Origin: Gemmatimonadota bacterium
Lineage (GTDB): Bacteria; Gemmatimonadota; Gemmatimonadetes; Gemmatimonadales; Gemmatimonadaceae
Direction: 5' to 3'
Length of the DNA stretch: 64,000 nt
NCBI GenBank assembly: GCA_028287235.1
Contig: JAQBQB010000002.1
Coordinates: forward strand, 248,001-312,000
This document shows, in pieces, positions 1 to 64,000 of the stretch. Every line of letters starts with the position of its first letter. Position 1 is the first letter of the stretch. The notes below the pieces were generated by a model. The model searched no databases, was not told the DNA's origin, and was given only the letters and a program-made list of their open reading frames with translations. The position numbers and the translations under genes are program-made.

Positions 1-93
1 CGTGGCGCGCCGAAGCGCGCCGGTCGTCGCACATCCGCTGAGCAGGGCGACCGCCGCGCCCGCGGCGATGATCGATCCATTGTGAAACCGCAT
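1..93 (-). CDS. Lipoprotein, N-terminal fragment cut by the window edge
   Basis: Reading leftwards from an ATG at 91-93, 31 codons stay open to the window edge. The peptide begins MRFHNGS, runs through a short hydrophobic stretch and reaches the lipobox LLSGC at residues 18-22, so it is a type II signal peptide for a lipid-anchored envelope protein. An AGGAG lies 8 bases before the ATG. Only the signal peptide and a few residues are visible, so the function cannot be told. Seen directly: start, Shine-Dalgarno and lipobox. Inferred: export and lipidation. Confidence 0.6.
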   Translation of the reverse strand, partial: MRFHNGSIIAAGAAVALLSGCATTGALRRAT

Positions 94-289
94 TGGTTCT
101 CCTGGAAGGGGGTGAAAATCCAACGCTCCCCATCGCGTGCAAGAACCGAGCACGAGATCACAAATGTGATGACCGTCACGACCGCTGCGTGGAGTACCTC
201 ACAGGCGGCGAGGGTAGATGAGTTTCCTCATGAGTACTTGCTCATTGATCGGCCGCGGTCGCGTTCGCCTCGGAACGCGTCAACCGGCC

Positions 290-877
290 CTACGACGGCG
301 CCTTGAACTCCGGCAGCACCGTTCGCGTATCGGTGATCTGGTCGCGGATCTTGAACCGCGCGTCCAGATACCGCCGGTACGCCTTTCCCAGCGCCGTCGA
401 CGCGGAGGTGAACGGCGTCTGGCAGCGTAGCACCGTGCTGGGGTCGGCCTGACAGGCCATGGCCGCCGCCGACAACCGGTCGAGCGCAGCGCGGGCCGCG
501 CGGAGCGACCCCACCAGCTCGGCGTGCATCGCGCGCAGATCGTCGGGCGCGCGGACGCCGGCGAACCGGCTCACGATGTCGTCGACGACCAGGGCCGCGC
601 CCTCGCTCCGACGCGCGATCTCGAAGAACAGCACGCCCGCCGAGTCGCGCGCGGCAAACATCATCTGAATGCGGACCTGGGCACGGACGGGGAAAAAGTC
701 CAACCGATGGATCGCGCTGTCGGCGATGTGGATGATCGATTGCGCGTACACCGCTTCCTCGCGCGCAGGGTCGTGGGCGGCGGGCGTCTGCGCCGTTGCG
801 CGGACGGCCGGCGCAGCGAGAGCAACGAGCGCGACGCACATCACGACGACCCGCGCGACACCGACAGGACGAATCAT
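290..877 (-). CDS. Hypothetical secreted protein, 195 aa
   Basis: I do not recognise a family. The start at 877 was chosen because it gives a classical signal peptide: basic N-terminus, hydrophobic core at residues 8-24, and a likely cleavage after ATA around residue 29. The mature part is mostly helical in character, with a long amphipathic region at residues 40-140, two cysteines (C142 and C152) that could form a disulfide in the periplasm, and a basic C-terminal segment. It is divergent from the TolC-like gene that starts at 996, so the 118 bases between them hold both promoters. No clear Shine-Dalgarno is visible. A role alongside the efflux operon is possible but unsupported. Confidence 0.6.
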   Translation of the reverse strand: MIRPVGVARVVVMCVALVALAAPAVRATAQTPAAHDPAREEAVYAQSIIHIADSAIHRLDFFPVRAQVRIQMMFAARDSAGVLFFEIARRSEGAALVVDDIVSRFAGVRAPDDLRAMHAELVGSLRAARAALDRLSAAAMACQADPSTVLRCQTPFTSASTALGKAYRRYLDARFKIRDQITDTRTVLPEFKAPS

Positions 878-995
878 GCGAGGCTCGGGATGATGGGACC
901 ACAAACGACCCGTCCTGATAGTCCGCATTCCTTGTTCCCGACGCAAGCCGATCTCGTGCGCCCCGGTCCCACTTGTGCATTGGATCGCGGCGACC

Positions 996-2567
996 ATGCA
1001 GCACGGCGTACACTCCCGGACACGAGTCGCACCGTGTCGTGCTCTTCTCGTGAGCACGATGCTCGTTGCCGTGTCCGGTTGCACCGTAGGCACCCCACGC
1101 ATCGACGGCGTTCCCGGCACGGCGCCGACGCCATCGACTCCATGGACCGTTCCCGCGGCGGCGCGGACTCCACCGCCGCCCCCGGAACCGCCGCTTGCGC
1201 CCGCCGCGTCCGCGGCACTCGAGGCCGACTCGGCCACCGCGGGCGGAGCGCGCGATCTCTCGCTCATCGACGTCGTCGATCTCGCGCTCCGTAACAACCC
1301 GGCCACGCGCGACTCGTGGGAGACCGCGGTCGCGGCCGTCGACCAATATGGCGCGAGTCGCGGGTCGTTGTATCCGAACGTGAATGGAAACGTCACGCTG
1401 TCGCGCTCGATGAGCGCGACCGGAACGACCAGCACCGGGCTCCCCGCTGGACAGACCGGCGACAGCCTCACCAACGGCGGCACTCGAACGACCAGCGTCG
1501 TGTCGACCACGCGCACGCAGTTCGCGCCGTCCGTGTCGCTCTCCTATCTGATCTTGGACCTCGGCGGCCGCGCCGGCACCATCGAAACGGCGAAGCAACA
1601 GGCGATCGCCGCGAACCTCGCGCACAACGCGACGGTCCAGAACGTGGTGCTGCAGGTGGAGTCGGCCCTCTTTTCTTTTCTCGCCACCCGCGCGCTGCGC
1701 GACGCGCAGCTCACGGCCGTCGACGAAGCGCGTGCCGACACGGCAGCGTCCGAGGCTCGGTTGCGCGTTGGCGTGGGCACGCTGGAAGAAGTCCTGCAGA
1801 CGCGAACGGCGCTCGCGCAGGCGCGCGTGCAGCTCGCCACGCTCGAGGGCAACCTGCTCGCCGCGCGCGGAACGCTTGCCGTGGCCATGGGGCTGCGCGC
1901 CAACGCGCGGTTCGTGATTCCAAACATCGAGACGTCGGGGTCCGTCGCCACCGTGGCGGCGTCGGTCGACACGCTGATCAACCGCTCTATTGTAGCGCGA
2001 CCCGAGCTCGCCCAGTCGCGCGCCGAAGCGGCGGCGTTGGCGGCACAGATTCGCGTGGCGCGCTCGGCGGGCTACCCGGCGCTCACGCTCAGTTCCACCG
2101 GCGGTTACACGCGAGCCCTGCAGGGCACGGGCACCAATGGCCGCAACTACTCGCTCGTACTTGGCCTGCAGATCCCGATCTTCAACGGCTTCGCGCGGGA
2201 GTATGACGTCCGCGCGGCGCGGGCGCAGTACGAAGCGGGCCTCGCCCGCGTGGAATCCACGCTGCAGCAGATCACGCTCCAGGTGTTCACCTCGTACGCC
2301 GTCGTTCAGACGTCGACCCAGCGGGTGGGCGCGGCGAGCGATCTGCTGACCAGCGCCCAACAATCTTCCGACGTGGCGCTCGGCCGCTACCGCGAAGGTG
2401 TCGGCACGATCGTGGACGTGTTGCTCGCGCGCAGCGCGCTGGCGACCGCCCGCGCCGAAGTCATCCAGGCGAGCTGGGAATGGCGGACCGCGCTGGCACA
2501 GCTCGCGCACGATACCGGCTCGCTCGACGTGGCGGGCCGACCCAACGTACCCCTCGGTGCCCCATGA
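996..2567 (+). CDS. TolC-family outer membrane efflux lipoprotein
   Basis: Outer-membrane channel component of a tripartite efflux pump. The 523-residue product has a signal peptide ending in VAVSGC (Cys near residue 29), so it is a lipoprotein like NodT/OprM-type factors, followed by a Pro/Ala-rich linker and two OEP repeats (about residues 90-290 and 310-505) made of long Ala/Gln/Arg-rich helices with the usual amphipathic beta segments. The ATG at 996 is preferred over an in-frame GTG at 975 because it gives a compact signal peptide; no strong Shine-Dalgarno separates the two. Its stop overlaps the next start by ATGA at 2564-2567, so it is translationally coupled to the adaptor. Substrate unknown. 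Confidence 0.9.
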   Translation: MQHGVHSRTRVAPCRALLVSTMLVAVSGCTVGTPRIDGVPGTAPTPSTPWTVPAAARTPPPPPEPPLAPAASAALEADSATAGGARDLSLIDVVDLALRNNPATRDSWETAVAAVDQYGASRGSLYPNVNGNVTLSRSMSATGTTSTGLPAGQTGDSLTNGGTRTTSVVSTTRTQFAPSVSLSYLILDLGGRAGTIETAKQQAIAANLAHNATVQNVVLQVESALFSFLATRALRDAQLTAVDEARADTAASEARLRVGVGTLEEVLQTRTALAQARVQLATLEGNLLAARGTLAVAMGLRANARFVIPNIETSGSVATVAASVDTLINRSIVARPELAQSRAEAAALAAQIRVARSAGYPALTLSSTGGYTRALQGTGTNGRNYSLVLGLQIPIFNGFAREYDVRAARAQYEAGLARVESTLQQITLQVFTSYAVVQTSTQRVGAASDLLTSAQQSSDVALGRYREGVGTIVDVLLARSALATARAEVIQASWEWRTALAQLAHDTGSLDVAGRPNVPLGAP

Positions 2568-4033
2568 GCAGGACCACGAGCAGGGCCGCGAACAGGACCA
2601 TGAGCAACTTCGCACGATGGACGCGCGGGTGCGCCGCGTGGATCGGCGTCGCGGCGCTGGTCGATTGCAAGGGCGCCGCGCCGAAGAGGCAGACCCCACC
2701 CACGCCGGTCCGCGTTTCGCCTGTGGCGCGGATCGACGCGCCGGTGGTCATCGTCGCGAGCGGCGTCGTGGAGCCGGTGCAGACCGTGTCGGTTACGACG
2801 CAAGTCACCGGTTCCCTGCTCGACGTGCTCTTCAAGGAAGGGGATTTCGTGCAAGCGGGCCAGGTGTTGTTTCGCATCGACCCGCGCTCCTTCGCCGCCG
2901 CCGCCGACCAGGCGCGAGCAGTGCTGGCGCGCGACGAAGCGCAGGCCGAGGCGGCGCGCAAGGATGACGAGCGGTATCGCAGGCTCGCCGACATGGGGTA
3001 CGTGAGTCGTTCACAGTCGGATCAGATGCATGCAACCGCGGTCGCTCAGGCCGCGACGGTCGTGGCGGACCAGGCCGCGCTTCGGTCCGCGCAGGTGACG
3101 CTTGGCTTCACGACGATTCGCGCGCCCATCGCCGGACGCACGGGCAGCCTACTCGTTCGCCGGGGAAACAACGTGAGCCCGGGCGGAAGTCCGCTCGTCG
3201 TCATCAATCAGATCAGCCCCGTGCTCGTGCGCTTTCCAGTGCTCGACAACGATTTCGACGCGCTTCGGCGCGCCGTTGCCATGCATGCGCTCGCGGTGAA
3301 AGCGGTGTCGAGCGACAGCAGCGAGGCGAGCGACCAGGGACAGCTCTCCTTCCTCGACAACGCGGTGGATTCGCTCACCGGAACGGTGACGGGCAAGGCG
3401 AGCTTCCCGAACACGGGCCGCCGGCTCTGGCCGGGCGAGCTCGTGTTCCTGTCGGTGCAGCTCGACGTGCAGCGCGGTGTGCTGGCCGTGCCAAGTGAAG
3501 CGGTGCAGATCGGACAACAGGGTCCATACGTGTATGTCGTCGACCAGAAGCAGACGGCGCAGACGCGGCCCGTAACGCCAGGCATTCAAGTCGGCGACCT
3601 CACCGTGATCCAGAAGGGTGTCGCGGCGGGCGAGCGCGTCGTGATCGATGGGCAGTCGCGGCTCAACCCCGGCGCGCGCGTCGCGATTCTCGGAGCGGGA
3701 ACGGACACCGGTACCGCTCGGATGAGGACTGGAAGCGGGCAAGGCTCCGCGGCGGGAGACATCGTCACCGGGCGAGCCGGGACCAACGCCCCGAGCGTCG
3801 CTCGCGGAGGCGGCGGAGCGCCGTCTGCGACGCCTACCGTCACGCCTACCATCACGCCTACCGTCACGCGTAACATCACGCCGACCCTGCCCGTGACGAC
3901 GGCGCCGACCATGCCGGCGATACCGGCAATACCGGCGACGACGACCACCACGCCCACCGGAACGGCCGGCCGCGCCACGCAGCCGACCACCGGCGTACGG
4001 CCACCGGTCACGCCGACCCCGCCGCGGCCATGA
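2564..4033 (+). CDS. RND efflux periplasmic adaptor (membrane fusion protein)
   Basis: Links the inner-membrane pump to the outer-membrane channel. After an N-terminal hydrophobic stretch the protein has the biotinyl-lipoyl half-motif (VTTQVTGSLLDVLFKEGD), a helical hairpin, the second lipoyl half with APIAGRTG, a beta-barrel, and a membrane-proximal domain with the VIDGQSRLNPG pattern typical of AcrA/MdtA. A cysteine follows the hydrophobic segment (VDC), but Asp before Cys is a poor lipobox, so lipidation is uncertain. An internal ATG at 2600 is an alternative start. The last 100 residues are an unusual Thr/Pro tail built on a 12-bp tandem repeat. It overlaps both neighbours by 4 bases, so the three pump genes form one tight operon. 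Confidence 0.9.
   Translation: MSRTTSRAANRTMSNFARWTRGCAAWIGVAALVDCKGAAPKRQTPPTPVRVSPVARIDAPVVIVASGVVEPVQTVSVTTQVTGSLLDVLFKEGDFVQAGQVLFRIDPRSFAAAADQARAVLARDEAQAEAARKDDERYRRLADMGYVSRSQSDQMHATAVAQAATVVADQAALRSAQVTLGFTTIRAPIAGRTGSLLVRRGNNVSPGGSPLVVINQISPVLVRFPVLDNDFDALRRAVAMHALAVKAVSSDSSEASDQGQLSFLDNAVDSLTGTVTGKASFPNTGRRLWPGELVFLSVQLDVQRGVLAVPSEAVQIGQQGPYVYVVDQKQTAQTRPVTPGIQVGDLTVIQKGVAAGERVVIDGQSRLNPGARVAILGAGTDTGTARMRTGSGQGSAAGDIVTGRAGTNAPSVARGGGGAPSATPTVTPTITPTVTRNITPTLPVTTAPTMPAIPAIPATTTTTPTGTAGRATQPTTGVRPPVTPTPPRP
3830..3877 (+). repeat. 12-bp coding tandem repeat in the adaptor tail
   Basis: Four consecutive 12-base units of the form ACGCCTACCRTC, the last diverged, with a partial fifth. 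They encode the TPTV/TPTI repeats of the disordered C-terminal tail of the adaptor. Such in-frame repeats can change in copy number without breaking the frame. Confidence 0.7.
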
Positions 4034-7000
4034 ACATCTCCACGCTGTTCATCCGCCGGCCGGTCATGACGCTCCTCGTCATGGCGGGGATTCTCGTCTT
4101 CGGCATCGTCGCCTACCGGCGGCTGCCGATCAGCGATCTGCCGACCGTCGACTATCCCACGATCACGGTGAGCGCGAGCTTGCCGGGCGCGAGCCCGGAA
4201 ACGATGGCCGCCGCCGTGGCCACGCCGCTCGAAAAACAGTTCTCGACGATCGCGGGCATCGACAACATGACGTCCACGTCGAGCCTGGGGTCGACGTCGA
4301 TCACGCTGCAGTTCTCGCTCGCCCGCGACATCGACGCCGCCGCGCAGGACGTACAGGCCGCGATCGCCAAGACGCTGCGGCAACTGCCGCTCGGCATCAC
4401 CCCGCCTTCATACCAGAAGTCGAATCCCGCCGCGTCGCCCATCTTGCTCTTCGCGCTCACCTCGAAGACGCAGTCGATGCCCCAGCTCGATGAGATCGGC
4501 GAGACGACGATCGCGCAGCGGCTGTCGATGATCGACGGCGTGGCACAGGTGCAGGTGTACGGCGCCGCCAAGTACGCGGTGCGCATCCAGCTCGATCCCA
4601 CGGCGCTGGCCTACCGACAAATCGGCATCGACGAAGTGGCGACGGCGATCACGCAGCAGAACGTCAGCCAGCCCACCGGCGTGCTCTGGGGCCGCACCAC
4701 CGCCTACACGCTGCAGGCGAGCGGCCAACTACAGAACGCGGCGGCGTTCCGCGCGATGAGCGTCACCTATCGCAACGGCGCCGCCGTGCAGCTCGGCGCG
4801 CTCGGCCGCGTGCTCGACGACGTGGAGAACAACCGCAACGCCAGCTGGTTCAACGGCAATCGCGCCATCGTGCTGGCCGTGCAGCGCCAACCGGGCACGA
4901 ACACCGTTGCCATTGCCACGGCGGTCAACGCCGAGCTGGACTCGCTGCGGGCACAGGTGCCCGGCGCGGTCACGATCAACACGCTGTTCGACCGTTCGAT
5001 CGGAATCGAGCAGTCGGTGCGCGACGTGAAGATGACGCTGCTGCTGACGCTCGGCCTCGTCATCGCCGTGATCTTCATCTTCCTGCGGAACGTGTGGGCG
5101 ACGATCATCCCGAGTTTGGCGCTGCCGCTCTCCATCGTCGGCACGTTTCCGATCATGTACCTGCTCAACTACAGCCTGGACACGCTGTCGTTGATGGCCC
5201 TCACGCTCGCCGTGGGCTTCGTCGTGGACGACGCCATCGTGATGCTCGAGAACATCGTCCGGCATCTCGAGATGGGAAAAGCGCCGCTCGACGCGGCGAT
5301 CGATGGTGCGCGCGAAGTCGGCTTCACGATCGTCTCGATGACGATCTCGCTCACCGCGGTGTTCATTCCGCTGCTCTTTCTCGGCGGCATCGTGGGCCGG
5401 TTGTTTCGCGAGTTCGCCGTGGTCATCGCCACGTCGATCCTCGTCTCGGGATTGGTGTCGCTGACGTTCACGCCGATGCTGTCGAGCCGCTTCCTGCGCT
5501 CGGAGAAGGACAAGAAGCACAACCGCCTGTACGTGGCGACGGAGCGGGCGTACGACTGGCTGCTCGACCAGTACAAATGGACGCTCGCCTGGACGATGCG
5601 CCATCGCGCGCTGTCGATGTTGTTCTCGCTGGTCGTGTTGATCGGCACCGGCATCCTGTTCAAGCTCGTGCCGACCGGGTTCATTCCCGACCAGGACACG
5701 GGTACGCTGAACATCTCGACCGAAGCGGCGCAGGGAACGTCGTTCGACGACATGGTGCGGCGCCAGCAACAGATCGCCGCGATCGTGCAGCGCGACTCGA
5801 GCGTGCAGGCGCTCATGTCGACGGTCGGCGGCGGCGGCGGATCGTCGGCGTCGAATACCGGCCGCCTGCAGCTCACGCTCAAACCGCTCGGCCAGCGGCC
5901 GCCCGCCGCGGACATCGTCGCCAGCCTGCGCGCGAAGCTGTCGCGCGTTCCCGGCATCACGGCGTACGCGTCGCTCCCGCCGGCCATTCAGATCGGCGGA
6001 CGGCAGTCGAAGAGCCAGTATCAGTTCACCATGCAAGCGCAGGACGTCGCGACGCTCTACGCCGCCGCACAGAAGCTCCTCGACGCAGCGCGCAAATCCG
6101 ATCTGCTGCAAGACGTGACGAGCGACATGCAGAACAACAACCCGCAGGTGAACGTCGACATCAATCGCGTGCGGGCGGCGGCGTTCGGCGTCACGGCGAA
6201 CCAGGTCGAGAGCTCGTTGTACGACGCGTACGGATCGCGCCAGGTGTCGACGATCTACACGCCCAGCAACGAGTACGAGGTGATCATGGAGCTCCTGCCG
6301 CAGTATCAACAGGACATCTCGGCGTTGGGACTGCTGTTCGTCAAAGGCACCACCGGAGCGCTCCTCCCGTTGAAAGCAGTAGCGACGCTCACGAAGACGT
6401 CAGGGCCGGTGACGATCAACCATTCCGGCCAGCTGCCCTCGGTGACGATCTCGTTCAACCTCGCGCCGAGCGCGTCGCTCGGCGCGGCGACCGCCGAGAT
6501 GCAGCGCTTGGCCACTGTGAATCTGCCGAGCGGCATCACGACGTCGTTCTCCGGCACCGCGCAGGTCTTTCAATCGACGCAGGCGGGACTGCTCGTTCTC
6601 GTGATCCTCGCGGTGTTCGTGATCTACATGGTGCTCGGCGTGTTGTACGAGAGCTTCATCCATCCGATCACCATTCTCTCGGGACTTCCCTTCGCGGCGT
6701 TCGGCGCGCTGCTCGCCCTCTACATCTTCCACATCGAGCTGAGCGTGTTCGCGTTCGTGGGCATCATCCTGCTCATCGGCATCGTGAAGAAGAACGCGAT
6801 CATGATGGTGGACTTCGCGGTCGAGGCGGAGCACAAGGACGGGATGGCGCCGGAGGACGCGATCATTCACGCGGCGCACGTGCGCTTTCGCCCGATCATG
6901 ATGACGACCGTCGCGGCGCTCGTCGGCACGCTGCCCGTCGCGCTGGCGACCGGCATGGGTTCGGAGACGCGTCGCCCACTCGGCATCGCGGTGGTTGGCG

Positions 7001-7179
7001 GTCTGGCGTTCTCCCAGCTGATCACGCTCTACATCACGCCGATCGTCTACACGTATCTCGATCCGCTCAACAAGCGGGTGGAGCGGAAGCTCTCGCGCGA
7101 CAGGAAGAAACAGACGGCTAAGACTGGGGACGTCGTGCCGCAGCCTGCAGTCGGCTCCGTGCGTGCCCAAGAGGGATAG
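4030..7179 (+). CDS. RND-family multidrug efflux pump (AcrB/MdtB-type)
   Basis: Inner-membrane proton-driven drug transporter, 1049 residues, the normal length for the HAE1 family. It opens with the family signature MNISTLFIRRPVMTLL and the porter motif ISDLPTVDYPTI, has the large periplasmic loops after TM1 and TM7, and twelve expected membrane segments. TM4 carries the paired aspartates of the proton relay in VGFVVDDAIVMLENI, and TM10 has the conserved Lys in GIVKKNAIMMVDFA. The sequence resembles MdtB/MuxB more than AcrB at the N-terminus. It starts inside the adaptor stop (ATGA at 4030-4033). The operon lacks an obvious adjacent regulator, so control cannot be read from the window. Confidence 0.95.
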   Translation: MNISTLFIRRPVMTLLVMAGILVFGIVAYRRLPISDLPTVDYPTITVSASLPGASPETMAAAVATPLEKQFSTIAGIDNMTSTSSLGSTSITLQFSLARDIDAAAQDVQAAIAKTLRQLPLGITPPSYQKSNPAASPILLFALTSKTQSMPQLDEIGETTIAQRLSMIDGVAQVQVYGAAKYAVRIQLDPTALAYRQIGIDEVATAITQQNVSQPTGVLWGRTTAYTLQASGQLQNAAAFRAMSVTYRNGAAVQLGALGRVLDDVENNRNASWFNGNRAIVLAVQRQPGTNTVAIATAVNAELDSLRAQVPGAVTINTLFDRSIGIEQSVRDVKMTLLLTLGLVIAVIFIFLRNVWATIIPSLALPLSIVGTFPIMYLLNYSLDTLSLMALTLAVGFVVDDAIVMLENIVRHLEMGKAPLDAAIDGAREVGFTIVSMTISLTAVFIPLLFLGGIVGRLFREFAVVIATSILVSGLVSLTFTPMLSSRFLRSEKDKKHNRLYVATERAYDWLLDQYKWTLAWTMRHRALSMLFSLVVLIGTGILFKLVPTGFIPDQDTGTLNISTEAAQGTSFDDMVRRQQQIAAIVQRDSSVQALMSTVGGGGGSSASNTGRLQLTLKPLGQRPPAADIVASLRAKLSRVPGITAYASLPPAIQIGGRQSKSQYQFTMQAQDVATLYAAAQKLLDAARKSDLLQDVTSDMQNNNPQVNVDINRVRAAAFGVTANQVESSLYDAYGSRQVSTIYTPSNEYEVIMELLPQYQQDISALGLLFVKGTTGALLPLKAVATLTKTSGPVTINHSGQLPSVTISFNLAPSASLGAATAEMQRLATVNLPSGITTSFSGTAQVFQSTQAGLLVLVILAVFVIYMVLGVLYESFIHPITILSGLPFAAFGALLALYIFHIELSVFAFVGIILLIGIVKKNAIMMVDFAVEAEHKDGMAPEDAIIHAAHVRFRPIMMTTVAALVGTLPVALATGMGSETRRPLGIAVVGGLAFSQLITLYITPIVYTYLDPLNKRVERKLSRDRKKQTAKTGDVVPQPAVGSVRAQEG

Positions 7180-7252
7180 CCGGGAGCGGTAGGGACCGTT
7201 AACGTTTCAGCGGTGTCTTACGTCTACCGACGTGAGCATCCTGAGAGGAATC

Positions 7253-7735
7253 ATGAGAGTCTATGGTCGAGCGAGCTTCGTTGCCGCAGCGTCCGCTTTG
7301 ATGGCCGTCGCGGCCTGCAGTGGCAAAGGTCAGCCGATGGACGACGGCCTCAAGAAGGATCTCGCCGCGGCCGGCCCCACCGGGCTCGAGCTTGCGCCAA
7401 AGTCAGGGAAGTCGCAGATGGTCGTCTCGGCGATCGAAGGCGGCCCGACGTCGGCGCCCGCACCGGCGTCGCGCAAGCCGGTGACGAAGCCGACTCCCAG
7501 GCCGGCCACCAAGCTCGCGTCGAATCGCACCCAGGCTCCGGCGCCCGCGCCGCAGCCGAAGATCGCGGAACCGGTGCCGAGCTATCCCTCGCCGGCCGCT
7601 GAACCGGCGCCCGCGCCGCGTCAGACCGAGCCTGCTCCGTTGCCGCCGGCTGCTCCGCAGTCGCAGGGACGTCAGAAGGGCGTGTACAAGACCGAAGGCG
7701 ACATCTTCCGCCAGATGCCCTGGATCAAACCGTAG
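7253..7735 (+). CDS. Pro/Ala-rich lipoprotein, hypothetical
   Basis: A 160-residue lipoprotein: signal peptide with the lipobox AVAAC (Cys22), a short polar segment, then a long disordered region rich in Pro, Ala and Lys (residues 75-140), and a conserved-looking end with KTEGDIFRQMPWIKP. No domain is recognised. The ATG at 7253 is preferred to the in-frame GTG at 7232 because AGAGGA sits directly before it. It follows the RND pump gene by 73 bases and may belong to the same transcript, but nothing links it functionally. The Pro-rich middle suggests a periplasm-spanning or surface-exposed linker. Confidence 0.7.
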   Translation: MRVYGRASFVAAASALMAVAACSGKGQPMDDGLKKDLAAAGPTGLELAPKSGKSQMVVSAIEGGPTSAPAPASRKPVTKPTPRPATKLASNRTQAPAPAPQPKIAEPVPSYPSPAAEPAPAPRQTEPAPLPPAAPQSQGRQKGVYKTEGDIFRQMPWIKP

Positions 7736-7776
7736 GGCTCGAGTCACCAAAGCACGAGCAGTCATGCCGAGCGAAG

Positions 7777-7810
7777 TCGAGGGATCTCCTGAGTGAAGGG
7801 GATCCCTCGA
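7777..7810. repeat. REP-like inverted repeat, possible terminator
   Basis: Perfect 10-bp arms TCGAGGGATC and GATCCCTCGA around a 14-base loop, preceded by CATGCCGAGCGAAG. From general knowledge, related CCGAGCGAAGTCGAGGGAT elements recur as interspersed repeats in several soil bacterial genomes. There is no T-run, so a classical intrinsic terminator is doubtful. Confidence 0.5.
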
Positions 7811-7833
7811 ATCGTTTTCGCGTCGAATCCGTT

Positions 7834-7863
7834 CACGACATTACTGCTCACGACATTACTGCT
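7834..7863. repeat. 15-bp perfect tandem duplication
   Basis: CACGACATTACTGCT occurs twice without a gap (7834-7848 and 7849-7863). It is noncoding and looks like a recent slippage or duplication event. Confidence 0.8.
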
Positions 7864-7891
7864 TGCTAACATCTACGCGCACTCGTACGTT

Positions 7892-7903
7892 GGAATCGAT
7901 TCC
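7892..7903. promoter_or_regulatory. 12-bp palindrome GGAATCGATTCC, possible operator
   Basis: A perfect palindrome followed at once by a second partial copy (GAATCGAT at 7905-7912), about 135 bases before the start of the AAA+ activator gene. The paired arrangement fits a dimeric regulator site, but no protein can be assigned. Confidence 0.3.
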
Positions 7904-8038
7904 TGAATCGATGGGCACTGCGACGATGCTCCACGCTGTCGTCGGATCGATACGGCCACCGCAGCAGTCGGCACGTCGACGATGATCCCGACCGCGATCG
8001 CGATGGTAGCCATGGAATAGGGCAGCCGGTGCCCCTCC

Positions 8039-9181
8039 GTGACCCAGCGCAGCCTTGCTGGCGATCAGCGCGAGATCAGTGCGAGCGCCGCGACCGTCCT
8101 CTGCCCCGCGGCCTCCCTCGACTTTGCTCGACTCGCCGCCGCCTCCGCATACCCCATCCTGCTGTCGGGCGAGACAGGATCCGGGAAGACGCATCTCGCA
8201 CGCGCCATTCACGAGATGAGTGTGCGACGGAGCTGGCCGTTCGTCGCCGTCAACTGCGGAGCGATTCCCGAACAGCTCTTCGAACGGGAGATGTTCGGCC
8301 ACGTGCGCGGCGCGTTCACCGACGCGCGTGAATCGCAGCCCGGCGTGGTCGAGGGCGCACATCGGGGAACGCTGCTCCTCGACGAGATCGGCGAAACGCC
8401 GCCGGCGACGCAGGCGAAGCTGCTGAGCGTGTACGAAGACGGCGTCATTCGGCGGCTCGGCGCCACCGTCACGGTTGCTGTCGACGTGCGCATGGTGGCG
8501 GCCACCAACGCCTCCCTCGAGCAGTTGGTGGCCCGGCGACTCTTCCGCGCGGACCTGTTCCACCGTTGCGCGGTGCTGGAGCATCATCTCGCGCCGCTGC
8601 GGGAGCGGCGCGAGGAGTTGCCTCTCATCATCGAGACTCTTCTTCGGCGCATCGCCGGGCCCGCGGCGCCGCTGCCGGCGATCACCGCCGACGCGTACGC
8701 GCTGATCGCCGAGTACGACTGGCCGGGAAACCTGCGCGAGTTGGACAACGCATTGCGGCGCGCCGTCGTGCACGCCGGCAGCGGCGCGATGGATGCCGGG
8801 CATCTTCCCGACCGCGTCCGGCGGCCCGTGCGCCTGGCGGCGAGCGCGCCGACGTCGAAAATGCGACGCTACGCGGCGCCGGCGGATCGTGGCGGAGAGC
8901 TCCTCGCCATCCAGACGGCGCTGCTGCAAGAGCGCGGGAACCGCACCCACGCCGCGCGGCGCCTGGGCATGTCGCGATCGACGCTGTGGGCGAAGCTGCG
9001 TCACGGGCTGCCTGAAGTGCGCGTATCCGGCAACGGAGCGACAGCGGTCACGACAGCACACACGACGGACACGGCCAACGACCGTTCGCCCGTCGTTCAG
9101 ACACCGTTCAAACAGTCGCGACCGTCGGACGATCGCGGCGCCTTCGGTGCGGCCGACGACGTAACCTCAAGCAACTCATGA
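8039..9181 (+). CDS. AAA+ sigma-54-interacting-type transcriptional activator
   Basis: Bacterial enhancer-binding protein of 380 residues without a receiver, GAF or PAS domain: the AAA+ module begins almost at once. Walker A is GETGSGKT (44-51), the sigma-54 contact loop is GAFTDA (91-96, consensus GAFTGA), Walker B is LLLDEIGE (112-119), sensor I AATN (154-157), and DWPGNLREL (227-235). A Fis-type helix-turn-helix lies at about 288-322 (NRTHAARRLGMSRSTLWAKL). The last 55 residues are low-complexity. The start is GTG at 8039. With no sensory domain it may be constitutive or controlled by a partner. A possible -24/-12 site lies 43 bases past its stop, before the Cys-rich peptide gene. Class is certain; the D in GAFTDA makes sigma-54 activation likely but not assured. 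Confidence 0.88.
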   Translation: MTQRSLAGDQREISASAATVLCPAASLDFARLAAASAYPILLSGETGSGKTHLARAIHEMSVRRSWPFVAVNCGAIPEQLFEREMFGHVRGAFTDARESQPGVVEGAHRGTLLLDEIGETPPATQAKLLSVYEDGVIRRLGATVTVAVDVRMVAATNASLEQLVARRLFRADLFHRCAVLEHHLAPLRERREELPLIIETLLRRIAGPAAPLPAITADAYALIAEYDWPGNLRELDNALRRAVVHAGSGAMDAGHLPDRVRRPVRLAASAPTSKMRRYAAPADRGGELLAIQTALLQERGNRTHAARRLGMSRSTLWAKLRHGLPEVRVSGNGATAVTTAHTTDTANDRSPVVQTPFKQSRPSDDRGAFGAADDVTSSNS

Positions 9182-9221
9182 GCATACAATTATTAGAATA
9201 CTCTCAGAAAGCCCATTGTCA

Positions 9222-9238
9222 TCGGCACTCATCGTGCC
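9222..9238 (+). promoter_or_regulatory. Candidate sigma-54 (-24/-12) promoter
   Basis: TCGGCAC, five bases, then GTGC gives the invariant GG (9224-9225) and GC (9236-9237) exactly 10 bases apart, as in TGGCAC-N5-TTGC. The first base of the -24 box and one T of the -12 box differ from consensus. It lies between the activator gene and the peptide gene, with an AT-rich patch just upstream (9183-9206). Chance matches to GG-N10-GC are common in GC-rich DNA, so this rests mainly on context. Confidence 0.35.
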
Positions 9239-9319
9239 TGCTTCGGGGTGGTCCGCCTGCGACGCCGCCAGCCGCGCACGACGACCAGCATCACTCACAC
9301 CATTAATGAGAGGGTTCTA

Positions 9320-9520
9320 ATGCAACGAATCACTCGCTTTTTCGCCGGATCGGCGCTCGGCACCGCGCTGGCCTTCTGTGCGCTCAGCGTCGCCCCAAAC
9401 CGCGCCGGCGCGCAGGAAGAGATCGCAGCCGACAGCGACAGCAGCCTCACGTGCGTCGAGACCACGAACTACGTGTGCTGCGAGAGCAGCACCGGCAAGG
9501 TCACCTGTATGAAGAAGTAG
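9320..9520 (+). CDS. Small secreted Cys-rich peptide, 66 aa
   Basis: The 66-residue product has a basic N-terminus (MQRITRFF), a hydrophobic core and a likely signal peptidase I site after NRAGA (residue 31). The mature part of about 35 residues begins QEEIAADSDSS, is acidic, and ends in a compact segment with four cysteines (C45, C53, C54, C63) and a basic tail CMKK. GAGAGGG sits 6 bases before the ATG, which fixes the start. The next gene encodes a thioredoxin-fold protein that could form or rearrange its disulfides. No family is recognised; it could be a bacteriocin-like or signalling peptide, a peptide-modification precursor, or a structural protein. Confidence 0.65.
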   Translation: MQRITRFFAGSALGTALAFCALSVAPNRAGAQEEIAADSDSSLTCVETTNYVCCESSTGKVTCMKK

Positions 9521-9522
9521 CG

Positions 9523-9553
9523 AGCAGCGTCCGCGACGGTTGGCGGACTGCTG
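9523..9553 (+). terminator. Hairpin just after the peptide gene
   Basis: Three bases after the peptide stop, GTCCGC (9529-9534) pairs with GCGGAC (9543-9548) around an 8-base loop, and AGCAG/CTGCT can extend it through a bulge. No T-run follows directly, so it may be an RNA-stabilising or attenuating hairpin between the peptide and thioredoxin genes rather than a full terminator. Confidence 0.35.
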
Positions 9554-9630
9554 TCTCCAGCGTGTTCTTTCGTAGGGCGCGGCGTCCAGGCGGACGTACC
9601 GCGCGCTTCCCACGATCGCCGCGAGGGCCC

Positions 9631-10314
9631 ATGCGCACGCATCGAATGTTCATGATCGATCCGTATTTCGCGGCCGGTCTCGCCTCGATGCTCTCGTTGG
9701 GCGCCATCGCCTTCTTTCGCGGCGGGGGCAGCCGGCCCGCCGGATCCGTCTCCGCCGCGACGCTGCAACGCGTCGAAGCAGTCGCCGCACCACCCCGCCG
9801 GCTTGGACGCTTGGGCGATCCCGTCCGCATCGCCGAGCTGACCGATTTCGCGTGTCCCGCCTGCGCCGCCGCACATGCCGCGATGTGGCCCGTGATCGCG
9901 CGGCTCGTGCAGCAAGGAGTGGCGCACTACGAGGTGCGAGATCTTCCGCTCCCGAGTCATCAGAACGCGATACCGGCCGCGATCATCGCTCAGTGCGTGG
10001 CGAACGCCGGCGACTCCATTTACTGGCGCTTCCATGACGCGCTGTTCGCGCACCAGCGCGAGTGGGTCGCGGCGTATCCACCCGAGCCGGCGATCATGCC
10101 GCTCGCCGCCGCGGCGGGCGCGGACACGGCTGCCGTCGGTGCATGCGTCGCGAAAGAGGGCCGCGAACGATCGCTCCGCCTGCAGCGAACCTGGCAGGTC
10201 GCGAGCGACAACGGGTTGCGCTTCACACCGTACGTAACCGTCAACGGACGCGCGGTGTCGTGGCCGGCACTCGAAGCGGCAGTCCAGCGCGTCGCCGCAG
10301 CACACCGTCCATAG
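9631..10314 (+). CDS. Membrane-anchored DsbA-like thioredoxin-fold protein
   Basis: A 227-residue protein with an N-terminal membrane anchor (about residues 10-30) and a periplasmic thioredoxin-like domain. The active site is FACPACAAAH with CPAC at 75-78, and the conserved cis-proline is in RFTPYVTVNG (residue 200). The spacing and the helical insertion between them (about residues 85-185, with two more cysteines, C122 and C172) fit the DsbA/DsbG-like thioredoxin_4 group. Likely role: thiol-disulfide exchange outside the inner membrane. The ATG at 9631 follows GAGGG. The obvious candidate substrate is the Cys-rich peptide encoded immediately upstream; that pairing is inference from position. 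Confidence 0.85.
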   Translation: MRTHRMFMIDPYFAAGLASMLSLGAIAFFRGGGSRPAGSVSAATLQRVEAVAAPPRRLGRLGDPVRIAELTDFACPACAAAHAAMWPVIARLVQQGVAHYEVRDLPLPSHQNAIPAAIIAQCVANAGDSIYWRFHDALFAHQREWVAAYPPEPAIMPLAAAAGADTAAVGACVAKEGRERSLRLQRTWQVASDNGLRFTPYVTVNGRAVSWPALEAAVQRVAAAHRP

Positions 10315-10328
10315 GATCGAGAGTGGTC

Positions 10329-12740
10329 ATGGACGCGATCTGGCAGGACGTGCGTTACGCGTGGCGTAGTGTAGCCCGGCGGCCCGGCTTCAGCGTGCCC
10401 GCCGTGGCGACGCTCGCCCTGGCAATGTCCGTCGTGACGGTGCTCTTCAGCGCCGTGAGCGCGCTGCTCTGGCGAGATGTTCCGGGGCGTGCGCCCGAGC
10501 AGCTCGTCGAAGCCATCCCGCGCCTCCGCATGGGATTCGAATCTCATTTCACCTATCCGCAACTCGTCGCGCTGGCGCGCGACGACACGTTGTTCGCGGG
10601 CATCGCCGGCATCGCGAGCGCGCGCTTCAGTCTTCAATCAAGCAGCGCGGCCGAGGTGCGCGACGGCCGCTACGTGACTCGCAGCTACTTCTCGGTGCTT
10701 GGCGTCGCCCCGGAGATTGGCTCCTTCTTTACAGCAACAGCCAACGATGCCGCGGCCGAACGGGAGGTCGTATTAGGGTATGGCGAGTGGCGCCGCCTGT
10801 TCCATGGCGACCCGCGCGTCGTCGGCGCATCGATGCTCGTCAACCGGCGTCCGGTGACGATCGTCGGCGTCGCGCCTCGGGAGCTCACGGCGGTCGCGGT
10901 CGGCGAGCCGCCAGCGCTCTGGGTCCCCACGAACTTGGCCCCCGAGCTCACCGGTAACCGCCAGGCGCTCGCGGCCGACGCTGCGTGGCTGAACGGCATC
11001 ATCCGGCTGCGAACGGACGTGCCGCGCAACGTCGCGCAGGTCCGCCTCGCCGATCGTTTGCGGCGGTTCGACCAAGCGATGCCGTCGGGACTTCCCGTGA
11101 AATCCGTCACGTTCCGCGCCGCGACCACGATTCCCGCCGCGCAACAGCAATCCATGCGCGGCTACCTGGCGCTGCTGAGCGCCATTGCCGTACTGGTCCT
11201 GCTCGTCGCGTGCGTCAACGTCGCGGGGATGTTGCTCGCGCGCGCCAGCGCGCGCCAGCTCGAGACGGCGGTGCGACTCGCGATTGGCGCCGGCCGGTGG
11301 AGGCTCACGCGCCAGTGGGCGTTCGAAGGGCTGATGCTGTTTTTCGTTGCGGCCTGCGTCGCGCTCGCCGTTACGCCGTTGCTGGCACAGCTCGCGGCGG
11401 TGGTGCGCTGGCCCGTGCCCGTGACGCTCGACTTCCATATCGACGGGCACACCGCGCTCTTCACCGCGGCGATGGCATTCGTCACCGGCTTGGGCGCCAG
11501 CCTCGTGCCCGCACTGCAAATCGTTCGCGGAAGCTCCCTGCTCCCCGCGCTCCGCGACGCCGCATCCACGCCGCGCGGCGGCTTCGCGCGGCACGCGATG
11601 GTGACGGCCCAGATCGCGCTCACCTTCATTCTGCTCGTGGGTGCGGGACTGTTCGTTCGGGCGGTCACGAGGGCGGGCGACATCGATCCGGGATTCAACC
11701 CGCACAATGTGGTACTGGCCGCGGTCGATCTGTCGCTGCACGGCTACGACAGCACGCGCGCCGTGCACTTCGTCGACGCCGTCTTGCGCCGCGCGAGGGA
11801 ACTGCCAGGAACGGCGGCGGCGAGCGTCGCGGCCACCGTGCCGTACGGCGGACTGGCCCGACCATTGTGCGGGCCGATCACCGGCGACCAGAAGGCGATC
11901 GATCTCTTATGCGTAGAGTTCAATGCCGTCGACTCGGCGTACTTTCACGTGCTGCGCATCCCCATTCGACAGGGGCGCGCCTTCACCGCGTTCGACGGCG
12001 CCGCGGCGCCCAAAGTCGCCATCGTCAACGAGGCAATGGCGAAGCGCGTCTGGCGCGGAGCATCGCCGATCGGCCAACACTTCGGGATGGGCAGCGACGC
12101 GGTGAGCGTGGTGGGCGTTGCGGCGGACGGAAAATACGGATCACTCACCGAGAGTGCGCAGCCGTACGCATATCTGCCGTTCGCCCAGGCACCGTCGACG
12201 GCGACGGCGATTCTCTTACGGACGCGCAACGATGCCGGTGCGCCGTCCGTCGCGGCGCTCCGCGGCGCACTCATGAGCGTCGACTCCGGCGTGGTTCCTT
12301 CTCTCGTCGTCACGCTGGGCGACCAGGTGAGCACGTCGGTCGCCGGCCAACGGGTCGCCGCATGGCTCCTCGGGGGATTCGGGCTCGCCGGCCTGATGCT
12401 CGCCTCGGTTGGGCTCTACGGCACGCTGACGTATCTCGTCGGCCAGCGGCAACGCGAGATGGCCATTCGGGTCGCACTCGGCGCGCCGCCCGACCGGCTG
12501 TTCACGGGCATCGTCGCGCAGGGAGTCGCGACCACCGTGGGAGGAGTGGCGCTCGGTGCGATCGCCGTGTCTCTCGCGTCGCGGCTCCTCGAGCATTCGC
12601 TCTTCGGCGTTGGACCGCGCGACCGAGCAACGTACGCCGGGGTTACTGTCGTGCTCCTCTGCGCCGGAACGCTCGCCGCCGCGATCCCGGCGTGGCATGC
12701 TCTGCGCCTCGATCCGTCGCTGGCGTTGCGAGGCCGGTGA
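10329..12740 (+). CDS. ABC permease of the ADOP type (MacB_PCD/FtsX duplicated)
   Basis: An 803-residue integral membrane protein with two MacB-like periplasmic domains, each followed by an FtsX membrane domain, and no ATPase domain. It opens with WQDVRYAWRSVARRPGF, the standard entry of acidobacterial duplicated orphan permeases, then TM1, a periplasmic domain with GRYVTRSYFSVLGVAP, three TMs at about 280-420 (VLVLLVACVNVAGMLLARAS), the second repeat, and C-terminal TMs ending in PAWHALRLDPSLALRGR. It starts 14 bases after the thioredoxin-like gene, so they are probably co-transcribed. Such permeases are thought to be mechanotransmitters or lipoprotein/peptide exporters, but the substrate is unknown. 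It lacks the N-terminal prefix domain seen in the copy at 59500-62181. Confidence 0.85.
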   Translation: MDAIWQDVRYAWRSVARRPGFSVPAVATLALAMSVVTVLFSAVSALLWRDVPGRAPEQLVEAIPRLRMGFESHFTYPQLVALARDDTLFAGIAGIASARFSLQSSSAAEVRDGRYVTRSYFSVLGVAPEIGSFFTATANDAAAEREVVLGYGEWRRLFHGDPRVVGASMLVNRRPVTIVGVAPRELTAVAVGEPPALWVPTNLAPELTGNRQALAADAAWLNGIIRLRTDVPRNVAQVRLADRLRRFDQAMPSGLPVKSVTFRAATTIPAAQQQSMRGYLALLSAIAVLVLLVACVNVAGMLLARASARQLETAVRLAIGAGRWRLTRQWAFEGLMLFFVAACVALAVTPLLAQLAAVVRWPVPVTLDFHIDGHTALFTAAMAFVTGLGASLVPALQIVRGSSLLPALRDAASTPRGGFARHAMVTAQIALTFILLVGAGLFVRAVTRAGDIDPGFNPHNVVLAAVDLSLHGYDSTRAVHFVDAVLRRARELPGTAAASVAATVPYGGLARPLCGPITGDQKAIDLLCVEFNAVDSAYFHVLRIPIRQGRAFTAFDGAAAPKVAIVNEAMAKRVWRGASPIGQHFGMGSDAVSVVGVAADGKYGSLTESAQPYAYLPFAQAPSTATAILLRTRNDAGAPSVAALRGALMSVDSGVVPSLVVTLGDQVSTSVAGQRVAAWLLGGFGLAGLMLASVGLYGTLTYLVGQRQREMAIRVALGAPPDRLFTGIVAQGVATTVGGVALGAIAVSLASRLLEHSLFGVGPRDRATYAGVTVVLLCAGTLAAAIPAWHALRLDPSLALRGR

Positions 12741-12752
12741 TCCGACACTCGC

Positions 12753-14690
12753 TCAATCCGCAAGCAATCCGGGCCGGCGATACCAGTACGCGATCCCGAG
12801 GAGGAACGCGCTCGTGACGAGGTACGCCGCGATGCGCGCCGCGAAATCGAAGTACGACGTGGCGCCGAAGAATGCCGTGCTCGCGGCAACGAGAGCCAGT
12901 CCAAGTCCCACCTGTCGGAGCCGCGCCGAATGCCGCACGCGACCCGTCGCGACACAGCCTACCGCGGTGGCGGCGAAGTACGTCACGAGCAGCAAGGTCG
13001 CGGTGCTCGGGCTATAGGCCATGGACAGCTCGATGAGCACCCAGACAAACGCCCACACCCATGGCGCGAGCGTGACCGCTCGAACCACGACGCGAAGCGA
13101 GCCGGCGTACGTCCACTCCGGCCGGTCGGCAATCGACTCGCGCGTCGCGACACGCACCCAGTACCAGAAGCGCGCGAGAAGCACGAACGCGGCCGTCACG
13201 AGAAGCGCGGTGACCGACGGCACGGTGGTGAACGGCGGGAACACATACGGGCGACGGGCCACGAGCTCCGAGATCGCGGTCGCCGCCGCGAAGAGCAACA
13301 GCGCGCTGCCAGTCGCCAACCAGCTGCGGCTGGGTCGCAGCTTGTGCATGGCGAACGCGGCGAGACCAAGCGCGAGCACGGCGGCAACGCGCGCCGTCGG
13401 CGCTTCGAGCGGGAGAAACTCCACGACGCCGAAAGCGCTGCCGACCGCGGCAAGGGCGGCGGCATCGCGCAGCGGGCTCACCGCGCGCCGCCACGCGAAG
13501 AGCGCGAACGCAATGGTCGCCGCGCCGTACGGCGCCATCGCCTGCGACGGAGGCGCGAGCACGTTGACTGCCTGTACGGCGAGAAGCAGCGGAATGCCCG
13601 CGCCGTCGATCCAGTCGAGCACCGCCGGCACTTCTCTGCCCCGCGCGAGAATGCTCGACTGTGGAACGCGCGCATGCCGATCGAGGACCAGCAGCCAGGC
13701 GCAGACACCGGCGAGCAGCGCGGTCGCGACGATCGCCGGCTCGGCGGGCGCGGCGTGATAGGCCAGGCCGCCGAGCACCGCCAAGCTCCCGAGCCAGCGC
13801 AGCGCTCCGCGCTTCCGCGATTCCGGCGCGAAGGGTACGATGCCCGCCGCGGCGATGGCGAAGGGAAACGCGAACGCAATCAGGAAGCCCGGCGTCGCGG
13901 CGGTGTGTGCGACGATCGCGGCGGCGACGACGTACAATGCCGACGCCAAATAAAAGACGCGCCAGCCAATCGGCCATCCGCGGTGACTGATCGCGAAACA
14001 TGCCGGTAGCAACACGACCGCTCCGTAGCCGACCAACGCGAAGACGTTGCCGTGCCCATCCGACGTGACGAACGGCGCGAGCGCCGCGCCGCCGAAGCCA
14101 ACGCACCAGAGCAGCTCGTCGTTCTCGGCGTGCGCGAATATCGCCAATGCCCACGATGCGACGGCCGCTCCGGCGAACGCCACCCAGGTTGGCACGAGAT
14201 GGAACGACGGACCAGCCGCATACGCGCAGACCTGCTCGATGACCAACGCCAGACCAAGCATGCTCGACCCGAACGAGCGCTCCGTGCGACGGAGCTTGAC
14301 GCCCCAAACCGCAATGCCGCCCGCGAACGCCAAACCCACGAGAACCCGCGCTGCCGGGTCGAGCGTCAGATATCCGCGGCCGATCGCCCAACTGAGAAAC
14401 GTGCCGACCGCCGCGACGGCGGCCAGCACCGCGATGCCCAACATCCCATATCGGCCGAGCAGCCCCTCGAGATCCTGAGCGCTGAGCGGACGTCGCGACG
14501 TGACGATGCGGCGCGTGGGCGCGGCGACTTGCGGGCGACCGCCGACCGGAGCGCCAAGCTCGGCGCGAATCGCCGCAACGTCAGCCGTCAGCGCGGCGAG
14601 GTGTTGTTCGATGATCGCGAGACGCGATTCGAGCGAAGTGGGCGACGTCGATGCGGCGGTCGTGGGTGTCTCGAGGCCTCGCTGAGTCAT
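12753..14690 (-). CDS. DUF2339 multi-pass membrane protein
   Basis: A 645-residue polytopic protein. The N-terminus is soluble and contains a coiled coil (SLESRLAIIEQHLAALTADV, about residues 19-45), then a conserved GRYGMLGIAVLAAVAAVGTFL entry into about 16-18 closely spaced membrane helices running to the C-terminus. This coiled-coil plus many-TM design and the internal repeat pattern match DUF2339. Function of the family is unknown. The ATG at 14690 is preferred to a GTG at 14699; no Shine-Dalgarno helps. It is convergent with the ADOP permease ending at 12740 and divergent from the ADOP permease starting at 14787. Confidence 0.8.
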   Translation of the reverse strand: MTQRGLETPTTAASTSPTSLESRLAIIEQHLAALTADVAAIRAELGAPVGGRPQVAAPTRRIVTSRRPLSAQDLEGLLGRYGMLGIAVLAAVAAVGTFLSWAIGRGYLTLDPAARVLVGLAFAGGIAVWGVKLRRTERSFGSSMLGLALVIEQVCAYAAGPSFHLVPTWVAFAGAAVASWALAIFAHAENDELLWCVGFGGAALAPFVTSDGHGNVFALVGYGAVVLLPACFAISHRGWPIGWRVFYLASALYVVAAAIVAHTAATPGFLIAFAFPFAIAAAGIVPFAPESRKRGALRWLGSLAVLGGLAYHAAPAEPAIVATALLAGVCAWLLVLDRHARVPQSSILARGREVPAVLDWIDGAGIPLLLAVQAVNVLAPPSQAMAPYGAATIAFALFAWRRAVSPLRDAAALAAVGSAFGVVEFLPLEAPTARVAAVLALGLAAFAMHKLRPSRSWLATGSALLLFAAATAISELVARRPYVFPPFTTVPSVTALLVTAAFVLLARFWYWVRVATRESIADRPEWTYAGSLRVVVRAVTLAPWVWAFVWVLIELSMAYSPSTATLLLVTYFAATAVGCVATGRVRHSARLRQVGLGLALVAASTAFFGATSYFDFAARIAAYLVTSAFLLGIAYWYRRPGLLAD

Positions 14691-14786
14691 GCGCAACACG
14701 ACGAATGCATGACTGAATGATGACCCGCGTCGTTCCGCTGGGCCAGGGTTCTGAACCTTCCCGTTGGACCGGCTGTCTCATTCAGC

Positions 14787-17282
14787 ATGCGCAACCTCAA
14801 ACTGGCCGTCCGCACGCTCGTTCGGACACCGTTCGTGACGGTCGTCGCGATCCTGTCGCTGGCCCTCGGCATCGGCGCGAACGCGGCGATCTATTCGCTG
14901 TTCAACCAGATGCTCCTTCGCCCGCTGCCGGTGCCGCAAGCCGAACGCTTGGTGAACTTCGCGGCGCCCGGACCGCAGGCGGGGTCGAATTCCTGCAACC
15001 AGGCCGGCGGCTGCGACGAGGTGTTCAGCTATCGCATGTTTCGCGATCTCGAGAAGGCGAACACCGCCTTCTCCGGAATTGCCGGGCATTTCCTCTTTGG
15101 CGCCAACCTCGCGATGGCGGGCCAGACGCCGATCAACGGAGACGGCGTGTTCGTCTCCGGATCGTACTTCCCCGTTCTCGGCGTTCGGCCGGCGCTCGGA
15201 CGGCTGCTCACGCCCGCCGACGACCAGACCATCGGCGGGCACTATGTGGCGGTGCTGAGCTACGCGTATTGGGAGACCCAGCTCGGCGCGAGCCCGGCCG
15301 TGCTGAACCGGCAGCTGACCGTCAACGGCCAGCAGATGACAATCGTCGGCGTCGCCGCGCGCGGCTTCGACGGAACGACGCTCGGCGCGACACCGTATGT
15401 CTTCGTGCCGATCAGCATGCGCGGCGTGATCAACGCCGGCTGGACCGGCTTCGACCGGCGCAACAGCTACTGGGTCTATCTCTTCGGCCGGCTCAAACCC
15501 GGAGCGAGCATCGAGCAAGGACTCGCCTCCGTCAACACCGTGTACCACGCGGCCATCAACGACGTCGAAGCGCCGGCGCGCAAGGGGATGAGCGCGCAGA
15601 CGATGGAGAAGTTCAGGGCGAAGCAGGTCACGATGGCGGATGGACGGAAAGGCCAGAGCTCGTCGACCAAGACGTCGCGCATGCCGCTGACGTTGCTCTT
15701 CGCCATCACCGGCATCGTGCTGCTGATCGCCTGTGCGAACATCGCGAACCTGCTGCTGGCCCGCGCGGCGAATCGCGCCATGGAGATGGCGGTGCGGCTG
15801 TCGCTCGGCGCGACCCGGCGGCAGCTCGTCGTGCAGGTCCTCACCGAGTCGGTATTGCTCGCCGTTCTCGGCGGGCTGGTGAGCCTCGTCGTGGCGCGGT
15901 GGACGCTGTCGGGAATCAGCGCGGCGCTGCCGACGCAGGCCGTTGGCGGCATGACGTTCACCCTCAGCACGCCGGTGCTGCTGTTCACCGGCGCCGTGTC
16001 CATCGCCACCGGGCTGCTCTTCGGAATCGTGCCCGCGCTCCAGAGCACGCGGCCCGACCTGGTGACGGAGCTCCGCAACAATTCCGGCAAGCTCTCGGGC
16101 GGGCGCGGCGCGGCGCGCTTTCGCACGACGCTCGTCACCGCGCAGATCGCGTTGTCGATGGCGCTGCTCATCTCGGCCGGGCTGTTCATCAAGAGCCTGC
16201 GCAACATCAGCCGCGTGGATCTCGGCATCAACATCGACAACGTCGTGACGTTCGGCATCTCGCCGACGCGCAGCGGCTACGATACCACCCGCGCCCTCGC
16301 GCTGTACGGACGAGTGGAAGACGAGCTCACGGCCATCCCGGGCGTGACCGGTGTGACGACGTCGATGGTCGCGCTCATCTCCGGCAGCAACTGGGGAGAG
16401 GGCGTCTCCGTCGAAGGGTTCAAGAAGGATCCCGACACCGACAACGGCTCGCGGTACAACGCCGTTGGCGGCGGCTACTTCCGCGTGCTCGGCGTGCCGC
16501 TGCTCGCCGGACGGGAGTTCACCGCGAACGACAACGCCAGGTCGGCGAAGGTCGCGATCGTGAATGAAGCGTTCGCGCGCAAGTTCAACCTCGGCGCGAA
16601 CGCCGTGGGCAAGCGGATGTCGATGGACAATGATTCTCTCGACATCGAGATAATCGGCCTGGCGAAGGATTCGAAATACTCGCAGGTGAAGGACGTCGTC
16701 CCACCTGTCTTCGTGCGGCCGTATCGCCAGGCCGGCCGAACCGGAACGAACAACTTCTACGTTCGCAGCGGACTGCCCCCGGCGCAGATCCTGTCGTCGA
16801 TTCGCGCCGTCATGAAGAAGATCGATCCGAACCTGCCGGTGGAGCGCCTCAAGACGATGCCGCAGCAGGTTCGCGAGAATGTGTTTCTCGACCGAATGAT
16901 CGGCACTCTCTCCGCGTCGTTCGCCGCGCTCGCCACGCTGCTTGCCGCGGTTGGACTGTACGGCGTGCTCGCGTATTCCGTCGCACAGCGCACGCGCGAG
17001 ATCGGCGTGCGCATGGCCCTCGGTGCGGACAGCGGCAGCGTGCGCCGGATGGTGTTGGGCCAGGTGGGCGTGATGACGTTGATCGGCGGCGCGATCGGCA
17101 TCGTCGCGGCGCTGGGGCTCGGACGAGCGGCGCGGTCGCTGCTCTTTCAACTCGAGGGGCACGACCCGATCGTCATCGTCGCGGCGACCGCCGCGCTTGT
17201 GCTGGTCGCCTTTGCCGCGGGACTGATTCCCGCGCTGCGCGCGAGCCGCATCGACCCGATGGCGGCGCTACGCTACGAGTGA
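14787..17282 (+). CDS. ABC permease of the ADOP type, second copy
   Basis: An 831-residue ATPase-less permease with the two-fold MacB_PCD-FtsX layout: TM1 at about 15-40 (VVAILSLALGIGANAAIYSLF), periplasmic domain with SGSYFPVLGVRPALGRLLTP, membrane helices at about 305-430, a second periplasmic domain with YFRVLGVPLLAGREF, and terminal helices ending PALRASRIDPMAALRYE. The signature LACANIANLLLARA-type helix is present (CANIANLLLARAANRAMEMA). The first periplasmic domain has a two-cysteine insertion (SCNQAGGC). It stands alone between the divergent DUF2339 gene and the convergent Ig-like lipoprotein. No partner ATPase is in the window. Confidence 0.88.
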   Translation: MRNLKLAVRTLVRTPFVTVVAILSLALGIGANAAIYSLFNQMLLRPLPVPQAERLVNFAAPGPQAGSNSCNQAGGCDEVFSYRMFRDLEKANTAFSGIAGHFLFGANLAMAGQTPINGDGVFVSGSYFPVLGVRPALGRLLTPADDQTIGGHYVAVLSYAYWETQLGASPAVLNRQLTVNGQQMTIVGVAARGFDGTTLGATPYVFVPISMRGVINAGWTGFDRRNSYWVYLFGRLKPGASIEQGLASVNTVYHAAINDVEAPARKGMSAQTMEKFRAKQVTMADGRKGQSSSTKTSRMPLTLLFAITGIVLLIACANIANLLLARAANRAMEMAVRLSLGATRRQLVVQVLTESVLLAVLGGLVSLVVARWTLSGISAALPTQAVGGMTFTLSTPVLLFTGAVSIATGLLFGIVPALQSTRPDLVTELRNNSGKLSGGRGAARFRTTLVTAQIALSMALLISAGLFIKSLRNISRVDLGINIDNVVTFGISPTRSGYDTTRALALYGRVEDELTAIPGVTGVTTSMVALISGSNWGEGVSVEGFKKDPDTDNGSRYNAVGGGYFRVLGVPLLAGREFTANDNARSAKVAIVNEAFARKFNLGANAVGKRMSMDNDSLDIEIIGLAKDSKYSQVKDVVPPVFVRPYRQAGRTGTNNFYVRSGLPPAQILSSIRAVMKKIDPNLPVERLKTMPQQVRENVFLDRMIGTLSASFAALATLLAAVGLYGVLAYSVAQRTREIGVRMALGADSGSVRRMVLGQVGVMTLIGGAIGIVAALGLGRAARSLLFQLEGHDPIVIVAATAALVLVAFAAGLIPALRASRIDPMAALRYE

Positions 17283-17319
17283 GCGCGCGCCGCCGCGCTA
17301 CGGCAGCATTACCGCAGCG

Positions 17320-18000
17320 CTACAGTCCGATGACCCTGAACGTGACGCTGGCCCGTCCTGGCACCGCCGCCGTGACCGAGTAGGTGGCGGGCCGTGCGTC
17401 GCTCGTGAAATTTGCGGTCGCGTTCCCGTTTGGTCCACTCACCGTCGAGGCGGCGGTCAGTGAGCCGCCGGACGACGCCCAGTTCACAGTGACGCCCGCG
17501 ACGCCGTTGCCGAATCGGTCGACCGTACGAACCGTCAGTGCGAGCGAAGCACTCGCGACCACCGCGTCGGAGTCGGCGCTGACCTTTACCAAGGTGGAGA
17601 CCGGGCCGGCGATGGTCGTGGCCGTGACGACGATCGAGGCTCCCGCGATCGATGCGGTGAGCGCGTTGGCCCCCAAGGTATCCCCGACCGTCCAGGTGAT
17701 GGCGGCGACACCGGTCGAATCTGTAACGCTCGACGCCGCGGGGACGGAGCCGCCACCCGATGTCACCGACCAGACGACCAGCACGTTCGCGATCGGTACA
17801 CCGTTCTGCACGATGTGCACGCGGATGGGAATCGCCGAACCGGCAACGACGCTATCGGTTTTGAGTGTCGTGTCGGCGAAGATGGTCACGCCGGTCGACG
17901 TCGTGCCCGTCGCCGTAGGGTCGGTGCTCGCGGCGGAGTCGCCGGAGCAAGCCGCCACGGCGAAGAGCGCCGCGGCGGCGAAGAGTGTGGGTGTGCGCAT
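17320..18000 (-). CDS. Lipoprotein with two bacterial Ig-like (Big_1) domains
   Basis: A 226-residue lipoprotein: lipobox AVAAC with Cys18, a Ser/Thr-rich linker, then two repeats of an invasin-type Ig-like fold at about 45-130 and 135-226. The repeats share the Big_1 pattern, with PIRVHIVQNGVPIANVLVVW and LTVRTVDRFGNGVAGVTVNW followed in each case by TDSTG or SGPNG and a closing beta strand. Such domains usually project proteins from the cell surface or form stalks. Here there is no adhesive tip, so it is a short two-domain protein. It ends convergently with the ADOP permease stop at 17282. Confidence 0.75.
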   Translation of the reverse strand: MRTPTLFAAAALFAVAACSGDSAASTDPTATGTTSTGVTIFADTTLKTDSVVAGSAIPIRVHIVQNGVPIANVLVVWSVTSGGGSVPAASSVTDSTGVAAITWTVGDTLGANALTASIAGASIVVTATTIAGPVSTLVKVSADSDAVVASASLALTVRTVDRFGNGVAGVTVNWASSGGSLTAASTVSGPNGNATANFTSDARPATYSVTAAVPGRASVTFRVIGL

Positions 18001-18085
18001 ACCGCTTGGACACGCAACGCCCCGCCTTCCCTGACGCGACGCGGGGGAAAGCGTTCACAAGAACTTCTTTATTTGCTCGGAGCGC

Positions 18086-18631
18086 TCAGTGTCCGAACCG
18101 CGCCGTGATCGTGCCTGTCGCCAAGACATGTCCACGCATCATGAAGACGAGCGTGGCCCCGGTTGTCTTCTTGCTGGCGCCCTCGATCTTCTCGACGTCG
18201 AGCGCGTACACGGTGAAGATGTAGCGGTGCGCCGGATCGCCCTTCGGCGGGCACGGGCCGCCGTACTCGGTCATTCCGTAGTCGGTGTAGCCGCTCTTTC
18301 CGCCGGCCGGCGAGTCGTCGTTGCCGGCACCCGCCTCGAGCGACGTCACCGATCCTGGAATGTCGAAGGCGAGCCAATGCCAGTACCCGGAGCCGGTGGG
18401 CGCGTCGGGGTCGAAACAGCTGATGGCGAAGCTCTTCGCCTCGGCGGGATGGCCGCTCCAGGTCAGTTGCGGCGAAACGTTCTTACCGCCACATCCAGTG
18501 AACACATGCTCCATTCCGATCGGCGCGCCCTCGGCGATCGACTGGCTTTTTACGGCGATCGTGTTGCCCATCTTGGGCGGTTGCGGCGCGCGGATCGAGA
18601 TGCGGTCGCCTTCGGATGCTGTCGTCGACAT
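18086..18631 (-). CDS. YbhB/YbcL-family PEBP-like protein
   Basis: A 181-residue phosphatidylethanolamine-binding-protein fold (Raf kinase inhibitor-like). The diagnostic anion-pocket motif is DPDAPTGSGYWHWLAFDIP near residue 70, followed by YGGPCPPKGDPAHRYIFTVYAL. No signal peptide, so cytoplasmic. AGGA lies 7 bases before the ATG at 18631, which excludes the upstream in-frame ATGs. The bacterial members bind small anionic ligands, but a physiological role is not established. It follows the glycosidase-like gene by 68 bases on the same strand. Confidence 0.88.
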   Translation of the reverse strand: MSTTASEGDRISIRAPQPPKMGNTIAVKSQSIAEGAPIGMEHVFTGCGGKNVSPQLTWSGHPAEAKSFAISCFDPDAPTGSGYWHWLAFDIPGSVTSLEAGAGNDDSPAGGKSGYTDYGMTEYGGPCPPKGDPAHRYIFTVYALDVEKIEGASKKTTGATLVFMMRGHVLATGTITARFGH

Positions 18632-18699
18632 GGGTTCGTCCTGTTCGGAGATGGAAATGCCGGAGGTCTGCAAGAGGCGTGCGCCGGACTGCATCACAG

Positions 18700-20061
18700 C
18701 TACTTCATGAGAATGGCCGCTTCACCGGCGCGGAGCGCAATCGTCGATACCGACGGTCCTCGCGTTCCGTCGGCGTGCAGGAGGTGATAGCCGCTACCGG
18801 GGAGCGCGACGTCGGCGGCAGTGTCGTCGCCGTAGCTGCGCGACTGCCACGAGATCACCGGCCGTACGAGGACGAGCGCGTTTCCATAGTCGCGCGCCCA
18901 GACTCGATACGGCCGGCCCGCGCGATCGTTGCCTTGCGACAGCACGCGCCGTGCGCCGGAGGGAGCGCCGACGTTCGTCTCGATCGCCTTGAACCATGCT
19001 GCCGAGAATGCCTGGCTGCCGCTGCTTCCATTCGCGTTGAAGAACAAGAGCCCGGGCCGCAGCGGTGCAATCAGATAACTACTGGCAAGCTCCCAGAGCT
19101 GCCATCGTTCCAGCGGCGTTTCATATCCGCCGTTCGAATACTCGCGTGGAGGTGGTCCATCGGGCGGCGTGAGGTGCATCGACGCGCCGCTTGCGAGCAC
19201 CGATTCGGCGAACGTCCATCGCCGCTCCATCTCGGGAAACACCGGGTCGTTGAAGTGCTCGCCGTGCGCGCCGCCGGCAGCTCGCGCCAGCTCCGCGTCC
19301 CAGGGCGTGACGTACGTCGCGGTGTTGATGAGCAAACCCTTATTGGTGCCGAGCGCGGAGCGGATCTCGCGCAACATCGAGATCATGTCGCGCTGGTACG
19401 ATGCCGCGTCGGAGTATTCCGCGGCGCGTGCCTTGAAGAGCGGCTCGAAGTCGCCGGAGCCCTGCTCGTCGAGGAAGAGACCGTCCGCGTCGGCGGCCAG
19501 TCTGGCGAGACGGTGCCGTTGGTACGCGCGCAGACCTGGATCGCCGGGGTTGATCGCCCACCGGTCGTCCTTCCAGATCTTGAATGACACGCGGCAGGCC
19601 GGCGTGGGCCCACACCCCGGGCGGTGAAGCAACGCACGCTCGAGATCGTAGTCACGATGCGCGGCATACCAGGCCTGCATGTCGGGGTAGTACGTCGCGG
19701 CGATGTTCGGCGCGGTGGGGCTCGCGGGTTGGATGACAGTCCAGCTCAGCGCGTAGCGATAGATCTCCGCGGAGGGACTGAGCCGGCGGTACACCGGCAT
19801 CGAGACGGCGTCGCCCCAGTCGAGAACGATGCGGTCGTAGTGCTGTGCCGTCCACGCGTACTCCGCGGCGCGCGCCGGGGAGGGGAGATACGCGATTCGG
19901 TAGTCGTTGATCTCCGTGCGGATGTGCGGGAAGCGCGGCGTGGCGCCCGGGCCAAAGCCGCTGAACAGCCCCGCGATGCCGAGAATGCGAATGAAGCCGG
20001 CAACTCGCGCCCCGGCGTTACTTCCAATCGATCTCGACGATCTCGATGCGTGTGGATCCAA
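18700..20061 (-). CDS. Putative glycoside hydrolase (GHL15-like), exported
   Basis: Resembles the hypothetical glycosyl hydrolase family GHL15, a TIM-barrel group. Visible markers are YDRIVLDWGD, the barrel strand motif ADGLFLDEQGSGDFEP, INTATYVTPWD, and a C-terminal beta domain ending TIALRAGEAAILMK. The Asp-Glu pair in GLFLDE is the probable catalytic centre. A hydrophobic segment (FIRILGIAGLFSGFG) near the N-terminus acts as a signal peptide. The start is unclear: there is no in-frame ATG near it. I placed it at a TTG at 20061, which makes it overlap the end of the bicupin gene by 44 bases. Natural substrate unknown. Confidence 0.6.
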   Translation of the reverse strand: MDPHASRSSRSIGSNAGARVAGFIRILGIAGLFSGFGPGATPRFPHIRTEINDYRIAYLPSPARAAEYAWTAQHYDRIVLDWGDAVSMPVYRRLSPSAEIYRYALSWTVIQPASPTAPNIAATYYPDMQAWYAAHRDYDLERALLHRPGCGPTPACRVSFKIWKDDRWAINPGDPGLRAYQRHRLARLAADADGLFLDEQGSGDFEPLFKARAAEYSDAASYQRDMISMLREIRSALGTNKGLLINTATYVTPWDAELARAAGGAHGEHFNDPVFPEMERRWTFAESVLASGASMHLTPPDGPPPREYSNGGYETPLERWQLWELASSYLIAPLRPGLLFFNANGSSGSQAFSAAWFKAIETNVGAPSGARRVLSQGNDRAGRPYRVWARDYGNALVLVRPVISWQSRSYGDDTAADVALPGSGYHLLHADGTRGPSVSTIALRAGEAAILMK

Positions 20062-20668
20062 TGTTCGTGAGAGTGTGCGTCCGCCCGCCGTCGTGCCACC
20101 GAAAGTCGCCGGCCTTGTACGCGATACGCTCCGGCTCGCCATCCGCGTTCGCGACGCTCATCAATCCCGGAGACACCGCCACGTCGAGCCCCGGCCCCCG
20201 ATGGTCGTGGCGCACCGTCGACTGCCCCGGTTCGAGCACGACTCGTTCCGCGCGCACGCGATCGTTCTCGAGCACCACTGCCGCACCGCTCGGCGTGGAG
20301 TCCCGCACGCCCGGCGTCTTCAATACTTCGATCGTGAGATTATGGAAGGGAGTGGCCGACGGATTCACCACGCGATGGGTGATTGTCGCCTTCGTGAAGC
20401 GCACCTCTCCATTGGCGAGCGACAGATCCGTCGCCGCGCTTCCCAACGCTTGCGCCTCGAGGGCGACGGCGCCGAAGGTGACGTACACGTAGTCGTTCGA
20501 GTGGACGTGATACAGCGTCGAATCGCCGGCGGGCACGACCACGTCGAGCACATGCACCCACTCGTTGGCGAACACGAGATGGTGCTTCGGTTCGTGATCG
20601 AGGGTGACGGCAGGACGCTGCGCGAACAGCGCGCCGAAGGGAATGACGAGAGCAAGAAGGGCGCGCAT
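20018..20668 (-). CDS. Secreted bicupin-fold protein
   Basis: A 216-residue protein with a signal peptide (MRALLALVIPFGALFAQ) and two cupin-like halves. The first (about 35-75) reads NEWVHVLDVVVPAGDSTLYHVHSNDYVYV, with two histidines in place for metal binding. The second (about 130-190) has LENDRVRAERVVLEPGQST followed by RHDHRGPGLDVAV. The end is HTLTNIGSTRIEIVEIDWK. Periplasmic or secreted; no enzyme activity can be assigned. It starts 7 bases after the stop of the GspE-like gene and overlaps the glycosidase-like gene, so the three are probably co-transcribed. Confidence 0.7.
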   Translation of the reverse strand: MRALLALVIPFGALFAQRPAVTLDHEPKHHLVFANEWVHVLDVVVPAGDSTLYHVHSNDYVYVTFGAVALEAQALGSAATDLSLANGEVRFTKATITHRVVNPSATPFHNLTIEVLKTPGVRDSTPSGAAVVLENDRVRAERVVLEPGQSTVRHDHRGPGLDVAVSPGLMSVANADGEPERIAYKAGDFRWHDGGRTHTLTNIGSTRIEIVEIDWK

Positions 20669-20675
20669 GGAGGTC

Positions 20676-22946
20676 TCAGTGATTGGCCGGCACGAGCTCG
20701 CGAAGGCGTTTGGCGACCGTTTCGGCGAGCATGGTTCGCGGCAGAATGCTCGCGACGCCCGCTTCGCGCAACCAGGCATGGAGCGCTTCGTCTTCCTGCC
20801 AGGTGTGCACGACGACGATCGATCGCGACCCCGCCGCGACGAGCGCCTGCACCAATCCGACCGCATCGAGCCGCGGCAGCGCGATCTCGGTCAGAATGAT
20901 GTCGGGCGCGAGGCGCTGCGCAAACGCGACCGCGGACACGCCGTCGGCCGCCTCGATGACGGCGATCCCCACGTGCCGCAGCTCGTTCGCGAGCGATCGG
21001 CGCGCAACGGCGTCATCGTCGACGAGCAGCACGCGCAGAAGTGCCGGTCGAGCCGGTGCGACGGGCGCAGCCGGGGCCACCGGTGCCACCGGTGCCATAG
21101 GTGCGACCGGTGGGACGCGTGGCGCCGCGAGCGCCGGAGTCGGCGCGCGCTCCGAGGTGCCCAACAATTGCGCGAGGAGCGCGTCGATGTCCTGTTGCGC
21201 GGCCGCGCCATTGTCGCTCTCGACGGGAGCAGGCACGTTGTCGAGCAGTTCGCCGAGTGTCGTGCGCCCCTCCACCACGAGCTTCATTCCCGAATCCCAG
21301 AGCGTGTTCATTCCGCACTCGCGCGCCAACTGTGCGAGCTCGGCGGAGTCGGCAGCCCGTGCGATGGCGCTCTGAAGTTCCGGCGGGATCACGAGCACCT
21401 GCGCCACGGCCGTTCGTCCCGCGAAGCCGGTGCCGCGGCACTGCGCGCAGCCCGCGGGCCGGCGCAGCTTGCTCGTGGGAAGTCCGAAGAGGAGCCGCTG
21501 TTGCGGTTCCGGCAGGTCGCTCACCTCCTGCGGCATCGCGCACGTAGAGCACAACTGGCGCACCAAGCGCTGCACGACGGCGCCCTTGAACGTCCGGCTC
21601 AACGCGGCAACGTCCGCGTCGAGCTCATAGAGTCGCTCGATGGTCGAGACCAGATCCACCGCGTCGATCGCTGCGACCACCAGCCGCTTCTCTCCGCTCC
21701 ACGCCACCACGCTCTGCGCTGTCGCGGAATCGGCGAGCGTGCCAATGAGCACGGCGTCGGCTTCCGGGCCCATCGTTGCGCGGGCCGCCGCGGCGAACGT
21801 CGTGTGCTGCGACCCGCTGACCTGAACCTGATGGACGCCCTCGAGCGGATACTCGATGGGATCTTCCACCGTGGCGGTGCGGCGTCCGCGCTGGCGGAGC
21901 TGCTTGATCGCCGCGTAGAGCGTCGTCGTCTTCCCCGAGCCCGGCGGGCCCGCGACGAGCACCAAACCTTCACCGGCGCCGAGCAATTGTTCGAGCTGAT
22001 GCTGTTCGGCCGGCAACAGGCCGATGTCGGAGAGACCGAGCATGGCCTGCACGCTGAAGAGCCGGACGACGACTTTCTCGAGCGCATTGGCGAGCGGCTC
22101 GGTCGACACGCGCAGCTCCACGAGCCCGTGCTGTGACGCAAACGACGCGCGCCCGCTCTGCGGACGGTGCGTCTCGGCCGGATCGAGCCCCGCCATCTTC
22201 TTGAGCGATTGCAGCAGCGGCCCCGCGTTCGCTTCTGAAACGCGGAAGCGGTCGTTCATCGTCCCGTCGATACGGAGCCGGGCAATGAGGCCGCCGTCCT
22301 GAATTGGTTCCAGGTGCGCTTCGGCTGCGCGCTCGGTGACCGCCGTGGAGAGCAGACGCTCCGTGAGATTCTGCGGCTGGCTCTGCGCTTCCGCCGGTAT
22401 CGGAACGCCAAGCGACAGCCGGGCCACCGGCGCAGCCTTCGCTTGCGCGATCGGCGCGGGTGCGGACAGACCGCGCGGCTCCGTATCGAGCGTGGTGCCA
22501 TAGACGTTGCCGTAGATCACCGATTGCGCGCGGAGGATCACTGCCGGGCTCGCGGCGAACAGACTCACGCGCTGCTTCGACGCGAACGCGAGCTCGCGTT
22601 CGAGCACGGCGCTCTGCGGATTGAACGTCGCGATGCCGAGCACGCCCCGGTAAACCCCCGTGGGCGCGACTTTGTACTTCATCGCGACCGGATGCGGCAG
22701 CAGCGCGCTGTATTCCGGAGACACGCGCGCGAAGTCCGCCGGTTCGGTGCCCGAGGCGACGCACGCCAAGCGAAGGATCTCGTCGTCGTCGATGCCGGCG
22801 TTCAGTAAAAGCCGCCAGGCGCTAGTTCCCGGAGGCCGATCGCGGCGCGGAATTGGATGCCCTGCGCGACGAGCGGCGTCGATCAGCCACTCGTCGGAAT
22901 CCTCCTGATAACCTGTCACACGCGTACGGAGGGGCGCACTGCTCAT
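20676..22946 (-). CDS. GspE/PilB-like ATPase fused to a receiver-like domain, both degenerate
   Basis: A 756-residue protein in four parts: an N-terminal GspE/MshE-N domain (about 40-145), a GspE/PilB ATPase core (about 195-565), an Ala/Pro/Val linker with PVAP repeats (about 600-634), and a response-regulator receiver (636-750). Walker A is intact (GPPGSGKTT, 333-341), as are the Asp box (TVEDPIEYPLEG) and the zinc tetracysteine (C466, C469, C500, C503). The Walker B region is not: the usual DPD...VGEIRD is EADAVLIGTLAD (Thr403 for the catalytic Glu), and the His-box His is Asp428. The receiver has the acidic cluster DDD (643-645) but Glu687 where the phosphoacceptor Asp belongs, and Arg for the conserved Lys. 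No other secretion or pilus gene is nearby. It may be a regulatory or weak ATPase rather than a motor. Confidence 0.8.
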   Translation of the reverse strand: MSSAPLRTRVTGYQEDSDEWLIDAARRAGHPIPRRDRPPGTSAWRLLLNAGIDDDEILRLACVASGTEPADFARVSPEYSALLPHPVAMKYKVAPTGVYRGVLGIATFNPQSAVLERELAFASKQRVSLFAASPAVILRAQSVIYGNVYGTTLDTEPRGLSAPAPIAQAKAAPVARLSLGVPIPAEAQSQPQNLTERLLSTAVTERAAEAHLEPIQDGGLIARLRIDGTMNDRFRVSEANAGPLLQSLKKMAGLDPAETHRPQSGRASFASQHGLVELRVSTEPLANALEKVVVRLFSVQAMLGLSDIGLLPAEQHQLEQLLGAGEGLVLVAGPPGSGKTTTLYAAIKQLRQRGRRTATVEDPIEYPLEGVHQVQVSGSQHTTFAAAARATMGPEADAVLIGTLADSATAQSVVAWSGEKRLVVAAIDAVDLVSTIERLYELDADVAALSRTFKGAVVQRLVRQLCSTCAMPQEVSDLPEPQQRLLFGLPTSKLRRPAGCAQCRGTGFAGRTAVAQVLVIPPELQSAIARAADSAELAQLARECGMNTLWDSGMKLVVEGRTTLGELLDNVPAPVESDNGAAAQQDIDALLAQLLGTSERAPTPALAAPRVPPVAPMAPVAPVAPAAPVAPARPALLRVLLVDDDAVARRSLANELRHVGIAVIEAADGVSAVAFAQRLAPDIILTEIALPRLDAVGLVQALVAAGSRSIVVVHTWQEDEALHAWLREAGVASILPRTMLAETVAKRLRELVPANH
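21076..21111 (-). repeat. 9-bp coding tandem repeat in the ATPase-receiver linker
   Basis: Four 9-base units related to GCCACCGGT run head to tail and encode the PVA/PMA repeats of the flexible linker between the ATPase and the receiver-like domain. Confidence 0.65.
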
Positions 22947-23092
22947 GGGCCGGAGGAAGAGGTGGCGTGGCAGCGCTCGGGCGACTCACACGAGCAACCG
23001 CATGGGCGCCCTCCGGCGGACACCCCAGCATTCATAAGACCAACTCGGGGCGCGGGTGGTAACCGATCGAAATCGATTTCCCGTGCGCACAA

Positions 23093-23131
23093 CGAAAAAC
23101 AAACACCGGAGCCACGGAGGGCTCCGGTGTC
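23093..23131 (-). terminator. Intrinsic terminator of the TonB receptor gene
   Basis: Perfect 11-bp stem, ACACCGGAGCC (23104-23114) with GGCTCCGGTGT (23121-23131), 6-base loop. Read on the minus strand it is followed directly by a T-rich tract (GTTTGTTTTTCG). It lies 40 bases past the receptor stop codon and separates that gene from the GspE-like operon. Confidence 0.88.
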
Positions 23132-23170
23132 AGTATCGGCAGCAGGTTGAAAGAGCTGAAGCGATTGGGA

Positions 23171-25456
23171 TCAGAATGCGTACTTCAGGCTCGCCACGAA
23201 TGTGCGCTGCGGAAAAGGATGGAAGAAGAAGTACTTCCGGTTGAGAAGATTGTCCGCACCGACCGATGTGGACCAATGGTTGTCGACGCGATAGTTCACG
23301 TGTGCATCGGCCACGAACCAGGCGCTGAAACCCTGGTAGGTGTTTGGGTTGATGTCCGCGTTGTCGAGCGTGGTGTAGACCTTCCCGCTGTACCGGCCGG
23401 CGAGCGTGAGCGCCAACCGCTCGACCGGGCGGTACGTGGTGAGAAAATTCGCGCGCCAATCGGGAATGTTCGGCAACCGCTTCCCGACCGCGCTGCCCGC
23501 CGGCGCGGTTGCACTGGCCTGCCCGGAAAGCGCGAGCGTGCGCGCGTTCACGTACGTCACGCTGCTCGAGAAATCGAGACCGCGTACGAACACGTCGTTG
23601 CTCTCGAGCACCGCTTCCACGCCCCGCGCCCGCACGTGGTCCACGTTCGACACGTACGAGAAGAGCGCCGGCGAGCCCGGAACGAGCGGAAGAAATTGCG
23701 AGATGATTGCGTCGTGCACGTCGTCCTGGAAGAGCGCAACCTTTGCGCGCGACCGAGCGAACGTGCGCTCGACCGCGAGCTCGGCGGCCAGCACGTTGTC
23801 CGGCTTCAGATTCGGATTCGGCGACGTGAACGTCGTACCGGTGGAGACGAGTTGGTACAGCTCCGACGCGGTGGCGAAGCGATAGGCCTTGCCGACCGAC
23901 GCGGTGACCGACCAGAGCGGCGTCGCAGTCCAGGCGAGTATCGCCTTTGGCGAGAACTTCGATCCGTCGAGCGTCGGCTGCGTGACCTTCGTGTTGCCGT
24001 TGGCGTTGAAACCGTCGTACGCATGCCACCACTCGTAGCGGCCGCCAACGGTCAGCTTGAGCGTGGGCACGATGCGCCACGCGTCCTGCAACCAGAGCGC
24101 GCGCGTCTCCGTCTTGCCGTCGCCTTCCGTCGCGACACTCGAATGCACGGTGCCGGTCGTCCAGTCGGGCGTGTTGTACGTCGGGTTGAATAGCGTGTAG
24201 CGGTCGTCGTGCGCGCCGAAGCTCACGACATTCGCAGTGAGCGGACCACCGGCTTGCCACACGGCCTTGAAGTCGAGGGTGGTCCAGCCCGTTCCGTCGA
24301 GCACGGCAACACGGCCGGCCGATCCGAACGTCGTGCCGCTGGCCGACGCCGTCGTGGGCGTGCGCTGCTGATCCTTGTCGAAGTTGTAGCGCGTCGCGAC
24401 GGCTTCGAAATCCCAATCGCTCTTGCGATCCGTGCGCAGCGACAAGCTATGAGCGGTATGCTGCTCGAACAGCTTGTAGAAGCCGCTCGCGAAGCCCGCC
24501 TGGCCGGCGTACGTGGGCTGCCCGGACGCCTGCGCGTAGCTGTCGACCGACGAGCTCGCGTCGTTCTTCCAATATCCGAACGTGTACGCCGCGCGAACGA
24601 AGGGTGTGAAGTCGTACGCCGCCTTGACCTTCGCGTTCGTCATGTCCGTGTGCAGCAAACCGCTTGCGCCGAGGATGTTGGCCGGCGCGCCGAGCTTGTT
24701 CTGCGCCGCGAAGCCGCCCGTCGTACCGTTGGGAAAGGTGGCGCTCGTGACGTAGCTCAGCGGCTGGCTGTGGCTGTTCTGATAGTTGCCGCTGGCCCAG
24801 AACGAAAACTTGCCGAAGCGGTCGCCCACGGTCGCCGCCGTCTGTGCGGTGCCATAGTTCTTCTTCGTACCATAGAGATCGAAGTTCTGCACGGCTTGGG
24901 TCTGGCCGATCGAGCCCTCGAGCTTCTCGGGAAGGCGCGTGGTAATCTCCATGACCGCGCCCATCGAGTTGCCGGCGTAGGCGGCCGAGAACGGGCCGTA
25001 CATCATGTCGATGCGCGCGATCTCCGAGGGCGACACCAGTCCCCACCGCGGACCGCCGATGGTGTTGTTGTTGGCGACGAGCGCCGTAATCGGCACACCG
25101 TCGGCGAAGATGAGGCTCCGTGCGCTCGAGCTCACGCCCCACACGCGCGTCTCCAGCGTTGCCTGGGTGTCGCCGTTGTTGCGCTTGCGCAGAAAGACGC
25201 TTGGCAGGTACTTCACCGCGTCTTCGGCGTCGATGATGTTGACCGTCTCTTCGACGCGCTGCGAGGTGATGCTCGCGGTAACCGGGAGCGTGAGCAATTG
25301 GATGGGGCTGATGCGCGCCTCCTGCTCCGTGCGCTTTGCGGTCACCTTGACGCCGCTGAGCTGTGCGACGGTGTCTGGCGGAGTCGGCTTGACTACCTGC
25401 GCCTGAAGTGCACCGGCGGCGATGCCGGATGCTACGACAAGAGAAAAAATTCTCAT
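23171..25456 (-). CDS. TonB-dependent outer-membrane receptor
   Basis: A 761-residue receptor: signal peptide (MRIFSLVVASGIAAGALQAQ), an N-terminal TonB-box-like stretch with VKVTAKRTEQEA, a plug domain (about 55-165, with GVPITALVANNN and IARIDMMYGPFSAAYAGNSMGAVMEITTR), and a 22-strand barrel ending in the aromatic signature RTFVASLKYAF. The barrel motif near the C-terminus, NLLNRKYFFFHPFPQRTF, is typical of metal-complex or cobalamin/siderophore receptors rather than SusC. It has no STN domain and no SusD partner. It is preceded by a His/Cys-rich small secreted protein on the same strand, which points to a metal substrate such as copper, nickel or cobalt; this is inference. A strong terminator follows. 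Confidence 0.9.
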   Translation of the reverse strand: MRIFSLVVASGIAAGALQAQVVKPTPPDTVAQLSGVKVTAKRTEQEARISPIQLLTLPVTASITSQRVEETVNIIDAEDAVKYLPSVFLRKRNNGDTQATLETRVWGVSSSARSLIFADGVPITALVANNNTIGGPRWGLVSPSEIARIDMMYGPFSAAYAGNSMGAVMEITTRLPEKLEGSIGQTQAVQNFDLYGTKKNYGTAQTAATVGDRFGKFSFWASGNYQNSHSQPLSYVTSATFPNGTTGGFAAQNKLGAPANILGASGLLHTDMTNAKVKAAYDFTPFVRAAYTFGYWKNDASSSVDSYAQASGQPTYAGQAGFASGFYKLFEQHTAHSLSLRTDRKSDWDFEAVATRYNFDKDQQRTPTTASASGTTFGSAGRVAVLDGTGWTTLDFKAVWQAGGPLTANVVSFGAHDDRYTLFNPTYNTPDWTTGTVHSSVATEGDGKTETRALWLQDAWRIVPTLKLTVGGRYEWWHAYDGFNANGNTKVTQPTLDGSKFSPKAILAWTATPLWSVTASVGKAYRFATASELYQLVSTGTTFTSPNPNLKPDNVLAAELAVERTFARSRAKVALFQDDVHDAIISQFLPLVPGSPALFSYVSNVDHVRARGVEAVLESNDVFVRGLDFSSSVTYVNARTLALSGQASATAPAGSAVGKRLPNIPDWRANFLTTYRPVERLALTLAGRYSGKVYTTLDNADINPNTYQGFSAWFVADAHVNYRVDNHWSTSVGADNLLNRKYFFFHPFPQRTFVASLKYAF

Positions 25457-25498
25457 GGCTGGGCCACGGTTGGATTATGGATGGTGCCCACGCACGGA

Positions 25499-25520
25499 AT
25501 CGGACTGGGCTCAGTCCGAT
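25499..25520 (-). promoter_or_regulatory. 9-bp perfect hairpin in the leader of the TonB receptor gene
   Basis: ATCGGACTG pairs with CAGTCCGAT around the 4-base loop GGCT, 43 bases upstream of the receptor start. It has no T-run on the minus strand. It could be an operator for a dimeric metal regulator or an RNA hairpin between the His-rich gene and the receptor gene. Confidence 0.4.
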
Positions 25521-25603
25521 CGCCCGCGAGGACGTGTTACGCCGTTCTGATTGTGCGGATGGACCGCCGCGAGCTGCCGAAGGCGCTCAACGACGGGCGG
25601 TGC

Positions 25604-26008
25604 TCAGGCCAGTGCGTCCGAGGGCGGAGCGGTGGCGAACGGAAGAACGAAATCCGTCCAGGCGGCGCGGAGACCCAGCTCCGGCGCGATGTAGGTCGTC
25701 GTGAACTCGCCGACGCGCGCGACGTGTGCGGCCGTCGCCGGAACGGCCACCGCGGTGGCGCAGCAACTGCCAGGACAGGTGCAGTGATGCGCGTGCTGCT
25801 TAGCGGGCGCGGAGTGGTGCTCGTCGTGCGCCGCGGAATGTCCCGCGCTATGCGCTGCGTGACCGACGGATGCCCCAGTGTCGGCGAACATACCCGCCGC
25901 GGTTTGATGCATGGGGCACGCGCCGAGCGCGCCGGGCTCGAACCCGACGAGCGCGAACCATATCGCGAAGAGTGTGGCGCTCGCGCGCTGCAACCAATGC
26001 CGACGCAT
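25604..26008 (-). CDS. Secreted His/Cys-rich putative metal-binding protein
   Basis: A 134-residue protein with an N-terminal export signal or anchor (about residues 8-28), a CPMH motif right after it, a strongly His-rich middle (GHAAHSAGHSAAHDEHHSAP, about 48-68), then HAHHCTCPGSCC (four cysteines), and a polar C-terminus ending PPSDALA. The layout is like DUF2946-type small proteins that sit beside TonB receptors for metals, though I cannot confirm membership. The His and Cys clusters suggest binding of copper, zinc or nickel in the periplasm. The ATG at 26008 is preferred to a GTG at 26011. It is 147 bases upstream of the receptor gene, same strand, and divergent from pepT. Confidence 0.65.
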   Translation of the reverse strand: MRRHWLQRASATLFAIWFALVGFEPGALGACPMHQTAAGMFADTGASVGHAAHSAGHSAAHDEHHSAPAKQHAHHCTCPGSCCATAVAVPATAAHVARVGEFTTTYIAPELGLRAAWTDFVLPFATAPPSDALA

Positions 26009-26089
26009 CACGGCGAATTTACCACTGCACCTGCTCTGAAGCTAGAATTCCTCGCACCGTCGTCACTTGAATCCCCCTCTCGGGCTCCC

Positions 26090-27355
26090 ATGGACGCTTC
26101 CCGCCAGCCGCCGACCGAAACCGCCGTCGACCGATTCCTGCGCTACGTCCGGATCGACACGCAATCGCAGGAGGAGCAGCCGACCACTCCGAGCACGGCG
26201 AAGCAGTGGAACCTCGCCAACCTGCTCGTGAGCGAGTTGAAGCAGCTCGGCGCGTCCGACGTGCGCATCAGCGACTCGTGCATGGTCTACGCGTCCATCC
26301 CAGGGAACCTGCCCGCCGGGTCCGAAGTTCCCGGCCTCGGCTTCATCGCGCATGTCGACACGTCGCCGGCGGTGACGGGCACGAACGTCAATCCCATCGT
26401 GCATCGGAACTATCAGGGCGGCGACATCGTGCTGCCGAACGACCGTACGCAGGTGATCACCGTGGAGCAGAATCCCGTCCTCCGCGACATGATCGGCGAC
26501 GACGTCATCACCACCGACGGCACCACCCTCCTCGGCTCCGACGACAAGGCGGGGATCGCGACGATCATGACGATGGTCGACGTGCTCGTGCGCAACCCGG
26601 CCATTTCCCACGGCCCGATCGCGGTGGCGTTCACCGCGGACGAAGAGATCGGTGTGGGCATCGAGAAGTTCGACGTCGCCGCCTTCGGCGCCAAGTTCGC
26701 GTACACTGTGGATGGCGGCACGCTCGGCGAGATCAGCGACGAGACCTGGAGCGCGCGAATGGCGACGGTCACGTTCGCCGGGAAGAGCACACACCCGGGC
26801 ACGGCGAAGGGCGTGATGGTCAACTCGATCCATGCGTTCGCCGACTACCTCGTGCACATGCCCGCCGACATGCTGCCCGAGACCACCGACGGACGCGTGG
26901 GATTCGTGCATCCCTATGTCGGCGCCGCCGATGTGGAGACGTCGCAGATCAAGATCCTGTTGCGCGACTTCGACCTGAGCGGCCTGGAAGCGAAAGAACA
27001 GCTGCTTCGTGATCTCGCGTCGGCCACCGAGCGCAAGTTTCCCGGCGTGACGGTGCAGCTGGACGTGAAAGAGAACTACAAGAACATGAAGGAAGTGTTG
27101 AAGGACTACCCGCAGCTCACCGAGAACGCGCTCGAGGCGGCGCGCCGCGCGGGCCTGACACCGTTCACGATGCCGATTCGCGGCGGCACCGACGGCTCGA
27201 AACTCACGTTCCGCGGCCTTCCCTGCCCCAACATCTTCACGGGCGGGCACAACTTTCACAGCAAGCTCGAGTTCAACTCGCGGCGCGGCCTGGAGAAGAC
27301 GACGGAAACGCTCGTCCACCTCGTGCAACTGTTCGCCGAGCAACCGCGGCGTTGA
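26090..27355 (+). CDS. pepT: Peptidase T (tripeptide aminopeptidase)
   Basis: Cytoplasmic M20B metallopeptidase that removes the N-terminal residue of tripeptides. The 421-residue length fits (about 410 in E. coli). Metal-site motifs are all present: GFIAHVDTSPA with His and Asp, the SDDKAG region with the bridging Asp, TADEEIG with the general-base and ligand glutamates, YTVDGG, and the C-terminal TGGHNFHSKLEF with the last His. The substrate-binding IRGGTDGS motif is also intact. The start gives MDASRQPPTETAVDRFLRYVRIDTQS, the usual N-terminus of the family. It is divergent from the His-rich protein gene with 81 bases between. Confidence 0.95.
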   Translation: MDASRQPPTETAVDRFLRYVRIDTQSQEEQPTTPSTAKQWNLANLLVSELKQLGASDVRISDSCMVYASIPGNLPAGSEVPGLGFIAHVDTSPAVTGTNVNPIVHRNYQGGDIVLPNDRTQVITVEQNPVLRDMIGDDVITTDGTTLLGSDDKAGIATIMTMVDVLVRNPAISHGPIAVAFTADEEIGVGIEKFDVAAFGAKFAYTVDGGTLGEISDETWSARMATVTFAGKSTHPGTAKGVMVNSIHAFADYLVHMPADMLPETTDGRVGFVHPYVGAADVETSQIKILLRDFDLSGLEAKEQLLRDLASATERKFPGVTVQLDVKENYKNMKEVLKDYPQLTENALEAARRAGLTPFTMPIRGGTDGSKLTFRGLPCPNIFTGGHNFHSKLEFNSRRGLEKTTETLVHLVQLFAEQPRR

Positions 27356-27445
27356 GTCCGCCGGTGTCGCGTGGGGGGACGCGGAGCGTCGCGTGTCTGA
27401 TGGAGAGAAGGCTGTCGTCATCTCTTCACCCTCGGACTCTCCTCC

Positions 27446-27979
27446 ATGCTCGCCTCGACTGCCCACACGAGCGACCGCACACTCCTCGCTCGATGCTCGC
27501 GCGGTGACGCCGCGGCAGTCGATGCGCTGGTCGATCGGTATGTGACCTCCGGCTTGGCGATGGCCAGCCGCCTTGCGGGCGAGGACGCGGCGCCGGACCG
27601 CGTGCTCGACGGCGTACACGACGCGTTCATCACCGCGTTCGACGACGCGCTCGACGGCGACGCCGACAGTCCGGGTCCCGTGTTCTCCCGTTTGCTCGGA
27701 GCGTTCGCGTCGGCGATTCGCGCCACGCCCACCGCGGCGAACGCTAAGTCGGCAGCTGCGATCACGCCGGACGAGGCGCGTCAGCTCCGCCTCGACATCA
27801 TCAGCGAAGTGCGACTGACGATGGCGCTTCGAGTGGAATCTCCCCATTCTTGGATCAGCGCGCGTCGCATCGTTCAGGAACTGCGCCGAGTGCGGCGTCG
27901 GTTCCGGCAGACGCTGAAGCTCGGATCGCTCTACGACGACTTGAAGATTCTCGCGCCGAGCCACCAGCCGCACACGTGA
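27446..27979 (+). CDS. Sigma-70 region-2-like small protein, function unknown
   Basis: A 177-residue protein. Its first 75 residues resemble ECF sigma region 2: DRTLLARCSRGDAAAVDALVDRYV, a second helix, then a DGVHDAFITAF segment that mimics the usual QDVFLRAW. The rest does not carry region 4; instead there is a basic helical segment (ARRIVQELRRVRRRFRQTLK, about 142-161). So it may be a truncated or diverged sigma factor, an RNA polymerase-binding protein, or an unrelated helical protein. Its stop overlaps the start of the glycosyltransferase gene (GTGA at 27976-27979), so the two are translationally coupled. Start at the ATG at 27446; no clear Shine-Dalgarno. Confidence 0.6.
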   Translation: MLASTAHTSDRTLLARCSRGDAAAVDALVDRYVTSGLAMASRLAGEDAAPDRVLDGVHDAFITAFDDALDGDADSPGPVFSRLLGAFASAIRATPTAANAKSAAAITPDEARQLRLDIISEVRLTMALRVESPHSWISARRIVQELRRVRRRFRQTLKLGSLYDDLKILAPSHQPHT

Positions 27980-29094
27980 GCCGCATGCAGCACGCATTAC
28001 AGCGAGTCGAAAACGTCGTTCGCCGCCGAGCGCTCGAGCTGCTCGTGCGAATCGGAGGTCCGCGCGGGGCGGACGGCCTCGAGCTCGACGGGCGGCCGCG
28101 GCGCGTGTTGTTCATCTGCGAGGATGCGATCGGCGATCTTCTGCTCACGCTGCCCGCCATCCGTGCAATCGCGGAGTCATCCCCGGGGACCACGGTAGAT
28201 CTGCTCACGTCGGAATACGCGGTCGATCTGGTTCGCGAGCTGCCGTACATCCGCGACACGATCGTCTTTCCGCGGTACGATCGACGGCGCGTGAGAGCGG
28301 GGCTCGCGATGCTGCGTCGCGGCAGGTACGATGCGGTAGTCGACGGAATGGTGCTCCGCACCCACGTCCGGACCCGATCGGTGGCGTTGATGCTCGGCGC
28401 GCGCGCCGCCGTTTGGATTGGCGAAGCGGGTCGCCCGAACGATCATGTGTATTCGCTGCCCGTCGCGCCGGCCGCAGTCGGCACGACGCATTCCGCGCGG
28501 ATGATGCGCCTGGCCGAACCGTTCCTGAATCACGGCGCCGCACCGACCCTTCGCGCGCGACTCGTAATCACGAAGCTCGAGCAGGCGCGCGCGACGACCG
28601 CGTGGGCAGCGACGAATGCAACTGGCCGAAGGATTGTCGTCAACCTGTCGGCGAGCTGCCCCGAGCGGCGGTGGCCCGACGAGAAGTTTGCTGCCGTTCT
28701 CGATCGCGTGCGTGCGCGGCGCGACCGGGCCGCGATCATCGTGGTCGGCCTTCCGCGAGACGCCGCGAGCGTCGAAGCCCTCGCCGCCCGTGTGGGCGCG
28801 CACGGGATCGTGCCGACGCTACGCGAGCTGATCGCGCTCGTCGCATCGGCCGACCTCGTGCTGTCTCCCGACACCGCCGTCTGCCACATGGCGTCGGCGT
28901 TCGAGAGAACGCTCATCTCCCTCAACCTCGCGGATCACGAGGTCTGGGCGCCGTACGATACGCCCGGCGAGCGTGTCATTGGGCCGAGCGCGGAGACGCT
29001 CGACGGGCTGGAGGCCGACGCAGTAATTCGGGCGCTGGACGCGGTGCTGACGCTCCCGCGCGCGCAGCATCAGTCCGTAGACGCTGCCGGTTGA
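27976..29094 (+). CDS. GT9-family glycosyltransferase (heptosyltransferase-like)
   Basis: A 372-residue protein of the LPS heptosyltransferase family. It has the two Rossmann-like halves: the N-terminal half with VLFICEDAIGDLLLTLPAIRAI (the GD-LL motif of the acceptor site), and the C-terminal half with IVVNLSASCPERRWPDEKFAAVL and the nucleotide-sugar motif ADLVLSPDTAVCHMASAF. Probable role: adding a heptose or similar sugar to lipooligosaccharide core or another glycan at the inner face of the membrane. The GTG at 27976 overlaps the previous stop; an ATG at 27985 is the alternative start. No other LPS gene is near. Confidence 0.85.
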   Translation: MSRMQHALQRVENVVRRRALELLVRIGGPRGADGLELDGRPRRVLFICEDAIGDLLLTLPAIRAIAESSPGTTVDLLTSEYAVDLVRELPYIRDTIVFPRYDRRRVRAGLAMLRRGRYDAVVDGMVLRTHVRTRSVALMLGARAAVWIGEAGRPNDHVYSLPVAPAAVGTTHSARMMRLAEPFLNHGAAPTLRARLVITKLEQARATTAWAATNATGRRIVVNLSASCPERRWPDEKFAAVLDRVRARRDRAAIIVVGLPRDAASVEALAARVGAHGIVPTLRELIALVASADLVLSPDTAVCHMASAFERTLISLNLADHEVWAPYDTPGERVIGPSAETLDGLEADAVIRALDAVLTLPRAQHQSVDAAG

Positions 29095-29188
29095 GCGAAG
29101 CGCCATTTCGGCGCGAGCCTCACACGACGGTGCGATCGGAAGACGCAAAACGGAGAACGGTTGCCCGCAGGTTGCCGGCGTCGATCTT

Positions 29189-29208
29189 CCTACTACCGGA
29201 ATAGTAGG
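29189..29208. promoter_or_regulatory. Putative BlaI-type operator upstream of the PIG-L gene
   Basis: Inverted repeat CCTACTA-N6-TAGTAGG, 21 bases before the PIG-L start. Arm length, spacer and core (CTACT...AGTAG) match the site in front of the blaI-like gene at 58942-58961, which suggests that the same regulator acts here. Confidence 0.5.
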
Positions 29209-29228
29209 TGGCGTGACAGATTAGCGCC

Positions 29229-31952
29229 ATGTCACCTCAACGCCTCCATCTGATCGGCGCCACCGCGCTGCTGCTGGCCGCGCATCCCGCCGCATCACAA
29301 TCGCCGGTGCGGCCGCCGTCGACGGATCAGAGCGCCGCCGAGCTGCACCGGCTCGTGAGCGGACTCACCGTGACGCCCCGCGTGCTCATCGTCGGCATGC
29401 ACCCCGACGACGAAGATACCCAGCTCATCGCGTGGTTGTCGCGAGGCCACAACGTAGAGACGGCGTACCTCTCGGTCACGCGCGGCGAAGCGGGACTGAA
29501 CTTCGGCGGCGAGGAAGCCGGCACATCGCTCGGCGCGCTGCGCACCGAGGAAGCGCTCGCCGGCCGGCGCATCGACGGCGCGCATCAGTTCTATACTCGC
29601 GCGTTCGACTTCGGCGCCGCGCGCAACATCGCCGACGTATTGAAGCATTGGAATCGCGACTCGCTCGTCGGTGACATTGTCGGAGTGATGCGCGCCTTCC
29701 GGCCGCACGTCGTCATCGCCGTGTTTTCCGACTCCTTCGCCGACAACGACGGCCAGGATCAGGCGCTCGGCCTATTCGTCGACCAGGCGTTCGCGTCGTC
29801 CGCCGATCCGCGCCGCTTTCCGCCCGCGGTGTTCGGGATGCCCTGGCCGGCGGCGAAGCTGTATCGCTACGGCACCGGACTGCGCATCGAGACGGCGGGA
29901 TACGACCGCGTCCTGGGGAAGACATACGCCGAGCTCGCGATTGAATCGCGCGCCCAGCAGCGGTCGCAGGGATTGGCCGGCCTCACCGCCGCGCGCTCGA
30001 CCGCCGCGGAGCTGCGACGCATCGGCTCTCGCGTGGGCGACAGCGCCGCGGTCGACGAATCGTTGTTCGCCGCCGTGGACACGAGCTTCGCGCGCCTCGC
30101 CGCTCGATTGCCCGTCGAGGCGCGGGGAAACATCTCGAGCATCGCCGCGAACGCCGATTCGGCGCGGCGGGCGTTCGGCTCGAGCAGCCCTTCAGCCGCG
30201 GTTCCGTACCTTGCGCGTGTCGCAACCTTCGCCGGTCGCGCACGTGCCGCGACACCCTGGTGCCAACACGCGTCGGCGGCAGCCGATCCTCCGGCCGCGT
30301 CTCTCGTAATCTGCGATCCGCCGGCGCTCGATCTCGAGGCGTCGATCGATCTCGTGCGCGACCGAAGCACCGCGGCGCTGCTCGCGGCGTCCGGCATTTC
30401 GTTCGAGGCAACCGCCGACCGCGAGCTGCTCGCGACGAGCGACTCGACGGACGTGACCGTCACGATGTTCAACCGTGGTACGAGACCGGCGACGTTGCAA
30501 GCCATCGATGTTTGGGGGAGTCATCTGACGCCGATGGAATCCATCGAAGTTTCGCCCGACAGCTCTGTGCGCATCGTCCGGCGAGTGAGTCGCCTCGCCG
30601 ATGCACATCCGTGGTGGAGCGGACCACACGGCGGCCCGGAGCGAGGAGGCGATCGATTCGACGAAGTGCCTTCCGCGGTCGACGGACTCGCGCGCGGTGG
30701 GCTACTGCCCCGCCCCTTCAAGGTGCTCGGCGTCGCCGTGCCCGAAGATATTCGCCGCACGAGCAACGTGTCGGTCACGGTGAAAGTGGCAAACGCGACG
30801 CTGGCGGCGAACATCGGGCCGGTCATTTATCGGCATGCCGACGCGGAGGTCGGTTTGCAGAACCGGCCGCTCGGCGGAATTCCGGACGTGACGCTGCAGT
30901 TTGCGCGCGGCCTCGAGTGGATTCCGCGCAACAAGCCGCTCACGCGATCGCTGCGCATCGCGGTGAAGTCGCACTCCGACCGGGAGCTGGAGGTCGGATT
31001 GAATGTCGTCACGCCAATGGGAATGCCGAAGGGAATTCGTGTCGATTCACTCCCGCCATTCTTGCGGCTCGCGCCGCACGAGGAGCGGGAGCTGCTCGTT
31101 CAGCTTCGCGGCAAGCCCGTCGAGACCGATCGCCTTCCGCTCGCCGTGATCGGCGCACGGCGAGCGCAAACTCCGGGGCAGAACGTCTTCACGCTCAGCA
31201 CGAGCTACCAAACGGGCCTGCAGACGATTCACCGGGCTTACCTCCCGCCCATTCATGTGATGCCGGCGTCGGGCGAATGGATTCAGCCGATCGACATCGA
31301 CGTACCGCCGGCGCTCACCGTGTTGTACGTGCCTGGGGTGAGCGACGCTGTGGCGTCGGCGCTCCGACAGGTTGGCGTGTGGGTGAGCGAGGCGACGACC
31401 GCCGACCAATTGCTGTCGGTCGATCTGTCAAAGGTGACATCCATTGCGATCGGCGCGCAGGCGTTCGACGTGCACCCGGAGCTGCTCGGCCAGACGGCCC
31501 GCCTGATCGAGTTCGTCCGGAACGGCGGCACGCTGGTCGTGCTCCGCGGCGGAGAAGCGACGGCATCGTCGCGCCTCTTTCCGTATCCGCTGTCGCTCGC
31601 ACATTCGGCGCCCGAGCGTGTGTTGCAACCCGACGCGCCAGTGACGGTGCTCGACGCCAAAGCGCGCGTGCTGAGCTGGCCGAACAAGATTGGCGCCGCC
31701 GACTGGGCGGAGTGGGTGGCCGGCCGCTCGCAGTCGATGCCCACGGCCGCCGATCCGCGCTATGCACGAGTCGTCGAAGTTCACGACGTGGATCAACCAG
31801 AGAACCGGAACGCAATTCTCGTCGCGCACGTGGGTAAGGGCACGCTCGTCTACACGACGCTCACTCTCGACCGACAGATCGCCGGAGGAATTCCCGGCGG
31901 GTTGCGGCTGTTGGTGAATCTGCTGAGCGCGGGACTTCCGGCGGCACGATGA
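29229..31952 (+). CDS. Large exported PIG-L family deacetylase-like protein
   Basis: A 907-residue protein with a signal peptide (MSPQRLHLIGATALLLAAHPAASQ) and a PIG-L/LmbE domain at about 50-260. The zinc motif is MHPDDEDTQ (HPDD at 58-61), with ARTEEAL-type and VVIAVFSDSF segments in the expected order. Family members remove acetyl groups from N-acetylglucosaminyl compounds. The other 600 residues are beta-rich: an NPCBM/CARDB-like region at about 380-560 (VTVTMFNRGTRPATLQAIDVWG), another at about 560-700, and a GATase-like fold at about 700-890 (VLYVPGVSDAVASALRQVGV, GTLVVLRGG). Such long PIG-L proteins are common in Gemmatimonadota and Bacteroidota; the target glycan is unknown. A BlaI-type inverted repeat lies 21 bases upstream. 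Confidence 0.82.
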   Translation: MSPQRLHLIGATALLLAAHPAASQSPVRPPSTDQSAAELHRLVSGLTVTPRVLIVGMHPDDEDTQLIAWLSRGHNVETAYLSVTRGEAGLNFGGEEAGTSLGALRTEEALAGRRIDGAHQFYTRAFDFGAARNIADVLKHWNRDSLVGDIVGVMRAFRPHVVIAVFSDSFADNDGQDQALGLFVDQAFASSADPRRFPPAVFGMPWPAAKLYRYGTGLRIETAGYDRVLGKTYAELAIESRAQQRSQGLAGLTAARSTAAELRRIGSRVGDSAAVDESLFAAVDTSFARLAARLPVEARGNISSIAANADSARRAFGSSSPSAAVPYLARVATFAGRARAATPWCQHASAAADPPAASLVICDPPALDLEASIDLVRDRSTAALLAASGISFEATADRELLATSDSTDVTVTMFNRGTRPATLQAIDVWGSHLTPMESIEVSPDSSVRIVRRVSRLADAHPWWSGPHGGPERGGDRFDEVPSAVDGLARGGLLPRPFKVLGVAVPEDIRRTSNVSVTVKVANATLAANIGPVIYRHADAEVGLQNRPLGGIPDVTLQFARGLEWIPRNKPLTRSLRIAVKSHSDRELEVGLNVVTPMGMPKGIRVDSLPPFLRLAPHEERELLVQLRGKPVETDRLPLAVIGARRAQTPGQNVFTLSTSYQTGLQTIHRAYLPPIHVMPASGEWIQPIDIDVPPALTVLYVPGVSDAVASALRQVGVWVSEATTADQLLSVDLSKVTSIAIGAQAFDVHPELLGQTARLIEFVRNGGTLVVLRGGEATASSRLFPYPLSLAHSAPERVLQPDAPVTVLDAKARVLSWPNKIGAADWAEWVAGRSQSMPTAADPRYARVVEVHDVDQPENRNAILVAHVGKGTLVYTTLTLDRQIAGGIPGGLRLLVNLLSAGLPAAR

Positions 31953-32087
31953 GCGGCACGAGCCGACCTAAACGTCGCGCTGAGACGCGAGTAATGCGGG
32001 GCATTGCGCTCGCGCCCCGAAGCCCCGACGTTTGGCGGCTCGGCCGACCTCCTCGCCGTGCCGCCAACCTATCGCTGTGGAGTGTAA

Positions 32088-33098
32088 GTGAGCGTGCCAT
32101 CGTTTCGCCGAATCATGAAATGCTTGTTGGCGTCCGCCGCGCTGTGCGCGTTCTATCTCGTGCCCGCCGCGGCCCAGGTGGCCCAGGTGGCCCAGGTGGC
32201 GCAGGTGGCCACGGGCGATCCAGTGAAGCGCGGGCTCTCGGCGTCGGACTTTCCGCGCACGAAGCAGCTCGCGCCGGGCGTCTACTCCTACGAGGCGCTC
32301 CGCGGCGGTGATCCCGGCGCCCAGATGACGACCGTCAACTTCATCGTCGTCACGAATGATGGAGTGCTCGTTGCGGACGGTCAGGGGAACGTGGCTCAGA
32401 CGAAGGAGATGGTCGACTGGATCGCGAAGGCCACCACGCAGCCGATCAAGTACGTGGTGGTGTGCTCGGATCACGGCGATCACACCGGCGGCAACGCGGC
32501 CTTTCCGGCGGGTGCGACGTTCATCGCCCACCCCACTTCGAAAAAAGTGCTCGAGGACGCCGGACGCCCGCCGCTGCCCACTGAGGCCGTTCCACACCGT
32601 CGCGTGATTCGTCTCGGCGGAAGGGACGTCGAGATTCTCTTCCTCGGCCGCGCGCACACCGGCGGAGACCTCAGCGTGTACCTCCCGAAAGAGCGCATCC
32701 TGTTCATGAGCGAGGCGTACCTGCACTCGATCTTTCCCGCCATGCGCTCGGCATACCCCACGGAGTGGGTCCAGACCATCAAGAACGCCGAGTCGATGGA
32801 CGCCACGTGGTACGTGCCAGGCCATGGCTTCGTCGATGATGCGAAAACTCTAAAGACTGACCTTCCCACCTACCGGAGAGCAGTCGAGCGCGTCATCGCC
32901 GAGGCGACGCGTCTGCACGATGCGAAAATTCCCTGCGCTGCGGCGGGCGCACCGGCGCCGGGCTCGCCCCGGCCGGTATGCGAAGCTGCGACGAAGGGAG
33001 ACTGGGGCGACCTGAAGGGTTGGACGTTATTCCAGGGTCAGCTCGAGATTGCGATTCGCCGGGTGTACGAGGAGCTCGACGGAAAGCTGAGCTACTGA
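32088..33098 (+). CDS. Exported MBL-fold hydrolase with altered metal site
   Basis: A 336-residue metallo-beta-lactamase-fold protein with a signal peptide ending near VPAAAQ. The start is GTG at 32088, backed by GGAG 6 bases before it, rather than the ATG at 32115. The metal motif is CSDHGDHTGG (126-135), so the usual HxHxDH reads SxHxDH (Ser127, His129, Asp131, His132). His190 (AHTGGD) and the last His (VPGHG) are present, while the bridging Asp position reads MSEAY (Glu209). A 9-bp repeat just after the signal peptide gives QVAQVAQVAQV. Reaction unknown; the fold covers hydrolases for lactams, lactones, thioesters and phosphates. Confidence 0.85.
   Translation: MSVPSFRRIMKCLLASAALCAFYLVPAAAQVAQVAQVAQVATGDPVKRGLSASDFPRTKQLAPGVYSYEALRGGDPGAQMTTVNFIVVTNDGVLVADGQGNVAQTKEMVDWIAKATTQPIKYVVVCSDHGDHTGGNAAFPAGATFIAHPTSKKVLEDAGRPPLPTEAVPHRRVIRLGGRDVEILFLGRAHTGGDLSVYLPKERILFMSEAYLHSIFPAMRSAYPTEWVQTIKNAESMDATWYVPGHGFVDDAKTLKTDLPTYRRAVERVIAEATRLHDAKIPCAAAGAPAPGSPRPVCEAATKGDWGDLKGWTLFQGQLEIAIRRVYEELDGKLSY
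32172..32207 (+). repeat. 9-bp coding tandem repeat at the MBL signal cleavage region
   Basis: Four units of GCCCAGGTG (one base varies in the last) encode QVA repeats directly after the signal peptide. Units are in frame, so copy number can change without a frameshift. Confidence 0.8.
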
Positions 33099-33183
33099 CG
33101 CCGGGATTGCGCAGGATGCATGGGGTTGGTAGCTTCGACCTCCACCGAATGAACACCGAACCGCCGCACCATCCGAGGCAACC

Positions 33184-33669
33184 ATGTCCACCGGATCCAC
33201 GCTGTCAGCCGCCGCCGTCACCCCCGACGCGTTCCTCAAACATTGGCTGGGACACCGGCGCCTGACGCGCCGAACGATCGAGGCGTTTCCCGACGATCAA
33301 CTGTTCAGTTTCTCCGTCGGGGGCATGCGGCCATTCGGCGTCCTGGCGCTCGAGATGCTCACGATGGCCGAGCCGATGGTCCGGGGAGTCGTGAGCGGCG
33401 ACTGGGCAACGTCGTCCGATCGCGAGGCCCAGCCCAAGACGGAAATTCTCCGGCGCTGGGACGAGGCCACCGACCAGATCAACGCCCTCTGGCCGCAGAT
33501 TCCGGCGGAGCGATTCCAGGAAACGCTCACCGCCTTCGGCCAATACAAAGATCTCGTGTCGAACCTTCTGCTCTACGTCGTCGACAACGAGATCCATCAC
33601 CGTGGTCAGGGGTACGTCTACCTGCGCGCCTTGGGCATCGAGCCGCCTCCCTTCTACGAGCGAAACTGA
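33184..33669 (+). CDS. DinB/DUF664-family protein
   Basis: A 161-residue four-helix-bundle protein of the DinB superfamily (DNA-damage-inducible and mycothiol/bacillithiol transferase-like). The conserved His triad is visible: His near residue 20 (FLKHWLGHRRL), and HHRGQGYVYLR near the C-terminus, which carries the metal-binding His. GAGG lies 5 bases before the ATG. No signal peptide, so cytoplasmic. Thiol-dependent transfer or detoxification chemistry is the likely role; the substrate is not known. It stands alone between the MBL gene and the convergent DUF6526 gene. Confidence 0.85.
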   Translation: MSTGSTLSAAAVTPDAFLKHWLGHRRLTRRTIEAFPDDQLFSFSVGGMRPFGVLALEMLTMAEPMVRGVVSGDWATSSDREAQPKTEILRRWDEATDQINALWPQIPAERFQETLTAFGQYKDLVSNLLLYVVDNEIHHRGQGYVYLRALGIEPPPFYERN

Positions 33670-33696
33670 TCGAGAGGCGGCACGCCGTGACGGCGG

Positions 33697-34140
33697 TCAG
33701 GCCCGCATGTGGTCCGGCCGCCAGTTCACGACGAGCGCCTTGATCGCCGCGCGCTCCGTGATCTGCTCGTCGAGCACTTTCTTCGCGAGCACGGGCAGCT
33801 CGGCGTCCGACGCGAAGCGAAGCGCGATCAACTGCTCGGGCGTAAAGGCGTCGCGGCGCGATTGCAACTCGGACGGGAGGAGCGCCTCGAGGCGGAGCCG
33901 CTCCTCGAGGCGAATCACTCGATTCTGCACCGCGAGGGGGAACGCCCTCAGATACCAGAACTGTGCAACCAGCGCCACGCCCACGAGGGCGCCGAGCAGT
34001 GAGTCGGGCGTGCGCAACGTCGCCGCGCGGTACAGGGTCCAGACGGCGATCACCAGCGTGAGCGCTCCGGTGACGAAATGAAATCCTGGTACGTACCGGG
34101 CGTGGTTGGAGAACGTCTGTACCTTGGATGAAGCACTCAT
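33697..34140 (-). CDS. DUF6526 membrane protein, 147 aa
   Basis: A small protein with two hydrophobic hairpin segments at about 20-40 (FHFVTGALTLVIAVWTLY) and 47-66 (LLGALVGVALVAQFWYLR), preceded by SNHARYVPGFH and followed by a soluble helical domain with RVIRLEERLRL and FTPEQLIALRFASDAELPVLAKKVLDEQ. This pattern matches DUF6526 (YVPGFH opening, EERLRL helix). Function unknown. The ATG at 34140 has AGGA at a fitting distance. It is convergent with the DinB gene, with 27 bases between stops. Confidence 0.8.
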   Translation of the reverse strand: MSASSKVQTFSNHARYVPGFHFVTGALTLVIAVWTLYRAATLRTPDSLLGALVGVALVAQFWYLRAFPLAVQNRVIRLEERLRLEALLPSELQSRRDAFTPEQLIALRFASDAELPVLAKKVLDEQITERAAIKALVVNWRPDHMRA

Positions 34141-34174
34141 GGCGATCCTCGGCGATAGCGTGAACGAGCGGATG

Positions 34175-34200
34175 CGGCAGGAACGGCAGGAACGGCGGAA
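34175..34200. repeat. Short 9-bp tandem repeat (CGGCAGGAA)
   Basis: Two exact and one altered copy of CGGCAGGAA in the gap between the DUF6526 and kinase-like genes. Noncoding, same 9-base period as the repeats at 32172 and 62774. Confidence 0.5.
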
Positions 34201-34270
34201 GCGGCGGGATGGATTGCTACAGTAGTCGGACGAACCAGCCACAAATCGACATCGTGCTTCCGAGACGGGG

Positions 34271-34915
34271 CTAGACGTGCTCGTGGCCCACCGACCGCCC
34301 CACGAACTCCGCGACCATTGCCCCGGCGTCTGCGACGCCAACGCGACCGGTGTTGACCTGAAGATCGTAGAGCAGCGGGTTCCGCCAGTCGCGATGAAAG
34401 TATCGCTGCACGTACGACTGGCGGTCCTCATCGGCGCGCCGCACCAGCGCGGCGGCGGCGGACGGGTCGAGATTCATTCGAGTGGCGATGCGTTGCAGAC
34501 GAGCATTGAGCGGCGCCACGACTCGAATGTGCATCGCGTCGGACCGATCCGCAAAGATGCACTGTGCCCCGTGGCCGACAACGATGACCGGAAGGGATGC
34601 CGCGGCCTCCGTAATCACGCGGCGCGTCGCCTCGGCGATGGCATCGTGGCTTGGCGCGTCCTCGACCGGAACCGAGTACATGTATGGCTGCGGCACGATC
34701 AGCACGGTGGCGATCCGCGCGAGCAGCGACGGGGTATGCTCGTCGAACGCCTCGACCGTTCCGTCGTCGAGGCGCAGCCGTTCGGCGACGCGGTGCACGA
34801 TGTCGTGGTCGAGCACCGGCCAGCCCAGCCGCGAGGCGAGGTCGCCAGCCAGCTCGCTTCCCCCCGCGCCGAATTCTCGGCTGACCGTAATGAGCCGTAT
34901 CGAAGTCGTCTGCAT
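34271..34915 (-). CDS. Cytidylate-kinase-like family protein
   Basis: A 214-residue protein of the cytidylate-kinase-like (AAA_26) family. The P-loop-equivalent is VSREFGAGGSELAGDLASRLGWPVLD near the N-terminus, followed by DHDIVHRVAERL, VVGHGAQCIFADR and the LID-like RADEDRQSYVQRYFHRDWRNP, all typical of the group. GAGGA precedes the ATG at 34915. Family members are predicted nucleotide or nucleotide-like kinases, but the phosphate acceptor is not established. Divergent from the DUF2911 gene across 173 bases with no clear promoter. Confidence 0.85.
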   Translation of the reverse strand: MQTTSIRLITVSREFGAGGSELAGDLASRLGWPVLDHDIVHRVAERLRLDDGTVEAFDEHTPSLLARIATVLIVPQPYMYSVPVEDAPSHDAIAEATRRVITEAAASLPVIVVGHGAQCIFADRSDAMHIRVVAPLNARLQRIATRMNLDPSAAAALVRRADEDRQSYVQRYFHRDWRNPLLYDLQVNTGRVGVADAGAMVAEFVGRSVGHEHV

Positions 34916-35088
34916 CGGAATCCTCGCCCCCCCGGTCGATCGACGCCGCCCCGTTCGTTGACCCGCCGACGGATTAGTGCGAATAGCGCACCGTCGCGCC
35001 AGACGCGACCCTTGCCATCGAGCCAGTCGTCGCTGAAGCTTCGCAGCCCCTACCGCATCCCACCAGAGCCACTCCGGGACGAAAGAAC

Positions 35089-36222
35089 ATGAAATACGCC
35101 TGTATTTTCGCGGCAGCCGTTGGCATTGCCGCTTCGTCGGTCGCGAGCGCCCAGGACGCGACGATCGTCTATCGCCTCGGCCACGACACCGTTGCCGTCG
35201 AGCAGTTCTCTCGCACGCCCACGCGCCTCGCCGGTGAGAGCGTCACACGCGCGGGCCTGGCGATCCAGCGTATTCAGTATGATGTGACGCTGGCCGCCGA
35301 CGGTCGCCCCACCGCGGCCGTGATCCGCCGGCGCCAGGCAGATGGCTCGCCCTTCCCCAATGCTCCGGTGGAGTATCGCTTCACCCTCCGCGCCGACTCG
35401 GCGAAACGCCAGATCGTATGGAAGGACAGCACGCAGTCGCAGAGCTTCGCGGCGCCGAATGCATTCCCCGCATTTCCCGTCTATTCCTATGCACCGTTCG
35501 AGTTGCTCTATGCACGCGGGCGCGCGCGCGACTCCGTCCTTGCCATTGGACTCGGCGGAGACGCGGTGGGCGTGATCGGACTGCAGTCGTATGCCGGCGA
35601 CACCCTTCGCATGCGCGGCGGAACGTATCAGATGCTCGTTCGCTTCGATCGCGACGGCCGCCTTCAAACGACCGATGGCGGATTGACGACGAACAAGGCC
35701 ATCGGCACGCGCGCACAAGGACGCGTCGACATCGCCGCCCTCGCGGCGGCGATGAAGCCGACCGGTGTGCTGTCGCCGCGCGCCACGGCGTACGCCGCCT
35801 TCTCGCGCGGCCCGATCCTCGTCAACTACGGACGTCCCGCGGTGCGCGAGCGCACCGTGTGGGGCGGCGTCCTCGTTCCGTACGACTCTATCTGGCGCAC
35901 CGGCGCCAATGAAGCGACACATCTCGCCACGTCGAAGACGATCGCGCTCGGCGACCTGACGCTCGCGCCGGGACTGTACACGCTTTGGACGCAGCACACG
36001 CGCAACGGCACGTTCCTCATCGTCAACAAGCAGGTCGGCCAATGGGGCACGGAGTATCAGCCGTCGCAGGACCTGGGCCGAGTGAAGATGGATTTCGCGC
36101 GCACCGCCGAGCATGTCGAGGACTTCACCATCAACGTGCGAGCGACCGCGCCGAATCGCGGCGCGATCGACTTCGTGTGGGGCGACTCCATGGCGACCGC
36201 AAACTTCACGGTGCGCCCATGA
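35089..36222 (+). CDS. Exported DUF2911 protein
   Basis: A 377-residue secreted protein with a signal peptide (MKYACIFAAAVGIAASSVASAQ). Two parts: a beta-rich N-terminal domain (about 25-230) that resembles a lipid or sugar-binding barrel, and the C-terminal DUF2911 domain (about 235-375). The latter has GPILVNYGRPAVRERTVWGG, PYDSIWRTGANEATHLATSK and TLAPGLYTLWT, all family hallmarks. Function of the family is unknown; it is common in Bacteroidota and Gemmatimonadota. The stop lies 73 bases from the convergent M20 peptidase stop. Confidence 0.82.
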   Translation: MKYACIFAAAVGIAASSVASAQDATIVYRLGHDTVAVEQFSRTPTRLAGESVTRAGLAIQRIQYDVTLAADGRPTAAVIRRRQADGSPFPNAPVEYRFTLRADSAKRQIVWKDSTQSQSFAAPNAFPAFPVYSYAPFELLYARGRARDSVLAIGLGGDAVGVIGLQSYAGDTLRMRGGTYQMLVRFDRDGRLQTTDGGLTTNKAIGTRAQGRVDIAALAAAMKPTGVLSPRATAYAAFSRGPILVNYGRPAVRERTVWGGVLVPYDSIWRTGANEATHLATSKTIALGDLTLAPGLYTLWTQHTRNGTFLIVNKQVGQWGTEYQPSQDLGRVKMDFARTAEHVEDFTINVRATAPNRGAIDFVWGDSMATANFTVRP

Positions 36223-36295
36223 TCCGCAACCGGTTCGCCCAGCTGCTAGCCGCGGCGGTTGCGGTCGATGGCGACCTTGCCCCGCCCTCCGCGGT

Positions 36296-37705
36296 TCAAG
36301 CTTTTCTCAATCTCTCGCCCGCGCCCAAGATTTCCCAAACGCGCGCCCACGCCTCGAGCCCCTCGTGCAGCCGGTGCACGCGAAAGAACTCGTTGGGCGA
36401 GTGATAGTCCTCGTCGGCCGTCGAGAATGAAAAGAAGACGGTGTCGATTCCCATGTGGCGTTTGAACAACTCCGAGATCGGCACCGTTCCGCCCATGCTG
36501 ACCCGCAGCGGGTGCACACCATATACAGCGGTCAGCGCCGCGTCCGCAGCGCGAAGCGCGAAATGATCGGTGGGAATGCGATAGGCGCGCGCGCCGTGAT
36601 CACCCGGCGCGATCGTCAATCGCGTCGCCGGGGACGCGTGAGCCTCGAGGTGGCGAACCACCAGCGCGACGACTGCGTCCGGATCCTGGTCGGGTACGAG
36701 ACGGCACGTGATCTTCGCGCGAGCCTCGGCCGGAATCACGGTCTTGCCTCCCGGCCCCTCGTAGCCACCCCACATCCCGTTCAGCTCGAGCGTGGGCCGC
36801 GTCCACTGGCGCTCCAGTGTCGTGTATCCCGGCTCGCCGAACGGGGCAAGCGCACCGACCTGCGCGAGATACACCTTCTCGTCGAAGGGTAGCGCCGCAA
36901 TCTCGGCTCGCTCGGCGGCGCTGAGCTCGCGCACCGTATCATAGAAACCCGCCACGGCCACTCGACCGTTAGGCTCATGGAGCGTGGCGATCAGTTGCGC
37001 CATCGCGTGCAGCGGATTCGCGACGCCGCCGCCGTGACGCCCCGAATGCAGATCCTTGGACGGGCCGGTCAGCGCGAGCTCGAGCCCCGCGAGTCCGCGG
37101 CTCGCCACCGTCAGCGACGGCTCGTCGATCCGCCACATCGCGCCGTCGGCGGACAGCACGAAGTCGGCGGCGAGCAATGCCTTGTGCTCCTGAATGAAGC
37201 GGTCGAGGCTCGGGCTGCCGATCTCCTCCTCGCCCTCGAGCATGAACTTGATGTTGATCGGCAGCCTACCCGACGTCGCGAAGAAGGCCTGCGCGACCTT
37301 GATCGGGATCAGCATCGGCCCCTTGTCGTCCGACACGCCGCGCGCGTAGAGACGCCCGTCGCGCACCGTCGGCACGAACGGAGGCGTTTGCCACTTCTCT
37401 AATGGATCGGGCGGCTGCACATCGTAGTGGCCGTAGACGAGCACCGTCGGCTTGCCGGGCGCGCCGAGCCACTCGGCGTAGATGACAGGGTTGCCGGGCG
37501 TGGCGATCGTCCGGACTGTGAACGGGCCGGCGGATGTGAGCGCGTCGGCAACCCACTGCGCCGCGGCGGCCATATCGCTAGCGTGCGCCGGATCGGTGCT
37601 CACGCTCGGAATCGCCGCGAACTCGATCAGCTCGTCCAGAGCACGCTCGTGATTCGCCTCGAGGTGGGCGAGAACCTTCGCGAGATTGTTCACGTCGTCT
37701 GCCAT
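36296..37705 (-). CDS. M20 family dipeptidase/carboxypeptidase
   Basis: Cytoplasmic zinc peptidase, 469 residues, CNDP/DapE-like. Metal and catalytic motifs: LVYGHYDVQPPDP (His and Asp), ARGVSDDKGP (bridging Asp), MLEGEEEIGSP (general base and ligand Glu), the dimer-domain loop DLHSGRHGGGVANP with its His, and YHSPNEFF with the last His. No signal peptide. Its ATG shares one base with the SDR stop (TGATG at 37703-37707), so it is the last gene of a coupled run. Context with a creatininase-family enzyme and a SusCD importer suggests it cleaves a peptide or amide taken up by that system. Confidence 0.93.
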   Translation of the reverse strand: MADDVNNLAKVLAHLEANHERALDELIEFAAIPSVSTDPAHASDMAAAAQWVADALTSAGPFTVRTIATPGNPVIYAEWLGAPGKPTVLVYGHYDVQPPDPLEKWQTPPFVPTVRDGRLYARGVSDDKGPMLIPIKVAQAFFATSGRLPINIKFMLEGEEEIGSPSLDRFIQEHKALLAADFVLSADGAMWRIDEPSLTVASRGLAGLELALTGPSKDLHSGRHGGGVANPLHAMAQLIATLHEPNGRVAVAGFYDTVRELSAAERAEIAALPFDEKVYLAQVGALAPFGEPGYTTLERQWTRPTLELNGMWGGYEGPGGKTVIPAEARAKITCRLVPDQDPDAVVALVVRHLEAHASPATRLTIAPGDHGARAYRIPTDHFALRAADAALTAVYGVHPLRVSMGGTVPISELFKRHMGIDTVFFSFSTADEDYHSPNEFFRVHRLHEGLEAWARVWEILGAGERLRKA

Positions 37706-38472
37706 CACTTGCCGCCGTCGATCGAGATCACCTGTCCCGTGATCCACTTGGCGAAGTCCGAGGCGAAAAAGAGAACACCATGCGCGATGTCGTCGGGCGT
37801 GCCGAGTCGCTTGAGCGCAATGCGATCGATCAACGCTCGCTGCCCCTCTTCGCCGTACGATTGCCACTGACGCTCGGTCGCCGGGTTCGAGCGCACGAAA
37901 CCTGGCGCGATGTTGTTGACGGTGATACCCCACGGACCCAGCTCGTGCGCGAGCTGTCGCGTGAGCCCGATCTGCGCGGCCTTCGCCGACGCGTACGCCT
38001 GAATGCCGGTGAGACTGATCCCGAGCCCTGCCCCGCTCGAGATGTTGACGATCCGGCCACTGCCCGCCGCCTTCATGGCGGGAGCGACGGCCTGTGAAAA
38101 CTGAAATACGCCGGTCACGTTGACGTCGATGATCGTCTGCCAGTCGGCGCGCGACACCTCTTCGAGCGGACGCCCCACCTGGCCGAGCACTCCGCCAGCA
38201 TTGTTCACCAGAATGTCGACGCGGCCCGTTGCCGCGAGCGCATCGGCGACGCATGCGTTCACGGCGCTCCCGTCGGTCACGTCCACGACACGTCCGACAC
38301 AAGTGCCGCCCACCGCGTGGCACAGCCGCGCGGTTTCCATGATCTCCTCCTCCATCACGTCGCACGCCCAGACACTCGCGCCGCGCTGGGCGAACGCCAA
38401 GCTGATTGCACGCCCGAACCCGTGCGCCGCGCCCGTGACGATGGCCGTCTTGCCGCCGAATTCGACGTTCAT
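37705..38472 (-). CDS. Short-chain dehydrogenase/reductase
   Basis: Classical SDR of 255 residues. Cofactor motif TGAAHGFGRAIS (14-25), NNAG in ILVNNAGG, catalytic Ser in VNISSGAG, and YASAK as the YxxxK pair; the C-terminus ends GQVISIDGGK. The Asp in CDVMEEE after the second strand favours NAD over NADP. It overlaps the upstream reductase gene by ATGA (38469-38472) and the M20 gene by one base. The substrate is unknown, but position implies a step in the same catabolic route. Confidence 0.93.
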   Translation of the reverse strand: MNVEFGGKTAIVTGAAHGFGRAISLAFAQRGASVWACDVMEEEIMETARLCHAVGGTCVGRVVDVTDGSAVNACVADALAATGRVDILVNNAGGVLGQVGRPLEEVSRADWQTIIDVNVTGVFQFSQAVAPAMKAAGSGRIVNISSGAGLGISLTGIQAYASAKAAQIGLTRQLAHELGPWGITVNNIAPGFVRSNPATERQWQSYGEEGQRALIDRIALKRLGTPDDIAHGVLFFASDFAKWITGQVISIDGGK

Positions 38473-39494
38473 GCGCGACCGCTCGGCTGCACCGCCGCCA
38501 GCGAGTCCAACGTGGCGAGCGACTGCGTGCGCCCGCCCGCTTCGATCTCGTGAACGAGCTCGACGAGACGTTCGGTGAGCGGTGTCGGCACACCCACCTC
38601 GCGCCCAAGGGTCACGACGATCCCGAGTTGCGCATCGACCTCGGTGCGGCGCTTGCGCACGGCGAGATCTCGCCAGATGCCGCTGTGCGTCTTGGCCGAG
38701 CGTCGGTTGAACGCGACGAGTTGGTCGAGCGACCGCTCGGCCTCGCCGCCGGGCGCCTCGGGCCGAAACGCGCGAGGGTCGAACCCATCGAAGGCCTCGA
38801 GCATCACGCCGCGCGCATCGGCGACGGCGAGAATCTCGCGCGCCAGTCCGATGTACAGTTCGCGGTAGGCGAGCATGGCCAACGCGTCGGCGATCGGCTC
38901 ATCGGTCAACGCCGTCGCGAACAGCATCGCACCATATGCCTCTTTCGCCCACAGGTAGCCCCAGATGTTCGGCGTTGCCACCGCGCGGGAGTCGAAGTCG
39001 AGCCATGCGTCGCGGATCGCGGTCACCCGCGGAGTGACCCGGCCGTCGATCTCACCGACGACCACGGCGCCGCGGCCGCCGTAGTGAATCAGGCCCGGCT
39101 CCAAGTAGTCCGCGCCGAAGTTGACGAACGCTCCCACTGTTCGCTGGGCGCCGACGATGGCCGCGATCGCAAGCTCGTTGAGCCCATTCTGTGCCGAGAT
39201 CACGCACCCGTCCGCGGCCAGGTGCGGAAGCAATGCATGTGTCGCGCTCTCGGTGTGGTGCGCTTTCGTCGCGAGAACGATCGCGTCCCACTCACCGGCC
39301 ACGTCGCTCGGCGCGAACGCGGGCACCCGCACGGCGAGCTCCGCGATCGGCCCGGCGACGCGAAGTCCCGAGCGATTGATCGCGGCGACGTGATCGTCGG
39401 CGCTGTCCACGAGCGTCACATCGTGGCCGGCGTGCGCGAGATGCGCGCCCATCGTGCCGCCGATCGCGCCCGCACCCCAGATCAGAAAGCGCAT
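38469..39494 (-). CDS. Ketopantoate reductase-family (PanE/ApbA) oxidoreductase
   Basis: A 341-residue NAD(P)-dependent reductase of the ketopantoate reductase group. The nucleotide site is WGAGAIGGTMGAHLAHAGHDVTLVD at the N-terminus, followed by VLATKAHHTESA and SAQNGLNELAIA, and the C-terminal helical domain has the catalytic-region LWAKEAYGAMLFATALTD. Catabolic operons often carry such paralogues, so this need not make pantoate. It is 25 bases from the creatininase gene and overlaps the SDR gene by 4 bases. Confidence 0.88.
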   Translation of the reverse strand: MRFLIWGAGAIGGTMGAHLAHAGHDVTLVDSADDHVAAINRSGLRVAGPIAELAVRVPAFAPSDVAGEWDAIVLATKAHHTESATHALLPHLAADGCVISAQNGLNELAIAAIVGAQRTVGAFVNFGADYLEPGLIHYGGRGAVVVGEIDGRVTPRVTAIRDAWLDFDSRAVATPNIWGYLWAKEAYGAMLFATALTDEPIADALAMLAYRELYIGLAREILAVADARGVMLEAFDGFDPRAFRPEAPGGEAERSLDQLVAFNRRSAKTHSGIWRDLAVRKRRTEVDAQLGIVVTLGREVGVPTPLTERLVELVHEIEAGGRTQSLATLDSLAAVQPSGRA

Positions 39495-39519
39495 CTATCC
39501 CGCCGGCTACGGCCTCGGC

Positions 39520-40233
39520 TCACGCGCCGCCCCACGATCCGTCGAGCAGCGCGCGCGTTTCTTCGACCGCGACCTTCCAGAGTGCGAGCATGTCGTCGTC
39601 GGATCGCTGATACCGTCCGCCGTAGTTGCCGTCGCCGAGGTAGCGGCGCAGCGCGACGGGATCGAGCAGGCGCACCTTGTCGAGATCGACCATCGGCCGC
39701 GGCTCGCTTGGCATGTCGGCGTTCGGCGCGGACAGTCGCGTCCACGGGAAATTTTCCATCCAGGAGCCGTGCGACGCGACGGGATCGATCGCCTGCACCT
39801 TGGCCCACGTGCGCGGCGCGTTCCACCAGTTGTGGAAGATGACGCGGCAGCCGGCGTTGTCCGCGGCCCACTCCTGCGCGAACTGCTGCACCGCCCCGTT
39901 GCCGCCATGCCCATTGACGATGAAGATGCGCCGGAATCCGCTGTGCGCCATGCTGTCGAGGATGTCGCGCACGACGTTCAGGTGTGTCTCGACCCGAAGC
40001 GAGATCGACCCCGGAAACTCGCGGAAGTAGGGCGTGACGCCGTACGCCACGACCGGAAACACCGGAACGCCGAGTGGCTCGGCAGCCTCCGCGGCAACGC
40101 GCTCCGGGAGGATGCAATCCACCGTGAGTCGCAGGTAACTGTGCTGCTCGGTGCTGCCCAGCGGCAACACCGCGCGATCGTCGTGTTGGAGGTATGACTC
40201 GACCTGCATCCAGCTCATGTCGGAAATGCGCAC
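39520..40233 (-). CDS. Creatininase-family amidohydrolase
   Basis: A 237-residue metal-dependent amidohydrolase. Metal-site motif LPLGSTEQHSYLRLTVD keeps the Glu, His and Asp ligands of the family (consensus GSxEQHGPHLPLxTD), IVNGHGGNGA is the second signature, and a later SHGSWMEN supplies the His/Glu pair. Family members open cyclic amides such as creatinine or act as peptidases in cofactor maturation. It starts with GTG at 40233, with GGAG about 9 bases upstream. It is the first enzyme after the SusC/SusD/DUF4397 genes and is followed by KPR, SDR and M20 genes. Confidence 0.88.
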   Translation of the reverse strand: MRISDMSWMQVESYLQHDDRAVLPLGSTEQHSYLRLTVDCILPERVAAEAAEPLGVPVFPVVAYGVTPYFREFPGSISLRVETHLNVVRDILDSMAHSGFRRIFIVNGHGGNGAVQQFAQEWAADNAGCRVIFHNWWNAPRTWAKVQAIDPVASHGSWMENFPWTRLSAPNADMPSEPRPMVDLDKVRLLDPVALRRYLGDGNYGGRYQRSDDDMLALWKVAVEETRALLDGSWGGA

Positions 40234-40251
40234 GTGCGATACTCCGCCTCC

Positions 40252-41016
40252 TCAGCGATCGGCGAGTGTGAATGCGATGAGCGGCGCTCCGCCGATATTC
40301 CGGTCTGCGACGACGATGGTGCTTCCTGCTCCGCCACTCAACGCGAGGCTGGCCAGGTTGACGCTCACTGCCGCCGCGCGCGCCGTCGGTGCCGTGCCGG
40401 CTGGAGCGGCGCGGACCTGATACGTTCCCGGCGCGAGGCTCGCGTAAGCCGAGGCGCCACGATACGCAACGTTCGCGAAGGTGGGCGTCGCCGCGGCGAG
40501 GTCGGCGTTCGGCGCGGTGACGAAGATGTCTACCGCGCCGGCGGTCGGACTGAGGTTGACGGCCCGCAGACGAGCCTGGGTCGATGCGACCACCGGGTTG
40601 GAATCATTGACCACGAGCGACGTCACGGCGCTCGCAGCGGCGCCGCCGACCGCGTACACCGTTTGATCCTGTCCGGCCGCGACCGTGAAGCTCACCGTCG
40701 CGACGACGACGCTCGTATCCGCGGTGCGCTTGAGCACGAGGGTGCGCGGCCCAGTGAGAATCGCCGAGTAGATCGCCGTCGACGGCGACGGCAGCGTCGC
40801 GGGCGTGCTCTGGGTGTAGGTGAGATTCACGCCGAAGGGCACGCCTTCGAGAATCGCGTTGACGCGTCCCCGGGTCGTGTCGGTGATCAGGTTCACGAAG
40901 CGGATGCGTCCCGTCGGCCCGGTGGGCTCGAGCGGACCAGGCGCTTCCTTCGTTCCGCACGCGGCGGCCACGACGAGCCCCGTGAGCGCGGCGAGTGTTT
41001 GGAATTTCCTCATCAT
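40252..41016 (-). CDS. DUF4397 lipoprotein
   Basis: A 254-residue lipoprotein: lipobox VVAAAC (Cys20), a short Pro/Gly linker, then a beta-sandwich domain from residue 35 with RIRFVNLITDTTRGRVNAIL and, later, LRAVNLSPTAGAVDIFVTAP and AYASLAPGTYQVRAAPAG, which are the DUF4397 pattern (VHxSPxAPxVDVYV). Function unknown; surface or outer-leaflet location likely. It lies between SusD (11-base gap) and the creatininase gene (18-base gap), so it is probably an accessory binding protein of the transporter. Confidence 0.8.
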   Translation of the reverse strand: MMRKFQTLAALTGLVVAAACGTKEAPGPLEPTGPTGRIRFVNLITDTTRGRVNAILEGVPFGVNLTYTQSTPATLPSPSTAIYSAILTGPRTLVLKRTADTSVVVATVSFTVAAGQDQTVYAVGGAAASAVTSLVVNDSNPVVASTQARLRAVNLSPTAGAVDIFVTAPNADLAAATPTFANVAYRGASAYASLAPGTYQVRAAPAGTAPTARAAAVSVNLASLALSGGAGSTIVVADRNIGGAPLIAFTLADR

Positions 41017-41027
41017 GTGCGTCGGCC

Positions 41028-42401
41028 TCACTGCGCGGGGCAGCTTGCGGGGAACGCCGCCGGTTCCGTGGGATCCGGGAGCGCGGTGAACGTCGCGTTG
41101 GGGTTGGCATTTCGATCGCCGATGGCGTACGGGAGCCAGCAGCGCTGTCCGTCGGTCGGAATCGCTGGCGCGCTGACCGGCCCGCGAATGGCTGCGCGGC
41201 GGCGAGTGTCCTCCCAGCGAAGCCCCGTGCCGAACAGCTCGTAGCGGCGCTGCACGTAGATTTCCGTGAGAAGCTGGCTCTGCGACAACTGCGTCGACAG
41301 CGCCGGGAGGCACGCCTTCGGATCGTCGAGGCCGCGCCCGCCGGTGCAATCGGTGCGCACCGAGTCGAGCGCCGCCTGCGCAGCCGCGACCTGGCTCTGA
41401 TTTGCCAACGCCTCCGCCTTGATCAGCAGCGCCTCGTCCGGAAAGTAAATGGCGAGCGGCGCCTGCGGGTTCGCGTACCGCGACCAGGGATCGAGGGCCG
41501 CACCCACGCGGCCGGTCAGCGTCGTCGACGGCGTGACGAAATAGACGAAGCGCTGGTCCTGCGCCGCCATCGACAGGCGCCACTGCCGCCGCGGCGCGAT
41601 GCCGTTGGTGCCTCCGGTGACGTTCGCGTACGGATTCACGCCCGGCGCCGGGAAGGTGAGCAGTGACAGCGCCGCCGGCCCCGTACGCGCCACCAAGTTG
41701 GCGGCGGCAAGCGCCGTCGCGTCGTCGTTCGCCATTCGGGCATACCGCGCGCGAAACAGCTGGATGACGTTCGGCAAGTTGACGCCGGGTGTTATGATAT
41801 TGGCATTAAAGAACACGCTTGGCGGCGTCGCGGCGATCGTCGCCGCTGCCGAATCGAGCAGCGCGCGGACGTACGCCAAGGCCTCGATGCGCCCAACGTA
41901 CGACGGCGCGGTCACACCATACGTGTTGATCGGGATACGCTGATAGGACTGGATCGCCTCGCCGAGCGCTTCCGCCTTGAGCGCGAAGGCCAGGGCGCGC
42001 AGACCGCTCCGCGTGCCAGGCTCGAACTGCGATGCGAGCGCGTCCGACCCGGTGAGCAGATCGTCCGCCGTGCGCACCGTGCGGTACACGGAGTTGAACA
42101 CGTTGTCGGCGATCGCCGTTCCCGACGGCACGGCACCCTGCTCAGCGTCGCTGATCGAGATCAGCGCCGCGGCGGTCGACGCGAACTCGTCGGTCACCAA
42201 GCCCGCCATGTACGCGAAGTTGCCGTACGACGTCGCGAACCGGCCCTGAAGTCCCGTGGCCAGCGCGATCACGCCGTCGACGCTCGTCGTCACCTGCGAC
42301 TCGGTTGGCGAGTTGGGGTTCTGAAGATCGAGGCTGCATGCCCCGAGGACGGTGCATGCCACTGCGGCAAGGGCCACCGCGCACTGCTCGTGTCTACGCA
42401 T
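41028..42401 (-). CDS. SusD/RagB-family substrate-binding lipoprotein
   Basis: A 457-residue outer-membrane lipoprotein that captures substrate for the SusC channel. Lipobox LGAC (Cys22), then the family opening CSLDLQNPNSPTESQVTTSVDGVIALATGLQG, TPR-like helices, and the late SusD signatures YVQRRYELFGTGLRWEDTRR and WLPYAIGDRNANPN. GGAG sits 8 bases before the ATG at 42401. It follows the SusC gene by 16 bases. It is closer to the diverged SusD-like group found in Gemmatimonadota than to starch-binding SusD. Confidence 0.9.
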   Translation of the reverse strand: MRRHEQCAVALAAVACTVLGACSLDLQNPNSPTESQVTTSVDGVIALATGLQGRFATSYGNFAYMAGLVTDEFASTAAALISISDAEQGAVPSGTAIADNVFNSVYRTVRTADDLLTGSDALASQFEPGTRSGLRALAFALKAEALGEAIQSYQRIPINTYGVTAPSYVGRIEALAYVRALLDSAAATIAATPPSVFFNANIITPGVNLPNVIQLFRARYARMANDDATALAAANLVARTGPAALSLLTFPAPGVNPYANVTGGTNGIAPRRQWRLSMAAQDQRFVYFVTPSTTLTGRVGAALDPWSRYANPQAPLAIYFPDEALLIKAEALANQSQVAAAQAALDSVRTDCTGGRGLDDPKACLPALSTQLSQSQLLTEIYVQRRYELFGTGLRWEDTRRRAAIRGPVSAPAIPTDGQRCWLPYAIGDRNANPNATFTALPDPTEPAAFPASCPAQ

Positions 42402-42417
42402 GGTCGGTCTCCGCCGC

Positions 42418-45400
42418 TCAGTAGGTGAAGCGCGCACTGACCGACCACACGCGCGGAATGGGGTAGCCGCCGAAATCGAAGCCGCGGTCGGCCGCCGTGG
42501 TCTGCACCGACTGCAAGCCGCCGGCATTCGTGCCGAACAGGTTGATCTCAGGATCGTAGCCACTGTATTTCGTCCACACCCAGAGGTTGCGCCCCGACAC
42601 CGTGAGGTCGACCCCTTCGCCGAACACCCGGCGCACCGCCGCCCAGTTCAGCGTGTAGCTGGCCGACAGCTCGCGCAGCTTCACGAAGCTGCCGTCCTCG
42701 ACCCAATACTCGAAGATCCCCTGCGTGCGCGCGTTGAACCCGGGCGGCAGCTTGCGCGGATCGCCGTACGGCAGCAGCTCGCGCTCGTACGCCTTGGAAT
42801 TGCTCGCGATGCCGGCGTTCTGCGCGCGAGTGGACAGGTTCATGATCTTGTTGCCGAACACGCCGTCGAGCAGGCCGCGCACGCGCAGCTTCTTGCCGAA
42901 GGTGAATTCATTGAGGAACGATCCCATCCACTTCGGATTCGGATCGCCGATCACGTTGTTCAGCGAATCGTTGCAGGTGCCGCCGCTGATCGCCTCGCGC
43001 TGCGCGAGCGTCGCCCCGAGGTCCACCGTCTGGTTGCTGCGGCGGTATCGGCCGAGCGAATCGAGGAGGAGCGCGCCGGTGACACAGTTGCGCGCGGCGT
43101 AGGAGCCGTAGAACACGCCGGCGGGCTGGCCGGCGCGAATCCGATTCGGGTAGCCGCCCGCCGACTGAAAGTCCTGGATGTCCAGGCTCTCGACGAGGTT
43201 CTTGTTGTGCGTGTACGTCGCGGTCGACGTCCACCCGAAATTCGGGCGATTGACGTTGGTCGTGGTCAACATCAGCTCGAGCCCCTTGTTCGACATGGAG
43301 CCGATCGGGAAGAACTGGCGCGAGAAGCCGGTGCTCGTGGCGAGCGGACGGAAGAAGAGAAGATCTGAGACGAGACGGTTGTAGTACGTCGCCTCGAGAC
43401 CGGCACGTCCGTCGAACACACCGACGTCGGTGCCCACCTCCCATTCGCGCGCGCGCTCGTTGCGCAGGCTCGGGTTGCCGAAGTTGACGTCGTTGACGAA
43501 GCCCGGCCGGCCGGCGAACGGAAGCTGCGTGTAGCTGATGTACTGCGAGTACGCGTTGAGAATGCCGGGCTGACTGCCGGCCCAGCCGAGCGCGCTGCGC
43601 ACGCGAACGTTGTTCAGCATACCCGGCTCGTTGGCGATCACCACGTACGACGCCGAGAGCTTGGGGAAGGCCTGCCAGCGCTCCGACGGCGCGAACGTCG
43701 ACGACGCATCGTAACGGACGGCGCCCGTCAGAAACAGCTTGTTGCGCCAGGCGATCTCCTGCTGGCCATAGAAGCCGAGCGTGCGGAGCTCGATGTCGAG
43801 CTGCGTCGCGGAGAACACCGAGCCGGCGCTCACGAGATCGCCGACCGGAGCGAGCCCGTTGGCCGTCGCCTGCGTCGTCCGCACGCGCTGCGACGTGTAG
43901 TTGCCGCCGGCGGTGGTCCGGAGCTCGAAGGCGCCCATTGGCCGCCAGTTGTAGCTGCCCACGCCATCCTGATTGACGACGAGCGTGCGCTCGAACACCG
44001 ACTGCGACCGGCCGGTCGCGAGCGGCGCGGTGCCGAGCACAGCACCGCGCGGCACGAACTGATCTTGCTCGAAGCCGGTGTTGTCGACGCCGATGGTATA
44101 GTCCATCAGCAGGTTGGTCAGCGGCGTCCACGTGAGCTTCGAGGAGCCGATGAAGCGGTCGATCGTCTGCGGGTTGCGAATGCGGTCGATGGCGAGCAGC
44201 GGGTTCGTGCCCAGCGACGGCGGCAGCGGATAGATGCCGTTCACCGGCCGAAAGTCGACGTTCGTCGGCGCGAAGAACAGCGACCCCATGATGCCGTAGT
44301 CGTTTTGCTCGCCGAATGCCTGGAGCTGATTGCTCGTGGTGATGTAGTTGGCGGTGATGTTCCCGACCAGCCGCGACGTGAGCTGCTGCTGCAGGTTGGC
44401 GCGCGCGCCTGTGCGCTGCGACGACGTCGACCGGAGGATGCCGTTCTCGTCGGAGAAATTACCGCTCAGGTAATACCGCGTTTGGTCGTTGCCGCCTTCG
44501 ATGGTGAGATTCTGTTCCGTGGTCGGCGCGCGGTGGAAGATGTCGTTCTGATAGTTGAAGCGGGCGACGGGCAGACCGTTTTCGTTGAACGGATAGAAGT
44601 TGAACGGCTGCTGCTCGCGAAGCTCGCTCTCCGCGACGCGCGTCGTGAACGTGAACCGCGGCCGCCCGATGTTGCCGCGCTTCGTGAAGATCTGCACGAC
44701 GCCGTTGTTGGCGCGCGATCCATAGAGCGCCGCCGCGGCGGCGCCGCGAATGATCTCGATGTGCTCGATGTCGGCCGGATTCAGGTCGGCGAGGCGGTTC
44801 TGCGGATTCGAGCGCGTGCCGAGATCGGCGAGCTGCGCCGAGCCGTTGTCCACGATCACGCCGTCGACGATGTACAGCGGATCCGAGCCGGAGATGAAGG
44901 AGTTGGTGCCGCGCAATCGCACCGAGATGCCGCCGCCGCCCGGACTGCCCGAGTTCTGCGAGATCTGCGCGCCGGCAACTTTTCCCTGAAGCGCCTGATC
45001 GACGGTGACCGCCTGCGCACGGCTGATGACCGCCGAGTCGACCGACGCGATGCTCGTCCCGACCTTGCGTTTCTCGGTGGGCGCCGCGCTGCCGGTGACC
45101 ACGACCTCGTTCAGGTTCACGGCGCTCACGTCGAGGCGGATGTCGCCCGCGGCGTTGTCGCCGGGGTTGACCGTCAACGTTCGCGTGGCGGGCTGATAGC
45201 CGATGCGCCGCACCGTGATCGTGCGCGCGCCCGTCGGAACGCCGGACAGCGTGAAGGCGCCGTCCTCACCGCTCGAAGCGCCGATGCGCGTGCCGGTGAC
45301 GGTGACTCGCGCATCCGCGACGCCTCGACCCGAGCCGGCTTCGGTCACTCGACCGCGAACCGTGCCGGTCGTCGCTTGCGCGCTCACGAATTGGGGCGCC

Positions 45401-45450
45401 GCGGCGAGCGCCAATCCCAGCGCACCGCGTCGAATGAAGCCGAGAGTCAT
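42418..45450 (-). CDS. SusC/RagA-family TonB-linked outer membrane transporter
   Basis: A 1010-residue SusC-like transporter: signal peptide (MTLGFIRRGALGLALAAAPQ), a CarboxypepD-like beta-sandwich (about 30-115, VRGRVTEAGSGRGVADARVTV), a TonB box (LNEVVVTGSA), the plug with the SusC mark NPADIEHIEIIRGAAAAALYGSRANNGVVQIFTKRG, and a long barrel ending in VSARFTY. No STN domain, unlike the copy at 51676, so it is not wired to an anti-sigma factor. GGAGG lies 7 bases before the ATG. It heads a seven-gene run on the minus strand. Confidence 0.93.
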   Translation of the reverse strand: MTLGFIRRGALGLALAAAPQFVSAQATTGTVRGRVTEAGSGRGVADARVTVTGTRIGASSGEDGAFTLSGVPTGARTITVRRIGYQPATRTLTVNPGDNAAGDIRLDVSAVNLNEVVVTGSAAPTEKRKVGTSIASVDSAVISRAQAVTVDQALQGKVAGAQISQNSGSPGGGGISVRLRGTNSFISGSDPLYIVDGVIVDNGSAQLADLGTRSNPQNRLADLNPADIEHIEIIRGAAAAALYGSRANNGVVQIFTKRGNIGRPRFTFTTRVAESELREQQPFNFYPFNENGLPVARFNYQNDIFHRAPTTEQNLTIEGGNDQTRYYLSGNFSDENGILRSTSSQRTGARANLQQQLTSRLVGNITANYITTSNQLQAFGEQNDYGIMGSLFFAPTNVDFRPVNGIYPLPPSLGTNPLLAIDRIRNPQTIDRFIGSSKLTWTPLTNLLMDYTIGVDNTGFEQDQFVPRGAVLGTAPLATGRSQSVFERTLVVNQDGVGSYNWRPMGAFELRTTAGGNYTSQRVRTTQATANGLAPVGDLVSAGSVFSATQLDIELRTLGFYGQQEIAWRNKLFLTGAVRYDASSTFAPSERWQAFPKLSASYVVIANEPGMLNNVRVRSALGWAGSQPGILNAYSQYISYTQLPFAGRPGFVNDVNFGNPSLRNERAREWEVGTDVGVFDGRAGLEATYYNRLVSDLLFFRPLATSTGFSRQFFPIGSMSNKGLELMLTTTNVNRPNFGWTSTATYTHNKNLVESLDIQDFQSAGGYPNRIRAGQPAGVFYGSYAARNCVTGALLLDSLGRYRRSNQTVDLGATLAQREAISGGTCNDSLNNVIGDPNPKWMGSFLNEFTFGKKLRVRGLLDGVFGNKIMNLSTRAQNAGIASNSKAYERELLPYGDPRKLPPGFNARTQGIFEYWVEDGSFVKLRELSASYTLNWAAVRRVFGEGVDLTVSGRNLWVWTKYSGYDPEINLFGTNAGGLQSVQTTAADRGFDFGGYPIPRVWSVSARFTY

Positions 45451-45497
45451 CGAGCTGCCTCCGTCAGAGTGCGCTAGCTTATCCCCGTTTTCCCGCG

Positions 45498-46187
45498 CTA
45501 GCCAGACGTGTCGGCGATGAGAATGAGCGACGCGGGCTTTCGAGAGATGGGATGAACCGGCTCGCGCAGCTCGAGCAACCGGAGACCGCTCGCGACGAGG
45601 AGCCGCACCCAGCTCTCCGCGGTGCGGAAATACCAGGGCGCCGGATCGGAGAATGCCGCGCCGAATCCGGCCCACGAGCCCTCGCGCCAGCCGTCGACGT
45701 ACGGCAGATCGCCCGTCGCGACGGCCGGATGCAGGGTCTGGATGATGAAGCGGCCGCGCGGCGTGAGCAGTTGCGGAACACGCGCCAGCAGGCGATCGAC
45801 CGACTCCTTGCCGATGAGCGAGAAGTTGGCCACGGCCGCGTCCACGGTGAGCGCGAGCGCCCCGTCGGCAACGGCCTCGTACGATGCAACGCGAAACTCT
45901 CCGCCGCCGGCGCGCGTCGCGCGCTCGATGAGATCCGGTACGACGTCGACGCCTGTCGCACGGATGCCGCGCTCCGCTAGGGCGCGTACGAGCCAACCTT
46001 CCCCGCACCCGATGTCGAGGGCCGTACGGGGCGGCGGCGATCCGCCCGTCACGGCGTCGATGATCGCCTGGTTGGTGACGAGCCTCCGGCTTTCGATCTG
46101 TTGCTGCCGAACGGCCTCGGTCCACGGGGCGGCGTTCTTGTGCCAGGCGTCGACGATCCGGGCGTCGCTGAGCGGGTCGGAGGGCAT
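45498..46187 (-). CDS. SAM-dependent methyltransferase
   Basis: A 229-residue class I methyltransferase. SAM motif I is ALDIGCGEGWLVRAL, followed by ATGVDVVPDLIERA (motif II acidic residue), and VANFSLIGKESVDRLL around motif III/IV. The opening SDPLSDARIVDAWHKNAAPWTEAVR is typical of a group of small uncharacterised methyltransferases. The ATG at 46187 is chosen because it matches that common N-terminus; a GTG at 46214 would add nine residues. The gap of 47 bases upstream of SusC and the gap of 192 bases to GH30 suggest it is its own transcription unit. Substrate unknown. Confidence 0.85.
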   Translation of the reverse strand: MPSDPLSDARIVDAWHKNAAPWTEAVRQQQIESRRLVTNQAIIDAVTGGSPPPRTALDIGCGEGWLVRALAERGIRATGVDVVPDLIERATRAGGGEFRVASYEAVADGALALTVDAAVANFSLIGKESVDRLLARVPQLLTPRGRFIIQTLHPAVATGDLPYVDGWREGSWAGFGAAFSDPAPWYFRTAESWVRLLVASGLRLLELREPVHPISRKPASLILIADTSG

Positions 46188-46350
46188 CGGCCGGTGGTGT
46201 AGGTGGGCGGACACCCCAAAGAATAGCGCGTCAGCCTGCGACGTCCACTCAGCCTTGTCCGCAGCCCGCGAGCGAACCGCTGCTGCGTCGCGGTCGAAGC
46301 ACGCATCGTGTCAGTCTCCATGGTGTGGATCGATACGACGGACGATGGGA

Positions 46351-46369
46351 CGATAGAGTGGATCTATCG
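46351..46369 (-). terminator. Hairpin at the end of the GH30 operon, weak terminator candidate
   Basis: CGATAGA (46351-46357) pairs with TCTATCG (46363-46369) around a 5-base loop, 11 bases past the GH30 stop. No T-run follows on the minus strand, so termination would need Rho or other help. Confidence 0.3.
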
Positions 46370-46379
46370 CCGGCTGGAT

Positions 46380-47825
46380 CTACATCCACCGAAACGTCAC
46401 CACCGCCCCGCCCCGGATCGCATACCGGATTGCCTTTCCGCCGATATGAATGGCGAACGACACTTCGCTCGCCCCGGTGTTGAGCACGATCAACACCTTC
46501 GATCCATCGTCGGCGTTCTTGAACGCCACGCTCTGGAGCCCGTTCACGTTGGTCGTCGATGCGATGCGGTGTGCGCCGGGGCGTACGAACTGACTCGCGT
46601 GCGCGAGCGCATAGTACTCCACGTTCCGCGTGACGAAACCCGTCCCGGAGTTGATCGTGATCACGCCGCGGCAATTGCCGCAGCCGCCGAGGTGCGGGCC
46701 GGCGTTCTCGTCGAGCGCGAGATTCCAGAGGGCGACCCCCTTGGCCCAACCGCGCGTCGAACCGATCAGCAGCGTACCCACGAAGTACTTGAGGTTGTCG
46801 GCGAACACCGGCGCCCATGCGCCGCCGGAACATTCAGTGAAGTACGCATCCACGGTCGGGTATTCAGCGTGGACGGTCTCCTGCACGCCGACGTCGCCGG
46901 CATAGCAGTGCCACGCGACGCCGCTCGTGTACCGGCGGGCCGCGCTATCGGCGAGCACGGTCAGCGGTTGGGTCGGCAGATCCCAGTTGTGGTCCCAGTC
47001 GAGGATCAACGTCGACAGTCCCGCGCGGGCGAAAAGCGGCCCGACGTGCTTGCCGATCACTTCCGCGCGCGCCGCCGGATCGAGCCGCATGCCCGGATAG
47101 TCGGTGGGCTCGAACGCCGGCTCGTTCTGCATCGTGACGGCGAAGATCGGCACGCCTTCGGCCGTGTAGGCGTCGACGAACTTGCGAAAGTAACTCGCGA
47201 ACGAGTCGTACGACTGCGGCCGCAGCGTGCCCTGAATGAGGCTCCCCGTGGTCTTCATCCACCCCGGCGCGCTCCACGGTGACGCGACGAGCTTGAGCTG
47301 CGGATTGATCGCGAGCGCCTGTTTCAGCGCGGGCAGCTTGTCGATGCGGTCGTGATCGACGGAGAAATGCGCGAGGCTCGAGTCGGTTTGCCCGGCGGGC
47401 ATGTCATCGTAACTGTAGTCCGTCGACGAAAAATCCGATGCGCCCATTGGCACGCGCATGAAGCTCAAGCCGAGGCCGGGATTCCGTCCGAACAACTCGT
47501 GCATGATGGCATCGCGCTGCGCGCCGAGCTTGTTGTTGAGCAGATACGCCGACGCGTCGGTCATCGCCGCGCCGAAACCGACCATCTCCTGATAGCTCGT
47601 GCCGTCGTCGACGTCGATGACGACGCGCGACGTGTCGACGGCGGACCGAATCGGCAAGTCCGGCTCGGAGGAGAGGAGCCGCGACTGATCGCCGGTGGTG
47701 ATCCACGCCTGGGCAACGGGACCCGTGGGCGTAACGCTGCTCCCTGGGTCGACCGCCGCGCCGGAGCTGCACGCGGCCAGCAATACGCCGAGAGTGATGT
47801 AGCGAGCCTGCGGCACGATGCTCAT
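46380..47825 (-). CDS. GH30 glycoside hydrolase lipoprotein (beta-glucanase/glucosylceramidase type)
   Basis: A 481-residue retaining beta-glycosidase. Lipobox LLAACS (Cys19), then the GH30 opening YQEMVGFGAAMTDASAYLL, SFMRVPMGASDFS, the acid/base in TMQNEPAFEP (Glu235), the aromatic GVAWHCYAGD, and the nucleophile in YFTECSGG (Glu331), ending in a beta domain that finishes VVTFRWM. GH30 enzymes of this shape act on beta-1,6-glucan or glucosylceramide. The start overlaps the GH3 stop by ATGA (47822-47825). Surface or periplasmic, and the last gene of the sigma/FecR/SusCD/GH3 operon. Confidence 0.92.
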   Translation of the reverse strand: MSIVPQARYITLGVLLAACSSGAAVDPGSSVTPTGPVAQAWITTGDQSRLLSSEPDLPIRSAVDTSRVVIDVDDGTSYQEMVGFGAAMTDASAYLLNNKLGAQRDAIMHELFGRNPGLGLSFMRVPMGASDFSSTDYSYDDMPAGQTDSSLAHFSVDHDRIDKLPALKQALAINPQLKLVASPWSAPGWMKTTGSLIQGTLRPQSYDSFASYFRKFVDAYTAEGVPIFAVTMQNEPAFEPTDYPGMRLDPAARAEVIGKHVGPLFARAGLSTLILDWDHNWDLPTQPLTVLADSAARRYTSGVAWHCYAGDVGVQETVHAEYPTVDAYFTECSGGAWAPVFADNLKYFVGTLLIGSTRGWAKGVALWNLALDENAGPHLGGCGNCRGVITINSGTGFVTRNVEYYALAHASQFVRPGAHRIASTTNVNGLQSVAFKNADDGSKVLIVLNTGASEVSFAIHIGGKAIRYAIRGGAVVTFRWM

Positions 47826-50143
47826 CGTACTACCAGGTGGCTCGTGAGCCCTCCGATCATCACATCGAAATCGCCCGGTTCCACGACGAAGCGATTGTCG
47901 ATGCCGACGAACGCCAACCGCTGGATGGGGAGACGAAAAACGACCGTGCGGCGCTCGCCCGGCGCGAGCGAAATCTTGTCGAAGGCGCGCAGCCGCCGCA
48001 CCGGCGGGGCCACCGACGCATATCGGTCGCGTACGTAGAGCTGCACGACCTCCTTCCCCGCTCGGCCTCCGGTATTCGCGACGTCCACCGAAATGCTCAC
48101 CGTGTCGGTGGCGCGAACGCTTTCGCGGCCGACACGCAGATTCGTGTACGCAAACGTGGTGTACGACAGCCCATGGCCAAATCGCCACTCGGGGTTGTAG
48201 CCGCCCTCGGGCCCGCGCGCGCTCGCCTCCTCCGACTCGGCGTGGTCGTACGGCACCAGAGTGGCCGCGGTTCGCGGCCAACTGAACGGCAACCGGCCAC
48301 TCGGGTTCACGTCGCCAAAGAGCACGCCGGCAAGCGCCTCGCCGCCGAAGGGACCGGTCTCGTAGGCAGTCACGATGGCGCGCGCGCTATCCACCGCTTC
48401 GCGCACGAGCCGCGGGCGCGCGTGAAACAGAGTGAGCACCACCGGAGTTCCCGTTGCTTCGATCGCGCGGGCCAGACGCAGCTGCGCCGCGGGCAGGCGC
48501 AAGTCGTCGATGTCGCCCGGCTTCTCGACAATGGGAAATTCGGCAAGCGCGACGATTGCGACGTCCGCGGTGCGCGCCGCCGCGACCGCCGCGGCCAAAT
48601 CACGTTCGTTGTCGAAGTCTGCGCCGCGTACGTACGTCACGCGTTCGGCGCCGACTCGGTCACGGACGGCGTCGAGGAACGTCTTGATGCCGCGCGGATA
48701 CACCGCGGTGTCCGTCCCCTGCCAGGTGTAGCTCCACGAGCCGAACTGCGCCGGCAGCGACGCAGCGCCGGGACCCGTCACGAGCACGCGCGCGGTCTTG
48801 GACAACGGGAGCAGCCCGCGCTCGTTCTTCAACAGCGTGACGGCCTCCTCGGCGGCGGCGCGGCTTGCGGCCTGAAAGGGACGCGACCCGGCACGCGCGA
48901 GCCGCGCGCTGTCGGGCCACGGATTCTCGAACAGGCCCAGCTCGAGCTTGACGCGAAGAATGCGCCGCACCGCTTCATCGATGCGCGTCATCGGGACGCT
49001 GCCCGCGCGCACGAGCGCCGCCAGCGTGTCCGCGAAATTGTAGCTGAGCGGCACCATGCTCATGTCCACGCCGGCCATCACCGCTTGACGCACGGCCTCC
49101 CTGGGCGACGACGCCGTGTGATGCACCGTGTACAGACGCTGGACGTCCTCCCAGTCGCTCACCGCGATGCCGTCGAACTTCAGCTCGTTGCGCAGTAGCC
49201 CGGTGAGAATCTCGTGGCTGGCGTGCACGGGAACGCCGTTCACGTCGCCGGAGTTGACCATCACGGTGCGCAATCCGGCGTCGATGGCGGCGCGGAACGT
49301 CGGCAGGTAGTACTCGCGCAGCTGCCGCTCGGGGATGAGCGCGGTGGTTCGATCCCTCCCGCTCACCGGCGCGCTGTAGCCGAGAAAGTGCTTGCCCGTC
49401 GCGGCGACGAAGACGGTGCCCGCCGGCCCGCGCGAGCGAAGTGGCGCTTCAGGAAAGAGTGAATCGAGCGTCGGGCGCGGGTCGCGCTGCTCCCCCAACA
49501 CCGCTTCGCGTCCGAGCACCGTGGCGAGATACACATCCTCGCCGTACGTCTCGAAGAAGCGAGACCAGAGCGGCTGCCGGCCCAGGTCGAGCACCGGAGC
49601 GAAGTTCCAGGGAATTCCGGCCGCGCGCGTCTCGTATGCCGTGATCTCGTGCTCGCGGCGAACGAGTGCCGGGTTCCACGTTGCCGCCATCGCGATGCTC
49701 TGCGGAAACACCGTCGCACCGGACATGTAGTGGAAGCCGTGCACCGCATCGATGCCGTAGATCACGGGGATCGCAAGACGCTTGCGCGCCGCGACCCGCT
49801 GCACCGTGGTGGTGAGCTCGAGCCAGCGGGCCGGGGTGAGCGCCACGTCCCATACGTTGAGCAACGAGCCGACGTGATGGCGCAGCAGCGCATCCTCGAG
49901 CTTTGCCGTGTCGATCTGCTGCGGCGTATCGGCCGTGCCATGAACGCGGGACACCGCCTCGATGGTCAACTGCGTCATCTCGCCGACCTTCTCCTCCAGG
50001 GTCATCCGCCGGAGGAGTTGGTCGATGCGCGCTTCGATCTGAGCTTTCGAACCCTGCGCGCCGAGCGGAAGCGCGAGCACCGCCGCGATGGCGAACGTCA
50101 GGACCGTGGTGCCGCGCGTCCGGCGAGCGAACATGGTATGCAT
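47822..50143 (-). CDS. GH3 beta-glucosidase, exported
   Basis: A 773-residue GH3 enzyme with an N-terminal signal (about 12-30), the TIM-barrel domain with MTLEEKVGEMTQ, YGIDAVHGF, KHFLGYSAPVSGRD, the nucleophile in GIAVSDWEDV (Asp330), the alpha/beta sandwich (about 400-620, GPGAASLPAQFGSWSY), and the fibronectin-III-like C-terminal domain (VANTGGRAGKEVVQLYVRD). This is the full length of periplasmic BglX-like enzymes, which release terminal beta-linked glucose. Its ATG shares one base with the SusD stop (TGATG), so it is translationally coupled. Confidence 0.94.
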   Translation of the reverse strand: MHTMFARRTRGTTVLTFAIAAVLALPLGAQGSKAQIEARIDQLLRRMTLEEKVGEMTQLTIEAVSRVHGTADTPQQIDTAKLEDALLRHHVGSLLNVWDVALTPARWLELTTTVQRVAARKRLAIPVIYGIDAVHGFHYMSGATVFPQSIAMAATWNPALVRREHEITAYETRAAGIPWNFAPVLDLGRQPLWSRFFETYGEDVYLATVLGREAVLGEQRDPRPTLDSLFPEAPLRSRGPAGTVFVAATGKHFLGYSAPVSGRDRTTALIPERQLREYYLPTFRAAIDAGLRTVMVNSGDVNGVPVHASHEILTGLLRNELKFDGIAVSDWEDVQRLYTVHHTASSPREAVRQAVMAGVDMSMVPLSYNFADTLAALVRAGSVPMTRIDEAVRRILRVKLELGLFENPWPDSARLARAGSRPFQAASRAAAEEAVTLLKNERGLLPLSKTARVLVTGPGAASLPAQFGSWSYTWQGTDTAVYPRGIKTFLDAVRDRVGAERVTYVRGADFDNERDLAAAVAAARTADVAIVALAEFPIVEKPGDIDDLRLPAAQLRLARAIEATGTPVVLTLFHARPRLVREAVDSARAIVTAYETGPFGGEALAGVLFGDVNPSGRLPFSWPRTAATLVPYDHAESEEASARGPEGGYNPEWRFGHGLSYTTFAYTNLRVGRESVRATDTVSISVDVANTGGRAGKEVVQLYVRDRYASVAPPVRRLRAFDKISLAPGERRTVVFRLPIQRLAFVGIDNRFVVEPGDFDVMIGGLTSHLVVR

Positions 50144-51651
50144 CACCAGCCAGGGTTCTGAGTGAGCAACTTGTTGTTGTTGATCTGTCCCGACGGAATC
50201 GGGAACAGGCTGCCCGGCGCACCGTGCACCGACGTTTCGCCCGGGAAGAGCGTCGCCATCAACGCCGTCTTGGCTTTGACGGTAGCGTCCAGCGTGCCCC
50301 ACCGCGAGAGGTCGAACCAACGCTGCCCCTCGAACGCGAACTCGCGGCGGCGCTCCACGCGAATGGAATCGGTCAGCGCGGACGACGACAGTCCCGCCAC
50401 GGTCGAAATGCCGGCGCGAGAACGAACCAGGTTGAGCGCTGCCTCAGCGGTGCCCGCCGTGGCTACGCCGCCAGCGCTCACCGCCTCGGCGTAGATGAGC
50501 AACACGTCGGCGTAGCGCTGGATGATCCAGTTGTTCGGCTGCTGCTGCCACGAGCGTGCCGTCATGTCCTTGGTGCTCGTCTCGTCGAGCCACTTATGGA
50601 ACGCCGATCCGTTGGGAACGCCCCAGGTGGCCGTGCGCCCCAACGCATCCTTGTACGGCGAGGTCATGTACGTGGCGCCGTTACCGCGCTGGTCGGCGGT
50701 CGCGTAGAGCGCAACGAGCTGCGGGTTCACCTGCATCAGACCGTACGCGTCGCCGCCCGGAAAGCCGGAGGGGAGGCTGAACAGCGTCTGCACGCTACCA
50801 ACGACTCCCGCCGTCTGCTCCGGCGCACCGTAGTTGATCTCGAAGATGCTCTCGGGATTCGTGTTCTTCACCGAGATGCGGAAGTTGTCCAACCAATGCG
50901 AGTTGAGCGAATACCGGCCGGACGAGATCAATTGCCCCGCGTACTTGGCGGCGTTCGTGTAGTCCTTCTGAGTGAGATAGACCTTGGCCAGGAGCGCCGT
51001 CGCGGCGCCCGACGTAGCGCGTCCGACATCGGGGCCCGAGTACGAGGTTGGCAGCTGCGTGACGGCCGATTGCAGATCGCTCACGATCGCCGCGTAGACT
51101 TGCGCGGCCGGCGTGCGCGCCACCTGCGCGTCGGCCACCGTCTTGGCCTCGTGCTGGATCAACGGCACGTCCCCGAACAGGCGTACGAGCTCGAAGTTCA
51201 TCAGCGCGCGCAAGTAGTGCGCTTCGCCGAGCACGCGATCGCGCTGCACGGTATCCATGACGATCGCCGGCACGCGGTCGAGCACGATGTTCGCCCGGTT
51301 GATCGTGATGTAGGCGTTGCTCCACACGTTGTCGAGCGACCAGAGCGTGGGATCGAACGTGTACGATGCGAGCTGGTGCCCGTCGGCGCCGAAATTCGAC
51401 GTCGCAAAGATGTCGTCCGACGCCACATCGGACTCGTACCAGTAATAGAAGTACACCCACTGCGTCTGGCTGTAGACGGCATTCACCGCCGAGACGGCGT
51501 CAGTCGCGGACTGATAGAAGTTCTCCGGTGCGAGAACGTCCGTGGGTTTCGGTGCGAGAAAGTGGTCGCATGCGCTGAGCGCGAGAGCCGATAGGCTCGC
51601 CAGCAGCATCGCGGCACGGCGGGCGCCCGAACGAAGAGGAGAGGTCAACAT
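50143..51651 (-). CDS. SusD/RagB-family glycan-binding lipoprotein
   Basis: A 502-residue outer-membrane lipoprotein. Lipobox ALSAC (Cys28), then the classical SusD opening DHFLAPKPTDVLAPENFYQSATDAVSAVNAVY, TPR helices (LGEAHYLRALMNFELVRLFGDVPL), and the C-terminal SusD domain with ADVLLIYAEAV, VERRREFAFEGQRWFDLSRWG and the end signature LFPIPSGQINNNKLLTQNPGW. It is a canonical SusD, unlike the more diverged copy at 41028. It follows SusC by 24 bases and is coupled to GH3 by one shared base. Confidence 0.95.
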   Translation of the reverse strand: MLTSPLRSGARRAAMLLASLSALALSACDHFLAPKPTDVLAPENFYQSATDAVSAVNAVYSQTQWVYFYYWYESDVASDDIFATSNFGADGHQLASYTFDPTLWSLDNVWSNAYITINRANIVLDRVPAIVMDTVQRDRVLGEAHYLRALMNFELVRLFGDVPLIQHEAKTVADAQVARTPAAQVYAAIVSDLQSAVTQLPTSYSGPDVGRATSGAATALLAKVYLTQKDYTNAAKYAGQLISSGRYSLNSHWLDNFRISVKNTNPESIFEINYGAPEQTAGVVGSVQTLFSLPSGFPGGDAYGLMQVNPQLVALYATADQRGNGATYMTSPYKDALGRTATWGVPNGSAFHKWLDETSTKDMTARSWQQQPNNWIIQRYADVLLIYAEAVSAGGVATAGTAEAALNLVRSRAGISTVAGLSSSALTDSIRVERRREFAFEGQRWFDLSRWGTLDATVKAKTALMATLFPGETSVHGAPGSLFPIPSGQINNNKLLTQNPGW

Positions 51652-51675
51652 GGGATTCGCGTGGCTCCGTCGCGC

Positions 51676-54600
51676 TTAGAAAGCGGTGGTGAAACCGAAC
51701 GTGATCTGTCGTGTCTGCGGATACGTGCCGAAGTCGATTCCCTGCGCGAGGACGCTCGTGGCGTACTCGCTCACTTCGGGATCGAACCCGGTGTACTTGG
51801 TGGTGGTGAAGAAATTCTGCATGCTCGCGTAGATCTGGGCATCGTGCAGACCGCGAATGCGTCCCGCCGCCATCAGCGATTCGGGAATGTGATAGCCCAA
51901 CCGGATGCTCTTGCCTCTGATGTACGAACCGTCTTCCACGAACAGCGTGGATGGCCGCGTGTCGTAGCTGTTCCCCAGCTTGGGCACCGGGATCCCGTTC
52001 GCGCCGCTGCTCGCGGCGGCGAGAACGTCCGTGAGCTGATTGCTGTTTCCGGCGTTGTTGGTGAGCAGTGCTCGCGTGATGTTGTAGATCTGGTTGCCGC
52101 GCGAGAACTGGATGAAGACAGTGAGGTCGAAGTTCCGCACGTTGAATTGATTCGTCAGTCCGCCGGTGTACGTGGGCTGCGCGCTCCCGATGATCTGTTG
52201 ATCGGCGGTCGAGATCCGGCCGTCTCCATTGAGGTCGGCGTAGGTCGGCTGGCCGTTCTTCATCCCGCTGTACACGTAGCCGTAGAATGAGTTGATCGGC
52301 TGCCCAACCTTGAGGATGGTGGGGTTCTGGTTGGCACCCGCGCCCACGCCGACAGGATTCACCAGCTGCGTGTCCGCGCCGATGTTCAACACCCGGTTGC
52401 GGTTCCACGCGATGTTGAACGAAGTGGTCCACCCAAGCGCACCCGTGAGGTTCGCCGTGTTGACCGCCAACTCGATGCCGTGATTGCGGACGCTGCCGAT
52501 GTTCTGCAGTTGCGTGCTGTAGCCAAGCGTGGCCGGGACCGATACCTCGAGCAGGAGATCCTTCGTGGTCTTGTTGTAGGCGTCCGCGGTGATCAGCAGG
52601 CGGCTCCTGAGCATCGCGATATCGAGGCCGGCGTCGGCCTGGTCGGTCGTCTCCCACTTGAGCAGCGGGTTGGCCAGCGTGCTCGGCGCATATCCGACGA
52701 CCTTGGAGCCGTTGAACAGGTACGTGGAGCTTCCCAGGGTCGCGAGAGCGCGATAGTTCCCGATGTCCTGGTTGCCGGTGCGCCCGTAGCTCGTACGCAG
52801 CTTCAGGTCGTCGAACAGGCCGAGGCGCTTGACGAACGATTCGTCCGACAGCCGCCAGGCGATGGCGCCCGACGGGAAAAAGCCATATTGGTTGCCTTCA
52901 CCGAACTTCGACGAGCCGTCTCGGCGTCCCGTGACGGTGAACAAGAACCGGTCGGCGAGATTCCAGTTGGCGCGCGCGAAATACGAGAGGAGCGACGAAT
53001 GCGGCGCGCCGCTCCATACACCGAGGAACGTCCCACCGGAGTTCAACCCGTTCTGGCCCAGGGCGTCGGTGACGAAATTCTGCGAGGTGCCCGAGATGTT
53101 GTCGGAGTTGGTGCGCTGCAAGGTCAATCCACCGAGCAGATCGAGACTATGGAGCAGGCCGAGATCTCCCAGCGCGTAGTGCAGCGTGTTCTCGTTCAGC
53201 CAGGTCGTCACGCTCACGGAGCCGCGGCTGCCCTGCCCGCCGGTCGACACGCCGGGGTAGGTCGTGGAGGGTGAGTAGAAATCCTGCATCGACGAGAGGT
53301 AGTCCCCGCCCAACGACGTCCGGAAGGTGAGGTTCTGAAGCAGCGAGTACTCACCGAACACGTTGCCGACGAAGCGGTTCTGTTCTTCCTGATTCGTGAT
53401 CAACTGCGCGGCGGCGACCGGATTGGCGAATGTCCGGCCATTGGCTGGATTGAGGCCGACGAAGTACTCGCCGCCCGAGCCGCGCGCCGCGAGCGTGGGC
53501 GGCGCGGTGAGCGCGTTGATCAGCACCGACGAGACCTCCTGTCCGGCGCCGCCATTCGGCATCAGCTGCGCTTGGGAGCGGCTGAACGTGAACCGGTTGC
53601 CGACGCGGAAGCGACTGCTAATGTCCTGATCGAAGTTCAGCCGCGCCGTGCCGCGGTCGAGATTCGTGTTCACGATCACGCCGGCCTGCCGCAGGAAATT
53701 GCCGGAGAGGTAGTAGTGCGTATCGGTGGTCCCGCCGGAGAACGAGCCTTCGTAATTCGACGTGGGCGCCGAGCGGAAGATGGCGCTCTGCCAATCGGTA
53801 TTGGGCAGCGCGGCGACCTGATCCGTGGTGTAGAGCGCAGGTTGGCCGGCGTTCAGCCGCGCCGCGTTCGCGTTTTGTGCGAATTGCTGCGCGTTCAGCA
53901 GATCGAGCCGGTGCCGCACCGTCTGCGTGCCGTAGTAGGCACCGAAGTTGGTGTTGTTCGCGCCCGAACGTCCGCGCTTGGTGGTGACGAGGATGACGCC
54001 GTTGGATGCGCGAGCACCGTAGATCGACGTGGCCGAGGCATCCTTCAATACTTCGATGGACTCGATGTCGGCCGGGTTGAGCGCGGCCAGCGGATTCAGT
54101 CCACTGACGCCCTGCGTTTCCAGCGTGCTGGTGTTCGTGCCGTTCGCGCTCGACGAGACCGGAACTCCGTCGATGACGTACAACGGGTCGTTGCCCGCGG
54201 TGATCGAGTTTCCGCCGCGGATGCGCACCGCGGCCGACGCGCCAGGTTGGCCGCTGCCGCCGGTCACCTGCACGCCCGCCGCGTGTCCCTGGAGCGCTTG
54301 CTCCAACGAGACCACCGGCATGCGTTGGATGTCGTCCGAAACCACCGAAGCCACCGAGCCGGTGAGATCGCGGCGCGATTGTGTTCCGTACCCAATCGAC
54401 ACGACTTCGTTGAGTCGCACGGCAACCGAGCGAAGGGAGAAGTTCGCGGTCACCGTCTGGTTCGGCCGCACCAGCACTGTGGCGCTGTCACGCCCGAGCC
54501 CGATACGCTGCACGAACACCGTGCGCGTTCCCTCCGGCACGCCGTTGAGCGTGTAGCGTCCGTCGGCGTTGGTCACGGCACGGGCAGTCGCGCCGCTCAC

Positions 54601-55158
54601 CGTGACCGCGGCGTCGGACACCGGCTCGCTCGACGCGGCCATCGTCACGCGTCCCGTGACCGTGCCGTTCGCCTCGACGGAGGTCGTCTCGGCCGGAGCC
54701 GCCGGTGCGACCGGCGGCGCGGCAGGCACGAGTGCCATACGCCCTTCCGTCGAGACCCACAGCTCCACGTTCGTGCTGCCGAGCACTTCGTAGAGCACCT
54801 GGAGCACGCTGGCGTCGCGCACGTTCACCGAGACGATGCGGTCGAGGGGTACCACGGCGCGGCTGTACGAGAACGACACGCCGGCACGTCGCGCGATCTC
54901 CTGCAGCACGCGCTCGACGGTGACGTTGCGAAGCGCCATGGTCACGGGCTGACGCAGCAGCACCGGCGCGTCGCTCTCGTCGATCGAGGAGGCGAACCGG
55001 ACGATGTACGCCGACTGGCGCGCGACGAATGGCTGCTGCGCGCGGACAGCGGACACCGGAACGATCGAGGCGACCGCCAGAAGGGCCACGAACATTCGCG
55101 GCGCCGCGCGGCGCGCACAAAAGTCATGTACGCGAGTCGTACAAAATTCAGAAAGCAT
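51676..55158 (-). CDS. SusC-family TonB transporter with STN signalling domain
   Basis: A 1160-residue transporter. After the signal peptide comes an STN (secretin/TonB short N-terminal) domain at about 65-145 (TMALRNVTVERVLQEIARRAG), then a carboxypeptidase-regulatory-like beta domain (VTGRVTMAASSEPVSDAAVTV), a TonB box (LNEVVSIGYG), the plug with NPADIESIEVLKDASATSIYGARASNGVILVTTKRG, and a barrel ending ITFGFTTAF. STN domains contact FecR anti-sigma factors, and a FecR gene lies just upstream, so it both imports and signals. AGGAGG before the ATG at 55158 fixes the start. Confidence 0.94.
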   Translation of the reverse strand: MLSEFCTTRVHDFCARRAAPRMFVALLAVASIVPVSAVRAQQPFVARQSAYIVRFASSIDESDAPVLLRQPVTMALRNVTVERVLQEIARRAGVSFSYSRAVVPLDRIVSVNVRDASVLQVLYEVLGSTNVELWVSTEGRMALVPAAPPVAPAAPAETTSVEANGTVTGRVTMAASSEPVSDAAVTVSGATARAVTNADGRYTLNGVPEGTRTVFVQRIGLGRDSATVLVRPNQTVTANFSLRSVAVRLNEVVSIGYGTQSRRDLTGSVASVVSDDIQRMPVVSLEQALQGHAAGVQVTGGSGQPGASAAVRIRGGNSITAGNDPLYVIDGVPVSSSANGTNTSTLETQGVSGLNPLAALNPADIESIEVLKDASATSIYGARASNGVILVTTKRGRSGANNTNFGAYYGTQTVRHRLDLLNAQQFAQNANAARLNAGQPALYTTDQVAALPNTDWQSAIFRSAPTSNYEGSFSGGTTDTHYYLSGNFLRQAGVIVNTNLDRGTARLNFDQDISSRFRVGNRFTFSRSQAQLMPNGGAGQEVSSVLINALTAPPTLAARGSGGEYFVGLNPANGRTFANPVAAAQLITNQEEQNRFVGNVFGEYSLLQNLTFRTSLGGDYLSSMQDFYSPSTTYPGVSTGGQGSRGSVSVTTWLNENTLHYALGDLGLLHSLDLLGGLTLQRTNSDNISGTSQNFVTDALGQNGLNSGGTFLGVWSGAPHSSLLSYFARANWNLADRFLFTVTGRRDGSSKFGEGNQYGFFPSGAIAWRLSDESFVKRLGLFDDLKLRTSYGRTGNQDIGNYRALATLGSSTYLFNGSKVVGYAPSTLANPLLKWETTDQADAGLDIAMLRSRLLITADAYNKTTKDLLLEVSVPATLGYSTQLQNIGSVRNHGIELAVNTANLTGALGWTTSFNIAWNRNRVLNIGADTQLVNPVGVGAGANQNPTILKVGQPINSFYGYVYSGMKNGQPTYADLNGDGRISTADQQIIGSAQPTYTGGLTNQFNVRNFDLTVFIQFSRGNQIYNITRALLTNNAGNSNQLTDVLAAASSGANGIPVPKLGNSYDTRPSTLFVEDGSYIRGKSIRLGYHIPESLMAAGRIRGLHDAQIYASMQNFFTTTKYTGFDPEVSEYATSVLAQGIDFGTYPQTRQITFGFTTAF

Positions 55159-55245
55159 GAAGCCTCCTCGCGCGCGCAGGCGCGGGTGATCGAGAGGTTC
55201 GTGGCGCACAGTGGCGCATGCGCGAAGCGATCGAAGCGGACATGG

Positions 55246-56349
55246 TCATCGTGCCGGACGCGCGGCAGCGGGTGGCCGCGGGGGCGGCGTCAAGCCGCCG
55301 ACCCGGGCGAGCGTGACGCGGTCCCCGTCGCGCTGCACACGGAGACCGAGCGTAGCCGCAACGACGCCGATCGACGTGCGAAACGACGCGTCGGTCAGGA
55401 CACCGGTGAACGGCAGCGTACGAAGGGCTGAATCGGCAAGCTGCACGTCGACGTCGTGCCAGCGTCGCAGCTCCAGCAGTACGGCGGAGAGTGGTGCGTC
55501 GCGGAACACGAGGCGGCCCTCGAGCCACCCCAGCAACGAGTCGACCCGCACGCCACGCGTCAGGCTCGTGGCTCCGTTCACGCCGATACGTCCAACGTCG
55601 CCCGCGCCGAGCTTGCCGACCTGACTCAACGCCACGACACCGCTGCGGACGACGACCCGCACGGCGGCATCGTCGCTGTAGCTGCGCACGGAAAACGCAG
55701 TGCCCAAGTCGCGCGCCACTGCGTTCCGCGCGAAGACGCTGAACGGGCGCTGCGTATCGTGCACGACCTCGAAGTACCCCTCACCCTCGAGGTAGACGTC
55801 GCGTCGCGTGTCGCCGAAGCTCGCCGCCACACGAAGACGGCTCGCCGGCGCCAGGTGCACGCGAGTGCCGTCGGAGAGCCGAAGCTCCGCGCGCTCGCGA
55901 TTCGCGGTGACGAACGTCTCGTCCGTCCGAGCAGCGACAGCGTCGACCGGTCGGCGGGTGGCGCGATATACTCCGCCCGCGGCGAGCGCCGCGATGCATG
56001 CGACGACCGCGGCGGCAACCCCGGCGCGCCGCCAGGGCGACATCCGATGTGGCTGCAGCATCGCCATGAGATGCCGAGAGGGCGGCGCGGTGGACACCGG
56101 CGGCGCAATCCGCATCGGCGCGGCCGGCGACATCGACGACTGCTCGAGCGCGCGCCGGCGCATCGTGTCCCAGGACAGAGACGCGTCGGGAACGGCCGGG
56201 CGATCGCCCTCTCCGTCGAGCTGCTGGAGATACGCCGACAGCGCGCCCGCGACGTTCGGGCGCGCCATCAGGTAGCGGCGCACGACCGCCGCTTCCTGTT
56301 CTGTGCACTCGCCAGCGAGATAGCGGTCGAGGAGCTCGGGTTCCAGCAT
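55246..56349 (-). CDS. FecR-family anti-sigma factor
   Basis: Inner-membrane signal transducer of 367 residues. The cytoplasmic N-terminus (DRYLAGECTEQEAAVVRRYL) is the anti-sigma part, a single membrane helix lies at about 108-128 (GVAAAVVACIAALAAGGVY), and the periplasmic FecR domain follows (about 145-240; ELRLSDGTRVHLAPASRLRV, FEVVHDTQRPFSVFARNAVARDLGTAFSVRSY). The C-terminal DUF4974-like domain (RLVFRDAPLSAVLLELRRWHDVDVQL) would meet the STN domain of SusC. It starts 54 bases after the sigma gene, giving the usual sigma/anti-sigma/receptor order. Confidence 0.94.
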   Translation of the reverse strand: MLEPELLDRYLAGECTEQEAAVVRRYLMARPNVAGALSAYLQQLDGEGDRPAVPDASLSWDTMRRRALEQSSMSPAAPMRIAPPVSTAPPSRHLMAMLQPHRMSPWRRAGVAAAVVACIAALAAGGVYRATRRPVDAVAARTDETFVTANRERAELRLSDGTRVHLAPASRLRVAASFGDTRRDVYLEGEGYFEVVHDTQRPFSVFARNAVARDLGTAFSVRSYSDDAAVRVVVRSGVVALSQVGKLGAGDVGRIGVNGATSLTRGVRVDSLLGWLEGRLVFRDAPLSAVLLELRRWHDVDVQLADSALRTLPFTGVLTDASFRTSIGVVAATLGLRVQRDGDRVTLARVGGLTPPPRPPAAARPAR

Positions 56350-56403
56350 GATGCCACTACGTACCGCGAGCGCCCCGAACGTTACACCTGCGTTACCGCA
56401 GCC

Positions 56404-56979
56404 CTACCGGCGAACCCGATCGAGAAGCGCGGCGAGATCGGTGCGCGCCCTGCTGAGCAGCACGCGAACGGCTTCCGGCGTGGTCCCGAGGACGTTCGCG
56501 ATCTCGAGCGGCGACATGTCTTCCTTCCAGCGCAACGTCATCGCGATGCGCCGCCGCTCGGGCAGCTCGGCCAGGGCGCGCTCGATCGCCTCGTCGAGCT
56601 CATTCGCTTCCACGGTCTCCTGCTGGCCCGGCGGCCGCTCGCCCATCGTCGACGATTCGACGTGAGCGGTGCGCGCCACCACACGCTCGTGCCGCAGATG
56701 ATTCAGTGCGAGATTCCGCACGGCCGCGAACAGCCACGCCCGCACTCGCGTGGTGACCTGCCACGACGCACGCGTTCCCCACAGCGAAAGGAAGACGTCC
56801 TGCACGAGCTCCTCGGCCACGTCGCGCGAGCGCACGTACGTGTAAGCGAACTTCCAGAGCCCGTCATGATGCGCCAGGTACAAGGCACGAAAGGCCGCCT
56901 CGTCGCCGGCACGAATGCGGGCGATGAGGTCCGACTCATCATTCGGTATGCCGGCGAGCGGTTCCAGTACGACGCGCAT
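56404..56979 (-). CDS. ECF RNA polymerase sigma factor (FecI-like)
   Basis: A 191-residue extracytoplasmic-function sigma factor. Region 2 is at about 20-90 (RIRAGDEAAFRALYLAHHDGLWKFAYTYV, VAEELVQDVFLSLW), region 4 at about 130-185 (LPERRRIAMTLRWKEDMSPLEIANVLGTTPEAVRVLLSRAR). It should direct transcription of the SusC/SusD/GH operon once released from FecR. The ATG at 56979 is chosen; a GTG at 56991 could add four residues. It has no upstream autoregulatory sequence that I can recognise. Confidence 0.93.
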   Translation of the reverse strand: MRVVLEPLAGIPNDESDLIARIRAGDEAAFRALYLAHHDGLWKFAYTYVRSRDVAEELVQDVFLSLWGTRASWQVTTRVRAWLFAAVRNLALNHLRHERVVARTAHVESSTMGERPPGQQETVEANELDEAIERALAELPERRRIAMTLRWKEDMSPLEIANVLGTTPEAVRVLLSRARTDLAALLDRVRR

Positions 56980-57102
56980 GCGAAGAGCCACGACCGTAAA
57001 TGCTGCAGTGGTCGGCCGGCGGCGGCCTGTCTGTGGCGAACATAACGCCGGGATCCGGTTCCGCTACCGGTCGGCCGAGATTCGATCCCTGCCCGAAGAC
57101 CT

Positions 57103-58557
57103 CTACTCGCCGCCGCGCTTGGTCTTGATCGTGATGACCCCCTTGGGCGCGTCCGGATCGCTGTAGTGCAGCGCTGCCGACGGACCCTTGATCACTTCGA
57201 CGCTCTCGATCTGCTTCGGGTCCAGTGCTTTCATCTGGGCCTCGGTCGAGCGAACGCCGTCGATGAGAATGACGCCGGTAAATGCCGGCTTCGGCGAGTT
57301 GGACACCGCGATGGGGACCGGAACGGTGAGCACGCGGCCCGAGTCGCCCGCGGCCGTCGATGCCGGCGCGCGGGTTTGGATGTTGATCTGCGTCGGCGTG
57401 CCCTTCGCTCCCGTGACGATCTGCACTCGACCCACCGCGGCCGGCGCCAACGCCGACGCGTCCGATGCAGTCGCAGCCGCTCCGTCGACCGTGTAGGCGA
57501 CGGTCGTGTCGGCGTGCCTCGCCTTGGCCAGCTCGCGCGCTGCGCGCGCCGCCGTCGCGACGTCCATCCGCTCGATTTCCGCGTCGGTGGGGAGCGTGGT
57601 CTGACAGGCGACCAGCACGCCGGCGAGCGCGAACGCCGCGGCGAGCCCGCCGCGCAGCCGCGCAAAGCGCGGAACGATGGGTTTCATGGCGAGGATTCTC
57701 TGATAGAGGTGAGACGAGTCGTCGGCGAGCGCCAGGGCACTCAACCGAAGCACCGACGCGTGCTGCGCAACGTCGATGAGCAGCGATCCGTACGAACGCG
57801 GCGCCGCGCCGCGACGCAGCACGCGCGCGTCGCAGTCCAGCTCGACGGCGAGCCGAAGGCGAGAGAGCATGTACCAGAGGCCTGGGTTCCAGGGAGCGAC
57901 GACCACGGCACTCCACGCCAGCCCGAGGAGCAGCGGATCGCGCGCGCGGACGTGCTCGTCCTCGTGCGTCACGACCATGCGTTGATCGTCGGCGTGCCGG
58001 GCCAGCAGCCAGCGCGGAACGACGATCTCGGGGCGCACGAATCCGACGACGACGGGCCCGATGTGCGGCGCGACACGAACCTCCACGCCCTCCATCGTGA
58101 CGAGCGGCCACTCACGCCGCGCGCGGCGAAAGCGCCGTCCGACGCCAACCAGCGCGAGCAGGAGGCCGACGCTGATCACCGACGACAGCAATGCAACGTA
58201 GGTGTCCGCGGCGGGCGAGACCGCGCGGTGCACGGTCGCAAGCCCCACGCGCACGGGTGTGCCGAGCTCTCTGCGTAGCGTTGCAATGCGCGCGACGAGC
58301 AGCGCGCGCCATGATGCGCCGGCCGGCACGTGAGCAGCGCCGCCCGGATCGAGCGTCGGGACGACTGCCGTCGCAAGCGCAGCATCTCCTCGTCCGGGCA
58401 ACAACGCCAACGCCGACAGGTACAGCGTGAGCGCGAGCGCGCCGGCCCAGATCCAACGAACGCGGTACCCGGCGAGCCGCGCCAGCCAGTCCGCGGCCCG
58501 CGCCGCGGCGGCGACGATCAGCGCGACGAGGGCGCTGTACAGCATCCACACGATCAT
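57103..58557 (-). CDS. M56 (BlaR1-like) membrane metallopeptidase with TonB-plug-like tail
   Basis: A 484-residue sensor protease. N-terminal membrane helices (about 3-20, 36-52, 120-140), the M56 site VVTHEDEHVRARDPLL (HEDEH at 198-202), the distal ligand helix VELDCDARVL (239-247), and a further helix at about 300-318 ending in VLVAC. The outer part differs from BlaR1, which ends in a penicillin-binding domain: here the tail (about 375-484) reads IVTGAKGTPTQINIQTRAP and then PAFTGVILIDGVRS, DPKQIESVEVIKGPSAALHY and KGVITIKTKR, the pattern of a TonB receptor plug. It overlaps the blaI-like stop by ATGA and should cleave that repressor on sensing a signal. Confidence 0.9.
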   Translation of the reverse strand: MIVWMLYSALVALIVAAAARAADWLARLAGYRVRWIWAGALALTLYLSALALLPGRGDAALATAVVPTLDPGGAAHVPAGASWRALLVARIATLRRELGTPVRVGLATVHRAVSPAADTYVALLSSVISVGLLLALVGVGRRFRRARREWPLVTMEGVEVRVAPHIGPVVVGFVRPEIVVPRWLLARHADDQRMVVTHEDEHVRARDPLLLGLAWSAVVVAPWNPGLWYMLSRLRLAVELDCDARVLRRGAAPRSYGSLLIDVAQHASVLRLSALALADDSSHLYQRILAMKPIVPRFARLRGGLAAAFALAGVLVACQTTLPTDAEIERMDVATAARAARELAKARHADTTVAYTVDGAAATASDASALAPAAVGRVQIVTGAKGTPTQINIQTRAPASTAAGDSGRVLTVPVPIAVSNSPKPAFTGVILIDGVRSTEAQMKALDPKQIESVEVIKGPSAALHYSDPDAPKGVITIKTKRGGE

Positions 58558-58934
58558 CGCTTCTTCTCCTCCAACCGCTCGGCGAGCAGCTCGCGCATCT
58601 GCTCCAGCTCTTTCCGTCCGAGCCGCTTGTCGGCGACCATCTGCGCGAACATCCGCTCCGCCGATCCCTGAAAGATCGCGTCGCGAATGCGTGCGAGCGC
58701 GCTGCCGCCGGCGCGGTCGGCGCCCACCGTGGGGAAGTAGCGGTAGGCGCGCCCTTCGGCCTCGTGCCGCACGAACTTTTTCTCCTCGAGCGTCTGGAGC
58801 GCCGAGAGGACCGAGGTGTACGCGAGGTCCTCGTCGAGCGCCTCGCGCACGTCGGACACGCTCGCCGAGCCGAGCCGCCAGAGAACGCTCATGACCGCGA
58901 GCTCGCGCGGCGGGAAGTAAATCTCGTCCATCAT
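58554..58934 (-). CDS. BlaI/MecI-family transcriptional repressor
   Basis: A 126-residue winged-helix repressor. DNA-binding domain at about 1-75 (PRELAVMSVLWRLGSASVSDVREALDEDLAYTSVLSALQTLEEKKFVRHEAEGRAYRYFP), dimerisation helices to the C-terminus (LGRKELEQMRELLAERLEEKK). GGAG precedes the ATG pair at 58929-58934. It is coupled to the M56 sensor gene. A -35/-10 promoter with an overlapping 7-6-7 inverted repeat lies right upstream, so autorepression relieved by M56 cleavage is the expected mode. Confidence 0.93.
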   Translation of the reverse strand: MMDEIYFPPRELAVMSVLWRLGSASVSDVREALDEDLAYTSVLSALQTLEEKKFVRHEAEGRAYRYFPTVGADRAGGSALARIRDAIFQGSAERMFAQMVADKRLGRKELEQMRELLAERLEEKKR

Positions 58935-58941
58935 TGCTCCA

Positions 58942-58961
58942 TCTACTGGTTCTTCAGTAGA
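58942..58961. promoter_or_regulatory. BlaI-type operator in front of the blaI-like gene
   Basis: Inverted repeat TCTACTG-N6-CAGTAGA, 8 bases before the repressor start on the minus strand. It overlaps the downstream edge of the putative -10 element. Known BlaI/MecI sites are dyads with TACT/AGTA cores; the same architecture occurs at 29189-29208. Confidence 0.75.
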
Positions 58962-58987
58962 GTAGGATCGGACATCCGGCTTGTCAA
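58959..58987 (-). promoter_or_regulatory. Sigma-70-type promoter of the blaI/M56 operon
   Basis: On the minus strand a perfect TTGACA (58982-58987) is followed after 17 bases by TACTCT (58959-58964) as a weak -10. The operator begins inside the -10, which would let the repressor block polymerase. Confidence 0.6.
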
Positions 58988-59024
58988 CTGTTTTTTCCGT
59001 AGCTCGCGTTTGGTAGATTCGGAC

Positions 59025-59483
59025 ATGAGCTCGACTCACATCAGCCGTCATGTGAACGCGCGCCGCGCGAGCATCTACCGCGCCCTGCTCGACGCGCACG
59101 CCGTCGCGACCTGGATGGTCCCGGCCGGCATGACCAGCCGGGTGCATACCTTCGACGCGCGCGAGGGCGGCACGTTCCGGATCTCCCTCACCTACGATGC
59201 GCCAAACCACGTGGGCAAGACGAGCGCGCACACCGACACGTACCACGGACGCTTCGTGAAGCTCGTCCCGAACGAGCAGGTCGTCGAAGTGATCGAGTTC
59301 GAGACGGCGGATCCCGCCATGCAGGGCGAGATGACGATCACGTACACGCTCGCCGAGAAAGACGGCGGCACCGACGTCGTCGCGGTGCACGACAATCTGC
59401 CGCCCGGGGTATCGCCCGCCGACAATGAGACCGGGTGGCGAATGTCGATGGACAAGCTCCAGGCGTACGTCGAGGGGCGATGA
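59025..59483 (+). CDS. SRPBCC/AHSA1-family START-like protein
   Basis: A 152-residue helix-grip-fold protein. The opening SRHVNARRASIYRALLDAHAVATWMVP and the middle FDAREGGTFRISLTY, with HGRFVKLVPNEQVVEVIEFE, are typical of the AHSA1 (Aha1-like) subgroup; it ends with the long C-terminal helix GWRMSMDKLQAYVEGR. Cytoplasmic. Such proteins bind hydrophobic ligands or co-operate with small regulators. It is divergent from the blaI-like gene across 90 bases that contain the blaI promoter and operator, so it could share that control. Confidence 0.9.
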   Translation: MSSTHISRHVNARRASIYRALLDAHAVATWMVPAGMTSRVHTFDAREGGTFRISLTYDAPNHVGKTSAHTDTYHGRFVKLVPNEQVVEVIEFETADPAMQGEMTITYTLAEKDGGTDVVAVHDNLPPGVSPADNETGWRMSMDKLQAYVEGR

Positions 59484-59499
59484 CGGTTTCGTGGCGGAG

Positions 59500-62181
59500 C
59501 TACCCCTCGCGCAGCGCAACGATCGGATCGATGCGCGACGCACGTCTGGCGGGTAAGTAGCCGCTCACGACCGCGACGACGGAGAGCACGACGACCATTC
59601 CCACGTACGTCGCGGGATCGGCGGCCGTTACCCCGAAGAGAAACCCGCTGAGCGTACGTCCCACGAGCCACGCGCCGACCGTCCCAATTGCGATGCCGCC
59701 GATCGCCAGCTCGACGGTCTCGCGGATGATCCGCCCTTGCACCTGTCTCGCCGAAGCGCCGAGTGCGATGCGTACGCCGATCTCCTGCGTACGATGCGTC
59801 ACCGTATACGAGATGACGCCGTAGATCCCGAGCAGCGCCAGACAGAGCGCGAACACCGAGAAGCTGCCGAGGAGCGCCGTGAAGAAGCGGCGCGACGATA
59901 CCGCCTTGTCGACGGCGCCTTGCAGCGTCTGCACTTCGTTCGTCGCGAGGTTCGGCACGACCGGGGCGAGCGCGGTACGCAGCGTTCTCGCGAGCGACGC
60001 GGGGTCGAGCGTCGTGCGCACGATGAGCGTGAGCGATGAGAAATCGAACACCTGTCGCAGCGGAAGATATACCTCGTTGCCGGCGCCCTCCTCGAGCGTG
60101 AGATGCCGTACGTCACCGACGATCCCCACGACGCGACGATCATCCCTGCCGACCTTGAGCAGCTTGCCCAACGCACTCTGTCCGGGCCAGAAAGCCTTCG
60201 CCGCCGTCTGGTTGATCACGACCACCTTCTCGCTCGACTCCACGTCCTGCCGCGACAGATCGCGCCCCGCGACGACGGTCATGCCCATCGCGTCGACGAA
60301 TCCGTCGGTCGCTACGCGGATGAAACCGGCTTGCGACTTCCCTTTCACATACTCTTGTCCGCCAGGCGTGACTCCCCAGCTTCGATTGCTCCCAAGCGGC
60401 AGGCCGTCGGCCACCGTCGCCGACGTGACACCTGGAATCCGTCTCGCCAGCCGAAGCACCTCGTCGACATAGGCGACGAACTCCGGAGCTGACTTGAATG
60501 TGTTCTGATCCGGATCGACGCGCACCGCGGCGACGCGTTCCGGACGGAAGCCGAGGTCGACGTCGAGCACCTTGAGGAAACTGCGAATCAACAGCCCGGA
60601 GCCGACGACGAGCACGCAGGCGAGCGCGATCTCCGACACGACGAGGGAGCGGCGCATCCACTGGCCGCGCCGCCCGTCCGTCGCCGATCGTCCCGACGCC
60701 TTGAGCGCCTCGTGCACGCGCGCCTCGGAGGTCTGGAGCGCGGGAGCCATTCCGAACGCGAGTCCCGCGACGATCGCCAGCAGCGCGGTGAACGCCAGCG
60801 CCGTTGCGTCCACGCCAACGTTGCCGAGGAGCGGCAGGCTCACCGCATCCATGCGCGCGATCGCGCGTGTTCCGATCGTCGCGAGGATCAAGCCGAGCAC
60901 CGCGCCGCACGACGAGAGCACGACGCTCTCGGTGAGCATCTGCCGCACGAGACGGCGGCGGCCGGCGCCAAGCGCGGCGCGGATGGCCATCTCCTTCTGC
61001 CTGGTGGTCGCTCGCGCCAACAGCAGGTTCGACAGATTCGCGCACACGATGAGCATGACGACACCCACGGCGCACACGAGCACGATGAGCCCCGAGCGCG
61101 CGCGTCCCGTCACATGATCGCGCAGCGACGACGCGCTCGGCGTGAACTTGTTGATGTTCGGATGCTCTTTCGTGATTCGGGGGCCGAGCACTTTCAGCTC
61201 GGCCGTGGCGCCGGCGAGCGTCGCACCGGGCTTGAGCCGCGCGACGATCGACAGGGTGTTGCCCCACCGGTTCGTCTCCGGCGTGAGCGGAAAGGGCGTG
61301 AACACGTCGATGCGCGCGCCGGGCGCGAATACGGAGCCGAAGTCGAACGATGCGGGCAGCACGCCGATCACCGTCGTCGAAGCGCCGTTGAGCATGACCG
61401 TTCGCCCAAGAATCGCGGGGTCCGACGAGAAGCGGCGCTGCCACAGCGCGTGGCTGATCAACGCCGCCTTGGGGCCGTTCCACGCGCTTTCCTCGGGGCT
61501 GAATCCGCGCCCGAGTGCCGGGCGAACGCCCAGCAACGGAAAGAAGTTCTGCGTCACCGGCACGGCGCTCAGCCGAACCGCGTCGCTCCCGACGCTCAGC
61601 TTCATGTCGCCCACGCCATAGAACGCGAAGTACGCGGCCACGTCGGAGAACGCGCGATTCTCCTGCACAAAGGAGAGATACGGATCGACCTGCGCGGTCT
61701 GCGACGACAGACCCGGATCGGTCCCGTTCTGAATCCAGACGAGGCGTTCGGGGTCGGCGAACGGGAGCGGACGCAGGATCAGCGCGCTGGCGACGCTGAA
61801 CACCGTGGTGCTCGCGCCGATGCCGAGCGCAATGATAACGACGGCGAATGCCGTGAAGCCCGCGTCGCGGCGCAAGGTGCGCAGCGCGTACCGAAGGTCC
61901 TGCCGCAGATCGCCGATCATGTCGCGAAAACGCATACGCTGCTCCCGGGCCCGTGCAGAATGGTGAAGAGACGCGGCGGCGTCGTCGATCGACCCACCGA
62001 GACGGCGCAGTGCTTCGCGGCGCGCGTCGTCCGCCGCCATGCCGCGCGCCACGAGATCGTCGACGCGCTCGGCGAGGAAGGCGCGGAGCTCTTCGTCCGC
62101 GTCGGCCTCGACTTGCGATTCGGTACGGATCGGGACACGGAAGAGTCGCCGCACCCCGGCGCGAAGGTCGCGGGAGCGCAT
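59500..62181 (-). CDS. ADOP-type ABC permease with prefix domain
   Basis: An 893-residue ATPase-less permease. It has an N-terminal cytosolic prefix domain (about 1-85, SQVEADADEELRAFLAERVDDLVARGM) that is usual when the gene follows a PadR regulator, then DLRQDLRYALRTLRRDAGFTAFAVVIIALGIGASTTVFSVA, two MacB_PCD domains and two sets of FtsX helices, closing PARRASRIDPIVALREG. It starts 4 bases after the PadR stop and will be under its control. Function of the group is not proven; drug or toxic-compound response is usually assumed. Confidence 0.9.
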   Translation of the reverse strand: MRSRDLRAGVRRLFRVPIRTESQVEADADEELRAFLAERVDDLVARGMAADDARREALRRLGGSIDDAAASLHHSARAREQRMRFRDMIGDLRQDLRYALRTLRRDAGFTAFAVVIIALGIGASTTVFSVASALILRPLPFADPERLVWIQNGTDPGLSSQTAQVDPYLSFVQENRAFSDVAAYFAFYGVGDMKLSVGSDAVRLSAVPVTQNFFPLLGVRPALGRGFSPEESAWNGPKAALISHALWQRRFSSDPAILGRTVMLNGASTTVIGVLPASFDFGSVFAPGARIDVFTPFPLTPETNRWGNTLSIVARLKPGATLAGATAELKVLGPRITKEHPNINKFTPSASSLRDHVTGRARSGLIVLVCAVGVVMLIVCANLSNLLLARATTRQKEMAIRAALGAGRRRLVRQMLTESVVLSSCGAVLGLILATIGTRAIARMDAVSLPLLGNVGVDATALAFTALLAIVAGLAFGMAPALQTSEARVHEALKASGRSATDGRRGQWMRRSLVVSEIALACVLVVGSGLLIRSFLKVLDVDLGFRPERVAAVRVDPDQNTFKSAPEFVAYVDEVLRLARRIPGVTSATVADGLPLGSNRSWGVTPGGQEYVKGKSQAGFIRVATDGFVDAMGMTVVAGRDLSRQDVESSEKVVVINQTAAKAFWPGQSALGKLLKVGRDDRRVVGIVGDVRHLTLEEGAGNEVYLPLRQVFDFSSLTLIVRTTLDPASLARTLRTALAPVVPNLATNEVQTLQGAVDKAVSSRRFFTALLGSFSVFALCLALLGIYGVISYTVTHRTQEIGVRIALGASARQVQGRIIRETVELAIGGIAIGTVGAWLVGRTLSGFLFGVTAADPATYVGMVVVLSVVAVVSGYLPARRASRIDPIVALREG

Positions 62182-62185
62182 CGGC

Positions 62186-62515
62186 TCACCCTCGCGCCGA
62201 GCGCGCGGTGAGCACCATCGTCAGGGCCTCGAACTGCTCGAGGAGCGACGCGGACTCGGCGCGCAGTTGGGCGCGGCCGGCGGGCGTCAATCTATAGTAA
62301 CGGGCGCGGCGTTCGTTCTTCGTCACGCCCCATTCGGCGGTGAGGAGGTCGCGCGCCTCGAGCCGGTGGAGCGCCTGAAGCAGCGCCGCGTCAGTGACGT
62401 CGAGCCGGCCGTCTGACCGGGTCTCGAGCCAGCGGGTGATCTCGAAGCCGTGCATCGGTCCCCAGGACAGGGTCTTGAGGACGAGCACGTCGAGCGTTCC
62501 TTTCAATAGCGCCAT
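62186..62515 (-). CDS. PadR-family transcriptional regulator
   Basis: A 109-residue winged-helix regulator of the PadR-s1 type. MALLKGTLDVLVLKTLSWGPMHGFEITRWLE is the canonical opening, followed by the wing helix ALLQALHRLEARDLLTAEWG and the RRARYYRLTPAGRAQL signature. GGAGG is 7 bases before the ATG. It is co-transcribed with the ADOP permease (4-base gap). A perfect 12-5-12 palindrome lies 12 bases upstream of its start. Confidence 0.94.
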   Translation of the reverse strand: MALLKGTLDVLVLKTLSWGPMHGFEITRWLETRSDGRLDVTDAALLQALHRLEARDLLTAEWGVTKNERRARYYRLTPAGRAQLRAESASLLEQFEALTMVLTARSARG

Positions 62516-62526
62516 GAACCGCCTCC

Positions 62527-62555
62527 ACCAAGTGTCTTTCCCTAAGACACTTGGT
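62527..62555. promoter_or_regulatory. PadR operator, perfect 12-5-12 palindrome
   Basis: ACCAAGTGTCTT (62527-62538), five bases, AAGACACTTGGT (62544-62555), directly upstream of the padR Shine-Dalgarno. Length and position fit autorepression by the PadR dimer. No other copy was noticed in the window. Confidence 0.8.
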
Positions 62556-62897
62556 CCGGCGAAATGGTTGGGATGGGGGTGAGGCCGCAGTGAATGGACG
62601 CGCCAGCTGACCTGTCGCCGGGTAAGCCCGCTGAGGCGCCATACATGCCACCCAATGTGAAGGCCGTCGAGGTGTATCCACCCGAAAGGCCCCGCCCCCT
62701 GCGTTTTCAGGGCGATCCAACGTGCGGTGTTGTCGTGATCTGGACGAAGTGACGACGGCGCGACGTCGCCTCTCGCGGCAAACGCGGCAAACGCGGCAAA
62801 CGCGGCAAAGGTTCGCCCCCGCACGCATGAAAACGGTGATGGGTCGATCGCGCCATAGACCCACATTGCGAGCGCCACTCTTTCTCGGAGGCGTTCG
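62556..62897. other. Gap between PadR/ADOP operon and the 90-aa protein gene
   Basis: No gene is visible. It must contain the promoter of the PadR operon and that of the plus-strand gene at 62898, but I cannot point to clear -35/-10 boxes. It holds a 9-bp tandem repeat at 62774-62809. Confidence 0.5.
62774..62809. repeat. 9-bp noncoding tandem repeat (CGCGGCAAA x4)
   Basis: Four exact head-to-tail copies of CGCGGCAAA, about 90 bases upstream of the 90-aa protein start. Copy number could vary by slippage. Confidence 0.85.
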
Positions 62898-63170
62898 ATG
62901 TCCACGCATCATCTCGACGGAATTCTCACGGCGCTCAACCAGCACCAACAGCGCGCCACCTACAGCGCTGTCGCCGCCCTCCTCGGCCAGACGCCGAGAC
63001 TGCTCATGCACGGCAAGCCGCGCGAGCAAGGCAATTCGTGGATCGTATCGAAGACCACCGGCCGGCCGACGGGCTACGCCGACTCCGACGTGCACCCGCA
63101 CCTCGCGGCGAACGAGACGATTCTGAAGACACGAGAAGAGTTAGCGGATTGGCTCGAGCGCCGGGGATGA
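62898..63170 (+). CDS. Small conserved hypothetical protein, 90 aa
   Basis: A 90-residue cytoplasmic protein: LDGILTALNQHQQRATYSAVAALLGQTPRLLMHGKP, then NSWIVSKTTGRPTGYADSDVHPHL and a C-terminal helix TREELADWLERRG. The pattern of a helix-turn-helix-like N-terminus, an NSWVV strand and a GxPxGY loop is found in an uncharacterised family of about 90-100 residues in many bacteria. GGAGG sits 6 bases before the ATG. No function can be given. Confidence 0.75.
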   Translation: MSTHHLDGILTALNQHQQRATYSAVAALLGQTPRLLMHGKPREQGNSWIVSKTTGRPTGYADSDVHPHLAANETILKTREELADWLERRG

Positions 63171-63220
63171 CGATCGCGCAAGCTCGCGGAGCCGGCGCTC
63201 TAGCGGCGGCGGTCCACAAG

Positions 63221-63721
63221 TCACGGCACGTCGTCCAGCTCGCGCGTCATCTCGATCATCGTCCGTCGAAATCCCGCGCGAGCGAAGAGCCGCTGCGCAG
63301 TTTCGTTCTGCTCGGCGGTCGAAAGCACCACGCGCGGCGTCCCCTGCGCATGGAGCGCGCGGAGCGCGGCATCGAGCAGCCGGCGGCCGACGCCGTGCCC
63401 CCGATGCGCGGGATCGACGACGATGTCGTACAACACCCCCGCCGGGCCGCGCAACGACATGTAATCGTATCCCTCGACACCCGCGTAGGTGTAGCCGACC
63501 ACATCGCCGGCCCGTTCCGCGACGAGCACCATGACGTTCGGCTCGTTCAGCTGTCTTCCGAGAAACGAGGCATAGCCCTGCTCGGTCTGCGGCGTGGCCG
63601 GTATGAAGCGTTGCGAGTCGAAGGCATGATGAAGCCGAACGAGGAGCGCACCAAGCCGGCCGATCGTTTGAAGATCTCTCGGCTCCGCCGGCCGAACGGC
63701 GACGCTAGGAGCGACGTCCAT
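63221..63721 (-). CDS. GNAT-family N-acetyltransferase
   Basis: A 166-residue acetyl-CoA-dependent acetyltransferase. The central strand [29 protein letters not shown] holds the CoA pyrophosphate loop (RGHGVG), and the end has [21 protein letters not shown], typical of the fold. The acceptor substrate is unknown. The ATG at 63721 lies inside the end of the cupin gene (17-base overlap), so the two are co-transcribed, cupin first. Confidence 0.92.
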
Positions 63722-64000
63722 ACTGTTCGTCGGTAACCTTCTCCATCCAGTCCACGGCCTTGCCGTCGAGCGCCTCCTGTATGGCGATGTGCTGCATGGC
63801 CGTGGTTGCCGACGCGCCGTGCCAATGCTTCTCACCGGGCTCGAACCAAACCACGTCACCGGGCCGTATCTCCTCGACCGCCCCACCCTCGCGCTGCACC
63901 CAGCCGTAGCCGAAGGTGACGATGAGCGTTTGTCCGAGCGGATGCGTATGCCAGGCGGTGCGCGCTCCAGGCTCGAACGTGACGGCGTTGCCGGCCGCGC
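63705..64000 (-). CDS. Cupin-domain protein, N-terminus beyond the window
   Basis: The frame stays open from the stop at 63705 to the right edge of the window, about 97 residues. Visible cupin motif 1 is [20 protein letters not shown] with two His ligands, followed by [10 protein letters not shown] and [21 protein letters not shown] as motif 2 with its His. The C-terminal helix ends [10 protein letters not shown]. It resembles the single-domain cupins that accompany carboxymuconolactone decarboxylase-like or quercetinase-like proteins. Enzyme activity is not evident. Confidence 0.85.

Follow-up and report, generated by a model that had tools for sequence, protein, structure and literature searches.

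A BlaI/M56 gene pair of the BlaR1 type in a Gemmatimonadota genome encodes a protease whose C-terminal tail is, by sequence comparison, a tandem of half-plugs from TonB-dependent receptors behind an internal lipobox. In the best reading, this is a switch tied to TonB-dependent transport and not to beta-lactams. We give an even chance to the fuller proposal, in which the half-plug part relays the state of TonB-dependent receptors to BlaI-repressed genes. Related species have sites for this type of BlaI ahead of outer-membrane receptor genes as well, and on that basis the pair probably adjusts how nutrients are taken up at the outer membrane. The parts belong to known families, but their combination (BlaI/M56, duplicated half-plugs, internal lipobox and receptor regulon) was not found in the open-access literature searched.

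The analyzed window is a 64,000-nucleotide stretch of this genome. The open reading frame list and translation place a 484-amino-acid protein at 57103-58557 on the minus strand, in which Pfam detects Peptidase_M56 (PF05569; 1.6e-19, 70.6 bits against a cut-off of 31) and Plug (9.2e-10) only. The M56 core spans residues 1-311 (57625-58557, minus strand) and comprises transmembrane helices and a cytoplasmic zinc protease, with evidence from Pfam, Foldseek and profile comparison. Its best Foldseek matches are Staphylococcus aureus BlaR1 structures (8ext/8exq, probability 1.00), and the A2 profile matches BlaR1 8exp with an E-value of 0.005. The HEDEH zinc motif (residues 198-202; 57952-57966, minus strand) and the ELDCD motif (residues 239-243; 57829-57843, minus strand; ELDCDA when extended to residue 244) contain H198, E199, H202, E239, D241, C242 and D243, all invariant in 35 aligned rows. 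They include the zinc ligands that define peptidase family M56, HExxH with a downstream Glu, and the complete M56 core described in the first-pass annotation is upheld. A penicillin-binding or class-D-like sensor domain was not found in the protein, and the blaR1_generic profile scored 38 bits against a cut-off of 400, so the protein falls outside the definition of BlaR1. It also falls outside that of a plug or receptor because it lacks a whole plug and a barrel: the translation and the AlphaFold2 model stop after the plug half, with no 22-strand beta-barrel.

The plug hallmarks LIDGV, IESVEVIKGPSAALHY and GVITIKTKR are all located in the C-terminal tail, as first reported from the sequence. 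Pfam Plug (PF07715) matches with 39.4 bits against a cut-off of 23.9, over positions 60-99 (or 59-107) of the 107 in the profile; the N-terminal half of the plug is absent from the tail. The SusC profile TIGR04056 matches the tail at 1.9e-9, siderophore-receptor profiles concur, and a profile of 35 relatives matches SusC structures at 2e-12. Within the same genome, the tail retrieves true receptor plugs with E-values down to 1.4e-7, all inside long open frames typical of receptors. Profile-profile comparison (hhalign) revealed that the tail holds two copies of one module: a degenerate module 1 (residues 350-399; 57361-57510, minus strand) and a module 2 (residues 426-483; 57109-57282, minus strand) that is supported by Pfam Plug, TIGR04056, Foldseek and a pLDDT of about 90-96. 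The two align with a probability of 97.9 and an E-value of 4.5e-13, against at most 3.9 per cent in column-shuffled controls. The relatives keep the same arrangement, with VDGxxV...A..I..I.V...I.IxT followed by GLLLVDGV...L.P..IESVEVIKG.AA..Y.DP.AANGVI.ITTK. On this sequence evidence, the C-terminal half of a plug has been duplicated in tandem to form the tail. The periplasmic plug-like domain first proposed is thus right in its plug origin and its place on a BlaI-paired M56 protease, but it consists of a half plug present twice, where an entire plug had been supposed.

Structure prediction gives the tail the same kind of fold as the matching part of a plug. In the AlphaFold2 model, pLDDT is mostly about 85-95 in both modules, linkers excepted, and module 1 forms a strand-strand-helix-strand-strand unit. 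When the tail alone was compared using Foldseek, the best 50 matches were all TonB-dependent receptors (best E-value 0.004, probability up to 1.00), typically aligned over 55-72 columns with an identity of about 30 per cent. The structure prediction suggested at the outset therefore returned a folded, plug-like tail. The Foldseek E-values are modest, which is unsurprising for a stretch of about 60 residues, and the sequence evidence for plug homology is stronger; VIA-align Z scores reach 4.6 at most, too low to add weight.

The fourth transmembrane helix (TM4; residues 299-319 in the AlphaFold2 model; 57601-57663, minus strand) ends at a lipobox, LVAC (residues 315-318; 57604-57615, minus strand), with Cys318 predicted to be lipidated. 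The tail duplication, this lipobox and the operators at the blaI promoter go beyond the first-pass annotation. A PROSITE-like lipoprotein pattern was matched in 53 of the 53 distinct plug-tailed proteins that include the region, with Cys exactly at the end of TM4, Ala at -1 in every one, and small or aliphatic residues at -2 and -3. Basic residues precede the helix (for example SRPSQFIRSRRLGSGLLATVALLAAC-ESQLPT). The protein thus has the lipobox after a hydrophobic stretch that marks bacterial lipoproteins, but in an internal and not an N-terminal position. Five M56 paralogues from this genome lack an equivalent Cys. Among 75 M56 rows, a lipobox is present in all of the plug-tailed proteins (36/36), in 8/13 TonB_C-tailed ones (assigned by a simple pattern) and in 6/26 others. 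TM4 could therefore also act as the signal peptide of a lipoprotein, in which case the tail may be anchored by lipid or set free; lipidation of Cys318 and cleavage there would follow the lipoprotein pattern. Comparable lipoboxes recur on other Gemmatimonadota M56 proteins with unrelated tails. Outside the plug clade, seven proteins (L101, L104, L109, L116, L119, L123 and L125) have an internal lipobox after TM4, and Pfam confirmed TonB_C in L101, L104, L109 and L116. A separate M56 clade (L090, L094, L095 and L105) has an internal, CEAPVPTDP-like lipobox; the tails of the two members scanned, L094 and L105, gave no Pfam match.

The search for other M56-plug fusions that the first-pass annotation had proposed yielded at least 53 distinct homologues, all from Gemmatimonadota and forming nearly a single clade; because they keep the architecture, the plug tail is not a chance product. 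The relatives came from a first search (L021-L049) and a profile search (L050 onward). A profile was required, as a single-protein search of the genome contigs returned no relatives, and plasmid records gave only two M56 matches, both remote. M56-plug fusions may also occur in Bacteroidota, in line with annotations there. Searches of the open-access literature turned up neither an M56-plug protein nor an internal M56 lipobox. In a tree of M56 cores, the plug-tailed proteins form one group (support 100/98), with two proteins carrying TonB_C tails (L087 and L091; Pfam 5e-10 and 2e-10) nested inside it. Read most simply, the tree has the half-plug tail acquired once and swapped once for a TonB C-terminal domain. 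The origin of both tail types in the TonB-receptor system lends the proposed input circumstantial support.

Upstream of the M56 gene, and overlapping its start by 4 bases, is a gene for a BlaI-family repressor (58554-58931, minus strand; Penicillinase_R, Pfam 9.7e-27), giving the two-gene operon typical of BlaR1-type switches. A BlaI that is 65-82% identical is encoded directly upstream of M56 in every plug-type relative with enough sequence. The blaI-m56 promoter, TTGACA-N17-TACTCT (58959-58987, minus strand), is strong, conserved upstream of blaI in relatives and flanked by paired palindromes of the form TACKG-N6-CMGTA. Operator O1, CTACGGAAAAAACAGTTG (58985-59002, minus strand), overlaps the -35 element, and operator O2, CTACTGAAGAACCAGTAG (58943-58960, minus strand), lies over -10/+1. 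Both operators and TTGACA are found in 33 of the 38 upstream regions of blaI examined in relatives, and BlaI would be expected to bind them. Downstream of M56, no gene is conserved in relatives. At L083, a gene overlapping the M56 stop (7566) by 4 bases looks propeller-like and resembles the propeller genes under operator control in its genus. Two other M56 proteins of the window's genome (L007 and L018) have HEAT-repeat-like tails, and each adjoins its own BlaI-like gene.

We searched for the promoter-operator pattern (GTTGACA-N19..25-TACKG-N6-CMGTA) in 79 genomes of the family and found 24 matches, against one for the mirror-pattern control. A fixed-spacer version allowing at most one mismatch gave 55 exact matches and additional weaker ones in 395 genomes; the mirror control gave about 14, one-mismatch matches included. 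Judged by coordinates, promoter identity to a known one, or reading of the downstream gene, 50 of the 55 exact matches are blaI loci. The other five, with a one-mismatch site that also carries O1, make up the non-blaI sites. Four of these, in three related genomes, precede genes for Oar-like outer-membrane receptors of 1241-1264 amino acids (L191, L192, L193 and L225). The same promoter type precedes a gene for a 404-amino-acid NHL-propeller protein in two genomes (L194 and L224), and a propeller-like gene also lies downstream of the receptor gene in L192. The six sites are not independent: L193 and L225 (70 per cent identical) are orthologues, as are L194 and L224, each pair within one genus. 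L191 shares 53 per cent identity with L193, and from these identities we put the independent number at about three. All five genomes with non-blaI sites also hold a blaI-m56 locus. TonB dependence of the Oar-like receptors is weakly suggested by their CarboxypepD_reg domains, by weak barrel or Plug matches and by a single remote match, in the PDB, to a TonB-linked receptor.

A scan of the window's own genome with the operator pattern, allowing at most one mismatch, revealed no convincing second target; the link to receptors therefore depends on the relatives. Most one-mismatch matches were inside genes and were dismissed as chance, and one exact extra match (C23:507273) is intergenic, without a matching promoter. 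Matches to TTACTGACC-N-GGTCAGTAA were rejected as another motif, as they precede TetR genes. Several Gemmatimonadota genomes (L234-L239) share this TetR-family promoter, which has a TTGAC-type -35 element and a TTACTGACC-N-GGTCAGTAA-like operator. A further M56 protein of the window's genome has an unrelated tail, and its gene lies about 10 bases upstream of a same-strand gene for an Oar-like TonB-dependent receptor (L251:932-4594, minus strand; L004, G000:C1:376940-382331), a point in favour of the receptor link.

In BlaR1 and MecR1, an external sensor activates the M56 domain and repression by BlaI or MecI is lost (PMC7593790). By analogy, the half-plug part would sense receptor state and the M56 domain would relieve BlaI repression. 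BlaI would occupy the two palindromes at the blaI-m56 promoter and repress it. Lgt would lipidate Cys318 and Lsp would probably cut there, leaving the half-plug part as a membrane-anchored lipoprotein beside the protease or separated from it. A change in the assembly, occupancy or abundance of a TonB-dependent receptor in the outer membrane would be relayed via this part. The cytoplasmic M56 domain would then inactivate BlaI, presumably by proteolysis, and the operon would be de-repressed; in some relatives, BlaI loss would also de-repress the Oar-like receptor and propeller genes. An outer-membrane receptor had been named among the possible inputs at first reading. The receptor link has gained ground from the operators before Oar-like genes in three related genomes and from the TonB_C swap in the clade, but the signal itself is one that we infer. 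That the input is something other than beta-lactams agrees with the missing penicillin-binding sensor.

The main fork between the readings is an attached sensor, as in BlaR1, or a released lipoprotein. We tentatively suggest that TM4 serves as a lipoprotein signal peptide, so that one gene would yield a protease and a separately released, lipid-anchored sensor (half-plugs, or a TonB C-terminal domain in the swapped branch) that reports on TonB-dependent receptors, with the protease-BlaI pair adjusting receptor genes. The other branch, to which we give a similarly limited chance, keeps the tail covalently on TM4 with a conformational signal, and Cys318 would be lipidated without cleavage or be structural only. 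The fusion and the BlaI pairing are conserved, as an attached sensor would have it, and BlaR1 signals via such a sensor (PMC7593790). However, a lipobox with Ala at -1 throughout the family, with its basic stretch and short hydrophobic helix, looks like an Lgt/Lsp substrate, and its conservation exceeds the needs of a structural cysteine.

The plug-derived tail would also suit an effector: a half-plug lipoprotein, its dose set by BlaI autoregulation, that would bind or block receptor barrels as a decoy plug or quality-control factor, with the protease mainly a dose controller. Its own operon is the only convincing operator target in the window's genome, but the operator-controlled receptor genes of relatives point to an outward regulon, and we find this role unlikely. 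Plug homology and the TonB_C domains of sister M56 proteins could instead mean that the tail docks with TonB in the manner of a receptor plug and so signals how available TonB is. We consider this improbable, and the earlier suggestion of TonB sensing is not sustained, given that the tail has the second plug half only and a regular expression found a Ton-box-like string in 1 of 36 tails, the chance level. Least probable is a local partnership in which the protein senses the adjacent operon at 50143-56991, on the same strand and with 111 bases from the M56 stop to its sigma gene. SusC, SusD, FecR and sigma homologues were not found beside the M56 genes of relatives and were rejected as conserved partners. 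The operon itself (minus strand) encodes an ECF sigma factor, FecR, SusC (STN and CarboxypepD_reg) and SusD; it is thus a full Sus-like operon, here in a member of the Gemmatimonadota, and includes genes for cell-surface signalling.

Cell-surface signalling of the FecA/FecR/FecI type likewise couples TonB-dependent receptors to transcription of receptor genes, but it relies on an anti-sigma factor and on the N-terminal domain of the receptor itself, with no repressor-cleaving protease. With staphylococcal BlaR1/BlaI and MecR1/MecI, the half-plug system shares an M56 protease with a cytoplasmic HExxH, a BlaI-family repressor encoded in one operon with it, palindromic operators at that operon's promoter and an external C-terminal domain after TM4. 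It differs in having a duplicated half-plug behind a lipobox in place of the penicillin-binding sensor, and in a predicted regulon of outer-membrane receptors instead of beta-lactamase. The tail resembles the plug (PF07715) of SusC/RagA and siderophore receptors in the sequence and predicted fold of its C-terminal half (LIDG...IESVEVIKG...GVITI), but it is without barrel, Ton box and N-terminal half, is duplicated, and sits within a signalling protein. TonB_C-tailed M56 proteins (for example L002 of the same genome, L101 and L109) have the M56 core, a tail from the TonB system and, in some, the lipobox; they carry TonB_C for half-plugs and mostly belong to another branch of the M56 tree.

The proposal offers testable handles in Cys318, the operators and the named target genes in relatives. 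A conserved internal lipobox would be an unusual route to two proteins from one membrane polypeptide. BlaR1-type switches have been studied almost only for beta-lactams, and the M56-half-plug family points to a second use, the control of outer-membrane nutrient receptors by a sensor cut from the receptor itself.
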